DNA from: Syntrophobacterales bacterium
GTDB taxonomy: Bacteria; Desulfobacterota; Syntrophia; Syntrophales; UBA2210
Reading direction: 5' to 3'
Assembly: GCA_018433345.1 (NCBI GenBank)
Contig: JAHDRK010000040.1
Coordinates: forward strand, 1-52,412
Length of the DNA stretch: 52,412 bases
The notes beneath the pieces were generated by a model. That model searched no databases and was not told the origin of the DNA. It worked only from the letters and a program-made list of their open reading frames with translations. Shown here one piece after another: positions 1 to 52,412 of this stretch. How positions within the stretch are numbered: the stretch's first letter is position 1; the number at the start of each line of letters is the position of its first letter. The position numbers and the translations under genes were made by a program.

Positions 1-1414
1 CCGTGGGAATAAGATCGACACCGAAACAGGCCGTAATGGTATCCATCTTGTCGGCTATGCTGACAATGGCGCCGGCGTCCGTCTCGGGAAGGTCACCTCC
101 GGCCTGGAGCGGGAGATAGTGTTCGTAGATAGCCGACGCCACAGCCGGGTCCTCTCCCTGGATAAGGGCATACTCCCTTCCCATAACGCCCTGAAGTTCA
201 GGAAATTCGTATACCATCTGGGTTTCGAGATCGGCCTTGCATAGAAGTACCGCCCTGTCAACGGTCTTCGCCAGATCGGGATTGATTATCCCGGTGACAT
301 AGGCGGCAAGTTCGCGAAATCGCATGACCTTTTCATAGGAAGTGCCTATGAGAGTGTGAAAAACTACGTTTTTTAAGGCCTCCAGCCCTTCTTGCAACGG
401 TTTTCTCTTGTCCTCTTCGAAAAAGAATCTGGCATCGGTGAGACGCGCACGAAGCACCCTCTCGTTCCCGGCCGCAACCACCTCGGGGTTTCTCGTCACC
501 GTGTTGTTTACGGCGATAAAGGCGGGCAGGAGATTACCCTCGTCATCGACGACGGCGAAATATTTCTGATGTTTCATCATGGAGGTAACAAGCACCTCCC
601 TGGGCAGTTCCAAAAAATCGTGAGAAAAACTTCCTCCCACCAAGGAGGGATACTCCACCAGGTAGGTCACTTCTTCGAGAAGTTTCTCGTTTTCCAGCAC
701 CCTTCCACCTTCTTCCTCCGCAATTTTTGCCGCTTCTTTTCGGATAATGGCTTTCCGTTCCCCCGGGTCCACTATGATGAAGTGCTCCCGGGTTTTTCCC
801 AGGTACTCGTCCATGGAAGCGACGGTAAATTCATCGGGTTTCATGAATCGATGACCGCGGCTCCTGTTACCGCTGGCGATATTTCCCAACCTGAAGGAGA
901 TCACTTCGCCGCCGAAGAGGGCAAGTATCCAGTGGATAGGCCTGGCGAACCTGATATCCAGGTCTTTCCATCGCATGGATTTCCGAAAAGGTATGGACTT
1001 GATGAAATCGGGAAGAAAGCGTGAAAGGATCGTAGGTGTGGGTTCGCCGGATATCCGTCTCCGAGCCGCCAGGTATTCTCCTTTATCAGTGGTCACCCGA
1101 TCCAATTCCGATATATCCATACCTTGCCCTTTCGCGAAACCAAGGGCCGCCTTCGTGGGATTTCCCGATTCGTCGAAGGCGACACGGACGGCAGGACCCA
1201 GTTTTTCCTCAACCCTGTCCTTCTGCTTTTCGGCCGTGTCGATGACGGCGAGAAAGATACGTCGCGGGGTTGCCATCGTTCGTACGTCACCGTGCTCAAT
1301 TTGCAACCGGGAGAGTTCTTCCGGGAGTTTTTTCCGGAGGTATTCAAGGGCTCTCGGGAGAAAGGCCGCGGGAATCTCCTCGGTACCTATTTCAAGCAAT
1401 AGTTCTTTGCCCAT
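1..1414 (-). CDS. glyS: Glycine--tRNA ligase beta subunit (3' end outside window)
   Basis: Beta subunit of the two-subunit bacterial glycyl-tRNA synthetase, which charges tRNA-Gly in the cytoplasm together with GlyQ. The ATG at 1414 has a GAGG Shine-Dalgarno (SD) 8 nt upstream, and the protein opens with the family signature MGKELLLEIGTEEIP. ATPRR (residues 48-52), IPFRKSMRWKD (from about 141) and GHRF (about 187) are further family landmarks. The frame was checked from 1414 to about 481 without a stop and appears to run off the edge: 471 codons of an expected ~690. The missing C-terminal part is therefore cut by the window and not deleted. It starts 60 nt after glyQ and is surely co-transcribed with it. 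Confidence 0.95.
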   Translation of the reverse strand, partial: MGKELLLEIGTEEIPAAFLPRALEYLRKKLPEELSRLQIEHGDVRTMATPRRIFLAVIDTAEKQKDRVEEKLGPAVRVAFDESGNPTKAALGFAKGQGMDISELDRVTTDKGEYLAARRRISGEPTPTILSRFLPDFIKSIPFRKSMRWKDLDIRFARPIHWILALFGGEVISFRLGNIASGNRSRGHRFMKPDEFTVASMDEYLGKTREHFIIVDPGERKAIIRKEAAKIAEEEGGRVLENEKLLEEVTYLVEYPSLVGGSFSHDFLELPREVLVTSMMKHQKYFAVVDDEGNLLPAFIAVNNTVTRNPEVVAAGNERVLRARLTDARFFFEEDKRKPLQEGLEALKNVVFHTLIGTSYEKVMRFRELAAYVTGIINPDLAKTVDRAVLLCKADLETQMVYEFPELQGVMGREYALIQGEDPAVASAIYEHYLPLQAGGDLPETDAGAIVSIADKMDTITACFGVDLIPT

Positions 1415-1474
1415 GGTATATCCTCTCGCGCAAATCGCTAATCGATAATTCGAGCCCCCGGGGAAAGGGCGTCC

Positions 1475-2356
1475 TCATGGGTTTTTCCAGCGGTCCATCA
1501 GTGGATGACACATATCTTTCCGCTGTATCACGTAGGCTTCCGCCACGAGTCTCGCGAGATTTCGTATTCGGCCGATATAGCCTGTCCGTTCAGTGACGCT
1601 GATGGCGCCGCGGGCGTCGAGAATGTTAAACACGTGTGAACACTTAAGACAGTAATCATAAGCGGGAAGCACCAGTCCCCGGTCCACCACTTCATTAGAT
1701 TCCGCTTCGTACATGTCGAAGAGCTTCCTCAACATGTTCGTGTCGGCACATTCAAAATTATATATGGAGAACTCCACCTCTCCCCTATGGTGTACGTCGC
1801 CGTACGTAATACCGTGCGCCCAATGAAGATCAAAGACGTTGTCCACGTTCTGAAGATACATTGCGATACGTTCAATGCCATAAGTGATCTCAACGCTCAC
1901 CGGGTACAAATCAATGCCGCCCACTTGCTGAAAATATGTAAACTGCGTTATTTCCATTCCGTCGAGCCAGACTTCCCAGCCGAGTCCCCAGGCGCCCAGG
2001 GTGGGGGATTCCCAATCGTCTTCCACGAAACGGATGTCGTGATCCAGCGGGTCAATACCGAAACTTTTCAGGGAATCGATGTAAAGGTCCTGGATGTTCA
2101 TGGGCGACGGTTTCATGATGACTTGGTATTGGTAATAGTGCTGAAGCCTGTTCGGATTTTCTCCGTACCTGCCGTCCGTCGGTCTACGCGACGGTTCCAC
2201 GTATGCCACGTTCCAGGGTTCCGGTCCCAGGCTCCGCAGGAAGGTCGCCGGATTAAAGGTTCCGGCGCCCACTTCCAGGTCGTAAGGTTGCTGAATAATG
2301 CAACCACTATCCGCCCAATAGTTGTTGAGGGCCTGAATGAGATCTTGAAAGGTCAC
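1475..2356 (-). CDS. glyQ: Glycine--tRNA ligase alpha subunit
   Basis: Catalytic alpha subunit of glycyl-tRNA synthetase (class II core, forms glycyl-adenylate). At 293 aa it has the normal length. The sequence is near-canonical: an N-terminal [18 protein letters not shown], then [38 protein letters not shown] and [13 protein letters not shown]. The start is GTG at 2356, preceded by an AGGAG ribosome-binding site 6 nt away. A strong promoter sits 45-70 bp upstream. In related bacteria, as far as I know, glyQ often follows recO directly. Here two chemoreceptor genes lie between recO and glyQ, and glyQ has its own promoter. Confidence 0.97.
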
Positions 2357-2398
2357 GATCTTCTCCTCGAGGGGATGAATGGAGTAGAGTGCGAGCGA

Positions 2399-2427
2399 AA
2401 ACTATCACCGGCGCAAAAAGCTGTCAA
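2399..2427 (-). promoter_or_regulatory. Sigma-70-type promoter of glyQS
   Basis: On the minus strand a perfect -35 TTGACA (2422-2427) is separated by 17 bp from TAGTTT (2399-2404). Transcription would begin near 2391, about 35 nt before the glyQ start. It lies in the 124-bp gap after the upstream chemoreceptor gene. No T-box specifier or tRNA-like leader fits in the short leader, so no tRNA-sensing control is visible. Confidence 0.55.
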
Positions 2428-2480
2428 GGCAAAAGGACGGCGAATGTTGCGGCGCGTAAAAACAATAAATGTAAGCCGAA

Positions 2481-3899
2481 TCAGCGAACCACCGCGGCCA
2501 GTTCCTCCACGACGCGGGTCACCCCGGCCGCCTCTCGTTTTGTTTCATCGGCGGCCCTGGCCGCTTCGAGGGCACCCTGAACATTTGAACGGGCGGACTC
2601 AGAGATGTGCTGTATCGACTCGGATATGCGTTCCAGGCTCTGTTTCTGCCTGTCCGCCAGTTCGAAGGCCGATTCGGCGTAATTCGCCAGGGGTGCGGTG
2701 GCCATTCCGTACTCTATGAATTGTTTCCTGGCCGCACCCACCATCCCGTTGCCCTCCTCGGTGACACGGATGGTCTCGTCGATAAGGGTCATCGCCGTCC
2801 GCGCCGCATCCGTCGATCTGGCTCCCAGGTCGCGTACCTCCTGGGAAACAACGGTGAACCCGGTACCTGCCTCCCCGGCCCGCGCGGCTTCGACGGAGGC
2901 ACTGAGTGCAAGGAAATTGGTCTGGAAGGCGATCCGCTCGATTTCCGTAACGATCGGCAGGGTGTCCTCGTTCGACTTCCCTATCACTTTCAACGCCTTT
3001 CTCGCATATCCAAGTAATTCAAAGGCCTTCATTCCCTTGCCCGCAAGTATATCAAACATACTTTTCATGGTTTTGACCTGTTCCACGTATTCGTTTACGT
3101 GAGCGGTGACGTCTTCGATAAGGGCGGAGGATTCCTCCACCGCCGAAGCCTGGGTGGACGCTCGTTCGGCAAGGTGGTTGCCCGAGATGCTGATTTGTTC
3201 CGCCGCCTCGTTGAGTTGGTCGGCGGTTTCGCCGAGGGTTGCGACGACTCGGCCGATAGGGGCCACGAGTCTGTTACTGTAGAAAAGGTACAAGGCCGCG
3301 GCGGCGGCGACCCCCGCGAGCGTCAAGCCTATGGCCACCCATTCAATGGTCCCGGTCCCTCCGTGGAAGGCATCCGCGGCGATCCCCCCGTAGGCCGCCG
3401 CAAGTTCTTCGAGTACCGCCTCGAGCCCCGCGTGAGCCTTTTCCAGGGAACCCCATGCAAGACGTATGGCCTCCTGCCTGCTGTTTTGTTCGAGGTTATC
3501 CAAGAGAGCGGATCGTTCCCTTGTCACTGTTTCATGGGCGGCGGCCAGGGTCCTTAAAAGGCGGGACGTTTCCAGCGTGGAGGGCATCTCAGCCAGGTAA
3601 TTTAAATTTTCCTCGAAGCGATCCCTGGTTTTCTCGAGCTCACCGATATATTCGCTCCGCCGCCGTTCGTCGATTTCCGATTTAAAAACAAGCAACGCGC
3701 TCTCAAGTCTCCTCATCGCGGCCTGGTCTTTCCTCATCGCTTCGAGAGATGAGACCGCGGAATAAACATCTGAAAGCGCTTCTGTCTTTTTCGATATACT
3801 GAAAATACCGTAGGTGCCTGTAAACCCGCCCAGGAGGATAAAAAACCCCATGACAAGAAAACCGGCGGTTATCGTAAAGGATTTTCTTCGCTTTTTCAT
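2481..3899 (-). CDS. Methyl-accepting chemotaxis protein with divergent hairpin tip
   Basis: Membrane chemoreceptor that would signal to CheA/CheW. An N-terminal membrane segment (about residues 11-31) is followed by a ~155-residue, probably helical periplasmic domain, a second membrane segment (about 190-212) and a cytoplasmic coiled coil. The signalling tip reads [20 protein letters not shown] and then [18 protein letters not shown]. The usual LNA is LSA and several conserved Ala are Thr, Ser or Gly. No CheR-binding tail is present. Two in-frame ATGs are possible: 3905 and 3899. I prefer 3899 because it is 8 nt from AAGGAG and forms an ATGA overlap with the upstream receptor stop. At 472 aa it is translationally coupled to that receptor. 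Confidence 0.88.
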
Positions 3900-5446
3900 T
3901 GCCATGTCTCCTTCTTATCACTATCACTGTATGAGATGGCCGTTCCCGGTGTCGGGAGGCCCTTCAACGATCCACCGCCTGCCGACAAGGCATGGGAACG
4001 CGACACCCCTTCTTCGTCCACGAGTTTCATTAGTTCTTCTATGGTTTGTCGCATCGCCTGTGTTTGCGACGCCATTTCCTCTGCGGCCGCCGCGGACTCT
4101 TCGGCGGAAGCCGCGTCCTCCTGAACTATTTCGTTGATCTCCGCAAAGGACCTGTTCATTTGCTCCAGCTTGCGACTCTTCTCATTGGAAAGCGCGAGGA
4201 TATTTTCGAGAACAGAAACGAAGGTCTCGGCATCTTTGAAATATTCTTCAAAGGTCTGTTTGGTGTTTCCCGTCCTTTCCGCGGCGTCATTGATGGCTGC
4301 GGTGGAACCTTCGATCAGGGGCGCGGTGCGTTTCCCCGCCTCCGAGGCACGGATGGCGAGATTCCGTACTTCGTCGGCTACGACCGCGAACCCCGCACCC
4401 GCCTCACCGGCCCTTGCCGCCTCGATGGAGGCGTTCAACGCGAGCAGATTTGTCTGGAATGCTATGGTGCCGATCGTCCCTAGGACATCCGTCGTATCGG
4501 CGCTTGATCGCCTGATCTTTTCCATGGTCGTGACGGCCTTTTCTATTTCGTTTTTCACGGTGATTAGAATTTCGTGCACTTCCCGGGTTTTCTGCGCCAG
4601 TTCCTTGAGCTGTCGATCATGGTTTTCACCGTCCCTGTTCATCTCTTCGACAATACCGGATGACCTTTCCAGGGCGTTGGCCTGAATCGATGTCCCCTCG
4701 GCCAGCCGATTGCTCGAAAGGGCTATGCGGTCGGCAACTTCGGCGAACCTTTGTGATGTCTCGCTCATGGTGTCGATCACTCTCCTGACGGGCCACATTA
4801 CGGAACGGGAGAGAAAAGCCCCGAGAAGAATGATAAAGGCGGCACCCAGGACCGTTCCGCCGACGGTGACCAACATCAGTCGATGCGATCGGGACCGGTT
4901 TTCCGAAAGGAGCGCTTGCGATTCTCCCGACGCGGCCCGGGCACGGGCATCCAATATATCCGACAGATTTCGGTCAAGGACGTCAATTCGGTTTGAAAAA
5001 ACAGCGAGCGCGGCCTTCCTGTTTCCTTCTTCAACGTGGTTTATAAATTCAGCGTGGACGCTCCGACGTTGCTCCCAGGCGCCTTTTAGGTCACGATTGA
5101 AGGATTCCCCGTCGACGGCGGGGTGGAGTCCTTCGTAAGCCTCGATGCCTTCATCGACGCACTGCCATGCCTGTTCCAGCCTCCGCAGAAGTTCACCCCG
5201 GGGGACATAATATTCCGACCCTTCCGGGACCAGCAGCAATTGCTCCATGCGGCGGATCTCTTCTCCCGTCCGCGCGAGGGATCCAATGAGGGTTGCTTCG
5301 GGTATGAGTGTTTGACGGTATGTCGCCTGGTCCTTGGAGGTGTGGGTGATGCCCTGCCATCCGACAATGCCTCCCGCAAGCAAAATGATTCCCGCAACGG
5401 CGAAGCCGGCCGCCAGGCCGGTCTTCAAACTCAGGTTTTTTTTCAT
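3896..5446 (-). CDS. Methyl-accepting chemotaxis protein, four-helix-bundle sensor
   Basis: Transmembrane chemoreceptor of 516 aa. Residues ~10-30 and ~200-222 look like membrane helices enclosing a ~165-residue, helical, Glu/Arg-rich periplasmic domain typical of four-helix-bundle (4HB_MCP) sensors. The cytoplasmic tip is canonical ([20 protein letters not shown], then [18 protein letters not shown]), so coupling to CheA/CheW is expected. The ATG at 5446 is chosen over the upstream in-frame ATG at 5476 because GGAGGA stands 8 nt before it. It is first in a two-receptor operon inserted between recO and glyQ. The last residues (KETWQ) do not fit a CheR-tethering pentapeptide. The ligand is unknown. 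Confidence 0.93.
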
Positions 5447-5497
5447 GACTTTCTTCCTCCGAAAGCGTGAGCGCATCCTGATTTGGAAGTTCTATGA

Positions 5498-5526
5498 ATA
5501 ATAGGGTATAAAGAAATTGAAACCAA
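5498..5526 (-). promoter_or_regulatory. Sigma-70-type promoter candidate for the receptor pair
   Basis: Minus strand TTGGTT (5521-5526), 17-bp spacer, TATTAT (5498-5503). The -10 matches 5 of 6, the -35 only 3 of 6. Transcription would start near 5491, about 45 nt before the receptor ATG. A sigma-28-like box lies about 110 bp further upstream, so either or both could drive the operon. Confidence 0.4.
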
Positions 5527-5628
5527 GCGGTGGTTCCGGATTTCGAATGGAAGAGGGATTACGCGGCGAAAATTCATATTTTTGATGTCTCCCGTCATTA
5601 GTTCACCTTTTCCCGTCACCGTTGTAAG

Positions 5629-5656
5629 TTATCGGTACCACCCAGAGAAAACTTGA
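5629..5656 (-). promoter_or_regulatory. Sigma-28 (FliA)-like promoter upstream of the receptor pair
   Basis: Minus strand TCAAGTTT (5649-5656; 7 of 8 to TAAAGTTT), a 12-bp spacer and ACCGATAA (5629-5636; 7 of 8 to GCCGATAA). The consensus spacer is 11. It straddles the 3' end of recO and would give a ~175-nt leader before the receptor start at 5446. Similar boxes precede the receptor at 17750 and the HDOD gene at 21437. Confidence 0.5.
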
Positions 5657-5659
5657 ACC

Positions 5660-6457
5660 TCAGGACGGCCCTTTTTTTTCGCCGCCCATGTCCAAGACGT
5701 CCCTGAGAACCCCGAGAGATCGCGGCTCCCTCCCAAGGACATGGCGCAGTACCCGCGACAGTATTTCATCACTTTCCTGCAGTATCCTCGGGGAAAACAC
5801 AAGCCTGGGGACTTTCCCCGGCGGCAGGTTTTTCCCCGCAATGAGGGTTCGAACGGTGCCCGGCGACAGCTTTATGCCGCCGGACCCGGACGCGGGCCGA
5901 CACAATTGACAGCGGACGCCGCCCTCCTCGGCGAAAAAGAAAGGGGCCTCTTCGTCGCAAAGAGGTTTTCCGCATCGCGCACAGCGTTCCAGGGCTGGAC
6001 CATATCCCGAGAGATTCAATATGCGGAGTTCGAACAGCCGCATGATCGACTCCGTTAAGGTTCCCTTCTCGAGCAACCCCAGGAACAGCTTCAGATGCTC
6101 GAAGAGTGCGGGCGACGGCTTCTCTTCGGGCGTGAAGAGATCGACCAGCTCTATGAAGTAGGATGCAGTCAGGGTCTTTTCTACGTTGCCCCTTATACCG
6201 GGGAAGTGTTCCTCGACATCGCAGTTTTCGATGAGATAAAGCGCGCCCGATCGCCCGCGGGAAAACAGGAAGGAAGAAAGGCAGAAGAGCTCCATGCTGT
6301 TGGAAAACCGTCGGGTGCTCCTCCTGGCTCCCTTTGCGATCCCCTTCAGCTTTCCCCTTCCGCCGGTGAAAAACGTGACGATCCGGTCGGATTCACCGTA
6401 ATCCCTGCATGAAAGGACAAACCCCGATTCGCGTTCTGTACGGTCTTCCCTTGTCAT
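5660..6457 (-). CDS. recO: DNA repair protein RecO
   Basis: RecO works with RecR/RecF to load RecA on SSB-coated single-stranded DNA and to anneal strands. The 265-aa product has the N-terminal OB-fold signature (GFVLSCRDYGESDRIVTFFT, then GRGKLKGIAKGARR) and a helical C-terminal part. A Cys4 zinc site (CARCGKPLC, later CQLC) lies near residues 160-185. Its ATG overlaps the mgtE stop as ATGA (6454-6457), indicating translational coupling. The length is normal. The usual downstream partner glyQ is displaced by the receptor pair. Confidence 0.95.
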   Translation of the reverse strand: MTREDRTERESGFVLSCRDYGESDRIVTFFTGGRGKLKGIAKGARRSTRRFSNSMELFCLSSFLFSRGRSGALYLIENCDVEEHFPGIRGNVEKTLTASYFIELVDLFTPEEKPSPALFEHLKLFLGLLEKGTLTESIMRLFELRILNLSGYGPALERCARCGKPLCDEEAPFFFAEEGGVRCQLCRPASGSGGIKLSPGTVRTLIAGKNLPPGKVPRLVFSPRILQESDEILSRVLRHVLGREPRSLGVLRDVLDMGGEKKGPS

Positions 6458-7782
6458 GCAAGTATCCTAAGAAAAATTGTGGCCAGGCCGAGAAACGTGA
6501 AAAAACCGAAGGCGTCGGTAAAAGCCGTAAGAAATATGTGTGACCCCAAAGCGGGATCGAGTCCGAGTTTCTTCAGGGCGAGGGGTATAAGGACACCCAC
6601 CACCGTGCCCGCAAAAATGCTGATTATCATGGCCAGTCCCAAAACGAGTCCGAGGATGGGAACACCGCGCCATACCCAGGCGATAAAGCCGGAAACCACG
6701 CCCACAGCGATGCCGTTGGCGATTCCCACCCAGACCTGGCGGATGAGGGCCTTCTTCGCGTTCTGAAACGTAATTTCTCCAAGCGCCATGCCTCGAACTA
6801 TAAGGGTCAACGTCTGGCTTCCGGCGTTTCCGCTCAACCCCGCCACGACAGGCATAAAAACGGCAAGGACGACCATGATCTCTATTGTTTTTTCGAAAAG
6901 ACCGATCACTGCAACCGAAACGAGCGCCGTTATGAGATTCAGAAAAAGCCAAGGAAGACGCTTTTTTACGGATTGTGAGGTCTTGTTAAACACCGTTTCA
7001 TCTTCTGAGAGACCCGCGATACGGTAGATGTCTTCAGAGGTTTCTTCCTGGAGCACGTCGACGATGTCATCAACCGTGATCCGACCGACCAGACGTCCCG
7101 CGTCGTCGACGACAGGCAGGGATACAAGGTCATATTTCTCAAAAAGTCGGGCCACCTCTTCTTGGTCCATCTTCGCGTGAGCACTGGGAATTGATTCGTC
7201 AACGAGCTCCGACACGGGAGAAAACCGCCCGGCCGTGATGAGCCGTTGTAGGGGAACGGTACCCACCAGCCTGCCGGACTCATCGACCACGAAGATATTA
7301 TAGATGTTCTCAATTTCATCTCCCGCATCCACCACCGCCCGCAGGGCGTCTTTAACCCGGGCGCCTTCCTTCACCGAGACAAGCTCGGACTGCATGATCC
7401 CGCCGGCGGAATCCTCAGGGTACTTGAGCAGTTCCTTGATTTCTTCGGAGTGCTCGGGCTCGATGGCCGAAAGTACTGTTCGAGCCTGCTCTTCAGGCAA
7501 CTCGGCTATCAAATCCACCGCGTCGTCGGAATCCATTCCGACGATTATTTCCGTCAGCTGACGATCGGAGAGATCCTCTACTATCTGTTCCCGGGATTCA
7601 TCGGAAAGTTCAAGAATAACGTCGGACGCCGTCTCGACATCGAGAAGAGAGAAGAGACGACGCTTGTCCTCTTCATCCAGTTGATCGATAAGCCTGGCAA
7701 TATCGGCGGGGTGTAGTTTGGAGAACAAATCAATGATTTCAAATTCACGATTTTTCGAAATCAGATCCTTGAGTTGCTCCAT
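6454..7782 (-). CDS. mgtE: Magnesium transporter MgtE
   Basis: Inner-membrane Mg2+ channel gated by cytoplasmic Mg2+. The order is classic: an N-terminal superhelical domain rich in Asp/Glu (residues ~1-125), paired CBS domains (~130-250) and five C-terminal membrane helices (~280-442). The pore motif region FMPVVAGLSGNAGSQ is present, and C-terminal GLDPALGSHIFLTAFTDAFG is typical. I chose the ATG at 7782 (MEQLKD; 442 aa, matching family length), with AGAGGA ten nt upstream. An in-frame GTG at 7887 and ATGs at 7827 and 7815 lack a convincing SD. The stop overlaps the recO start. No M-box-like leader was recognised in the 143-nt gap upstream. Confidence 0.94.
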   Translation of the reverse strand: MEQLKDLISKNREFEIIDLFSKLHPADIARLIDQLDEEDKRRLFSLLDVETASDVILELSDESREQIVEDLSDRQLTEIIVGMDSDDAVDLIAELPEEQARTVLSAIEPEHSEEIKELLKYPEDSAGGIMQSELVSVKEGARVKDALRAVVDAGDEIENIYNIFVVDESGRLVGTVPLQRLITAGRFSPVSELVDESIPSAHAKMDQEEVARLFEKYDLVSLPVVDDAGRLVGRITVDDIVDVLQEETSEDIYRIAGLSEDETVFNKTSQSVKKRLPWLFLNLITALVSVAVIGLFEKTIEIMVVLAVFMPVVAGLSGNAGSQTLTLIVRGMALGEITFQNAKKALIRQVWVGIANGIAVGVVSGFIAWVWRGVPILGLVLGLAMIISIFAGTVVGVLIPLALKKLGLDPALGSHIFLTAFTDAFGFFTFLGLATIFLRILA

Positions 7783-7925
7783 ACGGACACTTTCCTCTTT
7801 ATTACTTTGTCCCATCGATTTGTTCATCGAAAAAATCGGCCTTTTGACCCTGTGCCGTAATCGGGCAACGCCCCTCCTCTGCTCCACCCGAAGTCGCCGT
7901 TTTGCGGAAGTGATTCCCCTCTTCC

Positions 7926-9230
7926 CTACGGCAGGAATTCGGCGTCACGATACAAGATTTTACCGCCTACTATGGTGAGAACCGCCTTTCCTGTCAACCG
8001 GCGGCCCTCGAAGGGACAGTTCCGGCTCTTTGACCGGAAGGTGGAGGGATCCACCGTCCATTCCCGTTCCGGATCGATGACGGTCACGTCCGCAATGGAA
8101 CCCTCGCGCAGCGAGCCTCCGGGGATGCGGAGAATACGTGAGGGATTGAGGCTCATTAGTTCTATGAGACGGCCCATGGTTATTATGCCCTGCCCCACCA
8201 GCGCCAGTGAAAGGGCGAGTGATGTCTCGAGACCGATCATGCCGAAAGCGGCTAAGGCAAACTCGACATCCTTTTCCATTGAGGCGTGGGGGGCGTGGTC
8301 GCTGGCGATAGCATCGATGGTTCCGTCGCGCAGCCCCTGCCTCACCGCGTCGCGGTCCCGGGCGCCGCGCAAGGGGGGCGATACCTTGAAATTCGTCGAA
8401 TAGCCGCGGAGCGATTCATCCGTCAACGTGAAATAGTGAGCCGCCGTCTCGGCCGTCACTGCCACTCCTTCCCGTTTCGCCCGGCGGATCATCTCAACCG
8501 ATTCCGCGGTGCTCACGTGGGCGATGTGGACGGCCGTTCCCGTATAACGGGCGATGGCGATATCGCGTGAAACCATGATGTCTTCTGAAATAGAGGGTAT
8601 CCCCGGCAGGCCCAAATCCGTTGACACAAAGCTTTCGTTCATGGCCCCTCCCTCTGAGAGACCGAGGTCTTCACAGTGAGAGATAACGGGAAGTGATAGG
8701 GAATGGGCGTATTCCAGGGCCTGCCTCATGAGGCCGCTGGAGATCACCGGGCGACCGTCGTCGGAGAGACCGACAGCTCCCGCTTCTTTCAGATCGTTAA
8801 ACTCGGTGAGTTGTTTGCCTTCCAGGTTTTTGCTCACTGCCGCCAGGGGGTACACCCGCGCAAGTCCGGCCGCGGCTGCCTGTCTTAATATGAAATCTGT
8901 CACCGACCGGTTGTCGTTGACGGGGTTCGTGTTGGCCATGCAGGCCACCGCGGTGAAACCTCCCGCCACCGCCGCGGCGGCCCCCGTGCGTATGGTTTCC
9001 TTGTACTCGAAACCGGGTTCTCTTAAATGGGTGTGCATATCTATCAACCCAGGCGCGACGATGGCGCCTTCCAGGTCGATAATCTGCGTGGAGCCGCCTC
9101 CCTTGTTTCTGGAAAGAGACATGTCCTTCGCTATTCGCGCCACCCGTCCCTTGTCGATGAGAACGTCGGACCTTTCGTCCATATCCTGGGAAGGATCTAT
9201 GATCCTTCCTCCTTTCAGCAGCAATTTCAT
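7926..9230 (-). CDS. pyrC: Dihydroorotase
   Basis: Zinc amidohydrolase that cyclises carbamoyl aspartate to dihydroorotate (third step of UMP synthesis, cytoplasm). The 434-aa protein belongs to the long bacterial class: [18 protein letters not shown] carries the HxH metal site and substrate Arg, with SHCED, IAHVST and the catalytic ASDHAPHA further on. Its ATG overlaps the pyrB stop as ATGA (9227-9230), so it is translationally coupled to aspartate transcarbamylase. It is the last gene of pyrR-pyrB-pyrC; mgtE follows after a 143-nt gap. Confidence 0.97.
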
Positions 9231-10174
9231 TGTCGGCCTCCCGCAAGGAGATAGAGAAGGGCCATCCTAACGGCCACGCCGTTGGAGACCTGGTCGAGAA
9301 TGACCGAGCGGGGACCGTCGGCCACCTCTGGGGCGATCTCGGTACCCCTGTTTATCGGGCCGGGATGCATGACGATGGCGTCTTTCTTCGCCAGTTCCAA
9401 GGTATCACCGGTCAAACAGAATAACTGGGAGTATTCACGTATAGAGGGAAAAACGATCGATCTTTGACGCTCGAACTGCATGCGCAGCATCATCACCACA
9501 TCGGCGCCTCTGACGGCCTTTTTCATGTCCGTCTCAACCGTCACCCCCATCTGTTCAACCGATCGCGGAATCAGTATGGCGGGACCGCAGAGGGTGACCC
9601 GCGCGCCCATGGTGGTCATGCCGTACACGTTCGATCGGGCGACCCGGCTGTGCTGGATGTCCCCAACGATAACCACCTTGAGACCCTCGATACCTCCCTT
9701 TCTCTGCCGTATGGTGAGCAGGTCGAGAAGCGCCTGGGTCGGGTGTTCGTGGAAGCCGTCACCGGCATTGATAATCGACTGACTTACTAACCTGGCAAGA
9801 ATGTGAGGGGCCCCTGCGCAGGAATGACGGATGACGATAATGTCCGGATTCATGGCTTCCAGTGTTTTGGCCGTGTCCACCAGGGTTTCCCCCTTCACCA
9901 CGCTGCTGGTGGAAGCGGATATGTTGACGGTGTCTGCACTGAGACGCTTGGCGGCTATTTCGAAAGAGGTCCTGGTTCTTGTACTGGCCTCGTAAAAGAG
10001 GTTTATCACCGTGGTCCCCCTGAGGGTGGGGACCTTTTTAATCGTTCGCGTTGATATCTCCTTGAAAGATTCGGCCGTGTCGAGAACGAGATTGATTTCA
10101 TCCCGGGATAAATCCTTGAGGCCGAGAAGGTCCTTTCTCGTGAGTGTTATGGCGTTATCCGATGCCGGCGTCAC
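9227..10174 (-). CDS. pyrB: Aspartate carbamoyltransferase catalytic subunit
   Basis: Condenses carbamoyl phosphate with aspartate, the committed step of pyrimidine synthesis. The 315-aa protein carries the carbamoyl-phosphate loop ([13 protein letters not shown], about residues 60-72), the HPTQALLD motif and the C-terminal [11 protein letters not shown]. The start is GTG at 10174, with GAAAGG about 8 nt before it. No regulatory pyrI subunit is adjacent. The pairing with pyrC and with pyrR upstream points to transcriptional rather than allosteric control. Confidence 0.97.
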
Positions 10175-10224
10175 GAATTTTTCCTTTCAGCAGATATGCG
10201 GTTCCAACGATTGAAATTTATGGA

Positions 10225-10758
10225 TTAGAGAATCAGCACTTCGTCCGATCCGCCCGATTCCGAAAGATTGACACTCACCTCTTCCCAAAAAGCTGAAGGA
10301 AGTTTCTCTCCCACGTAATCGGGTTGGATGGGCAGTTCCCTGTGCCCCCTATCAACGAGAACGGCCAGCCGTATCAGCCTGGGTCTTCCGAAATCCATAA
10401 GGGCGTCGAGGGCCGCCCTTATGGTTCGTCCCGTAAAAATGACATCGTCCACCAGGATGACCCGTTTGTCGTCAAGAGAGAAGGGAATGTCCGTCTCTCC
10501 CATCTTCGGTTTTTTGCCCCTCATGATCACGTCATCGCGGTAGAGGGTTATATCGAGGATTCCAAGAGGAACTTCCACCCCCTCAATGTGGGATATTTTC
10601 TCCCTGATCCGCCTGGCCAAGAGGATGCCGCCGGTGCGAATGGCGATGACAATCATATCCTCGGCGCCCTTGTTGTCCTCCAGCATTTCATAGGCTATTC
10701 TCGAAATGGACCTGTCGATCCTGTCGGCATCCATTACGATTCTTTTCTTGTTTTCCAT
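10225..10758 (-). CDS. pyrR: PyrR, pyrimidine operon regulator / uracil phosphoribosyltransferase
   Basis: UMP-sensing RNA-binding attenuation protein that usually also has uracil phosphoribosyltransferase activity. The PRPP loop VILVDDVIFTGRTIRAALDA and the type I PRTase core are intact; total 177 aa, the normal length. The ATG at 10758 (MENKKRIVMD) has GGAG 6 nt upstream. An in-frame start 87 nt earlier would place part of the gene across the upstream terminator hairpin and is rejected. First gene of pyrR-pyrB-pyrC. The hairpin in its leader suggests it regulates its own operon. Confidence 0.95.
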   Translation of the reverse strand: MENKKRIVMDADRIDRSISRIAYEMLEDNKGAEDMIVIAIRTGGILLARRIREKISHIEGVEVPLGILDITLYRDDVIMRGKKPKMGETDIPFSLDDKRVILVDDVIFTGRTIRAALDALMDFGRPRLIRLAVLVDRGHRELPIQPDYVGEKLPSAFWEEVSVNLSESGGSDEVLIL

Positions 10759-10810
10759 TCCCGGCTCCGAATCAAAATCTTTGCGCGCGGTTATTTTTGA
10801 AAATATGCAC

Positions 10811-10842
10811 AAAAAAAGCCTTCCCGCTGGAGTGGGAAGGCT
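10811..10842 (-). terminator. Intrinsic terminator in the pyrR leader, possible attenuator
   Basis: Minus strand: arms AGCCTTCCC (10834-10842) and GGGAAGGCT (10817-10825) form a perfect 9-bp stem with an 8-nt loop, followed at once by seven T (10811-10817, sharing the last stem base). It lies downstream of a promoter that starts after lepB and about 52 nt before pyrR. It may end lepB transcription, but it would also stop most pyr transcripts unless antiterminated. An upstream GCTCAT can pair with ATGAGC, which overlaps the first bases of the terminator stem. Confidence 0.8.
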
Positions 10843-10919
10843 CATGGATCAGAGAAATCGCTATGAAATATGAGCACCATTACCATTCATCCTGCACCAT
10901 AGAGGAGGTAGATAAAGCT

Positions 10920-10948
10920 TTTTTAACAAAGGATGATGGTTGTGTCAA
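10920..10948 (-). promoter_or_regulatory. Sigma-70-type promoter of pyrR-pyrB-pyrC
   Basis: Minus strand perfect -35 TTGACA (10943-10948), exact 17-bp spacer, -10 TAAAAA (10920-10925; 4 of 6). It begins just past the lepB stop codon. Start of transcription near 10913 gives a ~155-nt leader holding the terminator hairpin, the arrangement expected for attenuation. Confidence 0.6.
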
Positions 10949-10951
10949 GTT

Positions 10952-11566
10952 CTACTTCAGAATTTTGCCTATCCGATTCCATCTTACACGATGTTCATCG
11001 GGGTCCCATGACCAGTATATGAGGAAGGCTTTGCCGAGGATGTCGTCCACACTCACAAAACCCCAAAATCTACTGTCCAGGCTGTGGTCGCGATTATCGC
11101 CCATGGTAAAGACATATCCCTCGGGAACCTTAACCGGGCCGTAATTGTCACGGGGCTGCACCGAACGGGGATAAATGACTTCGTCGCGGTAGATCCCGAC
11201 ATTATCCTGGTACAGTTTCCCGTTGATGTAAATTTTCTTATCGCGTATCTCCACGCGGTCGCCTTCAACAGCGATTATTCTCTTTATGAAATCCTTGCGA
11301 CGATCTTCCGGGTAGATGAATACCACAATATCACCTCTCTGCGGATCGGACACAGGAATCAAGGTGTTTCTGAAATAAGGGACCTTTACCCCGTAAATAA
11401 ACTTGTTTACCAGAATATGATCGCCCACCAGGAGGGTTTCCTCCATGGAACCCGAGGGTATTTTAAAGGCCTGGACGACAAATGTCCGAACGAAAAGGGC
11501 GATCAGTAAGGCTATGAAAAAGGTGAGCGCGTATTCTTTTATGATGTTCTTTTTTTCTTTTCCCAT
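10952..11566 (-). CDS. lepB: Signal peptidase I
   Basis: Inner-membrane serine protease that cuts signal peptides from exported proteins. The 204-aa product has one N-terminal membrane anchor (about residues 12-32), the catalytic Ser40 in PSGSM and the general-base Lys95 in DFIKRIIAVEGD. The substrate-box MGDNRDHSLDSRFWG is near the C-terminus. It lies 11 nt after the DUF456 gene, at the end of the secDF cluster, so export and signal-peptide removal genes are grouped. A new promoter for pyrR starts right after its stop. Confidence 0.97.
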   Translation of the reverse strand: MGKEKKNIIKEYALTFFIALLIALFVRTFVVQAFKIPSGSMEETLLVGDHILVNKFIYGVKVPYFRNTLIPVSDPQRGDIVVFIYPEDRRKDFIKRIIAVEGDRVEIRDKKIYINGKLYQDNVGIYRDEVIYPRSVQPRDNYGPVKVPEGYVFTMGDNRDHSLDSRFWGFVSVDDILGKAFLIYWSWDPDEHRVRWNRIGKILK

Positions 11567-11577
11567 TGGTTATTCCA

Positions 11578-12081
11578 TTATGAATACAGTCGAGACAAGA
11601 CGAAAGCCGTCGTTCCCATAGCAACCATTCCCTTTAGACATGTGGCGGCGCCCCTGCGGAGCGTGGCTCTCACGGGCTCCCTGAATGCCGGTTTAAGTTT
11701 TTTCTGCTCGATCTTCTGCACCGTCATGAGCGCGGCAAAACCACCGACAAAAACACCCAGCAGTGTTCCGAACCCATAAAAAAAAGGAGTGAGAAGGACG
11801 GCTCCGGCGAAGGCGCCGCACAGCGAGGCGGCTGCACCCACCCGCGTTACAGGCGGCCGCCTTATGTTCGATGCATAAACAAAGGCGTCTAAAATCTCCG
11901 CCAGGACCGACAAGATTCCTATCACCACGAGATGTTTCACTCCTATTATTTCGAATCCCGTCAAAGCGGCGAATACGACAAGGACGATCACTATCGCCAG
12001 GGCGCCGGGAAGACCGTATACGGTCATGTATACCCCCGCAAAAAGTAGAAGTATAAAGATAGTCAGTTCCGGGCCTTCCAT
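11578..12081 (-). CDS. DUF456-family membrane protein
   Basis: Integral membrane protein of unknown function, 167 aa. Hydrophobic segments cover about residues 6-30, 35-60, 75-115 and 140-162. The pattern AEILDAF, a Gly/Ala-rich helix pair, then FYGFGTLLGVFVGGFAAL is what I know of DUF456 proteins. The ATG at 12081 comes 10 nt after the secF stop; a GTG at 12090 is an alternative. Its SD is weak, suggesting coupling to secF. The position between secF and lepB may hint at an export or envelope role, which is only an inference. Confidence 0.75.
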   Translation of the reverse strand: MEGPELTIFILLLFAGVYMTVYGLPGALAIVIVLVVFAALTGFEIIGVKHLVVIGILSVLAEILDAFVYASNIRRPPVTRVGAAASLCGAFAGAVLLTPFFYGFGTLLGVFVGGFAALMTVQKIEQKKLKPAFREPVRATLRRGAATCLKGMVAMGTTAFVLSRLYS

Positions 12082-12091
12082 AAATGACACT

Positions 12092-13018
12092 TTATCGTTT
12101 CTTTTTTCTATCCTCCGATGACGGCAGTACCTTTTCCCACGCCAGCACAAGGGGACTTGCAATGAAAATTGACGAATAGGTTCCAACGACGACGCCCACT
12201 GTGAGGGCGAAGGCGAAGTCGTTGATCACCGGACCACCGAGAACAAGCAGGGCCAAGAGGACAAGAAGCGTGGTGAACGAAGTCATAAGTGTCCTTGACA
12301 GTGTGTGATTCAAGCTCATGTTGATAATTTCAGGCAGGGTTTTTCTTCCCACTCCCTTCACGTTTTCCCGGATGCGGTCAAACACGACGATCGTGTCATT
12401 TAGCGAATATCCGATTATGGTCAAGAGGGCGGCGATGACGGGCAGGGTGAACTCCTTGCCCAGCAGTGAAAACACACCTACGGTGATTACAATATCATGG
12501 GCCAGTGCCACGATTGCGCCCATGGCGTAACGGAACTCGAACCGGAGACTGACGTAGATCAATATGCCTATCATGGCGTAACAGATGGACAGGACACCCT
12601 TTTTACGCAGGTCCTTTCCCACCGCTGCGCCCACCATTTCCACGCGCCTGATTTCATAATTTTCGCTTCCAAAGTGCTCGGCCAGCGCCCTGCCCACCAT
12701 TTCGTCGATTCCCTCGAGATCGGAGGTGGAGACTTCGGTTCGGATGAGGAACTCATTTTCATCAGCCGCGCCGAACTGTTGAATGAGGCTCCCCTCCATG
12801 CCGATTTCTGCAAGGACGCTTCTTACCTCCGCCGCGGTCGTTTCTCTTTCGAACTTCACCTGTATAAGGACTCCTCCAGCGAAGTCTATCCCTAATTTAG
12901 GCCCACCATGATACATAAGCGAAGCGATGCCGATGACTATCATTATCAAGGACGCAACGAAGGCCAACTTGGAGAACCTCAAAAAATCTATCCTGGTATC
13001 GGGCTTGATGAATTCCAT
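12092..13018 (-). CDS. secF: Protein translocase subunit SecF
   Basis: RND-type membrane subunit of the SecDF complex, which uses the proton gradient to help pull proteins through SecYEG. At 308 aa it has a first membrane helix (about 16-34), a periplasmic P1-like domain (~40-135) with the FAGG motif, and five C-terminal helices. The signature GYSLNDTIVVFDRIRENVKG is intact. It starts 12 nt after secD, so the two are expressed together. Confidence 0.97.
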   Translation of the reverse strand: MEFIKPDTRIDFLRFSKLAFVASLIMIVIGIASLMYHGGPKLGIDFAGGVLIQVKFERETTAAEVRSVLAEIGMEGSLIQQFGAADENEFLIRTEVSTSDLEGIDEMVGRALAEHFGSENYEIRRVEMVGAAVGKDLRKKGVLSICYAMIGILIYVSLRFEFRYAMGAIVALAHDIVITVGVFSLLGKEFTLPVIAALLTIIGYSLNDTIVVFDRIRENVKGVGRKTLPEIINMSLNHTLSRTLMTSFTTLLVLLALLVLGGPVINDFAFALTVGVVVGTYSSIFIASPLVLAWEKVLPSSEDRKKKR

Positions 13019-13030
13019 CGCTCACTCCCC

Positions 13031-14632
13031 CTAGATGCTGATCCGGCCGATACGTCTATACCAGATGAAATAATCGAAAATAATACGTGTAACGAATATG
13101 GCCGTAAACATGCTGCAAATAATGCCGATGCTGAGCGTTACCGCAAAGCCCCGCACGGGGCCCGTTCCGAACTGGAAAAGAACCACGGCCGCTATGAGCG
13201 TGGTCACGTTGGCGTCTATGATCGTCGAGAGGGCCTTTTCGTAGCCCGCCTTTACGGCGGCCCTCGGCGATTTTCCAAGCCGCAACTCCTCTCGTATTCG
13301 TTCGAAGATCAGGACGTTTGCATCCACCGCCATGCCTATGGTAAGCACGATGCCCGCGATACCGGGCAGTGTGAGCGTGGCCTTGAACGCCGCCAGTGCC
13401 CCGAAGATCAGGATGATATTGAGCAACAGAGCGGTTACCGCGATTACGCCTGAATATCTGTAGTACAGAATCATGAATGCGATCACCAGGATTGTACCGA
13501 CGATAATGGAGCGAATCCCCTTGTCGATGGAATCCTGTCCCAGCGAGGGTCCTACGATACGTTGTTCGAGGATTTCCACAGGCGCGGGGAGGGCGCCGGC
13601 CCTCAGGACAATGGCCAGGTCGCGGGCTTCTTCCATGGAGAAGGCCCCCGTGATCTGGGCCTGCCCCCCGCTTATACGTTCCTGTATGACCGGAGCTGAA
13701 TGCACCACGCCGTCAAGTACGATGGCAAGCCTTTTGCCCACGTTCTGGCCGGTGATTCTCTCGAAATCCCTCGCCCCCTGGGAGTCGAACTTGATCGACA
13801 CGTAGGGCTCCCCGAAATCACCGATGGAGACCCTTGCGTCCTCCAGGGATTCTCCGGTCATCAAGGCGCGGGAATGAAGGAGATAAGGGACGCGTTGCCG
13901 TTCCCCCGTTCGGCGGTCGATTTTGGTGCCGTACAGGATTTCACGATCCTTGGGAATGTTGCCTCGGAGCGCCTCATCGATGCTGAAGTCGTCGTCCACA
14001 AGTTTGAATTCCAGCAAGGCTGTTTTTCCTATCAGGTTTACAGCCCGCTGGGGATCGTCTATGCCGGGAAGCTGAACAAGGATTCTGTTTCTATCCTGGG
14101 GAATGATATGAGGTTCCGTCACGCCAAACTGGTCAATGCGGTTTCTGATGGTCTCCAGGCTCTGCTCGAAGGCGAACCGTTTTATAGTTTCAAGATATTC
14201 TTCGTCGAGTTTCAATGTTACAAGTTCTAATCCCTCTGTCGTTCTTGACGAAACTATCTTGAGGTTTGGAAAACGTTCTTTCAGGATGGTCCTAAATCTA
14301 TCGGCGGAATCCCGGTCACGAATTTCCATCACCAAGGTATCCGGACGATTGCTTTCGACCTCCCTGAATCGAACGCGCTGTTCCATCAATGCTTCCTTCA
14401 GGTTAACATTCAGACGCTCGAGGGAGCTTTCTACAGCTCTGTCCACCTGGACGTCAAGGACCAGGTGCATACCGCCCTGGAGGTCAAGCCCCAGTCGGAG
14501 GGTGTCACTGGGAAGATTGTTTTTCCAGAAAGCGGGAAGACGGTCCGTCAACGAAGGAACGATGAAGAAGAGGGCCGCCAGGGTGACCGCCGCCGCGATA
14601 GCCAACCTCAGCCTTATATTCCTGTCGAACAT
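13031..14632 (-). CDS. secD: Protein translocase subunit SecD
   Basis: Partner of SecF in proton-driven late-stage protein export. The 533-aa protein has an N-terminal helix (about 7-27), DLQGGMHLVLDV, a large periplasmic domain with the RNRIDQFGVTEP and QLPGIDDP motifs, and six membrane helices from about residue 355. The proton-path motif AGIVLTIGMAVDANVLIFER is intact. It lies 121 nt after yajC in the common yajC-secD-secF order. Confidence 0.97.
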   Translation of the reverse strand: MFDRNIRLRLAIAAAVTLAALFFIVPSLTDRLPAFWKNNLPSDTLRLGLDLQGGMHLVLDVQVDRAVESSLERLNVNLKEALMEQRVRFREVESNRPDTLVMEIRDRDSADRFRTILKERFPNLKIVSSRTTEGLELVTLKLDEEYLETIKRFAFEQSLETIRNRIDQFGVTEPHIIPQDRNRILVQLPGIDDPQRAVNLIGKTALLEFKLVDDDFSIDEALRGNIPKDREILYGTKIDRRTGERQRVPYLLHSRALMTGESLEDARVSIGDFGEPYVSIKFDSQGARDFERITGQNVGKRLAIVLDGVVHSAPVIQERISGGQAQITGAFSMEEARDLAIVLRAGALPAPVEILEQRIVGPSLGQDSIDKGIRSIIVGTILVIAFMILYYRYSGVIAVTALLLNIILIFGALAAFKATLTLPGIAGIVLTIGMAVDANVLIFERIREELRLGKSPRAAVKAGYEKALSTIIDANVTTLIAAVVLFQFGTGPVRGFAVTLSIGIICSMFTAIFVTRIIFDYFIWYRRIGRISI

Positions 14633-14753
14633 GAGCGGATACCTTCCTGTTATATTGTTGTTTCGTTTGTGCTAAACTGCATTATTCGCCTTGATGTTGA
14701 CCGTGAGAACCCCTTGAACCGCCGAGAGTCATCACCTCAGATCATGCTTCGAC

Positions 14754-16309
<1,556 letters not shown>

Positions 16310-17338
16310 CTATAAAATCAACATGCAATCTCCATAACTGTAGAACCGAAAACCTTCGTCCACGGCAGTTTCGTAGGCTCGCTTCATGAGTTCGACACCT
16401 CCGAAGGCGCATACCAAGAGAAACAACGATGAAGCAGGCAGGTGAAAATTCGTAAGCAACCCTCCCGTCACCTTGAACCTGAATCCCGGGTAAATAAAAA
16501 GATCGGTCGTTCCCTCTCCCGGTTTTACCCTCCCATTTTTCAGGGCGGACGCTTCCATGGCTCGAACCGAGGTGGTGCCCACCGCTATGACACGCCGCGC
16601 CCGGTTTATGGCGTTTGCCGTTTCCTCGGAGATGTCGTATCTCTCCCGTTCCATGACGTGATCTTCCACTTCCTCCGTCTCCACGGGATTGAACGTTCCG
16701 GGACCCACGTGAAGTGTCAGGGGTGCAACGGTGACCCGGCGGCGTTTCAGTTCAGCCATCGTAGTCTCTGAAAAATGAAGGCCCGCCGTTGGAGCCGCGA
16801 CGGAACCGGGGACGGCGGCATAGATAGTCTGGTACCGTTCGAGATCCAGAGATGAACGTCCATCCGAATCGCTTCGCTTGATGTAGGGAGGAAGCGGCGC
16901 TTTGCCGTGCGCCTCCAAAAAAGCTTCAACGTCATCTGCAAGGATGAATTCGATTATCCATTTCTTTTCATCCACCCTCTCCCGCACCTCTCCGACGGCA
17001 CCGTCCTGGAAGAAAATACGGGTTCCCCGCGAGACCCGCCTTGCGGGACGAAGCAGAACCAGCCACCGGTTCGATCCTTCCTCCCGTTCTAAAAGGAGCA
17101 CCTCCACTCGGCCTCCCGAAGCCTTCCTGCCGTTCAGACGGGCCGGGACGACCCTGGAGTCGTTGATGACAAGAGCGTCGCCTTTCTCCAAGTACCGCGG
17201 AAAATCGGTGAATCGGAGACAATCGATGGTCCCTTCCCTTCTTCGTACAACCATCATGCGCGACTGGTCCCTGGATTCGCAAGGTTCCTGGGCTATCCTT
17301 TCCCCGGGGAGATTGTAAGTGAAATGTGCTGTTTTCAT
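16310..17338 (-). CDS. queA: S-adenosylmethionine:tRNA ribosyltransferase-isomerase
   Basis: Transfers and isomerises the ribose of SAM onto preQ1-tRNA to give epoxyqueuosine, the step after Tgt. From the ATG at 17338 the protein is 342 aa, the normal size, and begins with the family N-terminus TAHFTYNLPGERIAQEP. VINDSRVVPARLNG, AAPTAGLHFSE, LHVGPGTFNPV and LTNFHLPASSLF are diagnostic. The frame is open for 67 more codons upstream, but that part has no family similarity. No good SD precedes 17338, so a short leader or leaderless start is possible. Confidence 0.95.
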   Translation of the reverse strand: MKTAHFTYNLPGERIAQEPCESRDQSRMMVVRRREGTIDCLRFTDFPRYLEKGDALVINDSRVVPARLNGRKASGGRVEVLLLEREEGSNRWLVLLRPARRVSRGTRIFFQDGAVGEVRERVDEKKWIIEFILADDVEAFLEAHGKAPLPPYIKRSDSDGRSSLDLERYQTIYAAVPGSVAAPTAGLHFSETTMAELKRRRVTVAPLTLHVGPGTFNPVETEEVEDHVMERERYDISEETANAINRARRVIAVGTTSVRAMEASALKNGRVKPGEGTTDLFIYPGFRFKVTGGLLTNFHLPASSLFLLVCAFGGVELMKRAYETAVDEGFRFYSYGDCMLIL

Positions 17339-17353
17339 GGCATAAATGTTTCG

Positions 17354-17383
17354 CAGATAATCAAATGAACCGCCTAAAGTCAA
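17354..17383 (-). promoter_or_regulatory. Weak promoter candidate for the queA operon
   Basis: Minus strand TTGACT (17378-17383; 5 of 6), 18-bp spacer, TATCTG (17354-17359; 3 of 6). Transcription would begin only about 10 nt before the queA ATG, consistent with the absence of an SD there. It is one of few options in the queA/chemoreceptor divergent gap. A 12-bp palindrome, GGACGATCGTCC (17452-17463), lies upstream of it. Confidence 0.25.
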
Positions 17384-17562
17384 CCGGTAATCGCAGCAGA
17401 ATGATGATCTGTTGTTTTTAATAGGGGTATCCAATAGATTACATGGAAAAGGGACGATCGTCCTGTAATAACCGTCCCGAAAAAGGTCTTGACTGTTGTA
17501 ATAATACGGTCGCCCCTCGGACAGGCCCCTGATGACCATGACGTATTATTTTTTCTGCGCTT

Positions 17563-17578
17563 TGGAATGGAAATTGCC
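17563..17578 (+). promoter_or_regulatory. Sigma-54-like element upstream of the chemoreceptor
   Basis: TGGAATG, 4 bp, TTGC: a GG-N10-GC arrangement with an exact TTGC and 5 of 7 in the -24 part. It would give a leader of ~160 nt to the receptor ATG. A perfect 12-bp palindrome (17452-17463) lies 100 bp upstream, in enhancer range. A sigma-28-like box starts 6 bp downstream and is an alternative driver, so this call is tentative. Confidence 0.3.
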
Positions 17579-17583
17579 TGAAT

Positions 17584-17611
17584 TTAAGTCACAGGCAAAG
17601 AAGACCGATAA
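17584..17611 (+). promoter_or_regulatory. Sigma-28 (FliA)-like promoter upstream of the chemoreceptor
   Basis: TTAAGTCA (17584-17591; 5 of 8), 12-bp spacer, ACCGATAA (17604-17611; 7 of 8 to GCCGATAA). The -10 word and the 12-bp spacer are the same as in the site before the receptor pair at 5446. The leader would be about 130 nt. Flagellar sigma factors commonly control chemoreceptors. Confidence 0.45.
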
Positions 17612-17749
17612 TGGTAAATAATTGCAGCGGAGTTCATCAATCCCTTATCAGGGCGGTGGACTATCAATCGGAGGGCCTCATGGCCGGTTGTCCGGGAAAA
17701 TGAACGGGCGCCCGCCCGGTACAGACGTCAAAATTGACGAGGTGAAACC

Positions 17750-19651
17750 ATGAAAAAACGAACACTTACTTTCAAGCTGATCGCGGGAGGACTTGCGGCC
17801 GTGCTGGTTCCGCTGCTGATCGTGGGAATCTTTTCGGCGGTCCAGTCTTCACGCGCCCTTCGTTCGGCGGCAGAGATACAGGCGTCCCTGCTGGCAGGGA
17901 ATCTCGCCGGCACCGTTGACATAGCCCTGCGTCAGGAATTGGACAAATTAAAGGCTATCGCCACTGATCCCGTATTCGGCGGTTCCGATACGAAGGCCAT
18001 GGGAGAACGCTTGTCGGCCATAACGAAATCTGCAGGAGAGCAATACGAGGTGATCTTGGCGACGGACGCCCGCGGCATAGTGCATGCCGACGGTAAGGGC
18101 GGCACCGACATAGGAAATGACGTGTCGTCAAGAAAATATTTCATTGCCGCCAGGGAGGGAAGAGCTTCCATAAGCGATCCTGTTCGGTCCATGCAGACCG
18201 GCAATCCGGTTGTTGTGGCAGCGGTACCGGTGTCAGGAGCGGGCAATCGATTTATGGGTATTGTCGGCGCCGTCATAAATATCGATTATCTGAATGACAT
18301 CATCACCAGGGTTCGAGTGGGCAAAACGGGATACGCCTTTATGATAGACCGCGAGGGCACCGTTATAGCCCACCCGCGCAGTGAATTAATCATGGATCTG
18401 AACATAGCCAAGCTCCGAGGCATGGAAAACATCTCCCGAAGAATGACGGCCGGAGAAACAGGCTTTGAGTCATACGTATTTGAAAACGTTGACAAGCTTT
18501 CAGGATTCGCCGCCGTTCCTTTCACGGGTTGGGGCATCGCCTTCACCCAGGATGAGGCCGAATTTCTGGCGGCGGCAAACCGGATAGGCAACGTCATTTT
18601 TGTGACGGTCTTGGTGTTTCTCCTGTTGACGGGAACGGTTATTTTTTATTTTTCCAGATCAATCACTCGTCCTATCAGCCAGGCCGCGCAAGACCTGAGA
18701 GAAGGATCCGAACAGGTGGCCTCAGCCTCGTCGGAGGTCGCCTCGGCAAGCCAATCCCTGGCGGAGGGGGCGGCCGAGCAGGCGGCCTCACTGGAGGAAA
18801 CATCGTCATCACTCGAGGAAATGTCCTCGATGACAAAACAGAACGCCGAAAGCGCCTTTCAGGCCGACGGTCTCATGAAGGAGACCAACCAGGTGGTTCA
18901 GCGGGCGGCAAAGTCCATGAAAGAACTGACGAAGGCAATGAGCGATATAACCACGACCAGCGAAGAGACGTCGAAGATCATCAAAACAATCGATGAGATC
19001 GCCTTTCAGACAAACCTGCTGGCCTTGAACGCCGCCGTCGAGGCGGCACGTGCCGGAGAGGCGGGCGCCGGATTCGCGGTTGTAGCCGAGGAGGTTCGAA
19101 ACCTGGCCATGCGGGCTGCTGAAGCGGCGCGCAACACCACTGATCTCATCGAAGGTAATGTCAAGAAGATAAACGACGGGTCGTCATTGGTGGACAAGAC
19201 CAGCTCGGATTTCGCCGAAGTCGAAAGAAACGCCGCCAAGGTCGGTGAACTGGTAAGCGAGATATCCGCTGCCTCGCAAGAGCAGGCCCAGGGTATCGAC
19301 CAGATCAACCGCGCCGTCGCCGAGATGGACAAGGTGACCCAGCAGACGGCGGCCAACGCGGAGGAGTCGGCGGCGGCGGCCGAAGAGATGAACGCCCAAG
19401 CCGAACAGATAAGAATTATTTCCCTAAACTTGGCATCTATCATCGGCGGAGTGGAGGAAAAGTCCTTTTCACGGCGTTCCGGCGCAATTTTCGATGCCTC
19501 GACGGGACGTTTTGTCTCGTCCCCAGGACCGTCAAAAAAGGCTGTGGGGAGACAGCTCCTTCTTTCGAGCAGAAAAGGAAGAGGAACTCGAAGTCCGAAA
19601 GAAGTGATCCCCTTGGATGACGATGAGCAAAGTGAATTTCATAAATTCTGA
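17750..19651 (+). CDS. Methyl-accepting chemotaxis protein with dCache-like sensor and C-terminal tether
   Basis: Chemoreceptor of 633 aa. The first membrane helix is at about 10-32. A large periplasmic sensor (about 33-280) contains the double-Cache hallmarks [21 protein letters not shown] and [17 protein letters not shown]. The second helix (about 285-305), HAMP and signalling coiled coil follow. The tip ([20 protein letters not shown]) is canonical. Ala/Glu/Gln-rich segments ([19 protein letters not shown] and [17 protein letters not shown]) are probable methylation helices. The protein ends in EFHKF, an aromatic-x-x-aromatic terminus after a flexible basic linker, fitting a CheR/CheB tether. 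GAGGTG lies 7 nt before the ATG. Ligand unknown, perhaps a small organic molecule. Confidence 0.95.
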
Positions 19652-19751
19652 CGGGAATCACGTGGACGATTGATTCATAAAGACGTAACGGAATCCGGCG
19701 GCGCGCTCCGGCGTATCCCCCCGGGATGCCCGCTTTTCCCCCTTGCCTCGT

Positions 19752-19937
19752 TCAGGGTCGCGCCAGGAACACCAGGACGGCGCCTATAATAATGGAGATG
19801 AAACCGAAGGTTCGCAAAGTGGACCCCGGTAGTTCGGCCACCCTGAGGAGATATGACCTTATGCGGTCCGGAAATGTGAAATAGGGAAGTCCTTCGATTA
19901 TGAAGACAAGGCCTAGAGCCAACAGTATCACTTTCAT
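19752..19937 (-). CDS. DUF2065 small membrane protein
   Basis: 61-aa inner-membrane protein of unknown function with two predicted helices (about residues 2-18 and 40-58). MKVILLALGLVFIIEGLPYF, then FPDRIR and ELPGSTLRTFG, matches DUF2065. The ATG at 19937 has GGAG 7 nt upstream and overlaps the mazG stop as ATGA, so it is translated with mazG. In other proteobacteria DUF2065 genes are found near hflC/purA; the mazG linkage here is different. Confidence 0.8.
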   Translation of the reverse strand: MKVILLALGLVFIIEGLPYFTFPDRIRSYLLRVAELPGSTLRTFGFISIIIGAVLVFLARP

Positions 19938-20767
19938 GAGGCATCTCCGTTTTTCGCGGCTTGTTTTGAAAGTTCCCACATCCTGTCCAACTCATCCAGG
20001 GATGACGACTCCAGGCTCCCCCCTTCGGAGGCAAACTGCCTCTCCATAAAAGAAAAACGGTCCATAAACTTTTGAATCGAACACCGAAGGGCGGAATCGG
20101 GATGAACTCCCGCATGACGGGAAAGGTTTACCAGGCTGAATAAGAGGTCTCCCAATTCCTCTTCCACACGATCCTTGCCGTCCTTTTCGAGAGAATCTTT
20201 CAGTTCCATCAGTTCTTCTTCCACCTTTTCGATCACGCCCTCGATCGAAGGCCAGTCAAAACCGACCTGAGCCGCCTTTTTCGTGATCTTCCAGGCACGA
20301 TTCAGGGGCGGAAGAGATCTTGGTGCATCAATGGCAAGAGAGGTGTCCCCCCTGTCCCCGTCTTTTTCCTTTCGTTTTATCGCCTCCCAGGTTTGTCTTA
20401 TGTCATCCACGGTCTCCGCCTTTCCATTACCGAATACGTGGGGATGTCGACGGATCATCTTCTCGCCCACCGCTGCCATGACGTCTCCAAGATCGTATTG
20501 ACCCTCCTCTTCGGCCATACGGGCAAAAAAGAGGATCTGAAAGAAGAGATCCCCCAGTTCTTCTTTTATGTCATCCGGCGATCCATCGTGGACTGCGTCA
20601 ACGACCTCACAGGCCTCGTCCATCAGATATACCGCGACGTCCCGCCTCGTTTGCGCCCGGTCCCAGGGACAACCGTCGGGAGACCGCAGGCGTTCCATGA
20701 TGTCGAGAAGCCTCTCCAATTCGGCATGAATTTGAGCGCGTTCCGGCTTTGTTTTCCCCGTTGTCAC
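19934..20767 (-). CDS. mazG: Nucleoside triphosphate pyrophosphohydrolase MazG
   Basis: Hydrolyses (d)NTPs to monophosphates and pyrophosphate, thought to clear aberrant nucleotides. The 277-aa protein has two MazG domains. The first carries EELGDLFFQILFFARMAEEE and a downstream RRHPHVFG; the second carries EELGDLLFSLVNLSRHAG. Each contains the ExxE...ExxD-type metal-binding helix set. The start is GTG at 20767, with GAGGTA close upstream. Its stop overlaps the DUF2065 start. Confidence 0.95.
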   Translation of the reverse strand: MTTGKTKPERAQIHAELERLLDIMERLRSPDGCPWDRAQTRRDVAVYLMDEACEVVDAVHDGSPDDIKEELGDLFFQILFFARMAEEEGQYDLGDVMAAVGEKMIRRHPHVFGNGKAETVDDIRQTWEAIKRKEKDGDRGDTSLAIDAPRSLPPLNRAWKITKKAAQVGFDWPSIEGVIEKVEEELMELKDSLEKDGKDRVEEELGDLLFSLVNLSRHAGVHPDSALRCSIQKFMDRFSFMERQFASEGGSLESSSLDELDRMWELSKQAAKNGDAS

Positions 20768-20880
20768 TACCTCACTTTTCCTTTCGTCAAAAAAATAACT
20801 CGCCCTTCGGTATCGTCGCGACTAAGGATAACACTGCATCGTTCTAACTACCATGAAGACTTGCCGATTGTCAAAAGTGG

Positions 20881-21235
20881 GAAAAGGGGACAGGCTGCTT
20901 TTTTGCTGTTTGTTATAGAAAGGGGGTGACTGATATCGAGTATCGCTGAGGGTTGGCGGGTGATCATATTTATCATGTCCTCAACCGTGGCAACGGGAAG
21001 CGGGAAGTCTTTCATGAAAACGGTGATTATGAGGCCGTTATCGACCTCATGAAAGAGACGAAGGAGATGGAACCACCGTGGGAGCGGCAGAGTGGCAAAC
21101 GCCAATCACCTTACGTCCCGGCCGATCGGCGGCGGATTATCTGCGCCAAGGATCGGGGCTGGAATCGACCCTCAGCCCGAAGGGGAGGCCGAAAAAGGAC
21201 GCCTCCGATGCGAAAATGCAGCCTGTCCCCTTTTC
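20881..21235 (+). mobile_element. Decayed RAYT/IS200-like element with perfect 18-bp inverted ends
   Basis: A 355-bp unit in the mazG-HDOD gap is bounded by the inverted repeats 20881-20898 (GAAAAGGGGACAGGCTGC) and 21218-21235, its exact reverse complement. Inside is the remnant of a REP-associated tyrosine transposase. Size and internal loss make it non-autonomous. The rest of the 669-bp gap (20768-20880 and 21236-21436) holds only the HDOD upstream region and no gene I can support. Confidence 0.7.
20953..21216 (+). pseudogene. REP-associated tyrosine transposase (RAYT/Y1) remnant
   Basis: The frame at 20953 gives GDHIYHVLNRGNGKREVFHE and DYEAVIDLMKE, the conserved N-terminus of RAYT proteins (family context YHVxNRG). 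After about 35 codons similarity stops. The HUH metal motif and catalytic-Tyr region, normally the next ~100 residues, are absent. The typical C-terminal end (GLESTLSPKGRPKKD) appears in a different frame at about 21155-21200. This fits an internal deletion plus frameshift, leaving both ends of the gene. Confidence 0.7.
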
Positions 21236-21368
21236 TGTGGTTTTGTTGTTGAAATCTTGAAAAAATGTATGGCACAATAAAGGCAAATGTCCAGTCATAT
21301 TAGTCAGATAGACTGATTTTCAGGACCGACCACAATTGGTTGATCTTCTTCAGAAAATATGCAAATGT

Positions 21369-21376
21369 GCCGATAA
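21369..21376 (+). promoter_or_regulatory. Sigma-28-type -10 box upstream of the HDOD gene
   Basis: Exact GCCGATAA, the FliA -10 consensus, 60 nt before the ATG at 21437. The -35 region 11-12 bp upstream is poor (about 3 of 8). Support comes mainly from the exact octamer and from near-identical boxes before two chemoreceptor loci in this window. Confidence 0.4.
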
Positions 21377-21436
21377 GTATCAGTGAGTCATTGCATGTCG
21401 GTGGTCTCGTAGAAAGACTCGCGAAGGAACAAGGCC

Positions 21437-22447
21437 ATGATCATCACCTGCGCCCTATGTAAAAAGGTTTATGATATCCCGGAGGAGCGCCTCAGGCTGC
21501 AGGGGTCCTCTGTCGCTTTTTACTGCCAGGCCTGTGGAAATCTCATCGAAATCAAGCTTCCGGGGAAAGGTGCCGATGGACCTCCACCTAAAGATTCCCT
21601 GGTATCAGGAGATGCCCTGAAAAAAAGAATTTTGATGACCGTCGAAGACCTGCCCCCTATGCCGCAGGTGGCACAGAAGGCTCGACAAGTAATCGCCAAT
21701 GAACGATCGAGCTTCAGGGATCTGGCGCGTATCATAGAAACCGATCAGGCTATCGCCACGCGGGTGCTCAAGATGGCCAACTCCTCCTATTACGGCTTGG
21801 TGAGCAAGGTTACTTCAATTCAGCACGCAGCGGCTCTGCTGGGCATGAAGACGCTGAACGATCTCCTCATATTCGCCTGCGCCGGAACCCTCCTCGAACA
21901 AGAGTTGCTTGGTTATGGCCTGATGACGGGAGATCTCTGGAAGCATTCATTGGCGACGGCCGGATGTGCACGCTCGCTTGCCGCAAAGAAAAGACCTCAC
22001 ATAACGGACGATGCGTTCACCACCGGGCTGATTCACGACTGCGGAAAGATCATCCTGGATCCCTACATCGCCGAACGGCACGACCGGTTCATGGCCTTTC
22101 TCGAACCGGAGGGAACGTCCTTCCTCGATGCAGAGAAGGAGTTACTCGGTTTCGATCACGCCGAGATCGCATCCGAGGTCTGTCGGAAGTGGCACATCCC
22201 CGAAAACATGACCCTGGCAATCCAGGCCCATCACAAACCATCCCTGGCAGGAGGGGACGAGCTCGCTCATATCGTGCACGCCGCGGATGCCATTGCCCTG
22301 ATGACTGGCATCGGATCGGGCATCGACGGCATGAAATATGAAATCGATGTGGCCGTGATGGAATCCCTGGAACTTAACAGTAACGAAATCGGCCTTCACA
22401 TGGCATCCGCCCTCGAATTCGTGGAGGAGGCTTTGGAACTTTACTAA
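21437..22447 (+). CDS. Zinc-ribbon HDOD-domain signalling protein
   Basis: Cytoplasmic protein of 336 aa. Residues 1-40 form an MJ0042-type zinc ribbon (C5xxC8 and C30xxC33). After a Pro/Gly linker, an HDOD domain fills about residues 65-290, starting with the family phrase LPPMPQVAQKARQVI. Residues resembling HD-phosphohydrolase ligands are kept: WKHS, LIHDCGK, FDHAE, QAHH and HAAD, so metal binding is possible. HDOD proteins act in regulation of motility, stress and c-di-GMP pathways, usually without proven catalysis. The possible sigma-28 box upstream fits a motility role. A strong terminator follows. Confidence 0.88.
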   Translation: MIITCALCKKVYDIPEERLRLQGSSVAFYCQACGNLIEIKLPGKGADGPPPKDSLVSGDALKKRILMTVEDLPPMPQVAQKARQVIANERSSFRDLARIIETDQAIATRVLKMANSSYYGLVSKVTSIQHAAALLGMKTLNDLLIFACAGTLLEQELLGYGLMTGDLWKHSLATAGCARSLAAKKRPHITDDAFTTGLIHDCGKIILDPYIAERHDRFMAFLEPEGTSFLDAEKELLGFDHAEIASEVCRKWHIPENMTLAIQAHHKPSLAGGDELAHIVHAADAIALMTGIGSGIDGMKYEIDVAVMESLELNSNEIGLHMASALEFVEEALELY

Positions 22448-22498
22448 ACAAAATAATCTAAAAGGCAATTCAGGAGAACGCGAATTGCGGACCGCCGA

Positions 22499-22546
22499 AA
22501 CCGTTCATACCGAGCCAATGTAAGCATGAACGGTTCTGTTTTCTTC
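22499..22546 (+). terminator. Intrinsic terminator after the HDOD gene
   Basis: Perfect 10-bp arms AACCGTTCAT (22499-22508) and ATGAACGGTT (22526-22535) with a 17-nt loop, followed by the T-rich tail CTGTTTTCTT. No T-run exists on the other side, so it is directed on plus. It ends the HDOD transcript 50 nt after its stop and lies before the composite repeat. Confidence 0.7.
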
Positions 22547-22615
22547 CATTCCTCCCCCGGGCTATCCTGAGCTCATCAAAGTGCCCGGGATGAACGGGTT
22601 AATAGTTCTAACCCC

Positions 22616-22933
22616 GGCCCCGATTCCTAGGTCTCAGAATCTCTTTTCGACGGTTCCAGATCTCACTTCACTACGCCTCGAAAACTCCCCCTTCGGGCTC
22701 AGACAGTTCGAGGCGCGGTCGTTCCGCTTCGATGGGAACCGTTACCGAAAAAAGCTTTATTCGCCCTTCGGAATCACGGCCGCGGATTATCCCGTCGCAA
22801 AACATCCGATCCCTTGCCTGGTCCTCTCCCGCCCCATCCTTCGACTGGCCCCCCGACCTTGAACCTTTTACCCCTCGCCTGCGGCAAAGCCGCGCCTTTT
22901 ACCCAAATGTCAAGTTTAAAGATTTGACCCCAT
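22616..22933. repeat. Composite intergenic repeat, copy A
   Basis: About 318 bp in the 497-bp gap between HDOD and waaA. From left: a ~225-bp core, a short run of 7-bp units ending in (A/G)CC, a GCGGC-AAA-GCCGC mini-hairpin, one more 7-bp unit, and a 29-bp boundary box (22905-22933) that begins AAATGTCAAG and ends TTTGACCCCAT. The core is the reverse complement of copy B, with about 15 mismatches by my count. Copy A has fewer 7-bp units than copy B. Confidence 0.9.
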
Positions 22934-22944
22934 TCGGGTTCTTT

Positions 22945-24249
22945 CTACCCCTTGTACGATTCGTACACCCGGGCTATGATGCCCGCGTATCGAGCAGCTG
23001 CGCCCCGGTTTTCCTCCACCACCCTGCGTCCGGCCGCACCGCGGCGGCGGCGTTCCTCGTCGTTGGAAAGCAGGTCTCCAAGCGTGGCCGCCAGCTCGTC
23101 ACCATCGTGAACCGTGATCCCTCCTCCAGCCTCGTCCAGCAGTCGCCCCTCTTCGCTGAAATCGTCCATGTGGGGTCCGTGAAGGACCACCTTCCCCCAG
23201 GCCGAAGCTTCCAGGACGTTCTGTCCTCCCTTGGGCACGAGGCTTCCGCCGCAGAAGACGACCGTTGCTACACCGTAAAGACCGAAGAGGCGGCCCATGG
23301 AATCCACCACAACCACCTGTGAACGGGCATCCGCTTTCCCCGCCTCGATATCGGTCAGCACCGCCGCTTCCAATTTCCTGTCCTGGAGCATGTCCATGAC
23401 GCGTCCGGCGCGGTCCACGTGCCTGGGCACGAGTACCAGGCGAAGACCGGGATGAGCGGGCAGCAATTTCTCATAGACATCGACAAGGATGGTTTCCTCG
23501 CCTTCGTGAGTACTACCGCCGACGATCACCCTGTCTTCAATGGAAAGATCGAGCAGGAGCGCCGTTTTCTCCCGGAGTTCCGAGGTCGCGCGCTCCACCA
23601 GGCCGTCATACTTGGCATTTCCCACGACTTCGATACGGGACGGATCCATCCCGATTTTCCGCAACCGGGCGGCGTCCGTTTCCGAGATCACGCCGGCGGC
23701 GTCCAGACGATCGAGGACCCCTTTCCAGAAGAACCGCGTGGCTCGGTATCCCTCGAAGGAACGGGGGGACAGGCGTCCGTTCACCATGACCACCCGAACC
23801 GACCGCTGCGCGCAGATTCTTATGAAATTGGGCCACAGTTCCGTTTCGACGATGGCAAAGAGATCGGGGTTTACCCGATCCATGACTCCGCGGATAACCG
23901 GCGGAATGTCCAGGGGAAAATAGAATATTCTCGATGCCTCCGGAACAAGCCTCGCGGCCGCCGCCTGGCCCGTCTCGGTGCCGGTTGAAAGGAACAGCGC
24001 TCCATCCGGGTAGAGGAGCCGCAGTTGGGCGACGATGGGCGACGCCGCGGTCACCTCTCCCACCGATACGGCATGTACCCATATGCGTGGCGAACCTTCC
24101 ACCCCTTCGAAGGTCCCTGGAGGATGAAAGCCGAGCTTGGGACCTACGCTTGCCCGGTATTTTCCCGACACCAGTATCCGCCAGGCGTACCAAGGGGCAA
24201 ACGTCACGGCCGCCACTGAAAGGATGGCGTTGTAAGTGAATACGTGCAT
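22945..24249 (-). CDS. waaA: 3-deoxy-D-manno-octulosonic acid (Kdo) transferase
   Basis: Inner-membrane glycosyltransferase (GT30) that adds Kdo to lipid IVA, the first LPS core step. From the ATG at 24249 the product is 434 aa, the usual size. An N-terminal membrane anchor (about 5-24) is followed by the acceptor domain with HAVSVGEVTAA (catalytic Glu), VETELWPN, VNGRLSPRSFEGYR, and the C-terminal GGSTHEGEE, PRHVDRAGRV and GGSLVPKGGQNVLEA motifs. GAGGTT is 6 nt upstream. The open frame continues 99 codons upstream without family similarity. It is read toward copy A of the repeat, whose boundary box ends 12 bp after its stop. Confidence 0.95.
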   Translation of the reverse strand: MHVFTYNAILSVAAVTFAPWYAWRILVSGKYRASVGPKLGFHPPGTFEGVEGSPRIWVHAVSVGEVTAASPIVAQLRLLYPDGALFLSTGTETGQAAAARLVPEASRIFYFPLDIPPVIRGVMDRVNPDLFAIVETELWPNFIRICAQRSVRVVMVNGRLSPRSFEGYRATRFFWKGVLDRLDAAGVISETDAARLRKIGMDPSRIEVVGNAKYDGLVERATSELREKTALLLDLSIEDRVIVGGSTHEGEETILVDVYEKLLPAHPGLRLVLVPRHVDRAGRVMDMLQDRKLEAAVLTDIEAGKADARSQVVVVDSMGRLFGLYGVATVVFCGGSLVPKGGQNVLEASAWGKVVLHGPHMDDFSEEGRLLDEAGGGITVHDGDELAATLGDLLSNDEERRRRGAAGRRVVEENRGAAARYAGIIARVYESYKG

Positions 24250-24343
24250 GATGAAAACCTCAATACCACGGGGCAACCTGTTCCGCAATAAGGGCGTGGA
24301 TGCCCATATCCACTTAGACGGTTTTTTCATTCTTCTTATCATG

Positions 24344-24373
24344 TTGACACGGGCGAAATCTCTGTAGTAAGTT
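24344..24373 (+). promoter_or_regulatory. Promoter candidate for rpe in the waaA/rpe divergent gap
   Basis: Perfect TTGACA (24344-24349) followed by TAAGTT after 18 bp (24368-24373) or TAGTAA after 15 bp (24365-24370). Neither -10 is ideal. This is the best candidate in the 312-bp gap 24250-24561; nothing else in the gap was recognised. The leader to the rpe ATG would be about 180 nt. Confidence 0.35.
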
Positions 24374-24561
24374 GTTTGTGGATTGTTCACCCTTGGGCGA
24401 CGGTTACGGGTTTTCCCGTAGCTGTGGCCGGAACGCGCCGCGGAAATCGTAAATCTAAAGGGAGACGGTGTGGCGAGAAAGGGTAGGCGGAGAATAACGG
24501 ATCGCTGCGACGCACCCTCGGGGTGAAAGGCAGGGGTTCCTTCCATTTCCTCACAGGTAAA

Positions 24562-25224
24562 ATGAGAAAAATCGCACCTTCAATTCTTTCGTCAAATTTC
24601 GCGAAACTGGCTGAGGAAATCGCCGCCGTGGAGGATGCCGGCGCGGACATGGTGCACGTGGATGTTATGGACGGCCGTTTCGTGCCGAACCTGACCATCG
24701 GGCCGCCGATCATCGGTTCTATCAGGAAGGTGACCGATCTTCCCCTGGACGTGCACCTCATGATCGAGGCCCCCGAGCGGTCTCTCGATCAATACATCGA
24801 GGCGGGTTGCGATTTCATAACCGTTCACGTGGAGGCATCGACCCACCTGCATCGGACCGTTCAGGCCGTAAAGGAAGGTGGATGCAAGGCGGGCGTATCT
24901 CTCAACCCGGCAACGCCGCTTTCCATGCTTGACGACATCATGGAGGACATCGACCTCCTCCTGATAATGACGGTAAACCCGGGCTTCGGGGGGCAGGCAT
25001 TCATAAAGACCATGTTTCCTAAAATAACCGGCGCCAGGCGTCTCATCGACAGCCGAAATCCCGGCGTTCTGTTGGAGGTGGACGGCGGGGTCACGGTGGA
25101 CAACATCGGGGCCATCGCCGACGCGGGTGCCGACATTCTCGTGGCCGGTTCATCTATTTTCCACAGCCCCGACTACGCCGTCACCATCGGCCGGATGAGG
25201 GAAAGGCTTCGCGCCGTGGTGTGA
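24562..25224 (+). CDS. rpe: Ribulose-phosphate 3-epimerase
   Basis: Interconverts ribulose 5-phosphate and xylulose 5-phosphate (pentose phosphate pathway, cytoplasm). The 220-aa TIM barrel has IAPSILSSNFAKL, the metal/acid motif HVDVMDGRFVPNLTIGP, DVHLMI, MTVNPGFGGQ and the catalytic EVDGGV. The ATG at 24562 is chosen because the conserved N-terminus (MRKIAPSIL) begins there; an upstream ATG at 24523 adds 13 atypical residues. Its stop overlaps the next gene by 4 nt. Confidence 0.96.
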   Translation: MRKIAPSILSSNFAKLAEEIAAVEDAGADMVHVDVMDGRFVPNLTIGPPIIGSIRKVTDLPLDVHLMIEAPERSLDQYIEAGCDFITVHVEASTHLHRTVQAVKEGGCKAGVSLNPATPLSMLDDIMEDIDLLLIMTVNPGFGGQAFIKTMFPKITGARRLIDSRNPGVLLEVDGGVTVDNIGAIADAGADILVAGSSIFHSPDYAVTIGRMRERLRAVV

Positions 25225-25907
25225 CAAGGATGGAACCCACGATCGACCGAATAAAGGCCCTGGATATCAAGGGTTTCCTTGACGAAGAAGAAGGTATGCG
25301 GCTTTACGATCTTTCCCGCGAGGCCGCAGCCCTCGGCCCCTGCCTGGAAATCGGCAGTTACTGCGGAAAATCTACGGCCTACCTGGCCGCGGGGTGCCGC
25401 GAACGGGGAAGCGTATTGTTTACCATCGATCATCATCAAGGTTCAGAGGAGCAACAGCCCGGAGAGGAATATTTCGACCCCGATCTCCTGGATTCCGAAA
25501 CCGGGCGAATCGACACTTTCAGGTCATTCAGGGAAACAATCGAAATGCTCGGGCTGTCCAACACGGTGGTGCCCATAGTATCCACATCCGAAGTGGCGGC
25601 ACGCTTTTGGTCCACGCCCCTCTCGATGGTTTTTATAGACGGAGGCCACGCCATGGAAACGGCCTTTCTGGATTATGCCTGCTGGTCGCCCCACATCCTC
25701 CCCGGCGGATACTTGGCCATACACGATATCTTTACCGATCCCGCCGAAGGGGGGCAGGCCCCCTGGTATCTCTACCGAATGGCGCTGGACTCGGGTCTCT
25801 TCAGGGAACTGCCCCGGGTGAAAACCTTGGGGATCCTTCAACGCATCCCGCTGCATTCCTTGGTGGACTATGCCTTCGCCATGCGCGACAAACTGTCTTC
25901 AAAGTGA
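25221..25907 (+). CDS. Class I SAM-dependent methyltransferase, substrate unknown
   Basis: A 228-aa Rossmann-type methyltransferase of the Methyltransf_24 kind. Motif I is PCLEIGSYCGKSTAYLA (about residues 40-56), the acidic end of beta-2 is FTIDHH, and the later FIDGGHAMETAFLDYACW and PGGYLAIHDIF are typical of this group. The substrate cannot be read from sequence; relatives act on sugars or small molecules. It may start at the GTG at 25221, overlapping the rpe stop, or at the ATG at 25230; neither has a clear SD. It is co-transcribed with rpe. Confidence 0.75.
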   Translation: MTRMEPTIDRIKALDIKGFLDEEEGMRLYDLSREAAALGPCLEIGSYCGKSTAYLAAGCRERGSVLFTIDHHQGSEEQQPGEEYFDPDLLDSETGRIDTFRSFRETIEMLGLSNTVVPIVSTSEVAARFWSTPLSMVFIDGGHAMETAFLDYACWSPHILPGGYLAIHDIFTDPAEGGQAPWYLYRMALDSGLFRELPRVKTLGILQRIPLHSLVDYAFAMRDKLSSK

Positions 25908-26022
25908 CGCCCGCCGGTGTTTCGAGGGTCCCGAAAACGAACGACCGGGCTTTGCTTCTCACTTTATGATTGACGATGAAGACAGCCTCTGTTATCAACA
26001 TTAATCTCGCCGGAGACGGACC

Positions 26023-27633
26023 ATGGGAATCCAAACATCTCTGATAATCATAGGTGGTTTCGGTCTTTTTTTATACGGGATGCATCTGGTGGGCGACTCC
26101 CTCCATAAATTGTCTCACAATCTCCTGAAAACCATGGTGGAAGCGCTTGCGGGGGGACGGATTCCTTCGGCACTCGCAGGCGCGGCTGCAGCCGTAATAA
26201 TTCAGAGTTACACCGCGACGTCGGTGACGGTGGCCGGTGCCCTCAACGCTGGAATCATCCGGTTATCCGCGGCCTTGGCGGTGATGCTCGGCGCGAACCT
26301 AGGCATCACGATCACGGCGCATATACTCGCTACAAATTTGATGGACGTGGCGCCTTTCTTCGTCTTTATCGGCGCCCTCTATTATTTTTTCACGCCTAAA
26401 ACCAGGAACAAGAACCGGGGGATAGCACTTTTTGCTTTCGGCCTATTATTTATCGGTCTTTCGATGATGAGCGAGGGCATGGGAGAACTCGCCGGTGAGA
26501 AGGGTGTGATTGACTTTTTGCGTCCCCTTGAAACGTCACCATTTCTCATGGTTATTACAGGCATCATGGCGACGGTTCTCCTGAAGGGCAGCGCCAATGC
26601 CGCCATAGGATTGATAATCGCTGTCGCCCTGGGAGGCATGATAGATCTTCAAGCATCGCTGTATTTTGTTTTCGGGGCAAACGTGGGCGGATGCCTGATC
26701 GGGCTCGTTGAAGGGAGGGGGACAAACCCGGCCAACCGGAGGCTCGTCCTGGGGAACGTCCTGTTCAATTTCGGAGGCCTGCTCCTAGCCCTGGCCATGG
26801 TTTCCCTCTACCTGGCACGACTTCCGCTTATCTCCGAAAGCCTTCCAAGACAGATCGCACTGGCTCACACGGCCTTCAACCTTGTTTTACTGGTGGTTTT
26901 TCTTCCTCTTATCCCTGTCATTGTGAAGTTCCTGGAACGTGTCGTACCAGGCGAGATCGACATGAAACAGGAAATCAGGTATCTCAATGAAAACTTCATT
27001 TCAACCCCTTACCTGGCCATTATGGCCGTCACCAGGGAATTGACGGTCATGCTTTCCCTGTGCATGGGGATGCTCGACAAGGCGGAGGCTTGCATCGTGG
27101 CCTACAATCACAAGCTGAAGAACGAGATCATTTTCGATGAAGAATCCGTCGACGAGATGCAGAAAAACATAACCAACTACCTCGTAGAGATTACGCGGAA
27201 TGAACTTACCGATCGAGAGCGTCGCTTGATTCCCGCCCTCCTTCATAGTGTCAACGATCTTGAAAAGATCGCCGATTACTGTGAAGACATAGTAAAGTTG
27301 GCCCAGCGAGTCTTCGAGGAAAACCTTTCCTTTTCCGGGGCGGCGGGCGAAGAGTTGGAACGACTTTTCGCGAAAACGAGGACCATGATGAAATACACCT
27401 ATCGGGCCATTGACGAAAACGACGCCAAGGCCGCCCAGCTCACTCTCACAATCAAGAAGGAAATCGACGAACTCATCGCCCAGTACAAGCTGAATCACGT
27501 AAAACGGCTTGAATCGGGAACCTGCACCAATGAACCCGGATTGGTGTTTTCAGATATTCTTACCGATATCGAACATATCAATGACCATCTCCTCAACATC
27601 ACCAAGGGTATCCTCCACATCGGCAAGCGTTAG
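26023..27633 (+). CDS. Na/Pi-cotransporter II-related protein with PhoU-like domain
   Basis: Inner-membrane protein of 536 aa. An N-terminal ~315-residue part has about eight hydrophobic segments arranged as two inverted repeats, as in the NptA/YjbB family, followed by a cytoplasmic helical PhoU-like domain (about 340-530). The substrate motif, normally QSSS(A/S) in both repeats, is QSYTA (61-65) in the first and KGSAN (188-192) in the second. Phosphate transport is therefore uncertain. It follows the methyltransferase by 115 nt and is bordered downstream by copy B of the repeat. Confidence 0.85.
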   Translation: MGIQTSLIIIGGFGLFLYGMHLVGDSLHKLSHNLLKTMVEALAGGRIPSALAGAAAAVIIQSYTATSVTVAGALNAGIIRLSAALAVMLGANLGITITAHILATNLMDVAPFFVFIGALYYFFTPKTRNKNRGIALFAFGLLFIGLSMMSEGMGELAGEKGVIDFLRPLETSPFLMVITGIMATVLLKGSANAAIGLIIAVALGGMIDLQASLYFVFGANVGGCLIGLVEGRGTNPANRRLVLGNVLFNFGGLLLALAMVSLYLARLPLISESLPRQIALAHTAFNLVLLVVFLPLIPVIVKFLERVVPGEIDMKQEIRYLNENFISTPYLAIMAVTRELTVMLSLCMGMLDKAEACIVAYNHKLKNEIIFDEESVDEMQKNITNYLVEITRNELTDRERRLIPALLHSVNDLEKIADYCEDIVKLAQRVFEENLSFSGAAGEELERLFAKTRTMMKYTYRAIDENDAKAAQLTLTIKKEIDELIAQYKLNHVKRLESGTCTNEPGLVFSDILTDIEHINDHLLNITKGILHIGKR

Positions 27634-27640
27634 GATCAAG

Positions 27641-28070
27641 ATGGGGGGTCAAATCTTTAAACTTGACATTTGGGTAAAAGGCGCGGCTTTGCCGCAGGCG
27701 AGAGGCGAGAGGTAAAAGGTTCAAGGTTCAAGGTCGGGGGGAGAGCCTAGCCGAAGGATGGGGCGGGAGAGGACCCGGCAAGGGATCGTATGTTTTGCGA
27801 CGGGATAATCCGCGGCCGTGATTCCGAAGGGCGAATCAAGCTTTTTTTGGTAACGGTTCCCATCGAAGCGGAACGACCGCGCCTCGGATTGTCTGAGCCC
27901 GGAGGGCGAGTTTTCGAGGCGTAGTGAAGCGAGATACGGAACCGTCGAAAAAAGATTCTGAGACCGAGGAATCGGGGCGGAGGATAGGGTGGTTAGGGGT
28001 AAAAGGCTAGGGGCGCGGCTTTGCCGCAGGCTAGGGGCGATAGGCAATGGGCTATAGGCGAGGGGGAGAG
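27641..28070. repeat. Composite intergenic repeat, copy B (inverted, extended)
   Basis: Inverted relative to copy A. From left: the boundary box (27641-27671), one 7-bp unit, the 17-bp hairpin unit GGCGCGGCTTTGCCGCA, then units GGCGAGA, GGCGAGA, GGTAAAA, GGTTCAA, GGTTCAA, the ~225-bp core to about 27980, and a second heptad array with another 17-bp hairpin unit to about 28070. It fills most of the 646-bp gap before groES. Its open minus-strand frame resembles the copy A frame, but most differences change amino acids, so I do not call it a gene. Confidence 0.9.
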
Positions 28071-28174
28071 TCCGGGTGAAGGATGGAACGGGGGAGTCGG
28101 GGAGCGATTCACGTTCATCACCGTCGGAAGTGTTTTAAGCTCATACCGAGATCCAAAAAAATTGATCCCATCTC

Positions 28175-28204
28175 TTGACAGGACCCATTTGATGTTTATG
28201 TTAT
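28175..28204 (+). promoter_or_regulatory. Sigma-70-type promoter of groES-groEL
   Basis: Perfect TTGACA (28175-28180), 18-bp spacer, TGTTAT (28199-28204; 4 of 6). Transcription would start near 28211, about 70 nt before the groES ATG. I found no CIRCE inverted repeat (TTAGCACTC/GAGTGCTAA), so HrcA control is not supported. A CCCAT lies nearby, but the spacing does not fit a sigma-32 promoter. Confidence 0.5.
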
Positions 28205-28279
28205 GCGCAATCGAGCTGATTTGTAAGGATTTTCTTGTCTTAAACCAATACCATGTATGAGGAAAGGAGATTCACAAAA

Positions 28280-28570
28280 ATGAAAATCAGGCCGTTACAC
28301 GACAGGATCTTGGTGCGAAGGCTGGAGGAAGAAGAAAAAACCAAAGGCGGCATCATTATCCCGGACAGCGCGAAGGAAAAACCCATGGAAGGCGAGGTAA
28401 TCGCCGTAGGGAAGGGTAAAAAGACCGAGGACGGAAAGGTTCTCAAGCCCGAAGTCAAAGAGGGCGACAGGGTTCTCTTCAGCAAGTACGCTGGAACGGA
28501 AGTCAATATTGACGACGTGGAACACCTTATAATGCGGGAAGACGATATTCTGGCAATAATTGAAAAGTAA
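28280..28570 (+). CDS. groES: Co-chaperonin GroES
   Basis: The 10-kDa heptameric lid of the GroEL folding chamber. 96 aa from the ATG at 28280: [20 protein letters not shown], a mobile loop around residues 20-32 with GGIIIPD, and the C-terminal [10 protein letters not shown] are canonical. AAGGAG stands 10 nt upstream of this ATG. An in-frame upstream ATG at 28253 would add nine non-conserved residues. groEL follows after 26 nt. Confidence 0.97.
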
Positions 28571-28590
28571 GGTTTGAAAAGGAGGATTAG

Positions 28591-30225
<1,635 letters not shown>

Positions 30226-30276
30226 TGCCCTGTCAACTTCCTTTTTAATGCCTCCGTAACGGAGGTTCGCGATAGT

Positions 30277-30306
30277 AAAGGCCTTCCCCGGGGGGAAGGC
30301 CTTTTT
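30277..30306 (+). terminator. Intrinsic terminator of groES-groEL
   Basis: A 13-bp stem with arms AAAGGCCTTCCCC (30277-30289) and GGGGAAGGCCTTT (30292-30304), a tight loop, ending in a T-run (to 30306). A smaller hairpin, CCTCCG-TAA-CGGAGG (30251-30265), lies just upstream. Together they separate groEL from ileS. Confidence 0.85.
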
Positions 30307-30423
30307 GTATGACCGTCAATGATCCCTTCGGAACCGGCGGAATCGACCGGACAATTGTATTGCCTCTGCATTCTCCGATGTGATATAGGAACCTCCAAAC
30401 ACGCGCATGCGGGGAGTCGCCCT

Positions 30424-33246
30424 ATGAATAACCCAATGAATTACAAGAATACGCTGCATCTTCCCAAGACGGATTTCGCGATGAAAGCGAATCTCTCCGT
30501 CAAGGAACCGGAATTACTGAAACAATGGGAAGAAATGAACATCTACGAGAAAATCCGGGAGGTTTCTCGAGGCAGAAAGCGTTACATTCTCCATGACGGC
30601 CCCCCATATGCAAACGGAGACATTCACCTGGGAACGGCACTCAATAAAATTATCAAAGACATAGTGATAAAATCCAAGAACATGACGGGTTACGACAGCG
30701 TCTACGTTCCAGGCTGGGACTGTCATGGGCTTCCCATCGAACACCAGGTGGACCAGGAGTTGGGGGAAAGGAGTGAAAAGGTGTCCCAGGCGGAAAAACG
30801 GCGGCTCTGCCGCGCCTACGCTGAACGTTTCGTCGGAATACAGCGGGAGCAATTCAAGCGTTTCGGTGTCTTCGGGGACTGGGACCATCCCTATATAACG
30901 ATGGACTTCGATTACGAGGCTACAACCGTCAGGGAATTCGGCAAGCTCATGCTCTCGGGCGACGTGTATAAGGGGAAAAAACCCGTTTATTGGTGTAGTT
31001 CATGCAAAACGGCACTAGCCGAGGCGGAAGTAGAATACGCCGATCACGAAACACCATCCATATACGTAAAGTTTCCTGTTATATCGGAAATATCCGAGTT
31101 TTTGCCCAACCTGGCGGGGGAACGGGTTTCTGTTGTGATCTGGACCACCACCCCTTGGACGATTCCCGCAAATCTGGCCATCGCCCTCAAGGACGATTTC
31201 GAGTATGCCGCCGTTAAAGTGGGAAACGAAGTACTTATCTTCGCCGAGGAACTTACCGACTACTGTCTCGAGGCCTTCGGCATGAAAGGCGCCGATCACG
31301 AGATACTGGCGACATTTCCGGGATCGAAACTGGAGGGTCTCAAGTGCCGTCATCCACTCGTCGACAGGGAGAGCGTAATCATATTGGCTCCCTTTGTAAC
31401 CCTGGACGCGGGAACGGGATGCGTACACATCGCGCCCGGTCACGGCCAGGAGGACTATGAAATAGGGCTCGAGTACGGCCTCGACGTGTTCGCCCCAGTG
31501 GATGACGACGGATGCTTCACCGACGAAGTCCCCCTCTTCCGGGGGCAGTTCGTATTCGACGCCAACGACGCCGTCAACGAAGCCCTCCGGGAACGAGGCA
31601 TGCTGCTGGGCAGCATGAACATCATGCATCAGTATCCACACTGCTGGCGTTGTAAGAACCCCATCATTTTCCGATCCACCGAGCAGTGGTTTATTTCCAT
31701 GGACAAGAACGGTCTCCGGAAAAGGGCGCTGGAAGCCATCGACACCGTCACCTGGATCCCTTCCTGGGGTAGGGACCGCATCTACAACATGATAGAAAAT
31801 CGGCCCGATTGGTGTATCTCGAGGCAACGCTCCTGGGGAGTCCCCATCACGGTGTTCTACTGCTGTGGCTGCAACGAGCATCTGGCCACGGCAGAGATCC
31901 TCGATCACGTGGCCTCCTTGGTCGAAGAAGCGGGAGCCGACGTCTGGTTCGAACGGGATGCGACCGAACTGCTGCCCGCCGGAACGTCCTGCCCCAATTG
32001 CAGTGGAACCACCTTCACCAAGGAAACGAACATCCTCGACGTCTGGTTCGATTCGGGCGTGAGCCACGCGGCCGTTCTTGAGAACACCAGACGATGGCCC
32101 GGCCTCTCGTCGCCGGCGGACCTCTACCTCGAGGGCAGCGACCAGCATCGGGGGTGGTTTCACTCGTCACTTCTCGAGTCGGTGGGAACGCGCAACCGGG
32201 CCCCCTATAACTCCGTTCTCACCCACGGTTTCGTCGTCGACGGCGAGGGTAAAAAGATGTCCAAGTCGCTGGGCAATTTTGTCGATCCCCAGGAAATGGT
32301 GAACCGTCACGGAGCGGAGATTCTCCGTCTCTGGGTGGCCGCCGAGGACTACACAATGGACATCAGGATATCCGAGGAAATCCTCAATAGACTGGTGGAA
32401 GCGTACCGTAGAATCCGCAACACCAGTCGGTTTATCCTTGGTAATCTTTACGACTTCGATCCCGGGCGGAACAGCTTACCCGTCGAGGACCTGGAGGAGA
32501 TGGACCGGTGGGCATTGCACCGGCTGCAGGAGATCATCGAACGGGTGCGGAAGGCGTATGAACAGTTCCAATTTCACATGGTGTTCTACACCATTCATAA
32601 TTACTGCACGGTGGACCTGAGCTCGCTTTACCTTGACGTGCTCAAAGACCGTCTCTACACCTCGAAGGAGGATTCGAAAAAACGGCGATCCGCCCAGGCG
32701 GCCATGTACAGGATTCTCGACAGCGTCGTGCGCCTGCTGGCGCCTGTCATGACCTTCACCGCCGAGGAAATCTGGAAGGCCCTTCCTGCGGCGGAGGACA
32801 GGGAAGAAAGCGTTCACATGACTCTTTTCCCTGAGCCGGATACCCGCTGTATCGACAAAGAATTGGCGGAACGATGGAAAACGATGCTTGACATCAGGGG
32901 AGAAATTTCTAAGGCGATTGAGACGGCCCGGCGGGAAAAAGTGGTGGGACATTCGCTGGATTGCAACGTACAGCTCTTCGCCCAGGAAAAGCACGGCGAC
33001 TTTATCGAGGCTCATCGGGAAAACCTGGAACAGCTGTGCATCGTCTCCCAGCTCACCGTCCATAAAGGAGAAAGGCCCGAAGGCGCCTGGGAAAGCAAGG
33101 AAATGCCGGGACTCTTCGTATCCGTATCGAGGGCTGAAGGTGAAAAATGTGGGCGATGCTGGCACTACAGTAAGACGGTGGGATCGATCCCTGAGCATCC
33201 GACCATTTGCCGCCGGTGTCACGAAAATCTCCGGGAGGATACATGA
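30424..33246 (+). CDS. ileS: Isoleucine--tRNA ligase
   Basis: Class I synthetase charging tRNA-Ile, with an editing domain for Val. From the ATG at 30424 (GGGGAG 7 nt upstream) it is 940 aa, the normal length. The HIGH-type site is HLG at residues 68-70 ([16 protein letters not shown]), the KMSKS loop is at about 610, the CP1 editing domain includes [13 protein letters not shown], and the C-terminal zinc site is CGRCWHY plus CRRC (about 908-930). The open frame reaches 35 codons further upstream, rejected on family length. It overlaps lspA by ATGA. No T-box leader was seen. Confidence 0.97.
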
Positions 33247-33752
33247 AGGGATCCTTTCCCGCCCTTCAGAGATACGGAGTGTACCTGGCGGCGCTCATCG
33301 TCGTCCTGGCAGACCAATCCTCCAAGTATCTCGTACAATCCCTCGTTCCATTGCACCATTCCATACCTGTCATCGAGGGGTTCTTCAATATAACCTACGT
33401 GAGAAATCCGGGAGCCGCCTTCGGCTTGCTGGCCCAGGCGGGACCCGCCTGGCGCCTTTTCTTCCTCGTGGCGGTGAGCCTTGTCTTTATGAGCGCCCTG
33501 GTCATTTACTTGGAGCGGAATCGTGACAGGACAGGGAAAATCCTTTACGTCTCTTTTGCTCTCATACTGGGCGGCGCGGCGGGAAACCTCATTGACAGGA
33601 TCATCCACGGAGAAGTTGTCGATTTCCTGGATCTTTACATCAAGTCCTTACACTGGCCGGCCTTCAACCTTGCCGATTCGGCCATTTCAATAGGCGTATT
33701 TTTGTTGCTCATCGACGTGATCCTCCATAGGGATAGTCCTCCTGCCCGCTAA
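33243..33752 (+). CDS. lspA: Lipoprotein signal peptidase
   Basis: Inner-membrane aspartyl protease that removes signal peptides of lipoproteins after lipidation. 169 aa with four membrane helices. Conserved motifs: D24[25 protein letters not shown]127F and FNLAD145S; Asp127 and Asp145 should be the catalytic pair. The ATG at 33243 overlaps the ileS stop as ATGA and has GGGAGG 4 nt upstream. ileS-lspA is a common operon. The gap that follows has a run of nine C (33782-33790). Confidence 0.97.
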
Positions 33753-33916
33753 GTCCCTTTGTGTGTACAATGGCAGCGCAGCCCCCCCCCGCCCGCCGCC
33801 GCTCGTCGCAATCCGCTCGACAAGCGAGGGAGCCATGTCGAAGGAGAAGCAGGGGATACTGACGGCACCATACAGCCCTCACCAGGATCCCTTGAAACTG
33901 CGTAACTGACGATGCT

Positions 33917-34399
33917 TTAATTTTTCGGCTTCAGGATTATAACGTTCAGCGTTTGCCTGCCCCATTCCAGGGCCTCTTTCCTGCTGGGGAAGAATACATC
34001 CAGGCGGTCGCCGCGGATAGCGCTTCCCCGGTCCTGGACCTCTCCCCAGCCGTAGCCGGGGACGTATATCTTTGTCCCGAAGGGATAGCGGGGATCGGCG
34101 GCTATGGTGCCTTTCTTCGCCCGCGCGCCGCTGGCGGTTATTCCCACCTGCTTGCGCTGGCCTTTTTTGGGCCCGTAGGCGTACACCGGAGGACCGATGC
34201 AACCGTACTTCCGCTTCCAACCGCAGGATTCCTGGCCGGCGTCATAGGCGGTGACTACCATTCTCCGTTCTTCACGCACGTAATCCCGACGCCCCAGCGA
34301 AGGGTAAAAACAGCATCCCGCCGCCACCACGATAAGAAGCACTGCCAGGATTGCCGGCATGACGATGCGCCGGGCTCCGGATGATGTCCAATTGGTCAT
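33917..34399 (-). CDS. 3D-domain envelope protein, probable lipoprotein
   Basis: 160 aa from the ATG at 34399. A membrane or signal segment (about residues 14-28) ends in VVAAGC, a weak lipobox, suggesting an exported, possibly lipid-anchored protein. The rest is a 3D domain: VTAYDAG, TASGARAKKGTIAADPRYPFG, VQDRGSAIRGDRLDVFF, containing the three conserved Asp. Such domains occur in MltA-type lytic transglycosylases and resuscitation factors and bind or cleave peptidoglycan. The MltA catalytic domain proper is not present. It follows the flavoprotein gene by 34 nt. Confidence 0.8.
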   Translation of the reverse strand: MTNWTSSGARRIVMPAILAVLLIVVAAGCCFYPSLGRRDYVREERRMVVTAYDAGQESCGWKRKYGCIGPPVYAYGPKKGQRKQVGITASGARAKKGTIAADPRYPFGTKIYVPGYGWGEVQDRGSAIRGDRLDVFFPSRKEALEWGRQTLNVIILKPKN

Positions 34400-34433
34400 G
34401 GATGTCGCTCTTCCTCGCCGGATCAGTCTAATG

Positions 34434-35483
34434 TTATTCCACCGTTCTTGCCAACCTTGCCGGTATTTCCGACGCCTCTGAAACCACCCTGTCGATGAGC
34501 TGGGCGACGGTGGGTATTTCGTGCAGGAGACCCACGCACTGTCCCGTGGGGAGCACACCCTTTCTCGTGTCGCCTTCTTCTGTGGCCGATCGAATCATTT
34601 TAAAGGCATTCGCGAGATAGGCCATCATCTTGGCGTTATTCCACCCCGAAGCTAGTGCCCCTACAAGGAGTTTCGAGAAGGGCAGCCCCAGGGACCGGGC
34701 GATGTCCCGGGAATTAACGAAAGCGGCGAGGAAGTTCGGCCATCCGAACAGCCCCTTCCGGTAGGCCCTGAGGGCGGCCGGGGTTTTCATTGAACGACAG
34801 CCCAGACCGTCAAAATAGGGGCCATAGATCGTATCTTCTATGGTTTTCTCGAGAGAAAGCTTCTTGTAGGTATCGTGGAGCTGGCTTTCCTTTGTGCTCA
34901 TGAAGGCCGTTCCCATGGCGACGCCGCCGGCGCCGAGTGAGAGGGCGGCCATGAGTCCCCTGCCGTCGATGAATCCGCCCGCCGCGATTATGGGTATGGA
35001 AACGGCATCGACCAAGGCCGGGATCAAAACCAGGGATGTGGCGTCGCCGCCGTGGGCCGCCGCCTCGTGACCGGTGGCAATGAGCGCGTCGGCGCCCTGC
35101 TCCTCCGCGCTACGGGCGTGTCGCTCGTTAACCACGGTGGCGACCACCTTGCCGCCGTACTCGTGGGCTGCCTTGGCCAACCAGTCGCCCTTACCGAGGG
35201 AAAAGTTTATCACTGGTACCTGTTCTTCCAGGAGGACCTTGGCGTTTTCATGGGCGCCGGGAAACATGAGCGTGGCGTTGGCGCCAAAGGGCTTGTCCGT
35301 GAGACTTCGTACTTCTCGAACTGCCTTCCTGGTCTCCGAGGCGTTGAGGGGACCGGTGGCGAGAATACCGAGACCTCCGGCATTGGACACCGCCGCCACC
35401 ATTGAAGGAACGCTTATCCAGCTCATGCCCGACAGTACAATGGGGACTTCGATGCCGAAAAGTTCCGTTATAGGTGTTTTCAT
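34434..35483 (-). CDS. Nitronate monooxygenase-family flavoprotein
   Basis: FMN-dependent TIM-barrel enzyme of the 2-nitropropane dioxygenase/NMO family, 349 aa. Family motifs: PIVLSGMSWISVPSMVAAVS, GGLGILATG, FGANATL, the phosphate-binding GHEAAAHGG, and PIIAAGGFIDGRGLMAAL followed by GAGGVAMGTAF. The physiological substrate is not predictable; members act on propionate-3-nitronate or as enoyl reductases (FabK-like). AGGAG is about 9 nt before the start. It lies 45 nt after the squalene synthase gene, probably in one operon. Confidence 0.85.
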   Translation of the reverse strand: MKTPITELFGIEVPIVLSGMSWISVPSMVAAVSNAGGLGILATGPLNASETRKAVREVRSLTDKPFGANATLMFPGAHENAKVLLEEQVPVINFSLGKGDWLAKAAHEYGGKVVATVVNERHARSAEEQGADALIATGHEAAAHGGDATSLVLIPALVDAVSIPIIAAGGFIDGRGLMAALSLGAGGVAMGTAFMSTKESQLHDTYKKLSLEKTIEDTIYGPYFDGLGCRSMKTPAALRAYRKGLFGWPNFLAAFVNSRDIARSLGLPFSKLLVGALASGWNNAKMMAYLANAFKMIRSATEEGDTRKGVLPTGQCVGLLHEIPTVAQLIDRVVSEASEIPARLARTVE

Positions 35484-35528
35484 TTAAGCTTTCTCCTTTC
35501 AGACCTATTGTTTTCATTACACTTATTG

Positions 35529-36587
35529 TCACTCCATAGGGACGCCTGCAGCCTCTTGGCGTGCCGCGTCATAAAGCCTCCGAACAAGATAGTTGGAAAA
35601 AACGGTGCGGGTTCCACTCCTGATGATTCGTTTCACGTCACTCCGCTCTATCTTGACGGGGGCTCCATCCAGGAGCCGATAGCGGTCGCGCCGCACAAGG
35701 GCAAGCGTCTCCACGGCCATCATTAGCGGCCATATGCAAAAGAGACGGCGGCGCGCGTATCTCCTCGGAATGGCCAGGACGTATTCGATCGCCCTGTCGA
35801 GATTAGTCAGCGCCATATCTACGAGAGGCTCCAGCGCGGTCGCTCTGACGTCCCTATTGCACTTCGAATTTTCGGGAAAGGCGTCCTCCTGTCCCGCCCC
35901 GTGGAAAAGGGAGCGCGGAACATAGCACCATCCCCTGTGGAGATCACCCATGTAGTCCTTGGCGATGTTCGTTAATTGCAATCCGAGGCCGAAGGCAACA
36001 CTGCGGGAATGAAGGCACTCATAAGTTTCTCTTGATACTTTGCCGTCTCCTGCATTTCCGAAGAACAATTTGGTGATCATAAGCCCCACCGTTCCGGCCA
36101 CATAATAGCAGTACCGCTCCAACTCGTTCCGGTCCTCGAGCATCACGACACAACCGTCCAAGGCCTTTTCCTGAAACAGGGCCATGCCTCGGGACATCTC
36201 GCGTACGTGTTCAGAAACAATCAACTGCGACCGCAAGGGCAGTTTAGAGAACTCACCCAGCACCCTGGGAGCGTCGAAAAGAAGTTTCCGGTCATGTCCT
36301 GATCTCTCGATCGGGATGGAATCCACAAAGTCTTTGACCTGTTCCGGCCAGTTGGGACGAAGGGGAAAGAGTTTTTCGTAATCGGCAAGGCACTCGATTT
36401 TTGACGCCGCAGACAAGGAAGGTTCATCCTCGATGGTATCGGCAATGCGACACAAGAGGTAGGCCAGGAGTATGCTTCGGTAATCGTCTCCCCGAAGTAC
36501 GCGGATATTGAGGGCGAAGGTCCGTGACACCAAGGCCAGGTGTTCTTCGCAGATCCTGAAATCATTTCCTTCCGCTCCGATCGCCAT
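35529..36587 (-). CDS. Squalene synthase, eukaryote-type
   Basis: Trans-isoprenyl diphosphate synthase condensing two farnesyl diphosphates to (pre)squalene at the membrane. 352 aa from the ATG at 36587. Motifs in order: SRTFALNIRVL, LLCRIADTIEDE (first Asp-rich motif), YCYYVAGTVGLM, and GLGLQLTNIAKDYMGDLHRG (second Asp-rich motif). The combination of CYYVAG with TNIAKDY resembles eukaryotic squalene synthases more than the bacterial HpnC/HpnD pair. I did not recognise a C-terminal membrane anchor. A TTG at 36647 is a less likely start. No cyclase gene is nearby, so the end product (hopanoid, sterol or free squalene) is open. Confidence 0.8.
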   Translation of the reverse strand: MAIGAEGNDFRICEEHLALVSRTFALNIRVLRGDDYRSILLAYLLCRIADTIEDEPSLSAASKIECLADYEKLFPLRPNWPEQVKDFVDSIPIERSGHDRKLLFDAPRVLGEFSKLPLRSQLIVSEHVREMSRGMALFQEKALDGCVVMLEDRNELERYCYYVAGTVGLMITKLFFGNAGDGKVSRETYECLHSRSVAFGLGLQLTNIAKDYMGDLHRGWCYVPRSLFHGAGQEDAFPENSKCNRDVRATALEPLVDMALTNLDRAIEYVLAIPRRYARRRLFCIWPLMMAVETLALVRRDRYRLLDGAPVKIERSDVKRIIRSGTRTVFSNYLVRRLYDAARQEAAGVPME

Positions 36588-36711
36588 CGGCCGATTCTTC
36601 CCCTTCTTTTTAAGGCGAAGAATAACCGACTCCCGGCATGCGGTCAAGCGAAGGGGAAGGCGGAATCAACTTCAAGGGTCGGCTTATCCCCCTTGGGGCA
36701 GAAGCGGGCAC

Positions 36712-36737
36712 AAAAAAGGGAGACCCTAAGGCCTCCC
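36712..36737 (-). terminator. Intrinsic terminator upstream of squalene synthase
   Basis: Minus strand arms GGGAGGCC (36730-36737) and GGTCTCCC (36718-36725), an 8-bp stem with one G-U pair and the loop TTAG, followed by six T (36712-36717). It lies ~125 nt before the squalene synthase start with no recognisable gene upstream on that strand. It therefore terminates either a non-coding RNA or a leader. Confidence 0.7.
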
Positions 36738-36922
36738 TTGTATTGTCGGGGTAAAAACCACTATGTCGCACACCGGATTTACCTGAAAAGAAAAAACCCC
36801 GCTTTGAAGATCCGCTTTCCGTCCTGCTCCGCCGTTCGCCCAGTGTCGCCTTCACTGAACGAACTTATAACATTCGTGGTTCAAAGGTTCCAACCAGGTT
36901 CAGGAGATTTTTCCCGGTTTGC
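36712..36922 (-). ncRNA. Candidate sigma-54-dependent structured small RNA
   Basis: The gap 36588-37290 has no supportable gene. A minus-strand transcript beginning near 36922 (below the sigma-54-like element) and ending at the 36712-36737 terminator would be ~211 nt. It contains a 12-bp helix (36834-36864) with arms GTTCGTTCAGTG and CACTGGGCGAAC and a 7-nt loop. Its two G-U pairs would be C-A mismatches on the plus strand, so the helix is continuous only in minus-strand RNA. A wider 7-bp helix, CTTTGAA/TTCAAAG, can enclose it. It could instead be the leader of the squalene synthase operon with an attenuator. Confidence 0.35.
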
Positions 36923-36930
36923 CTTTATGT

Positions 36931-36948
36931 GTTGCACTTTTTATGCCA
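36931..36948 (-). promoter_or_regulatory. Sigma-54 promoter candidate
   Basis: Minus strand TGGCATAAAAAGTGCAAC. The GG (36946-36947) and GC (36934-36935) are exactly 10 bp apart, and I score 10 of 13 informative positions of TGGCACG-N4-TTGCW-N2-A. Enhancer-like half-sites lie about 170-205 bp upstream, and a gene for an NtrC-class regulator is the second gene past them. It points toward the candidate RNA and the squalene synthase operon. Confidence 0.5.
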
Positions 36949-37104
36949 AACGCCCCCGAGATCTAAGTGTCTGTCATTACTCACATTGTAAATACCGCAC
37001 TTTTCAATCTCACTATCGGGATCGGAAAAAATTGTCGCGCAAAATGCCTGACGTACCATACTACTCAATATTTCCGGCATCTTATGAGAAGACAACATCT
37101 ATGT

Positions 37105-37140
37105 CGATTCGACGAAATTGTCGAATCGCATCCCATTCGA
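37105..37140. promoter_or_regulatory. Phased ATTCGA half-site array, possible enhancer
   Basis: Perfect 9-bp inverted arms CGATTCGAC (37105-37113) and GTCGAATCG (37120-37128) with a 6-bp spacer, plus a third half-site. ATTCGA at 37107, TCGAAT at 37121 and ATTCGA at 37135 start exactly 14 bp apart in alternating orientation. It lies between the minus-strand sigma-54 element and the plus-strand kinase promoter, the right place for an activator acting on either. Confidence 0.5.
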
Positions 37141-37228
37141 AGTATCCCTTTGGATCCCTTGGGACCCAAACCACTTTTTCGGCGGCCGCGGGCGAAAACG
37201 TGAAAGTGGCGGTCGGACCCATATGGTC

Positions 37229-37257
37229 TTGTAATTACAGATACTATGATATAGTAT
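37229..37257 (+). promoter_or_regulatory. Sigma-70-type promoter of the kinase/regulator pair with overlapping dyad
   Basis: TTGTAA (37229-37234), 17-bp spacer, TAGTAT (37252-37257); each element matches 4 of 6. A 7-bp inverted repeat, ATACTAT (37241-37247) and ATAGTAT (37251-37257), overlaps the -10 and could be an operator. The leader to the kinase start is about 27 nt. Confidence 0.45.
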
Positions 37258-37290
37258 TTATATATTTTTTGACAGGAATTTCTTTGCCCC

Positions 37291-39141
37291 ATGAACGAAC
37301 ACAAACCGAAAATAAAGGAAATGAGTGGTGAAAACCCCTCTTTTCTCCGGGAAGGGAGCCACCCTTCAAAATATATTATACCGGTCACAGTATTTTTGGT
37401 GGTGGCCGTCTTCGTCTCGTTGATTCTGTTTATGGGTCTCATGGATCTCCGAAGGCTCGACAAAACGCTGGTCGAATTTATGGAAAACCGGGGACTCGAC
37501 ATCGTAACCACGATCGAAAACGTGGCCCAGGAGGACCTCGATTTCCTGAGGCGGACACTCTTGGACGATCAATACGATTTCGGATTTGCTCCCATCCCGC
37601 TTTCCGACAAGGAATATCACATCCAGGAACGGCTGATAAACGCCCTAGTGGACGTGGCCAGGGATATCGACGCATACTGGCAGCAGGACGAATTGACGGA
37701 AGAGGACCTGGAACGAATAGCCGCCGAAGAAAAGCTTTCGCTCATCGTCATATTGGACGAGGAGGGACATATCGTATTGCAAAGCAGACAATTCCAGGAA
37801 GAATCCTCTAGGGCTCCCCTTATTTCAGGAAGCGACCAGGATCAACTGGCAAGATGGCTCCTTAAAACACTGGGCCCGCTCATGGACATGGGTTATATCG
37901 CCCTCCGACGGAAGGACGGCAGCGGAACCATCGTTATCGCCCTGGACGCCGGAAAACTAAAATACTGGGGTACGAAAACAGCGGTCAAGAAGGTGGTCGG
38001 TGAAATCGGCTGGGAACAGGAACTACATTACCTTTCTGTCTTCGATCGCGATGGTACCTTACTCGAAACGGTGGGAGACAGCACGCAACACAACATTACG
38101 ACGGCGAACGGCGCGGTCCGGGAGATACTCTCCGGGAAACGCTCGCTTGTCAGCACCAAGTTTGAAGATGAAAGCGGCCATCACCTGTCCATTATCGCTC
38201 CCCTTCACCTCGATGACACGGTGGTAGGATACGTTCACATGGGACTCAAGTGGGATCGGGCAAGGGCGACGCTTTCGCACAACAGAACCCGTATGATTAT
38301 CACCACTCTTATGGTTGTCCTGATCGGAACGATCACCACGATAATGCTTTACAGGAACCAAAGCCGCGAACTTGCCCGCATGGAAAAAATGAAAGAAAGA
38401 CTCCAGCGGGCGGAACAGCTCTCTGCCCTGGGCCAGCTTGCCGCCGGGGTGGCCCACGAAATCCGTAACCCCCTGAATGCCATTAGTATCGCCGCCCAGC
38501 GGCTCCAGCGAGAATTCGCCCCCCGTAATGATGACAATAATGATTTCAGCCACCTTTACAACGTTATGCGCGATGAAATTAGGCGACTGAACGAAATCAT
38601 AGAAGAATTCGTCACCTTTTTCAGGATAAAGCGTATGGAACTTAGACCCCGGCCTCTCGAGAATGTGTTGGAAAAAATCATGGCGGTCATGGCGACGGAG
38701 TGCGGTGAACGAAATATCGTCCTGGAAGGTTTATGGAACGACAAACACCCCACCATCGTCTCCATGGACGCAGACAAACTGACGCAGGCCTTTATAAATA
38801 TCGTAAAAAACGCCATGGAGGCGATCGACGGTTCGAAACCGGGACGAATAACTCTGGCGGTAGAGCGCAGGGGAGACCGACAAGCAGTTGTTACCATCTC
38901 GGATACCGGGTCGGGCCTGACGCCCGATGAAGTAGACCGAATTTTCAATCCCGAATATACTACTAAAGAAAAGGGACTGGGACTTGGGCTGACCCTTGCA
39001 CATGAAATCATCAACGGTCACGGCGGGGAAATCAGGGTGACGAGCAGGAAGGGATTCGGCACCACCTTCGAGATACTCCTGCTCCTCGCCGGGGATAAAG
39101 AGAACGAGAAAACGGAAAGCAGCCATTATGAAGGATCTTAA
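37291..39141 (+). CDS. Membrane sensor histidine kinase (NtrB/ZraS-like)
   Basis: Inner-membrane kinase of 616 aa. Membrane helices at about 29-52 and 336-355 enclose a ~280-residue, largely acidic periplasmic sensor with no clear family. The cytoplasmic part has the H-box GVAHEIRNPLNAI (phosphorylated His), N-box NIVKNAMEAI, G1 SDTGSGL and G2 GLGLGLTLAHEI, of the type that phosphorylates NtrC-class regulators. There is no PAS or obvious HAMP. The start at 37291 is uncertain; an ATG at 37321 is possible. It overlaps the regulator gene by 14 nt. The signal is unknown; envelope stress or a metal would fit ZraS-like systems. Confidence 0.88.
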   Translation: MNEHKPKIKEMSGENPSFLREGSHPSKYIIPVTVFLVVAVFVSLILFMGLMDLRRLDKTLVEFMENRGLDIVTTIENVAQEDLDFLRRTLLDDQYDFGFAPIPLSDKEYHIQERLINALVDVARDIDAYWQQDELTEEDLERIAAEEKLSLIVILDEEGHIVLQSRQFQEESSRAPLISGSDQDQLARWLLKTLGPLMDMGYIALRRKDGSGTIVIALDAGKLKYWGTKTAVKKVVGEIGWEQELHYLSVFDRDGTLLETVGDSTQHNITTANGAVREILSGKRSLVSTKFEDESGHHLSIIAPLHLDDTVVGYVHMGLKWDRARATLSHNRTRMIITTLMVVLIGTITTIMLYRNQSRELARMEKMKERLQRAEQLSALGQLAAGVAHEIRNPLNAISIAAQRLQREFAPRNDDNNDFSHLYNVMRDEIRRLNEIIEEFVTFFRIKRMELRPRPLENVLEKIMAVMATECGERNIVLEGLWNDKHPTIVSMDADKLTQAFINIVKNAMEAIDGSKPGRITLAVERRGDRQAVVTISDTGSGLTPDEVDRIFNPEYTTKEKGLGLGLTLAHEIINGHGGEIRVTSRKGFGTTFEILLLLAGDKENEKTESSHYEGS

Positions 39142-40492
39142 CATTCTCATAACAGAGGACGGCCAATCGCAACGGGAAATGCTGAGGGATTTTCTCGCTG
39201 GAGAGGGACACATGATCCACGAAGCGGGAAACGGTGAAGATGCGGTTCGCACCGTGCTAGATGCGCCTATAGACTTGGTTTTGCTCGATTACAAGATGCC
39301 CGGCATGAACGGCTTGGAAGTTCTTAAAAGAATCAAGGAAATCAACCCTGCCGTGGATATCATAATGATGACCGCTTACGGAACCGTGGAAACGGCTGTC
39401 CAAGCCATGAAAGAGGGTGCCTTGGACTATATCACGAAGCCCATTGACCTGGAGGAGCTTCTTCTCCTTATAGATCGTATCTCGGAAAGACGCACCCTCA
39501 TAAGGGAAAATGAAATCCTCCGTTCAAAACTCTGGAAAAAGGGCATGGAGGGAGGTCAAATAATCTATAGAAGCGCCGTCATGGAAGAGCTCGTGAACAT
39601 GGCGGGGCGAGTGGCCCCCAGCAGGGCCACAGTGCTGATCGAAGGTGAGAGTGGTACCGGCAAGGAACTTTTTGCCAGGCTTATTCACGGACTGAGTCAG
39701 AGGGCCTCCGAACCCATGATTGTGGTCAATTGCGGAGCGTTGCCCGAGACCCTCCTGGAAAGTGAGCTCTTTGGACACGAAAAAGGTTCATTTACGGGCG
39801 CGACGTCTAGAAGAATCGGTCGCTTCGAGGAGGCCGACGGAGGAACCCTGTTTCTCGATGAGATCGGGGAGCTATCCGCACCCGTCCAAGTCAAATTACT
39901 TCGCTTTCTCCAGGAACGGGAATTCCAGCGCCTGGGCGGAAACCAGACCCTGAAGACTGATGTACGCATCATCAGCGCGACCAACCGGAACCTGGAAGAA
40001 CAGATGAAAAAGGGACTTTTCCGTGACGACCTCTATTATCGTCTCAACGTGGTAACGATAAAAATTCCACCGCTGAGGGAGAGGAAGGAGGATATACCGA
40101 AGCTGGTTGAACATTTCATCGAACGCTTCGGGCGGGAAAACGACAAACCCCTGGAGGGCATCAGCAACGAGGCGATGGACATGCTTCTCAAGTACGATTA
40201 TCCCGGCAACGTTCGTGAACTGGAAAACATCATCGAACGCGCCTCGGTTATCACCAGGGAGCCGGTGATCACCGTTCGGGACCTCCCCTTCAGTAACAAA
40301 GGCTTGCCCCGTGCGCCGGAAGCAGGGGAGAGGGGAAGCCTTATGAAGGATTCCGTGGAAACCCTTGAGTGCCAGCTTATCGAACAGGCCCTGGAGGAGA
40401 CGGAGAACAATCAGACAAAGGCGGCCGAAATCTTGGGAATCACGGAGCGGACCCTTCGATATAAGATGAAAAAGTACGGCATGAAGCAATGA
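39128..40492 (+). CDS. Sigma-54-dependent response regulator, NtrC class
   Basis: 454 aa with three domains. Receiver (about 3-120): acidic pocket TEDG and phosphoacceptor DYKMPGMNG. AAA+ domain (about 140-375): Walker A GESGTGKE, Walker B GGTLFLDEIGE, arginine-finger region FRDDLYYRLNV. The C-terminus is a Fis-type helix-turn-helix (NNQTKAAEILGITERTLRYKMKKYG). The sigma-54 contact loop reads GSFTGA, with Ser in place of the usual Ala. It should activate sigma-54 promoters when phosphorylated by the overlapping kinase. A candidate target lies upstream of the pair. Confidence 0.95.
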   Translation: MKDLNILITEDGQSQREMLRDFLAGEGHMIHEAGNGEDAVRTVLDAPIDLVLLDYKMPGMNGLEVLKRIKEINPAVDIIMMTAYGTVETAVQAMKEGALDYITKPIDLEELLLLIDRISERRTLIRENEILRSKLWKKGMEGGQIIYRSAVMEELVNMAGRVAPSRATVLIEGESGTGKELFARLIHGLSQRASEPMIVVNCGALPETLLESELFGHEKGSFTGATSRRIGRFEEADGGTLFLDEIGELSAPVQVKLLRFLQEREFQRLGGNQTLKTDVRIISATNRNLEEQMKKGLFRDDLYYRLNVVTIKIPPLRERKEDIPKLVEHFIERFGRENDKPLEGISNEAMDMLLKYDYPGNVRELENIIERASVITREPVITVRDLPFSNKGLPRAPEAGERGSLMKDSVETLECQLIEQALEETENNQTKAAEILGITERTLRYKMKKYGMKQ

Positions 40493-40632
40493 AGACTTCC
40501 CACCCCTTTCTTTCTTCTATTTCTTATGGGCACTCCAGAACTCCCGGGTTTCCCCCCTTCCATCATTCGACAGGGCCCTCCCGAACTCGCCAAAGGGCCC
40601 AGAACGAAGGGGGTAATTGTTGTAACCTTGCC

Positions 40633-40777
40633 CCTAACCTTTTACCCTTTACCCTTCACCACTAGCCCATAACCTCTAGCCTATTGCCCCTAGCCCTTAG
40701 CCTATAGCCCGCGGCGCAGCCGCACCCTTTACCTTTTACCTTTTCCCCAAATGTCAAGTTTAAAAATTTGACCCCAT
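40633..40777. repeat. Composite intergenic repeat, copy C (heptad array and boundary box only)
   Basis: Lies in the 439-bp gap between the regulator gene and carB. Eleven consecutive 7-bp units from 40633 to 40709 all end in (A/G)CC, e.g. CCTAACC, TTTTACC, CTTTACC, ACTAGCC, TATAGCC. The mini-hairpin GCGGC-GCA-GCCGC (40711-40723) follows, then further units, then the boundary box (40749-40777), which differs from copy A at one base. The ~225-bp core is missing. The rest of the gap holds only the carB promoter. Confidence 0.85.
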
Positions 40778-40821
40778 GTAGGGACAGTTTATGTGCTACT
40801 AACAGACAAGGCTTTTGCACC

Positions 40822-40850
40822 TTGACAGAGTCGTTTTACTCCTCTATAAA
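40822..40850 (+). promoter_or_regulatory. Strong sigma-70-type promoter of carB-purF
   Basis: Perfect TTGACA (40822-40827), exact 17-bp spacer, TATAAA (40845-40850; 5 of 6). Transcription from about 40857 gives a ~75-nt leader with a small hairpin (CTCCCG/CGGGAG). No PUR-box or riboswitch was recognised in the leader. Confidence 0.7.
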
Positions 40851-40931
40851 AACCTCCACGTTCATTACATTCGACACACTCCTCCCGAGGAAGAGCCCCG
40901 GGAGAGCCTGGGTAAAAGAAGGATATCCCTC

Positions 40932-43900
40932 ATGCCGCCACGAACAGACATCAAAAAAGTTCTCATCATCGGATCCGGTCCAATTATCATAGGGCAGGCC
41001 TGCGAATTTGATTATTCGGGGACTCAAGCCTGCAAGGCCCTTCGATCGCTCGGATACGAGATTGTACTCGTGAACTCGAATCCCGCCACTATCATGACCG
41101 ATCCCGGCATGGCCGACTACACATACATCGAACCGCTGAATTTCCAGTTCCTCAAAGAGATCGTGGAAAAGGAACGCCCCGACGCCGTCCTCCCCAACCT
41201 TGGTGGACAGACGGGTCTTAACCTGACCCTGGAGTTGGCACGAAAAGGCGTTTTGGATCAATTCGGCGTAGAGGTCATAGGCATCAACCTCGACGGGATA
41301 GAAAGGGGTGAGGATCGGATCGCCTTTAAAAAGACGATGGAACGGCTGGGCATTGAAACCCCCTTAAGCAAACCTGCCTACTCGGTGGAAGAGGCGGAAC
41401 AGATAGCCGAAGAGCTTGGATATCCAGTGATTATCCGACCCGCCTATACGATGGGGGGCACTGGGGGAGGGCTGGTATACAACAAGGAAGAGCTACAGAT
41501 CATCGCCGGCCGTGGAATTGCGGCAAGTATGATCGGCCAGATACTGGTGGAGGAGTCGGTTCTCGGATGGGAAGAGCTGGAGCTTGAAGTGGTCCGAGAC
41601 GGCAAAAACAAAATCGTTACGGTCTGTTTTATCGAAAACGTTGACCCCATGGGCGTTCATACAGGCGATTCATTTTGCACCGCGCCTATGCTGACCATTT
41701 CACGGGAACTCCAGGAGCGGCTTCAAAGGCTTGCCCATTCCATCGTAGAGGCCATCGATGTGATCGGGGGAACCAACGTGCAGTTCGCTCATGATCCCAA
41801 AACCGGAAGAATCGTGGTTATCGAAATCAATCCCCGCACGTCTCGTTCATCGGCATTGGCGTCCAAGGCGACGGGTTTCCCCATCGCTTTCATCTCTGCC
41901 ATGCTCGCCGTGGGTGTCACGCTTGACGAGCTGCATTGGTGGAAAGAGGACACGCTCGATCGCTATGTGCCCACGGGCGACTACGTGGTGGTAAAATTCG
42001 CACGCTGGGCCTTTGAAAAATTTCCGGGTTCCGAGGACATCCTGGGGACACAGATGCGGGCCGTGGGCGAAGTTATGGGTATAGGCGCGAATTACAAGGA
42101 GGCCTTTCAAAAGGCCATTCGGTCCTTGGAAATCAACCGCTATGGTCTCGGTTTCGCACGTGACTATAACAAGCGTTCGGCGGCGGAACTCATGACACTG
42201 CTCAACAAACCCACCAGCGAGCGGCAGTTTATCATGTACGAAGCGCTCAGGAAGGGGGTGCCCGTTAATGAGCTCGTGAAAAAGACCGGCATCAAACGCT
42301 GGTTCGTCGAGCAGATGGCGGAGCTGGTAAACACAGAGGAGGCCGTTATCGCCTGCCGGGGGGGCGAACTTCCAAACGACCTGTTCGAGAAGGCGAAAAG
42401 GGAAGGTTTTGCCGACCGCTACCTTGCAATGTTGCTGGGAATCCCGGAAGGAAATATCAGGGAGAAGCGCAAAAAACTGGGGATCAGGCAAGGATGGCAG
42501 CCCGTTCTCGTGAGCGGTGTAAAAGACGCGGCCTATTACTATTCCACCTACAACGCCCCTGACTCGGTTCCCATTACGGGCGAAGAGTCTCGAAAGGTCA
42601 TCGTTTTGGGCGGGGGTCCGAATCGTATCGGCCAGGGAATCGAGTTCGATTATTGTTGTGTTCACGCGGCTTTCGCGCTAAAGGATGTCGGAGTCGAGTC
42701 CATAATGATCAACTGCAATCCCGAAACCGTCTCCACCGATTATGATACGTCCGACAAGCTTTATTTCGAGCCGCTTACGGTGGAGGATGTGCTGGCCATC
42801 TATGAGAAGGAAAAGCCGGAAGGCGTGATCGTCCAGTTCGGCGGGCAAACCCCTTTGAATATCGCCAATGAACTGGCATCCCAGGGCGTGAACGTCATCG
42901 GAACGAATCCCGAAATGATCGACCTCGCCGAAGACCGAGACCGATTTAGAAAGATAATGAACGCCCTCGGGATCCCCGAGCCGGAATCGGGAATGGCCAG
43001 CAACTTCGACGAGGCCCTGACCGTGGCGGAGAAAATCGGATATCCCTTGATGGTTCGGCCCTCTTACGTACTCGGGGGACGAGGCATGGAAGTGGTTTAC
43101 GACGAAGAGAGTCTCCGTCGATACCTGGCGGTGGCCGTCGAGGTAACACCGGAACGCCCCGTTCTTATCGACAAGTTTCTTGAAAACGCAACCGAGGCGG
43201 AGGCGGATGCGATAGCCGACGGAAAAGATTCCTTCGTTCCCGCCGTCATGGAGCATATCGAGCTGGCAGGAGTGCATTCCGGCGATTCCGCCTGCGTTAT
43301 TCCCTCTATCAGCATCTCCGCCGAAAACCTGAAGACCATCTATGACTATACGCGGAAAATAGCAGCCGCCCTCCAAGTCAAGGGCCTGATGAATATCCAG
43401 TACGCCATAGCCGACGGCAGGGTGTACGTTTTGGAGGCCAATCCCAGGGCCTCGCGGACGGTACCTCTAGTGTCGAAGGTGTGCAACGTATCCATGGCAA
43501 AGACAGCAACGCGTATAATGCTTGGCGAGTCACTGGCCGCGGCAAACTTGTCGAAAAAAACCTTTCCCTATTTCGGGGTAAAAGAATCTGTCTTCCCCTT
43601 TAATATGTTCCCCGAGGTGGATCCCCTGCTGGGACCGGAGATGAGGTCCACCGGCGAGGTGCTGGGCCTTGCCGATTCATTCGGTCTCGCCTTCTACAAG
43701 GCCCAGGAGGCGGCCGGCCAACAATTGCCCTACGAAGGCGTTGTGCTCATCACCGTCTTTGATAAAAGCAACCCGGCTTTGATCGAAGTGGCCGCGGGGT
43801 TTCACGAGATGGGCTTTACCCTGAGGGCGACCCAGGGGACGCACGAATTCCTGGCACTACATGGAATTCCTTCCCAGGTGATATTAAAGATGCATGAGGG

Positions 43901-44138
43901 ACGGCCTAATATCGTGGACGGCATAAAGAACAGGGAAATTGACCTCATTATAAATACTCCAAGCGGGCGGATGAGCCAGTACGACGATTCCTACATACGG
44001 AAGGCGGCCATCAAGTACAAGGTCCCATACATCACCACCATGGCAGCGGCCATGGCAACGGTGAAGGGCATCGCGGCGGTGCGGAAAGGTCATGGGGCGG
44101 TGCGGTCGCTTCAGAGTTATCACCGTGATATCAGGTAG
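40932..44138 (+). CDS. carB: Carbamoyl-phosphate synthase large subunit
   Basis: Makes carbamoyl phosphate from ammonia (from CarA), bicarbonate and 2 ATP, feeding PyrB and arginine synthesis. 1068 aa, full length. Two ATP-grasp halves are visible: first GSGPIIIGQACEFDYSGTQA, second GGGPNRIGQGIEFDYCCVHA. The oligomerisation domain lies between them and a C-terminal MGS-like allosteric domain (RATQGTHEFL, INTPSG) follows. The ATG at 40932 (MPPRTDIKKV) has GAAGG 9 nt upstream; an in-frame start at 40815 would precede the promoter. carA is not adjacent. purF follows after 12 nt. Confidence 0.97.
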   Translation: MPPRTDIKKVLIIGSGPIIIGQACEFDYSGTQACKALRSLGYEIVLVNSNPATIMTDPGMADYTYIEPLNFQFLKEIVEKERPDAVLPNLGGQTGLNLTLELARKGVLDQFGVEVIGINLDGIERGEDRIAFKKTMERLGIETPLSKPAYSVEEAEQIAEELGYPVIIRPAYTMGGTGGGLVYNKEELQIIAGRGIAASMIGQILVEESVLGWEELELEVVRDGKNKIVTVCFIENVDPMGVHTGDSFCTAPMLTISRELQERLQRLAHSIVEAIDVIGGTNVQFAHDPKTGRIVVIEINPRTSRSSALASKATGFPIAFISAMLAVGVTLDELHWWKEDTLDRYVPTGDYVVVKFARWAFEKFPGSEDILGTQMRAVGEVMGIGANYKEAFQKAIRSLEINRYGLGFARDYNKRSAAELMTLLNKPTSERQFIMYEALRKGVPVNELVKKTGIKRWFVEQMAELVNTEEAVIACRGGELPNDLFEKAKREGFADRYLAMLLGIPEGNIREKRKKLGIRQGWQPVLVSGVKDAAYYYSTYNAPDSVPITGEESRKVIVLGGGPNRIGQGIEFDYCCVHAAFALKDVGVESIMINCNPETVSTDYDTSDKLYFEPLTVEDVLAIYEKEKPEGVIVQFGGQTPLNIANELASQGVNVIGTNPEMIDLAEDRDRFRKIMNALGIPEPESGMASNFDEALTVAEKIGYPLMVRPSYVLGGRGMEVVYDEESLRRYLAVAVEVTPERPVLIDKFLENATEAEADAIADGKDSFVPAVMEHIELAGVHSGDSACVIPSISISAENLKTIYDYTRKIAAALQVKGLMNIQYAIADGRVYVLEANPRASRTVPLVSKVCNVSMAKTATRIMLGESLAAANLSKKTFPYFGVKESVFPFNMFPEVDPLLGPEMRSTGEVLGLADSFGLAFYKAQEAAGQQLPYEGVVLITVFDKSNPALIEVAAGFHEMGFTLRATQGTHEFLALHGIPSQVILKMHEGRPNIVDGIKNREIDLIINTPSGRMSQYDDSYIRKAAIKYKVPYITTMAAAMATVKGIAAVRKGHGAVRSLQSYHRDIR

Positions 44139-44150
44139 TGAAGAAGAACC

Positions 44151-45542
44151 ATGAAGGCGATTCAGGAAAATTGCGGAGTCTTTGCCCTTTGTTCGCGGTA
44201 CCAATGTGCGGGCGAAATATTCCAGGGCATCGATTTTCTCCAACACAGGGGACAACAGTATTGTGGGATATCAACCTATGACGGGACGATCCACCATGAA
44301 ACCCACCGGGGCAAGGCGGTCAACACCTTCACGGAGGAAGAACTTGAGCGCCTGAAAGGGCGGTGGGGAATCGGTCACGTAAGTCTCCAGGACCGACAGC
44401 CCCTGCGATGGCTCACGCAGATAGGTGAAATTTCGGTGGCCGTCAGCGGTAACGTCATCAACTCCCACGAACTGCTCAGGGAAATGATGATCAGGGGCAA
44501 GTCTTTTCTTGAAGGCACGGACGTTGAAATTATTTCCAAGATCATCATAGAAGCGCCGGATATTGTCAGCGGCATTTCAAACCTGGCAAGAAAGGTCAGG
44601 GGCGCCTATTCTCTGGTCGTCTTGTCCAAGGACGGAATATATGCCGCGAGAGATATCTTCGGTTTCAGGCCTCTCATTTTGGGACACGACGAGGAAGGGA
44701 CGCGCTTTGCCGCGAGCTCTGAATCCCGGGCCCTTCAAAACCTGGATATGCAAGTTTACAGGGACGTGAACCCCGGGGAAGTCGTTCTGATCAACGATGA
44801 GGGTTTCAGGACCGTGGCTCAACTGGAATCGCCGCGGAGGGCTCATTGCGCCTTTGAGTGGGCCTATACGGCAAGCATGGATTCCATTATAGAGGGTGTT
44901 TACGTGCAGGAGGCCCGCGACAACCTCGGAGAAAGCCTCGCCCAGCGGGACATAGATGAGGGGGGCATTACGGCGGATATCGTGGCGCCTGTTCCCATGT
45001 CGGGAATAGGGCACGCCCTCGGATATCACAAGCGTTCAAAAATCAATTACCAGGAAGTCTTCTTGTACAATCGATACGCCGACCGCAGCTATACTCAGGC
45101 GACACAGAGCGACCGCGACAAAATGGCAAAAAGAAAGCTTTCCATACTGCCTTACGTAAAAGGAAAACGGATCGTCCTGTGCGACGACTCCATCGTGAGG
45201 GGAACGCAGATCCGCTACAAGGTTATGGATCTAAAGAATGCCGGAGCCAAGGAGGTCCACGTGAGGGTGGCCTGCCCACCCCTGATGTATCCTTGCGAGT
45301 TCGGCATTTCAACGCGATCCTACGGTGAATTGCTGGCACGTTCTTTCATGAGAAACGGGAACATCGTCAACATGGATCAGTTGCGATCCCTGGAAGCGTG
45401 GGTGGCCGACCGCGTGGGGGCTGATTCGGTGAAGTTCAATACCATCGAGGATTTCGTTGCCTCCTTGATGACGGAACGGTGCAATCTTTGCCTGACCTGC
45501 TTCGACGGCGTTTCTCCCTACCCGCCGAATTTCCCGGGGTAA
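44151..45542 (+). CDS. purF: Amidophosphoribosyltransferase
   Basis: First enzyme of purine synthesis: transfers glutamine ammonia to PRPP. 463 aa. The N-terminal glutaminase has Cys8 (QENCGVFAL); as in other PurF proteins the short propeptide MKAIQEN is probably removed to expose Cys. DFLQHRGQQYCGIS is the glutaminase signature, and VLCDDSIVRGTQ is the PRPP loop. Cysteines CNLCLTC near the end and earlier Cys could hold an Fe-S cluster, as in the Bacillus enzyme. The operon with carB links purine and pyrimidine supply. Confidence 0.95.
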   Translation: MKAIQENCGVFALCSRYQCAGEIFQGIDFLQHRGQQYCGISTYDGTIHHETHRGKAVNTFTEEELERLKGRWGIGHVSLQDRQPLRWLTQIGEISVAVSGNVINSHELLREMMIRGKSFLEGTDVEIISKIIIEAPDIVSGISNLARKVRGAYSLVVLSKDGIYAARDIFGFRPLILGHDEEGTRFAASSESRALQNLDMQVYRDVNPGEVVLINDEGFRTVAQLESPRRAHCAFEWAYTASMDSIIEGVYVQEARDNLGESLAQRDIDEGGITADIVAPVPMSGIGHALGYHKRSKINYQEVFLYNRYADRSYTQATQSDRDKMAKRKLSILPYVKGKRIVLCDDSIVRGTQIRYKVMDLKNAGAKEVHVRVACPPLMYPCEFGISTRSYGELLARSFMRNGNIVNMDQLRSLEAWVADRVGADSVKFNTIEDFVASLMTERCNLCLTCFDGVSPYPPNFPG

Positions 45543-45582
45543 TCACACCGAACAGGGAACAAAGAGGGAATAAGCGCCTCAT

Positions 45583-46512
45583 CTATTCAAAGGGAAGTCC
45601 CAGTATCGAAAGGGGATCAACTTCGACGGCGGCGATCTTAACGCCCCAGTGAAGATGTGGTCCGGTAACCCGCCCCGTGGCGCCGACCTTTCCAATAACA
45701 TCACCCCTCTCAACCCATTCTCCTTCAGTTACGGTTATTTCCGCAAGGTGACAGTATAATGTGAAAAGTTCGGCACCGTGATCTATAATAACCGTGCGCC
45801 CCGCGAAAAAGAGAGAATCGGTGAGTGCCACTATACCCGAGTTGGCAGACCGCACCGGGGAGCCGGGAGGCGACCTCAGGTCCACTCCGCGGTGGCGGGA
45901 ATACACCTCGTTGTTGAAGATACGTTTTACGCCGAAAGGCCCGCTCACTCCACCCCCCCCTTCCAGGGGCATGATGAAATCTCCCGATCCCAACCAGACT
46001 CGATGAGGTTTTTCGTATATCTCTGCGACCCGCTTCCGCTCTCTTTCGATCCTTTTCATTTCTTCAGGGGCGGGGGCTGTAAATTTCGGATCGACGACGA
46101 GGGAGACGGATGGAAAGTCACCCCGGGCAACGGTTACATCCAATCTTTTTTCGATCACAGATTTGTCAGGAAAGACAATGGTGAGCAGAAGTTCGTGTCG
46201 TCCTTCATCCATGCCTAGTTCGAGGGGAAAGAAAAGGAATGATCCCGTCTCCTCGCTTACCCTGACGAATTCATAGACCCTGCCGTTGAAGCGTGCCGAG
46301 GCGGACCTGAAAGGCGGCGACTGGAGTTGAAGCATGAACGCGTCCCCCTCCGTGAAAGAACGGCTGTAGGACCGGAGACAAAGGAATCCCTGTTCCGTTT
46401 CGGTTTCAAAAAGCAAGGACCGCGCCGACGCCTGAAGCGGTGCGGCGGCAAAGAAGAGAAAGACGGCGAATAGAAATAAAAGGCAAAGGCGGCACTTGGC
46501 GCTCTCTATCAT
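45583..46512 (-). CDS. Exported M23-family (LytM-type) metallopeptidase
   Basis: 309 aa from the ATG at 46512 (GGAG 8 nt upstream). A strong signal peptide (hydrophobic about 8-27, ending near LQASA) sends it to the periplasm. Residues ~30-190 form an unassigned, probably beta-rich domain. The C-terminal M23 domain (about 195-305) contains SRHRGVDLRSPPGSPV and the metal motif HLHWGV, with HGAELFTLYCHL between. The zinc ligands (H of RHRGVDL, D of GVD, second H of HLH) are all present, so it may be an active peptidoglycan endopeptidase. Confidence 0.92.
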   Translation of the reverse strand: MIESAKCRLCLLFLFAVFLFFAAAPLQASARSLLFETETEQGFLCLRSYSRSFTEGDAFMLQLQSPPFRSASARFNGRVYEFVRVSEETGSFLFFPLELGMDEGRHELLLTIVFPDKSVIEKRLDVTVARGDFPSVSLVVDPKFTAPAPEEMKRIERERKRVAEIYEKPHRVWLGSGDFIMPLEGGGGVSGPFGVKRIFNNEVYSRHRGVDLRSPPGSPVRSANSGIVALTDSLFFAGRTVIIDHGAELFTLYCHLAEITVTEGEWVERGDVIGKVGATGRVTGPHLHWGVKIAAVEVDPLSILGLPFE

Positions 46513-46577
46513 GACAAAACTCCGAAGGTAAAATTTGATCGTACAGTCAGTCACTCGCGGTCTGCAAGCCCAAAATC

Positions 46578-46611
46578 CGCGATTGATTCTTAGTTTACGT
46601 TACCAATCGCG
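46578..46611. promoter_or_regulatory. Inverted repeat in the M23/DUF3568 divergent gap
   Basis: Arms CGCGATTG (46578-46585) and CAATCGCG (46604-46611), a perfect 8-bp dyad with an 18-bp spacer, located between two divergent envelope genes. It could be an operator serving both or an RNA hairpin. A related word, ATCGCGGAT, recurs near 46680. Confidence 0.35.
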
Positions 46612-46727
46612 AATCCGGGGTGCAAGGAAAAATATGGACAAAAAGGACCTTATCATTTATATCTCTCTCTACGGCTAGGGATCGCGGATAACGGGATGAT
46701 ACAGTGTCAAACACAAAAGGAGCGGCC

Positions 46728-47123
46728 ATGAAACGTATAAAGATCAGCACCATTCTCTTTTCGGCAGCCTTTCTCTGTCTCACGGGGTGCACCGCACTCG
46801 CCGTCGGCGGGGCGGCGGTGGGAGCAGGTGCCGGAACCTATGTCTACGTGCAGGGAGAACTGAAGACGGACTATCACCATCCCTTCGAGAAGGTCTGGAG
46901 CGCCTGTGAACGGGTGGTGGCCGACATGAGGGCGATTGAGGTGGTTCCCGTCAAGGAAATCGGGAAGGGACGTATCGACGCAATCATTGAAGATGAGAAG
47001 GTCCGAATTTCGGTGGAGTACAAGGCCCGTAACCTTACGAACGTTTCGGTGCGGGTGGGGACGGTGGGCAACCGTACCGCTTCCCAGCGCATTCACGACA
47101 AAATAGCGGAACAGCTTTCCTGA
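46728..47123 (+). CDS. DUF3568-family lipoprotein
   Basis: 131 aa from the ATG at 46728 (AAGGAG 5 nt upstream). The signal peptide ends in the lipobox LTGC, so it is a lipid-anchored envelope protein. A Gly/Ala-rich stretch (about 24-40) with GAGAGTYVYVQGELKTDY, then a ~85-residue domain with a putative alpha/beta pattern and TASQRIHDKIAEQL, is what I know of DUF3568 proteins. Function unknown. It is divergent from the M23 peptidase. The convergent 47124-47289 gap shows no good terminator. Confidence 0.8.
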   Translation: MKRIKISTILFSAAFLCLTGCTALAVGGAAVGAGAGTYVYVQGELKTDYHHPFEKVWSACERVVADMRAIEVVPVKEIGKGRIDAIIEDEKVRISVEYKARNLTNVSVRVGTVGNRTASQRIHDKIAEQLS

Positions 47124-47289
47124 GCGACAACGGCGAGGTTAAAGGTCCCCGGCCAGTTGGCTCCCCGTCCATCAAATCCGAACGCCGCCGTTCCCACGGC
47201 TCAATCCGGTGTTTTCTTTCCCTGGTGTGACGTTCCAAGGGCACTTTCACGCGATGAAGGGTCACTAAATAGTGATCGAAAACTGTTTC

Positions 47290-48681
47290 TCATTCCGTGA
47301 TAGACTCTTTTCGTTCCTCGTCAAGCCCATAGTGCTTGATTTTCCTGTGGAGGTTGCTCCGTTCCAGCCCTATGGCTTCCGCTGTTTTTGATATGTTCCA
47401 GTCGTTTTCCGAGAGCTTCTTCGAAATATAGGCCTTTTCAAAGAGTTTCTTCGCCTTTCTGAAGGTATCACCGAAGGCGGCCGACGATGCCGCCGCGGTC
47501 GAGGTTTTGCGGAGCCCAACTCCCCCGGGAAGTGGTGGTATATCGTCGACGGTTATTCGATTGTTCGGCGACATGATCACGATCCGCTCGATGATGTTTT
47601 TCAGCTCTCTGACATTCCCGGGCCAGTCGTGTTTCATGAGCGCCTTCATAGCCTCGTCGTCTATTCCTTCGATTTCTCTGCCCTCCTTCGCGGCGAATTC
47701 GCGCATGAAGTGTTCCGCCAGGAAGGGAATATCCTCTTTCCTCTCCCTGAGCGGTGGGACGTGAAGAGGAATGACGTTGAGCCGGTAGTAGAGGTCCTGC
47801 CGGAAACGCCCTTCCTCCATTTCCTTTTCCAGATCCTTGTTTGTCGCCGCCAGGACCCGGACATCCGTTTCGATGATTTTTGTCCCCCCCACGCGTTGGA
47901 ACTTTTTTTCTTGGAGAATGCGGAGGATCTTGGCCTGGGCCTTGAGGCTCATGTCGGCCACCTCGTCCAAGAACAGCGTACCCTCGTTAGCCATGTCGAA
48001 CTTGCCGCGTTTTTTGGTTGTCGCTCCCGTAAAGGCACCCTTCTCATGGCCGAAAAGCTCGCTTTCAATCAGTTCTTCCGGAATCGCGGCGCAGTTTATT
48101 TCCACGAAGGGTTTGTTCGCCCTGCGACTGTAGCTGTGAATGGAACGCGCCACCAGTTCCTTACCCGTTCCGTTTTCCCCCATGATGAGTATCCACGCAT
48201 TGGTCGGAGCGATAATCTCGATCATTTCCTTGAGCTCCCGTATGGGGTCACTTTCACCCTGCAGTTCGAACTCCCGTCTCATTCGTTCCTTCAAGAGGCG
48301 ATTCTCTTCCTGGAGGCGACTCTGTTCGAGGGCATGGTTCGCTATGAGCACCACCTTTTCCAGTGAAAGGGGCTTTTCTATGAAATCAAAGGCCCCCAGC
48401 TTTGTCGCCCTTACGGCGGATTCGACGGTTCCATGACCGGAGATGATCACCACCGGAATGTTCGGGTACTGCCCTTTGATCCTTTCCAATGTTTCTATTC
48501 CGTCGATGCCGGGCAACCACATATCAAGAAGAACGAGGTCCGGCAGTTCCCGTTCGATTATATCCAGGCAGGCTTCGCCGCTCTCGGCCGTCAGAACCTC
48601 GTACCCTTCGTCCTGCAGGATACCGCTCAGTGACTGTAGAATGCTTGCTTCGTCATCGACGACAAGTACGGTCTTCTTCAT
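47290..48681 (-). CDS. ntrX: NtrX-like sigma-54 response regulator
   Basis: 463 aa. Receiver (about 3-120): VDDEAS and the phosphoacceptor in DMWLPGIDG. AAA+ domain: Walker A GENGTGKE, the canonical sigma-54 loop GAFTGA, Walker B LFLDEVADMS. The C-terminus has a Fis-type helix-turn-helix (NISKTAEAIGLERSNLHRKI) of the NtrX subgroup. The ATG overlaps the kinase stop as ATGA (48678-48681), so kinase and regulator are translated together. NtrYX controls nitrogen and redox responses and envelope genes in various proteobacteria; its targets here are unknown. Confidence 0.92.
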   Translation of the reverse strand: MKKTVLVVDDEASILQSLSGILQDEGYEVLTAESGEACLDIIERELPDLVLLDMWLPGIDGIETLERIKGQYPNIPVVIISGHGTVESAVRATKLGAFDFIEKPLSLEKVVLIANHALEQSRLQEENRLLKERMRREFELQGESDPIRELKEMIEIIAPTNAWILIMGENGTGKELVARSIHSYSRRANKPFVEINCAAIPEELIESELFGHEKGAFTGATTKKRGKFDMANEGTLFLDEVADMSLKAQAKILRILQEKKFQRVGGTKIIETDVRVLAATNKDLEKEMEEGRFRQDLYYRLNVIPLHVPPLRERKEDIPFLAEHFMREFAAKEGREIEGIDDEAMKALMKHDWPGNVRELKNIIERIVIMSPNNRITVDDIPPLPGGVGLRKTSTAAASSAAFGDTFRKAKKLFEKAYISKKLSENDWNISKTAEAIGLERSNLHRKIKHYGLDEERKESITE

Positions 48682-50909
48682 GCTCCCTGTTCCTTGGCCA
48701 AAGGTATCTCGAAGTATACCACAGTTCCACCGGAATCATTATCCCTTATTCCCACAATCCCCCCATGGTCGTTCATGATCGAACTCACAATGGTCAAACC
48801 CAGTCCCATGCCGGCCTTTTTCGTGGAAAAATAGGGCTCGAAAAGCTTCATCCTGTCCCTGGGTTCTATCCCAACGCCATTGTCCGCCACCTCGACCCGT
48901 ACCTTCTTCCCGTCACCGGTAAGATCCATGGTGATCTTTATTTCCCCGTTCCTGCCCGCCTGGGCGATGGCGGCGACAGCATTGTCCAGCAAGTTGACCA
49001 TCACGCGCCTGATCTGTTCCGCGTCTGCCATAACGAGGGGCAATACCGGGTTTCGAACGAATTCGATATCAATATCCTTGTGGGCGTCTTTGAATAGAAA
49101 CACCGGCTCTACGAGCACATCATTGAGATCCACGGATACGGGGTTCGAAAGGGGCAGCCTGGCGAATTTAGAGAATTCGTCAACCAGGTTCTTGAGCACA
49201 TTCACCTGGTTTACTATGGTTCCGGTACATTCACGGAAAATAGCCTTTTCCTGTCCTTCCAGTCTGTCCCCATATTTTTTTTGAAGCCGTTCCGCCGATA
49301 GCTTTACCGGTGTGAGAGGATTTTTTATTTCGTGGGCGATGCGTCTGGCGACTTCCCGCCAGGCCGCCATCCTCTCGGCTTTCTGAAGCTGGGAAATGTC
49401 TTCGAAAACCACCACCATACCCATGTAATTGCCACGCTCGTCCCGTAGAACGGTTGTTGATATCAGAATATTTATTACCCTGTCTTCCAGCATGAGCTGG
49501 GCCTGTTTTTCCAGGAAGTCATTGTCCTGCTCTCTCAGTTCCTTTAATATTTCCGACACCAATCCCATATGCTCGGTCTTCAAAACTTCTTCAAAGTGGC
49601 GGTTGAGCACCTTGCCCGTTTTGATACCCAACATCGTTTCTGCAGCCCTGTTAACGGTAGTGATAATTCCTTCTTTGTCCAATGACACCACACCGGCGGA
49701 TACGTTACGAAGAACTGTTTCCATGTAGTGTCTGCGCTCTTCCAGATGAATATTGGCCTCCATGAGAGCGTTGCTGTGTTTTTTCAGGTCTTCGGTCATG
49801 CGGTTGAAGGAATCTACGAGAATGCCGATTTCGTCGTCCGCAAGGACGTCAATGTGATAGTCGAGATTTCCCTTGGATATTTCGTCGGTGGCCTCCGCCA
49901 GGTCCTGGATCGGGCCGGTGATGCCCTTGGCCAGAAAGAGACCGAACCAGGTGGCCGAAAAGATGATGAGGAGCGTCACGATGAAAAGTGTGACGGTGAA
50001 ACTGGACTTGATCGGGTTTTTGAGCAGATTGAACTGGCGGTATTCTTCGGCGGTTCGAGATATCAGGGATAGTTTGTCCGCCAGGTCGCCGGAGATGAAA
50101 TTGCTTGCCACGGTGATGCCGATCACCTCTTGTAGTTCGAAATTGATATAGAGGGGGGCAAAACCGCTCACCAGCTCTCCGCCCAGGGTGGGCTGCGCAA
50201 GCATCACTTCTTTCCCTAGATATATCTCGTCACGCATCTGGGCCGTCAGTCTTTGGCGTTGGATCCCGGGAGATGAGGAATCATGAATTATTATACGTTC
50301 ATCTCGATTGTCCAGTATGACTTCTATGGATTCCAGGTTTAAGGACCTCAGTCGATCTTCGAGAAAATTCCTCAGCAGCTCGGACCTTTCACGTTCATAT
50401 AGCTTGTCCCTGGTTATATCGCGGCTGATCTGCTTGGCCGCCTCGAGGACCCCCGTGCTTTGATTGTCATAGAAGGTCTGCCCGATCGCCAAGGACGACT
50501 CGAGAGCTTCTTCGAGCCTGACGTTGAACCAGTTGTCCACACTGTATGAAAGGAACTGCGTTGATACAAGAAAGAGAACCGCCGTGGGGATCAGGGACAG
50601 GCTTACGAAAGCCACCACGAGTTTAGTTCGAAGCCGCGATCCCAGCACGCCCTTTCTTCGCTCGAAAACTAATTTTACGACGTTTCTGACTATGAGAAAT
50701 ATCAGCAGGATTATGAGAATCAGATTGATGTTGATAAGACCGAAAATCAGTACCTCGCCTGACAGGGGAAGACGTGTACCTGATTCCACAATACGGCTTT
50801 CAAGGTAAGTCAACCCGACAACCATGAAAATGGTGACGACGATTATTATCCTTTCACGCCGCCGCCGGGCCGATTCTTTTATTTCTTCAAGTTCCAGTTT
50901 TGTCGACAC
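48678..50909 (-). CDS. ntrY: NtrY-like sensor histidine kinase
   Basis: Large membrane kinase, 743 aa from the GTG at 50909. Three or four N-terminal membrane helices (about 20-38, 50-75, 95-118, 305-325) flank a ~185-residue periplasmic loop. Then come HAMP (about 325-375), PAS (about 390-490), the H-box RRIAHEIKNPLTPVKLSAERL and an ATPase domain (NLLDNAVAAI, DNGVGI, GMGLGL). The domain order is that of NtrY. An earlier ATG at 50966 would overlap the DUF4390 gene and has no better signal. It lies 11 nt after DUF4390 and upstream of ntrX. Confidence 0.92.
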   Translation of the reverse strand: MSTKLELEEIKESARRRRERIIIVVTIFMVVGLTYLESRIVESGTRLPLSGEVLIFGLININLILIILLIFLIVRNVVKLVFERRKGVLGSRLRTKLVVAFVSLSLIPTAVLFLVSTQFLSYSVDNWFNVRLEEALESSLAIGQTFYDNQSTGVLEAAKQISRDITRDKLYERERSELLRNFLEDRLRSLNLESIEVILDNRDERIIIHDSSSPGIQRQRLTAQMRDEIYLGKEVMLAQPTLGGELVSGFAPLYINFELQEVIGITVASNFISGDLADKLSLISRTAEEYRQFNLLKNPIKSSFTVTLFIVTLLIIFSATWFGLFLAKGITGPIQDLAEATDEISKGNLDYHIDVLADDEIGILVDSFNRMTEDLKKHSNALMEANIHLEERRHYMETVLRNVSAGVVSLDKEGIITTVNRAAETMLGIKTGKVLNRHFEEVLKTEHMGLVSEILKELREQDNDFLEKQAQLMLEDRVINILISTTVLRDERGNYMGMVVVFEDISQLQKAERMAAWREVARRIAHEIKNPLTPVKLSAERLQKKYGDRLEGQEKAIFRECTGTIVNQVNVLKNLVDEFSKFARLPLSNPVSVDLNDVLVEPVFLFKDAHKDIDIEFVRNPVLPLVMADAEQIRRVMVNLLDNAVAAIAQAGRNGEIKITMDLTGDGKKVRVEVADNGVGIEPRDRMKLFEPYFSTKKAGMGLGLTIVSSIMNDHGGIVGIRDNDSGGTVVYFEIPLAKEQGA

Positions 50910-50920
50910 ACTGATCCCGC

Positions 50921-51508
50921 CTAATACACGAAGTCCTGTCGCACCCAGTCGGTTTCGAAGTACCATTGGGGAGTGAAAGTAAGAGTCCCCTTGACGTCCA
51001 ATGGTAAAGGCACCCTTTCCAATTTCGCCCTTACGCGAAGATAATAGGGCTTGCCCCTTTCCAATTTTTCAAGGGAAATAAGGGGCAGTCCGTTCAGTTC
51101 CTCCATGGCCCTGCGGGCCCTGGATATTTCGGAAAATTGTTCCGGTTCCCGGTGCAGACCTTTATATGAATATGCAACATTCATGATCCGCCTGACACTG
51201 TCATATTTTATGGAATGGCGGGCCTCCACAACCGCCTCTTTTTTGTCGAACCACAAACTTCGATTCCGATAAAGCTCAACCGTAAATACAAAGGTGGTGG
51301 TTATACCGGCAAAAATGGCCTCTTCCATATCCCTGGTAAAGCAATTTTCGAGAGAAAGGTAGATCAATACTTCCTTTTCCGTGTTGGTCACGATCAAATC
51401 CGCAATCCCCGGTTGATCGGAGGATTCGGAACCCGCCGGACATGAGAAATAAATGAGGAACGCCGGGATGACGATCAGGAATATTGTGTATTTTATCGTA
51501 TAATTCAT
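50921..51508 (-). CDS. DUF4390-family exported protein
   Basis: 195 aa with a hydrophobic N-terminus (about 7-24); IYFSC may be a lipobox or just a signal-peptide end. The body (IADLIVTNTEKEVLIYLSL, ENCFTRDMEEAIFAGITTTF, then FTPQWYFETDWVRQDFVY at the C-terminus) matches DUF4390, a family I know from genes just before ntrY. It probably works with the NtrY sensor in the envelope, which is an inference from conserved position. Its stop is 11 nt before the ntrY start. Confidence 0.82.
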   Translation of the reverse strand: MNYTIKYTIFLIVIPAFLIYFSCPAGSESSDQPGIADLIVTNTEKEVLIYLSLENCFTRDMEEAIFAGITTTFVFTVELYRNRSLWFDKKEAVVEARHSIKYDSVRRIMNVAYSYKGLHREPEQFSEISRARRAMEELNGLPLISLEKLERGKPYYLRVRAKLERVPLPLDVKGTLTFTPQWYFETDWVRQDFVY

Positions 51509-51607
51509 TCTCGATCAGTCGCGCCGTCGCAATTCTTACCGTCCATTCGAAATCGAGGGAGTATGACTCACCCCTGACCGTTGCCGATGTTTCCCGCGGG
51601 CAGGCAC

Positions 51608-51627
51608 GCCGCGGAGAAATCCGCGGC
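51608..51627. other. GAAA-capped perfect hairpin between lpxC and DUF4390
   Basis: Arms GCCGCGGA (51608-51615) and TCCGCGGC (51620-51627) with a GAAA loop on the plus strand (TTTC on minus). It lies ~85 nt after the lpxC stop. No T-run follows on either strand, so it is not a standard intrinsic terminator. It could be an mRNA 3' stabiliser or a processing site. Confidence 0.5.
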
Positions 51628-51710
51628 AGGATAAACCACCGGCACCAGGGTGGCGGAACATGAAATTCTATGGGAGGGAAATTGAAAAAGCAAGAATTAT
51701 TCAGGGTTAC

Positions 51711-52412
51711 TCAGGCTTGAAGGGAGTCAGCGGCGTAGCCGCCGCTCTTGGGATCACTCTCAGTCTCGGAGTCTTCCGGGCCTCGGTCGGATAGGTCGAA
51801 ACTGCTCAGTTCCCAGCAGTCGGGTCTTTTCGTGAGGGTTCTCAGTAAAAGATTGTTGAGCCTGTGGCCGGAGCGATGGGCCACATAGTGACCCCTGATG
51901 GGAAGCCCGAGAAGTGATAGGTCTCCTATGGCATCTAGCAGCTTATGTTTTACGAATTCATCGGGGAAGCGAAGGCCTTCCTTATTGATAACCTTGTGGC
52001 CGTTGAGAACGATCGCGTTTTTGAGCGATCCACCTAAAGCAAGTCCCTTTGCCTGGAGATACTCCACTTCATGAAGGAATCCAAAGGTTCTCGCCGGCGA
52101 AATGTGCCTCTCATAGGCCTCGGTGGAAAAAACCATGTGATACGATTGTTTCCCCACGGCGGGATGATCGAAGTCGATTGAGCAGGTGATTTCGAAATGT
52201 TCTGAAGGATGAAGGGAAGCGCTTGCCGCGCCGTCGGTTACGGTCAAGGGCCTCGTGATGACGAGGCACTGTTTCTCTCCGCCCTGCTCTTCCACGCCTC
52301 CGTCCTTCAGGAGGTCGACGAAGGGTTTGGCGCTCCCGTCCATAATGGGGATTTCAAAAGAATCGGTCTCGACGGTCGCGTTGTCGAGACCCAGCCCGAA
52401 AAAGGCCGACAA
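51711..52412 (-). CDS. lpxC: UDP-3-O-acyl-N-acetylglucosamine deacetylase (5' end outside window)
   Basis: Zinc deacetylase committing the cell to lipid A synthesis. The 233 visible codons begin at LSAFFGLGLDN, so about 75-80 N-terminal residues, including the first zinc His just before this point, lie outside the window. Visible motifs: EIPIMDGSAKPF, ARTFGFLHEVEYL, GGSLKNAIV, and DEFVKHKLLDAIGDL with the other two zinc ligands (HxxxD). SGHRLNNLLL marks the C-terminal active-site His. The frame is intact to its stop. Its presence argues for an LPS-bearing outer membrane. Confidence 0.95.
   Translation of the reverse strand: MSAFFGLGLDNATVETDSFEIPIMDGSAKPFVDLLKDGGVEEQGGEKQCLVITRPLTVTDGAASASLHPSEHFEITCSIDFDHPAVGKQSYHMVFSTEAYERHISPARTFGFLHEVEYLQAKGLALGGSLKNAIVLNGHKVINKEGLRFPDEFVKHKLLDAIGDLSLLGLPIRGHYVAHRSGHRLNNLLLRTLTKRPDCWELSSFDLSDRGPEDSETESDPKSGGYAADSLQA

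Follow-up and report, generated by a model that had tools for sequence, protein, structure and literature searches.

The region from 36712 to 36948 of the window (the whole 52,412-nt stretch of DNA that was analyzed) quite probably encodes one copy of a small RNA family that is spread across the class Syntrophia. The RNA would serve as the principal dedicated output of the neighboring histidine kinase/NtrC-class regulator pair, act by anti-Shine-Dalgarno pairing, and respond to an envelope or metal stress signal. A predicted sigma-54 promoter and a predicted RNA at this locus are strongly supported by conserved sequence elements, whereas binding of the regulator and transcription of the RNA are inferred. 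The first-pass annotation had proposed a sigma-54-dependent structured RNA under the control of the NtrC-class regulator next to it, and this is the best reading, since promoter, enhancer, RNA, and kinase/regulator pair co-occur across most families of the class. The most conserved parts of the unit, a 5′ hairpin with a CUCCUGA loop and an upstream enhancer dyad, were absent from that annotation. The features of the locus are as follows.

35529..36587, minus strand: squalene/phytoene-synthase-family gene, outside the unit; downstream of the terminator, a neighbor only in some families.
36712..36739, minus strand: intrinsic terminator AAGGGAGGCC-UUAG-GGUCUCCCUU followed by U4; read from the sequence, conserved in the genus.
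36712..36924, minus strand: small RNA of ~210 nt; predicted start 11–14 nt after the GC element (near 36922–36924), end at the terminator U-run.
36756..36761, minus strand: GUGGUU, 3′ arm of a possible long-range helix, pairing with 36876–36881.
36834..36864, minus strand: 12-bp hairpin with an invariant GAAGGCGAC apical sequence; covariation in five genus members.
36876..36881, minus strand: AACCAC, 5′ arm of the possible long-range helix, pairing with 36756–36761.
36892..36919, minus strand: 5′ hairpin P1, AACCGGG/CCUGGUU, with an anti-Shine-Dalgarno loop; covariation in 11 family members.
36900..36907, minus strand: UCUCCUGA, loop of P1, putative antisense seed against Shine-Dalgarno sequences; CTCCT invariance.
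36933..36948, minus strand: sigma-54 promoter TGGCATAAAAAGTGCA, GG (36947–36946)-N10-GC (36935–36934); conserved in genus and class.
37023..37040, minus strand: second, half-conserved putative regulator site (CGACAATTTTTTCCG), ~90 nt upstream of the promoter.
37108..37125, minus strand: enhancer dyad TTCGACAATTTCGTCGAA, putative site of the NtrC-class regulator, 177 nt upstream of the promoter.
37291..39141, plus strand: divergent histidine kinase gene (HisKA and HATPase_c; ZraS/AtoS/NtrB-type models below cut-off).
39128..40492, plus strand: NtrC-class response regulator, presumed activator (receiver, Sigma54_activat, Fis-type HTH).

The minus-strand sigma-54-like element described earlier is an exact GG-N10-GC. 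By itself, such an element is weak evidence; its weight comes from conservation in 4/4 genus relatives and at the regulator loci of the class. The dyad and a sigma-54 promoter are found on the predicted strand at 45 of 58 regulator loci, compared to three of 58 on the opposite strand and 0.0 in dinucleotide shuffles. The dyad was allowed ≤4 mismatches and had to be located 120–240 nt (usually 169–197) before the promoter, and a few regulator loci are without motif, promoter, or RNA. The window’s genome encodes RpoN, and its enhancer dyad is the sole close match near any promoter in that genome. The dyad is kept in all genus members, where TTCGACAA..TTGTCGAA is invariant across the alignment, and class-wide at a fixed spacing. 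In the second site, CGACAAT..TTTCCG is invariant in 5/5 genus members, and several other families harbor a second dyad 103–106 nt upstream of the promoter.

A search of 41 relatives at the DNA level finds the element in 4/4 same-genus genomes, in each case between a squalene/phytoene-synthase-family gene and the divergent kinase/NtrC-class regulator pair (one contig, in G002, ends within the kinase gene). The invariant blocks of the genus are the dyad, a half-conserved second site, the -24/-12 element of sigma-54, the loop CUCCUGA, AACCUUUG, GAAGGCGAC, and the terminator. The hairpins of the genus homologs are compensated. The first-pass annotation had suggested a covariance search in related genomes; model R1 yields five further candidate matches in four further genomes of the window’s family. 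Upstream of the kinase orthologs, the family shows the same form, in which a CCUCCU-loop hairpin at the 5′ end is followed by (U)UAAACC.

The proposed terminator hairpin with its T-run is present at 36739–36712, and its stem reaches 10 bp before the U-run if the weaker end pairs are counted. The 12-bp helix is likewise formed as proposed, by 36864–36853 with 36845–36834 and including two G-U pairs, and its covariation in the five genus members is strong (96.7% of cells paired, compensatory changes at 5/12 pairs). Over the whole structure, 96% of cells are paired in the genus with six double-change pairs; this covariation is matched by 0/500 shuffles, and slid controls fall far below it. In P1, whose arms were paired by hand over 11 family sequences, 75/77 cells are paired, five of the seven pairs show double changes, and 0/2000 shuffles are equal. 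CTCCT is invariant in 11/11 family sequences. The long-range AACC.AC/GU.GGUU helix is paired in 47/48 cells over 8 sequences, with 20/2000 shuffles equal, which is only suggestive of an AACCAC/GUGGUU helix in the window RNA. The CTTTGAA/TTCAAAG helix that was thought to enclose the 12-bp hairpin can form in the window (7/7 pairs), but four relatives retain merely 4–5 of the seven pairs, and it was rejected as unsupported. The folding energy of the window RNA is moderately unusual (z = -1.89). Thermodynamic stability alone is therefore a weak proof of the RNA, comparison is needed, and the support rests on the comparison. The stretch had been described as free of genes; it holds no conserved gene, and no reading frame within the RNA is common to the five genus members.

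The proposed mechanism starts in the divergent promoter region, where conservation supports the TTCGACA-N4-TGTCGA dyad as the operator of the regulator. Subsequently, the phosphorylated regulator on the dyad would contact the sigma-54 polymerase at the GG-N10-GC ~180 nt away, and a terminated RNA of ~210 nt would be made. The CUCCUGA in the stable loop would then pair with the Shine-Dalgarno regions of target mRNAs and block their translation without Hfq; other families would use a CUCCUCCUGA stretch that precedes the terminator. The signal that initiates this cascade may, by analogy with ZraSR, be stress on the envelope or from metals. Pairing with ribosome-binding sites is the leading mechanism because the exposed CUCCU(C)CUGA motif, a hairpin loop in the window, is complementary to Shine-Dalgarno sequences, because NfeR1 provides a precedent, and because Hfq (PF17209) is absent from 11/11 genomes including the window’s (controls in E. 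coli and others were positive). A 14-nt seed search of the window’s own genome gave 13 and 13 matches versus 7 and 2 in the control, and none of the near-complementary sites in that genome is located at a convincing start codon. The ribosome-binding site of the kinase itself is not favored as a partner, as its pairing ranked 21st of 37 in the window.

The RNA could instead act mainly through protein binding, as a CsrA/RsmE-type sponge or with another RNA-binding protein, which we consider unlikely. The window RNA contains several GGA motifs, and antisense pairing alone leaves the invariance of GAAGGCGAC in the genus and of CGGGCA in other families unexplained; a protein may bind these apical sequences. 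The feature that is conserved across families, however, is CUCCU and not the GGA motifs.

The RNA belongs to a unit that is conserved far beyond the genus. It consists of the dyad TTCGACA-N4-TGTCGAA, a GG-N10-GC ~170–197 nt downstream, an RNA of 90–230 nt, a terminator, and the orthologous kinase/regulator pair. When the exact composite pattern was searched independently of the regulator, enhancer plus promoter were found in 79/155 class genomes, in none with the reversed control, and in 2/379 genomes of the phylum outside the class. Most families harbor a shorter RNA form of ~90–130 nt that is characterized by a CGGGCA-loop hairpin, a GAAGG/CCUUC hairpin, ACUCCUCCUGA, and a terminator. The shorter form shows covariation, with 0/500 shuffles as good. 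RNAalifold performed poorly on its raw 22-sequence alignment because MAFFT misaligned the hairpins, and worked on an 11-sequence subset with the named structure. The covariance model of this main class form, R2, contains no promoter sequence. It matches in 91/155 class genomes at E ≤ 1e-8 and in none outside the class at this threshold, where the noise floor is given by scattered weak matches (E 9e-8 to 1e-3). An R2 match is located 1–17 nt downstream of 52 of the 68 composite promoters outside the window’s family.

The window’s own RNA is not matched by R2. Both forms have the promoter, regulator, CUCCU motif, and terminator in common but not the overall alignment, and they are either one diverged family or the result of repeated replacements. 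CTCCT is found in most class-wide relatives and recurs in both forms, and the position of CUCCU and the overall fold vary by family. Second copies distant from the regulator (L101, L102, L103, L105, and L110) keep the dyad, promoter, and RNA.

Orthologs of the regulator with 64–82% identity occur in nearly all of the 60 order genomes searched, and the next paralog reaches ≤54%. Outside the class, the enhancer-promoter unit shares a contig with a regulator ortholog of 60% identity in one genome (G439). The kinase scan of public genomes returned only genus members and unrelated kinases. The genes downstream of the RNA vary: rarA (identified by its sequence rather than through a family search) is convergent at 18 loci, the squalene/phytoene-synthase gene is codirectional at six, an NMO-family gene follows at four, and others occur singly. 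As the regulator pair is constant, the RNA belongs with the regulator and not with the downstream gene. An alternative reading, which is even less probable than protein binding, makes the RNA the 5′ leader or attenuator of the squalene/phytoene-synthase gene, with sigma-54 transcription passing or stopping at the terminator. In the window’s genus and a few other genomes, the gene does follow codirectionally, ~125 nt past the terminator. In most families, however, convergent rarA or unrelated genes follow the RNA while the regulator pair stays, most relatives have a strong terminator after the RNA, and no alternative antiterminator pairing is seen. A riboswitch was also rejected, as no metabolic gene is constant downstream.

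In other genomes, the same dyad and promoter drive proteins. The protein in G029 resembles ZraP/Metal_resist (weak match), and the one in G317 matches the ZraP model at 6e-14, below the curated cut-off, and Metal_resist at 4e-19. The window itself contains no ZraP-type chaperone target. It is hardly conceivable that the window RNA is an mRNA for an unrecognized small protein: small proteins that are secreted or periplasmic do stand under this promoter in other genomes, but the frames within the RNA are unshared among the five genus members and its stems vary through compensatory changes. For the regulatory RNA, an envelope-stress role is favored because of the ZraP-like proteins under the same promoter (G029 and G317) and the precedent of E. 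coli ZraR, which makes proteins of the envelope and of transport its probable targets. What stress the pair senses is a guess, as the window’s kinase and regulator remain below the curated cut-offs of ZraS and ZraR (204/479 and 453/760 bits, respectively). A tentative evolutionary scenario, which we regard as possible but less likely than not, is that in Syntrophia a ZraSR-like envelope-stress system exchanged its output, a periplasmic chaperone gene, for an Hfq-free, class-wide envelope-stress sRNA under the same enhancer and sigma-54 promoter, with the anti-Shine-Dalgarno seed moving between the 5′ hairpin loop and the preterminator site.

At locus L137 (G317, outside the class), two minus-strand units ~5.1 kb apart drive ZraP/Metal_resist proteins and are probably a second regulon; ABC-transporter genes and genes resembling those for outer-membrane lipoprotein sorting are located nearby. 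At locus L106 (G098, reverse strand 1959–2500), the unit drives an 89-aa secreted-looking Ala/Lys-rich protein with a weak match to the Asr acid-shock protein (E = 0.0048).

Small RNAs under sigma-54 and an adjacent NtrC-class pair are already known, and the window RNA is a new, widely conserved one without an Rfam entry. Qrr and GlmY are gammaproteobacterial sRNAs that work together with Hfq or RapZ. Each is activated from a sigma-54 promoter by a regulator of the NtrC family (LuxO and GlrR, respectively), and Rfam recognizes no sequence relation between these sRNAs and the window RNA. The earlier statement that no Rfam family is present agrees with the searches, in which the whole window, the element at a permissive E-value, and 20 related loci gave no match above the gathering threshold. 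A weak suhB-clan match covers the 3′ part of the RNA (16.7 bits versus the 41-bit threshold). No paper on a Syntrophus small RNA was found in the literature collection searched.

The Pxr sRNA of Myxococcus xanthus adjoins the PxrK/PxrR (Nla19) kinase/NtrC-like pair and resembles the window RNA in its predicted sigma-54 promoter with upstream enhancer region, its multiple hairpins, and a host reported to be without Hfq (PMC5684412, PMC5568312). It differs in its length of ~108 nt and its location downstream of pxrR, whereas the window RNA is divergent from the kinase, and it is described from Cystobacterineae (PMC5684412, PMC5568312). The printed Pxr fragments (CCCCCC-type loop), through which alone the two were compared, are unlike the window RNA (PMC5684412, PMC5568312).

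The alpha-r14 RNAs of rhizobia (NfeR1 in Sinorhizobium) are Hfq-independent and present the ultraconserved anti-Shine-Dalgarno sequence CCUCCUCCC in loops that stay constant while the stems vary (PMC10746234). The anti-Shine-Dalgarno hairpin loops are common to both, and three relatives of the window RNA (L022, L029, and L030) have two CCUCCU/CUCCUGA hairpins, with CCCUCCUG and CUCCUGAA in the loops, and lack an obvious U-tract terminator. The alpha-r14 RNAs have three hairpins each with a CCUCCUCCC loop, however, compared to one CUCCU hairpin loop in the window RNA. They also belong to another class and have another structure, and their promoter is LsrB-activated and NtrC-repressed and not shown to be sigma-54 dependent (PMC10746234). 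ZraR of E. coli, which has been linked to envelope stress, activates zraP from a sigma-54 promoter (PMC7657598). The arrangement of a kinase and an NtrC-class regulator with a sigma-54 target is the same, and the shared enhancer-promoter precedes ZraP/Metal_resist-like proteins in G317 and, with a weak match, in G029. In the window, by contrast, the regulator-adjacent target is an RNA, and the proteins miss the ZraS/ZraR cut-offs.

This family would provide a bacterial class that comprises syntrophs and other anaerobes with a conserved regulatory RNA whose controlling regulator is known and whose seed can be predicted. One RNA-bearing member is apparently a cultured organism, so the prediction is testable. 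In this member (G052, apparently Syntrophus aciditrophicus), one homolog is located at C1:1925214–1925338 on the plus strand, and a second copy directly follows C1:813855 on the plus strand. The RNA also offers a study case for antisense control without Hfq and for the output of one regulator shifting between protein and RNA.

Several loci vary the arrangement. Two near-identical tandem sRNA units ~960 bp apart are found at L065 (G023), with dyads at 1960 and 2920 on the reverse strand. At L052 (G062, 1988–2228), three identical TTCGACAATTTTGTCGAA dyads with ~111-bp spacing are located upstream of a single sigma-54 promoter. The window additionally encodes a second NtrC-class regulator paralog (44% identity) at 47320–48672 on the minus strand. 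Third and fourth RNA forms occur at L034 and L050 (family f12) and at L035–L039 (family f5), where the same enhancer and promoter precede RNAs that clearly differ in sequence and fold (e.g., GGGCACAGG..AAUGAGGUGCCC).
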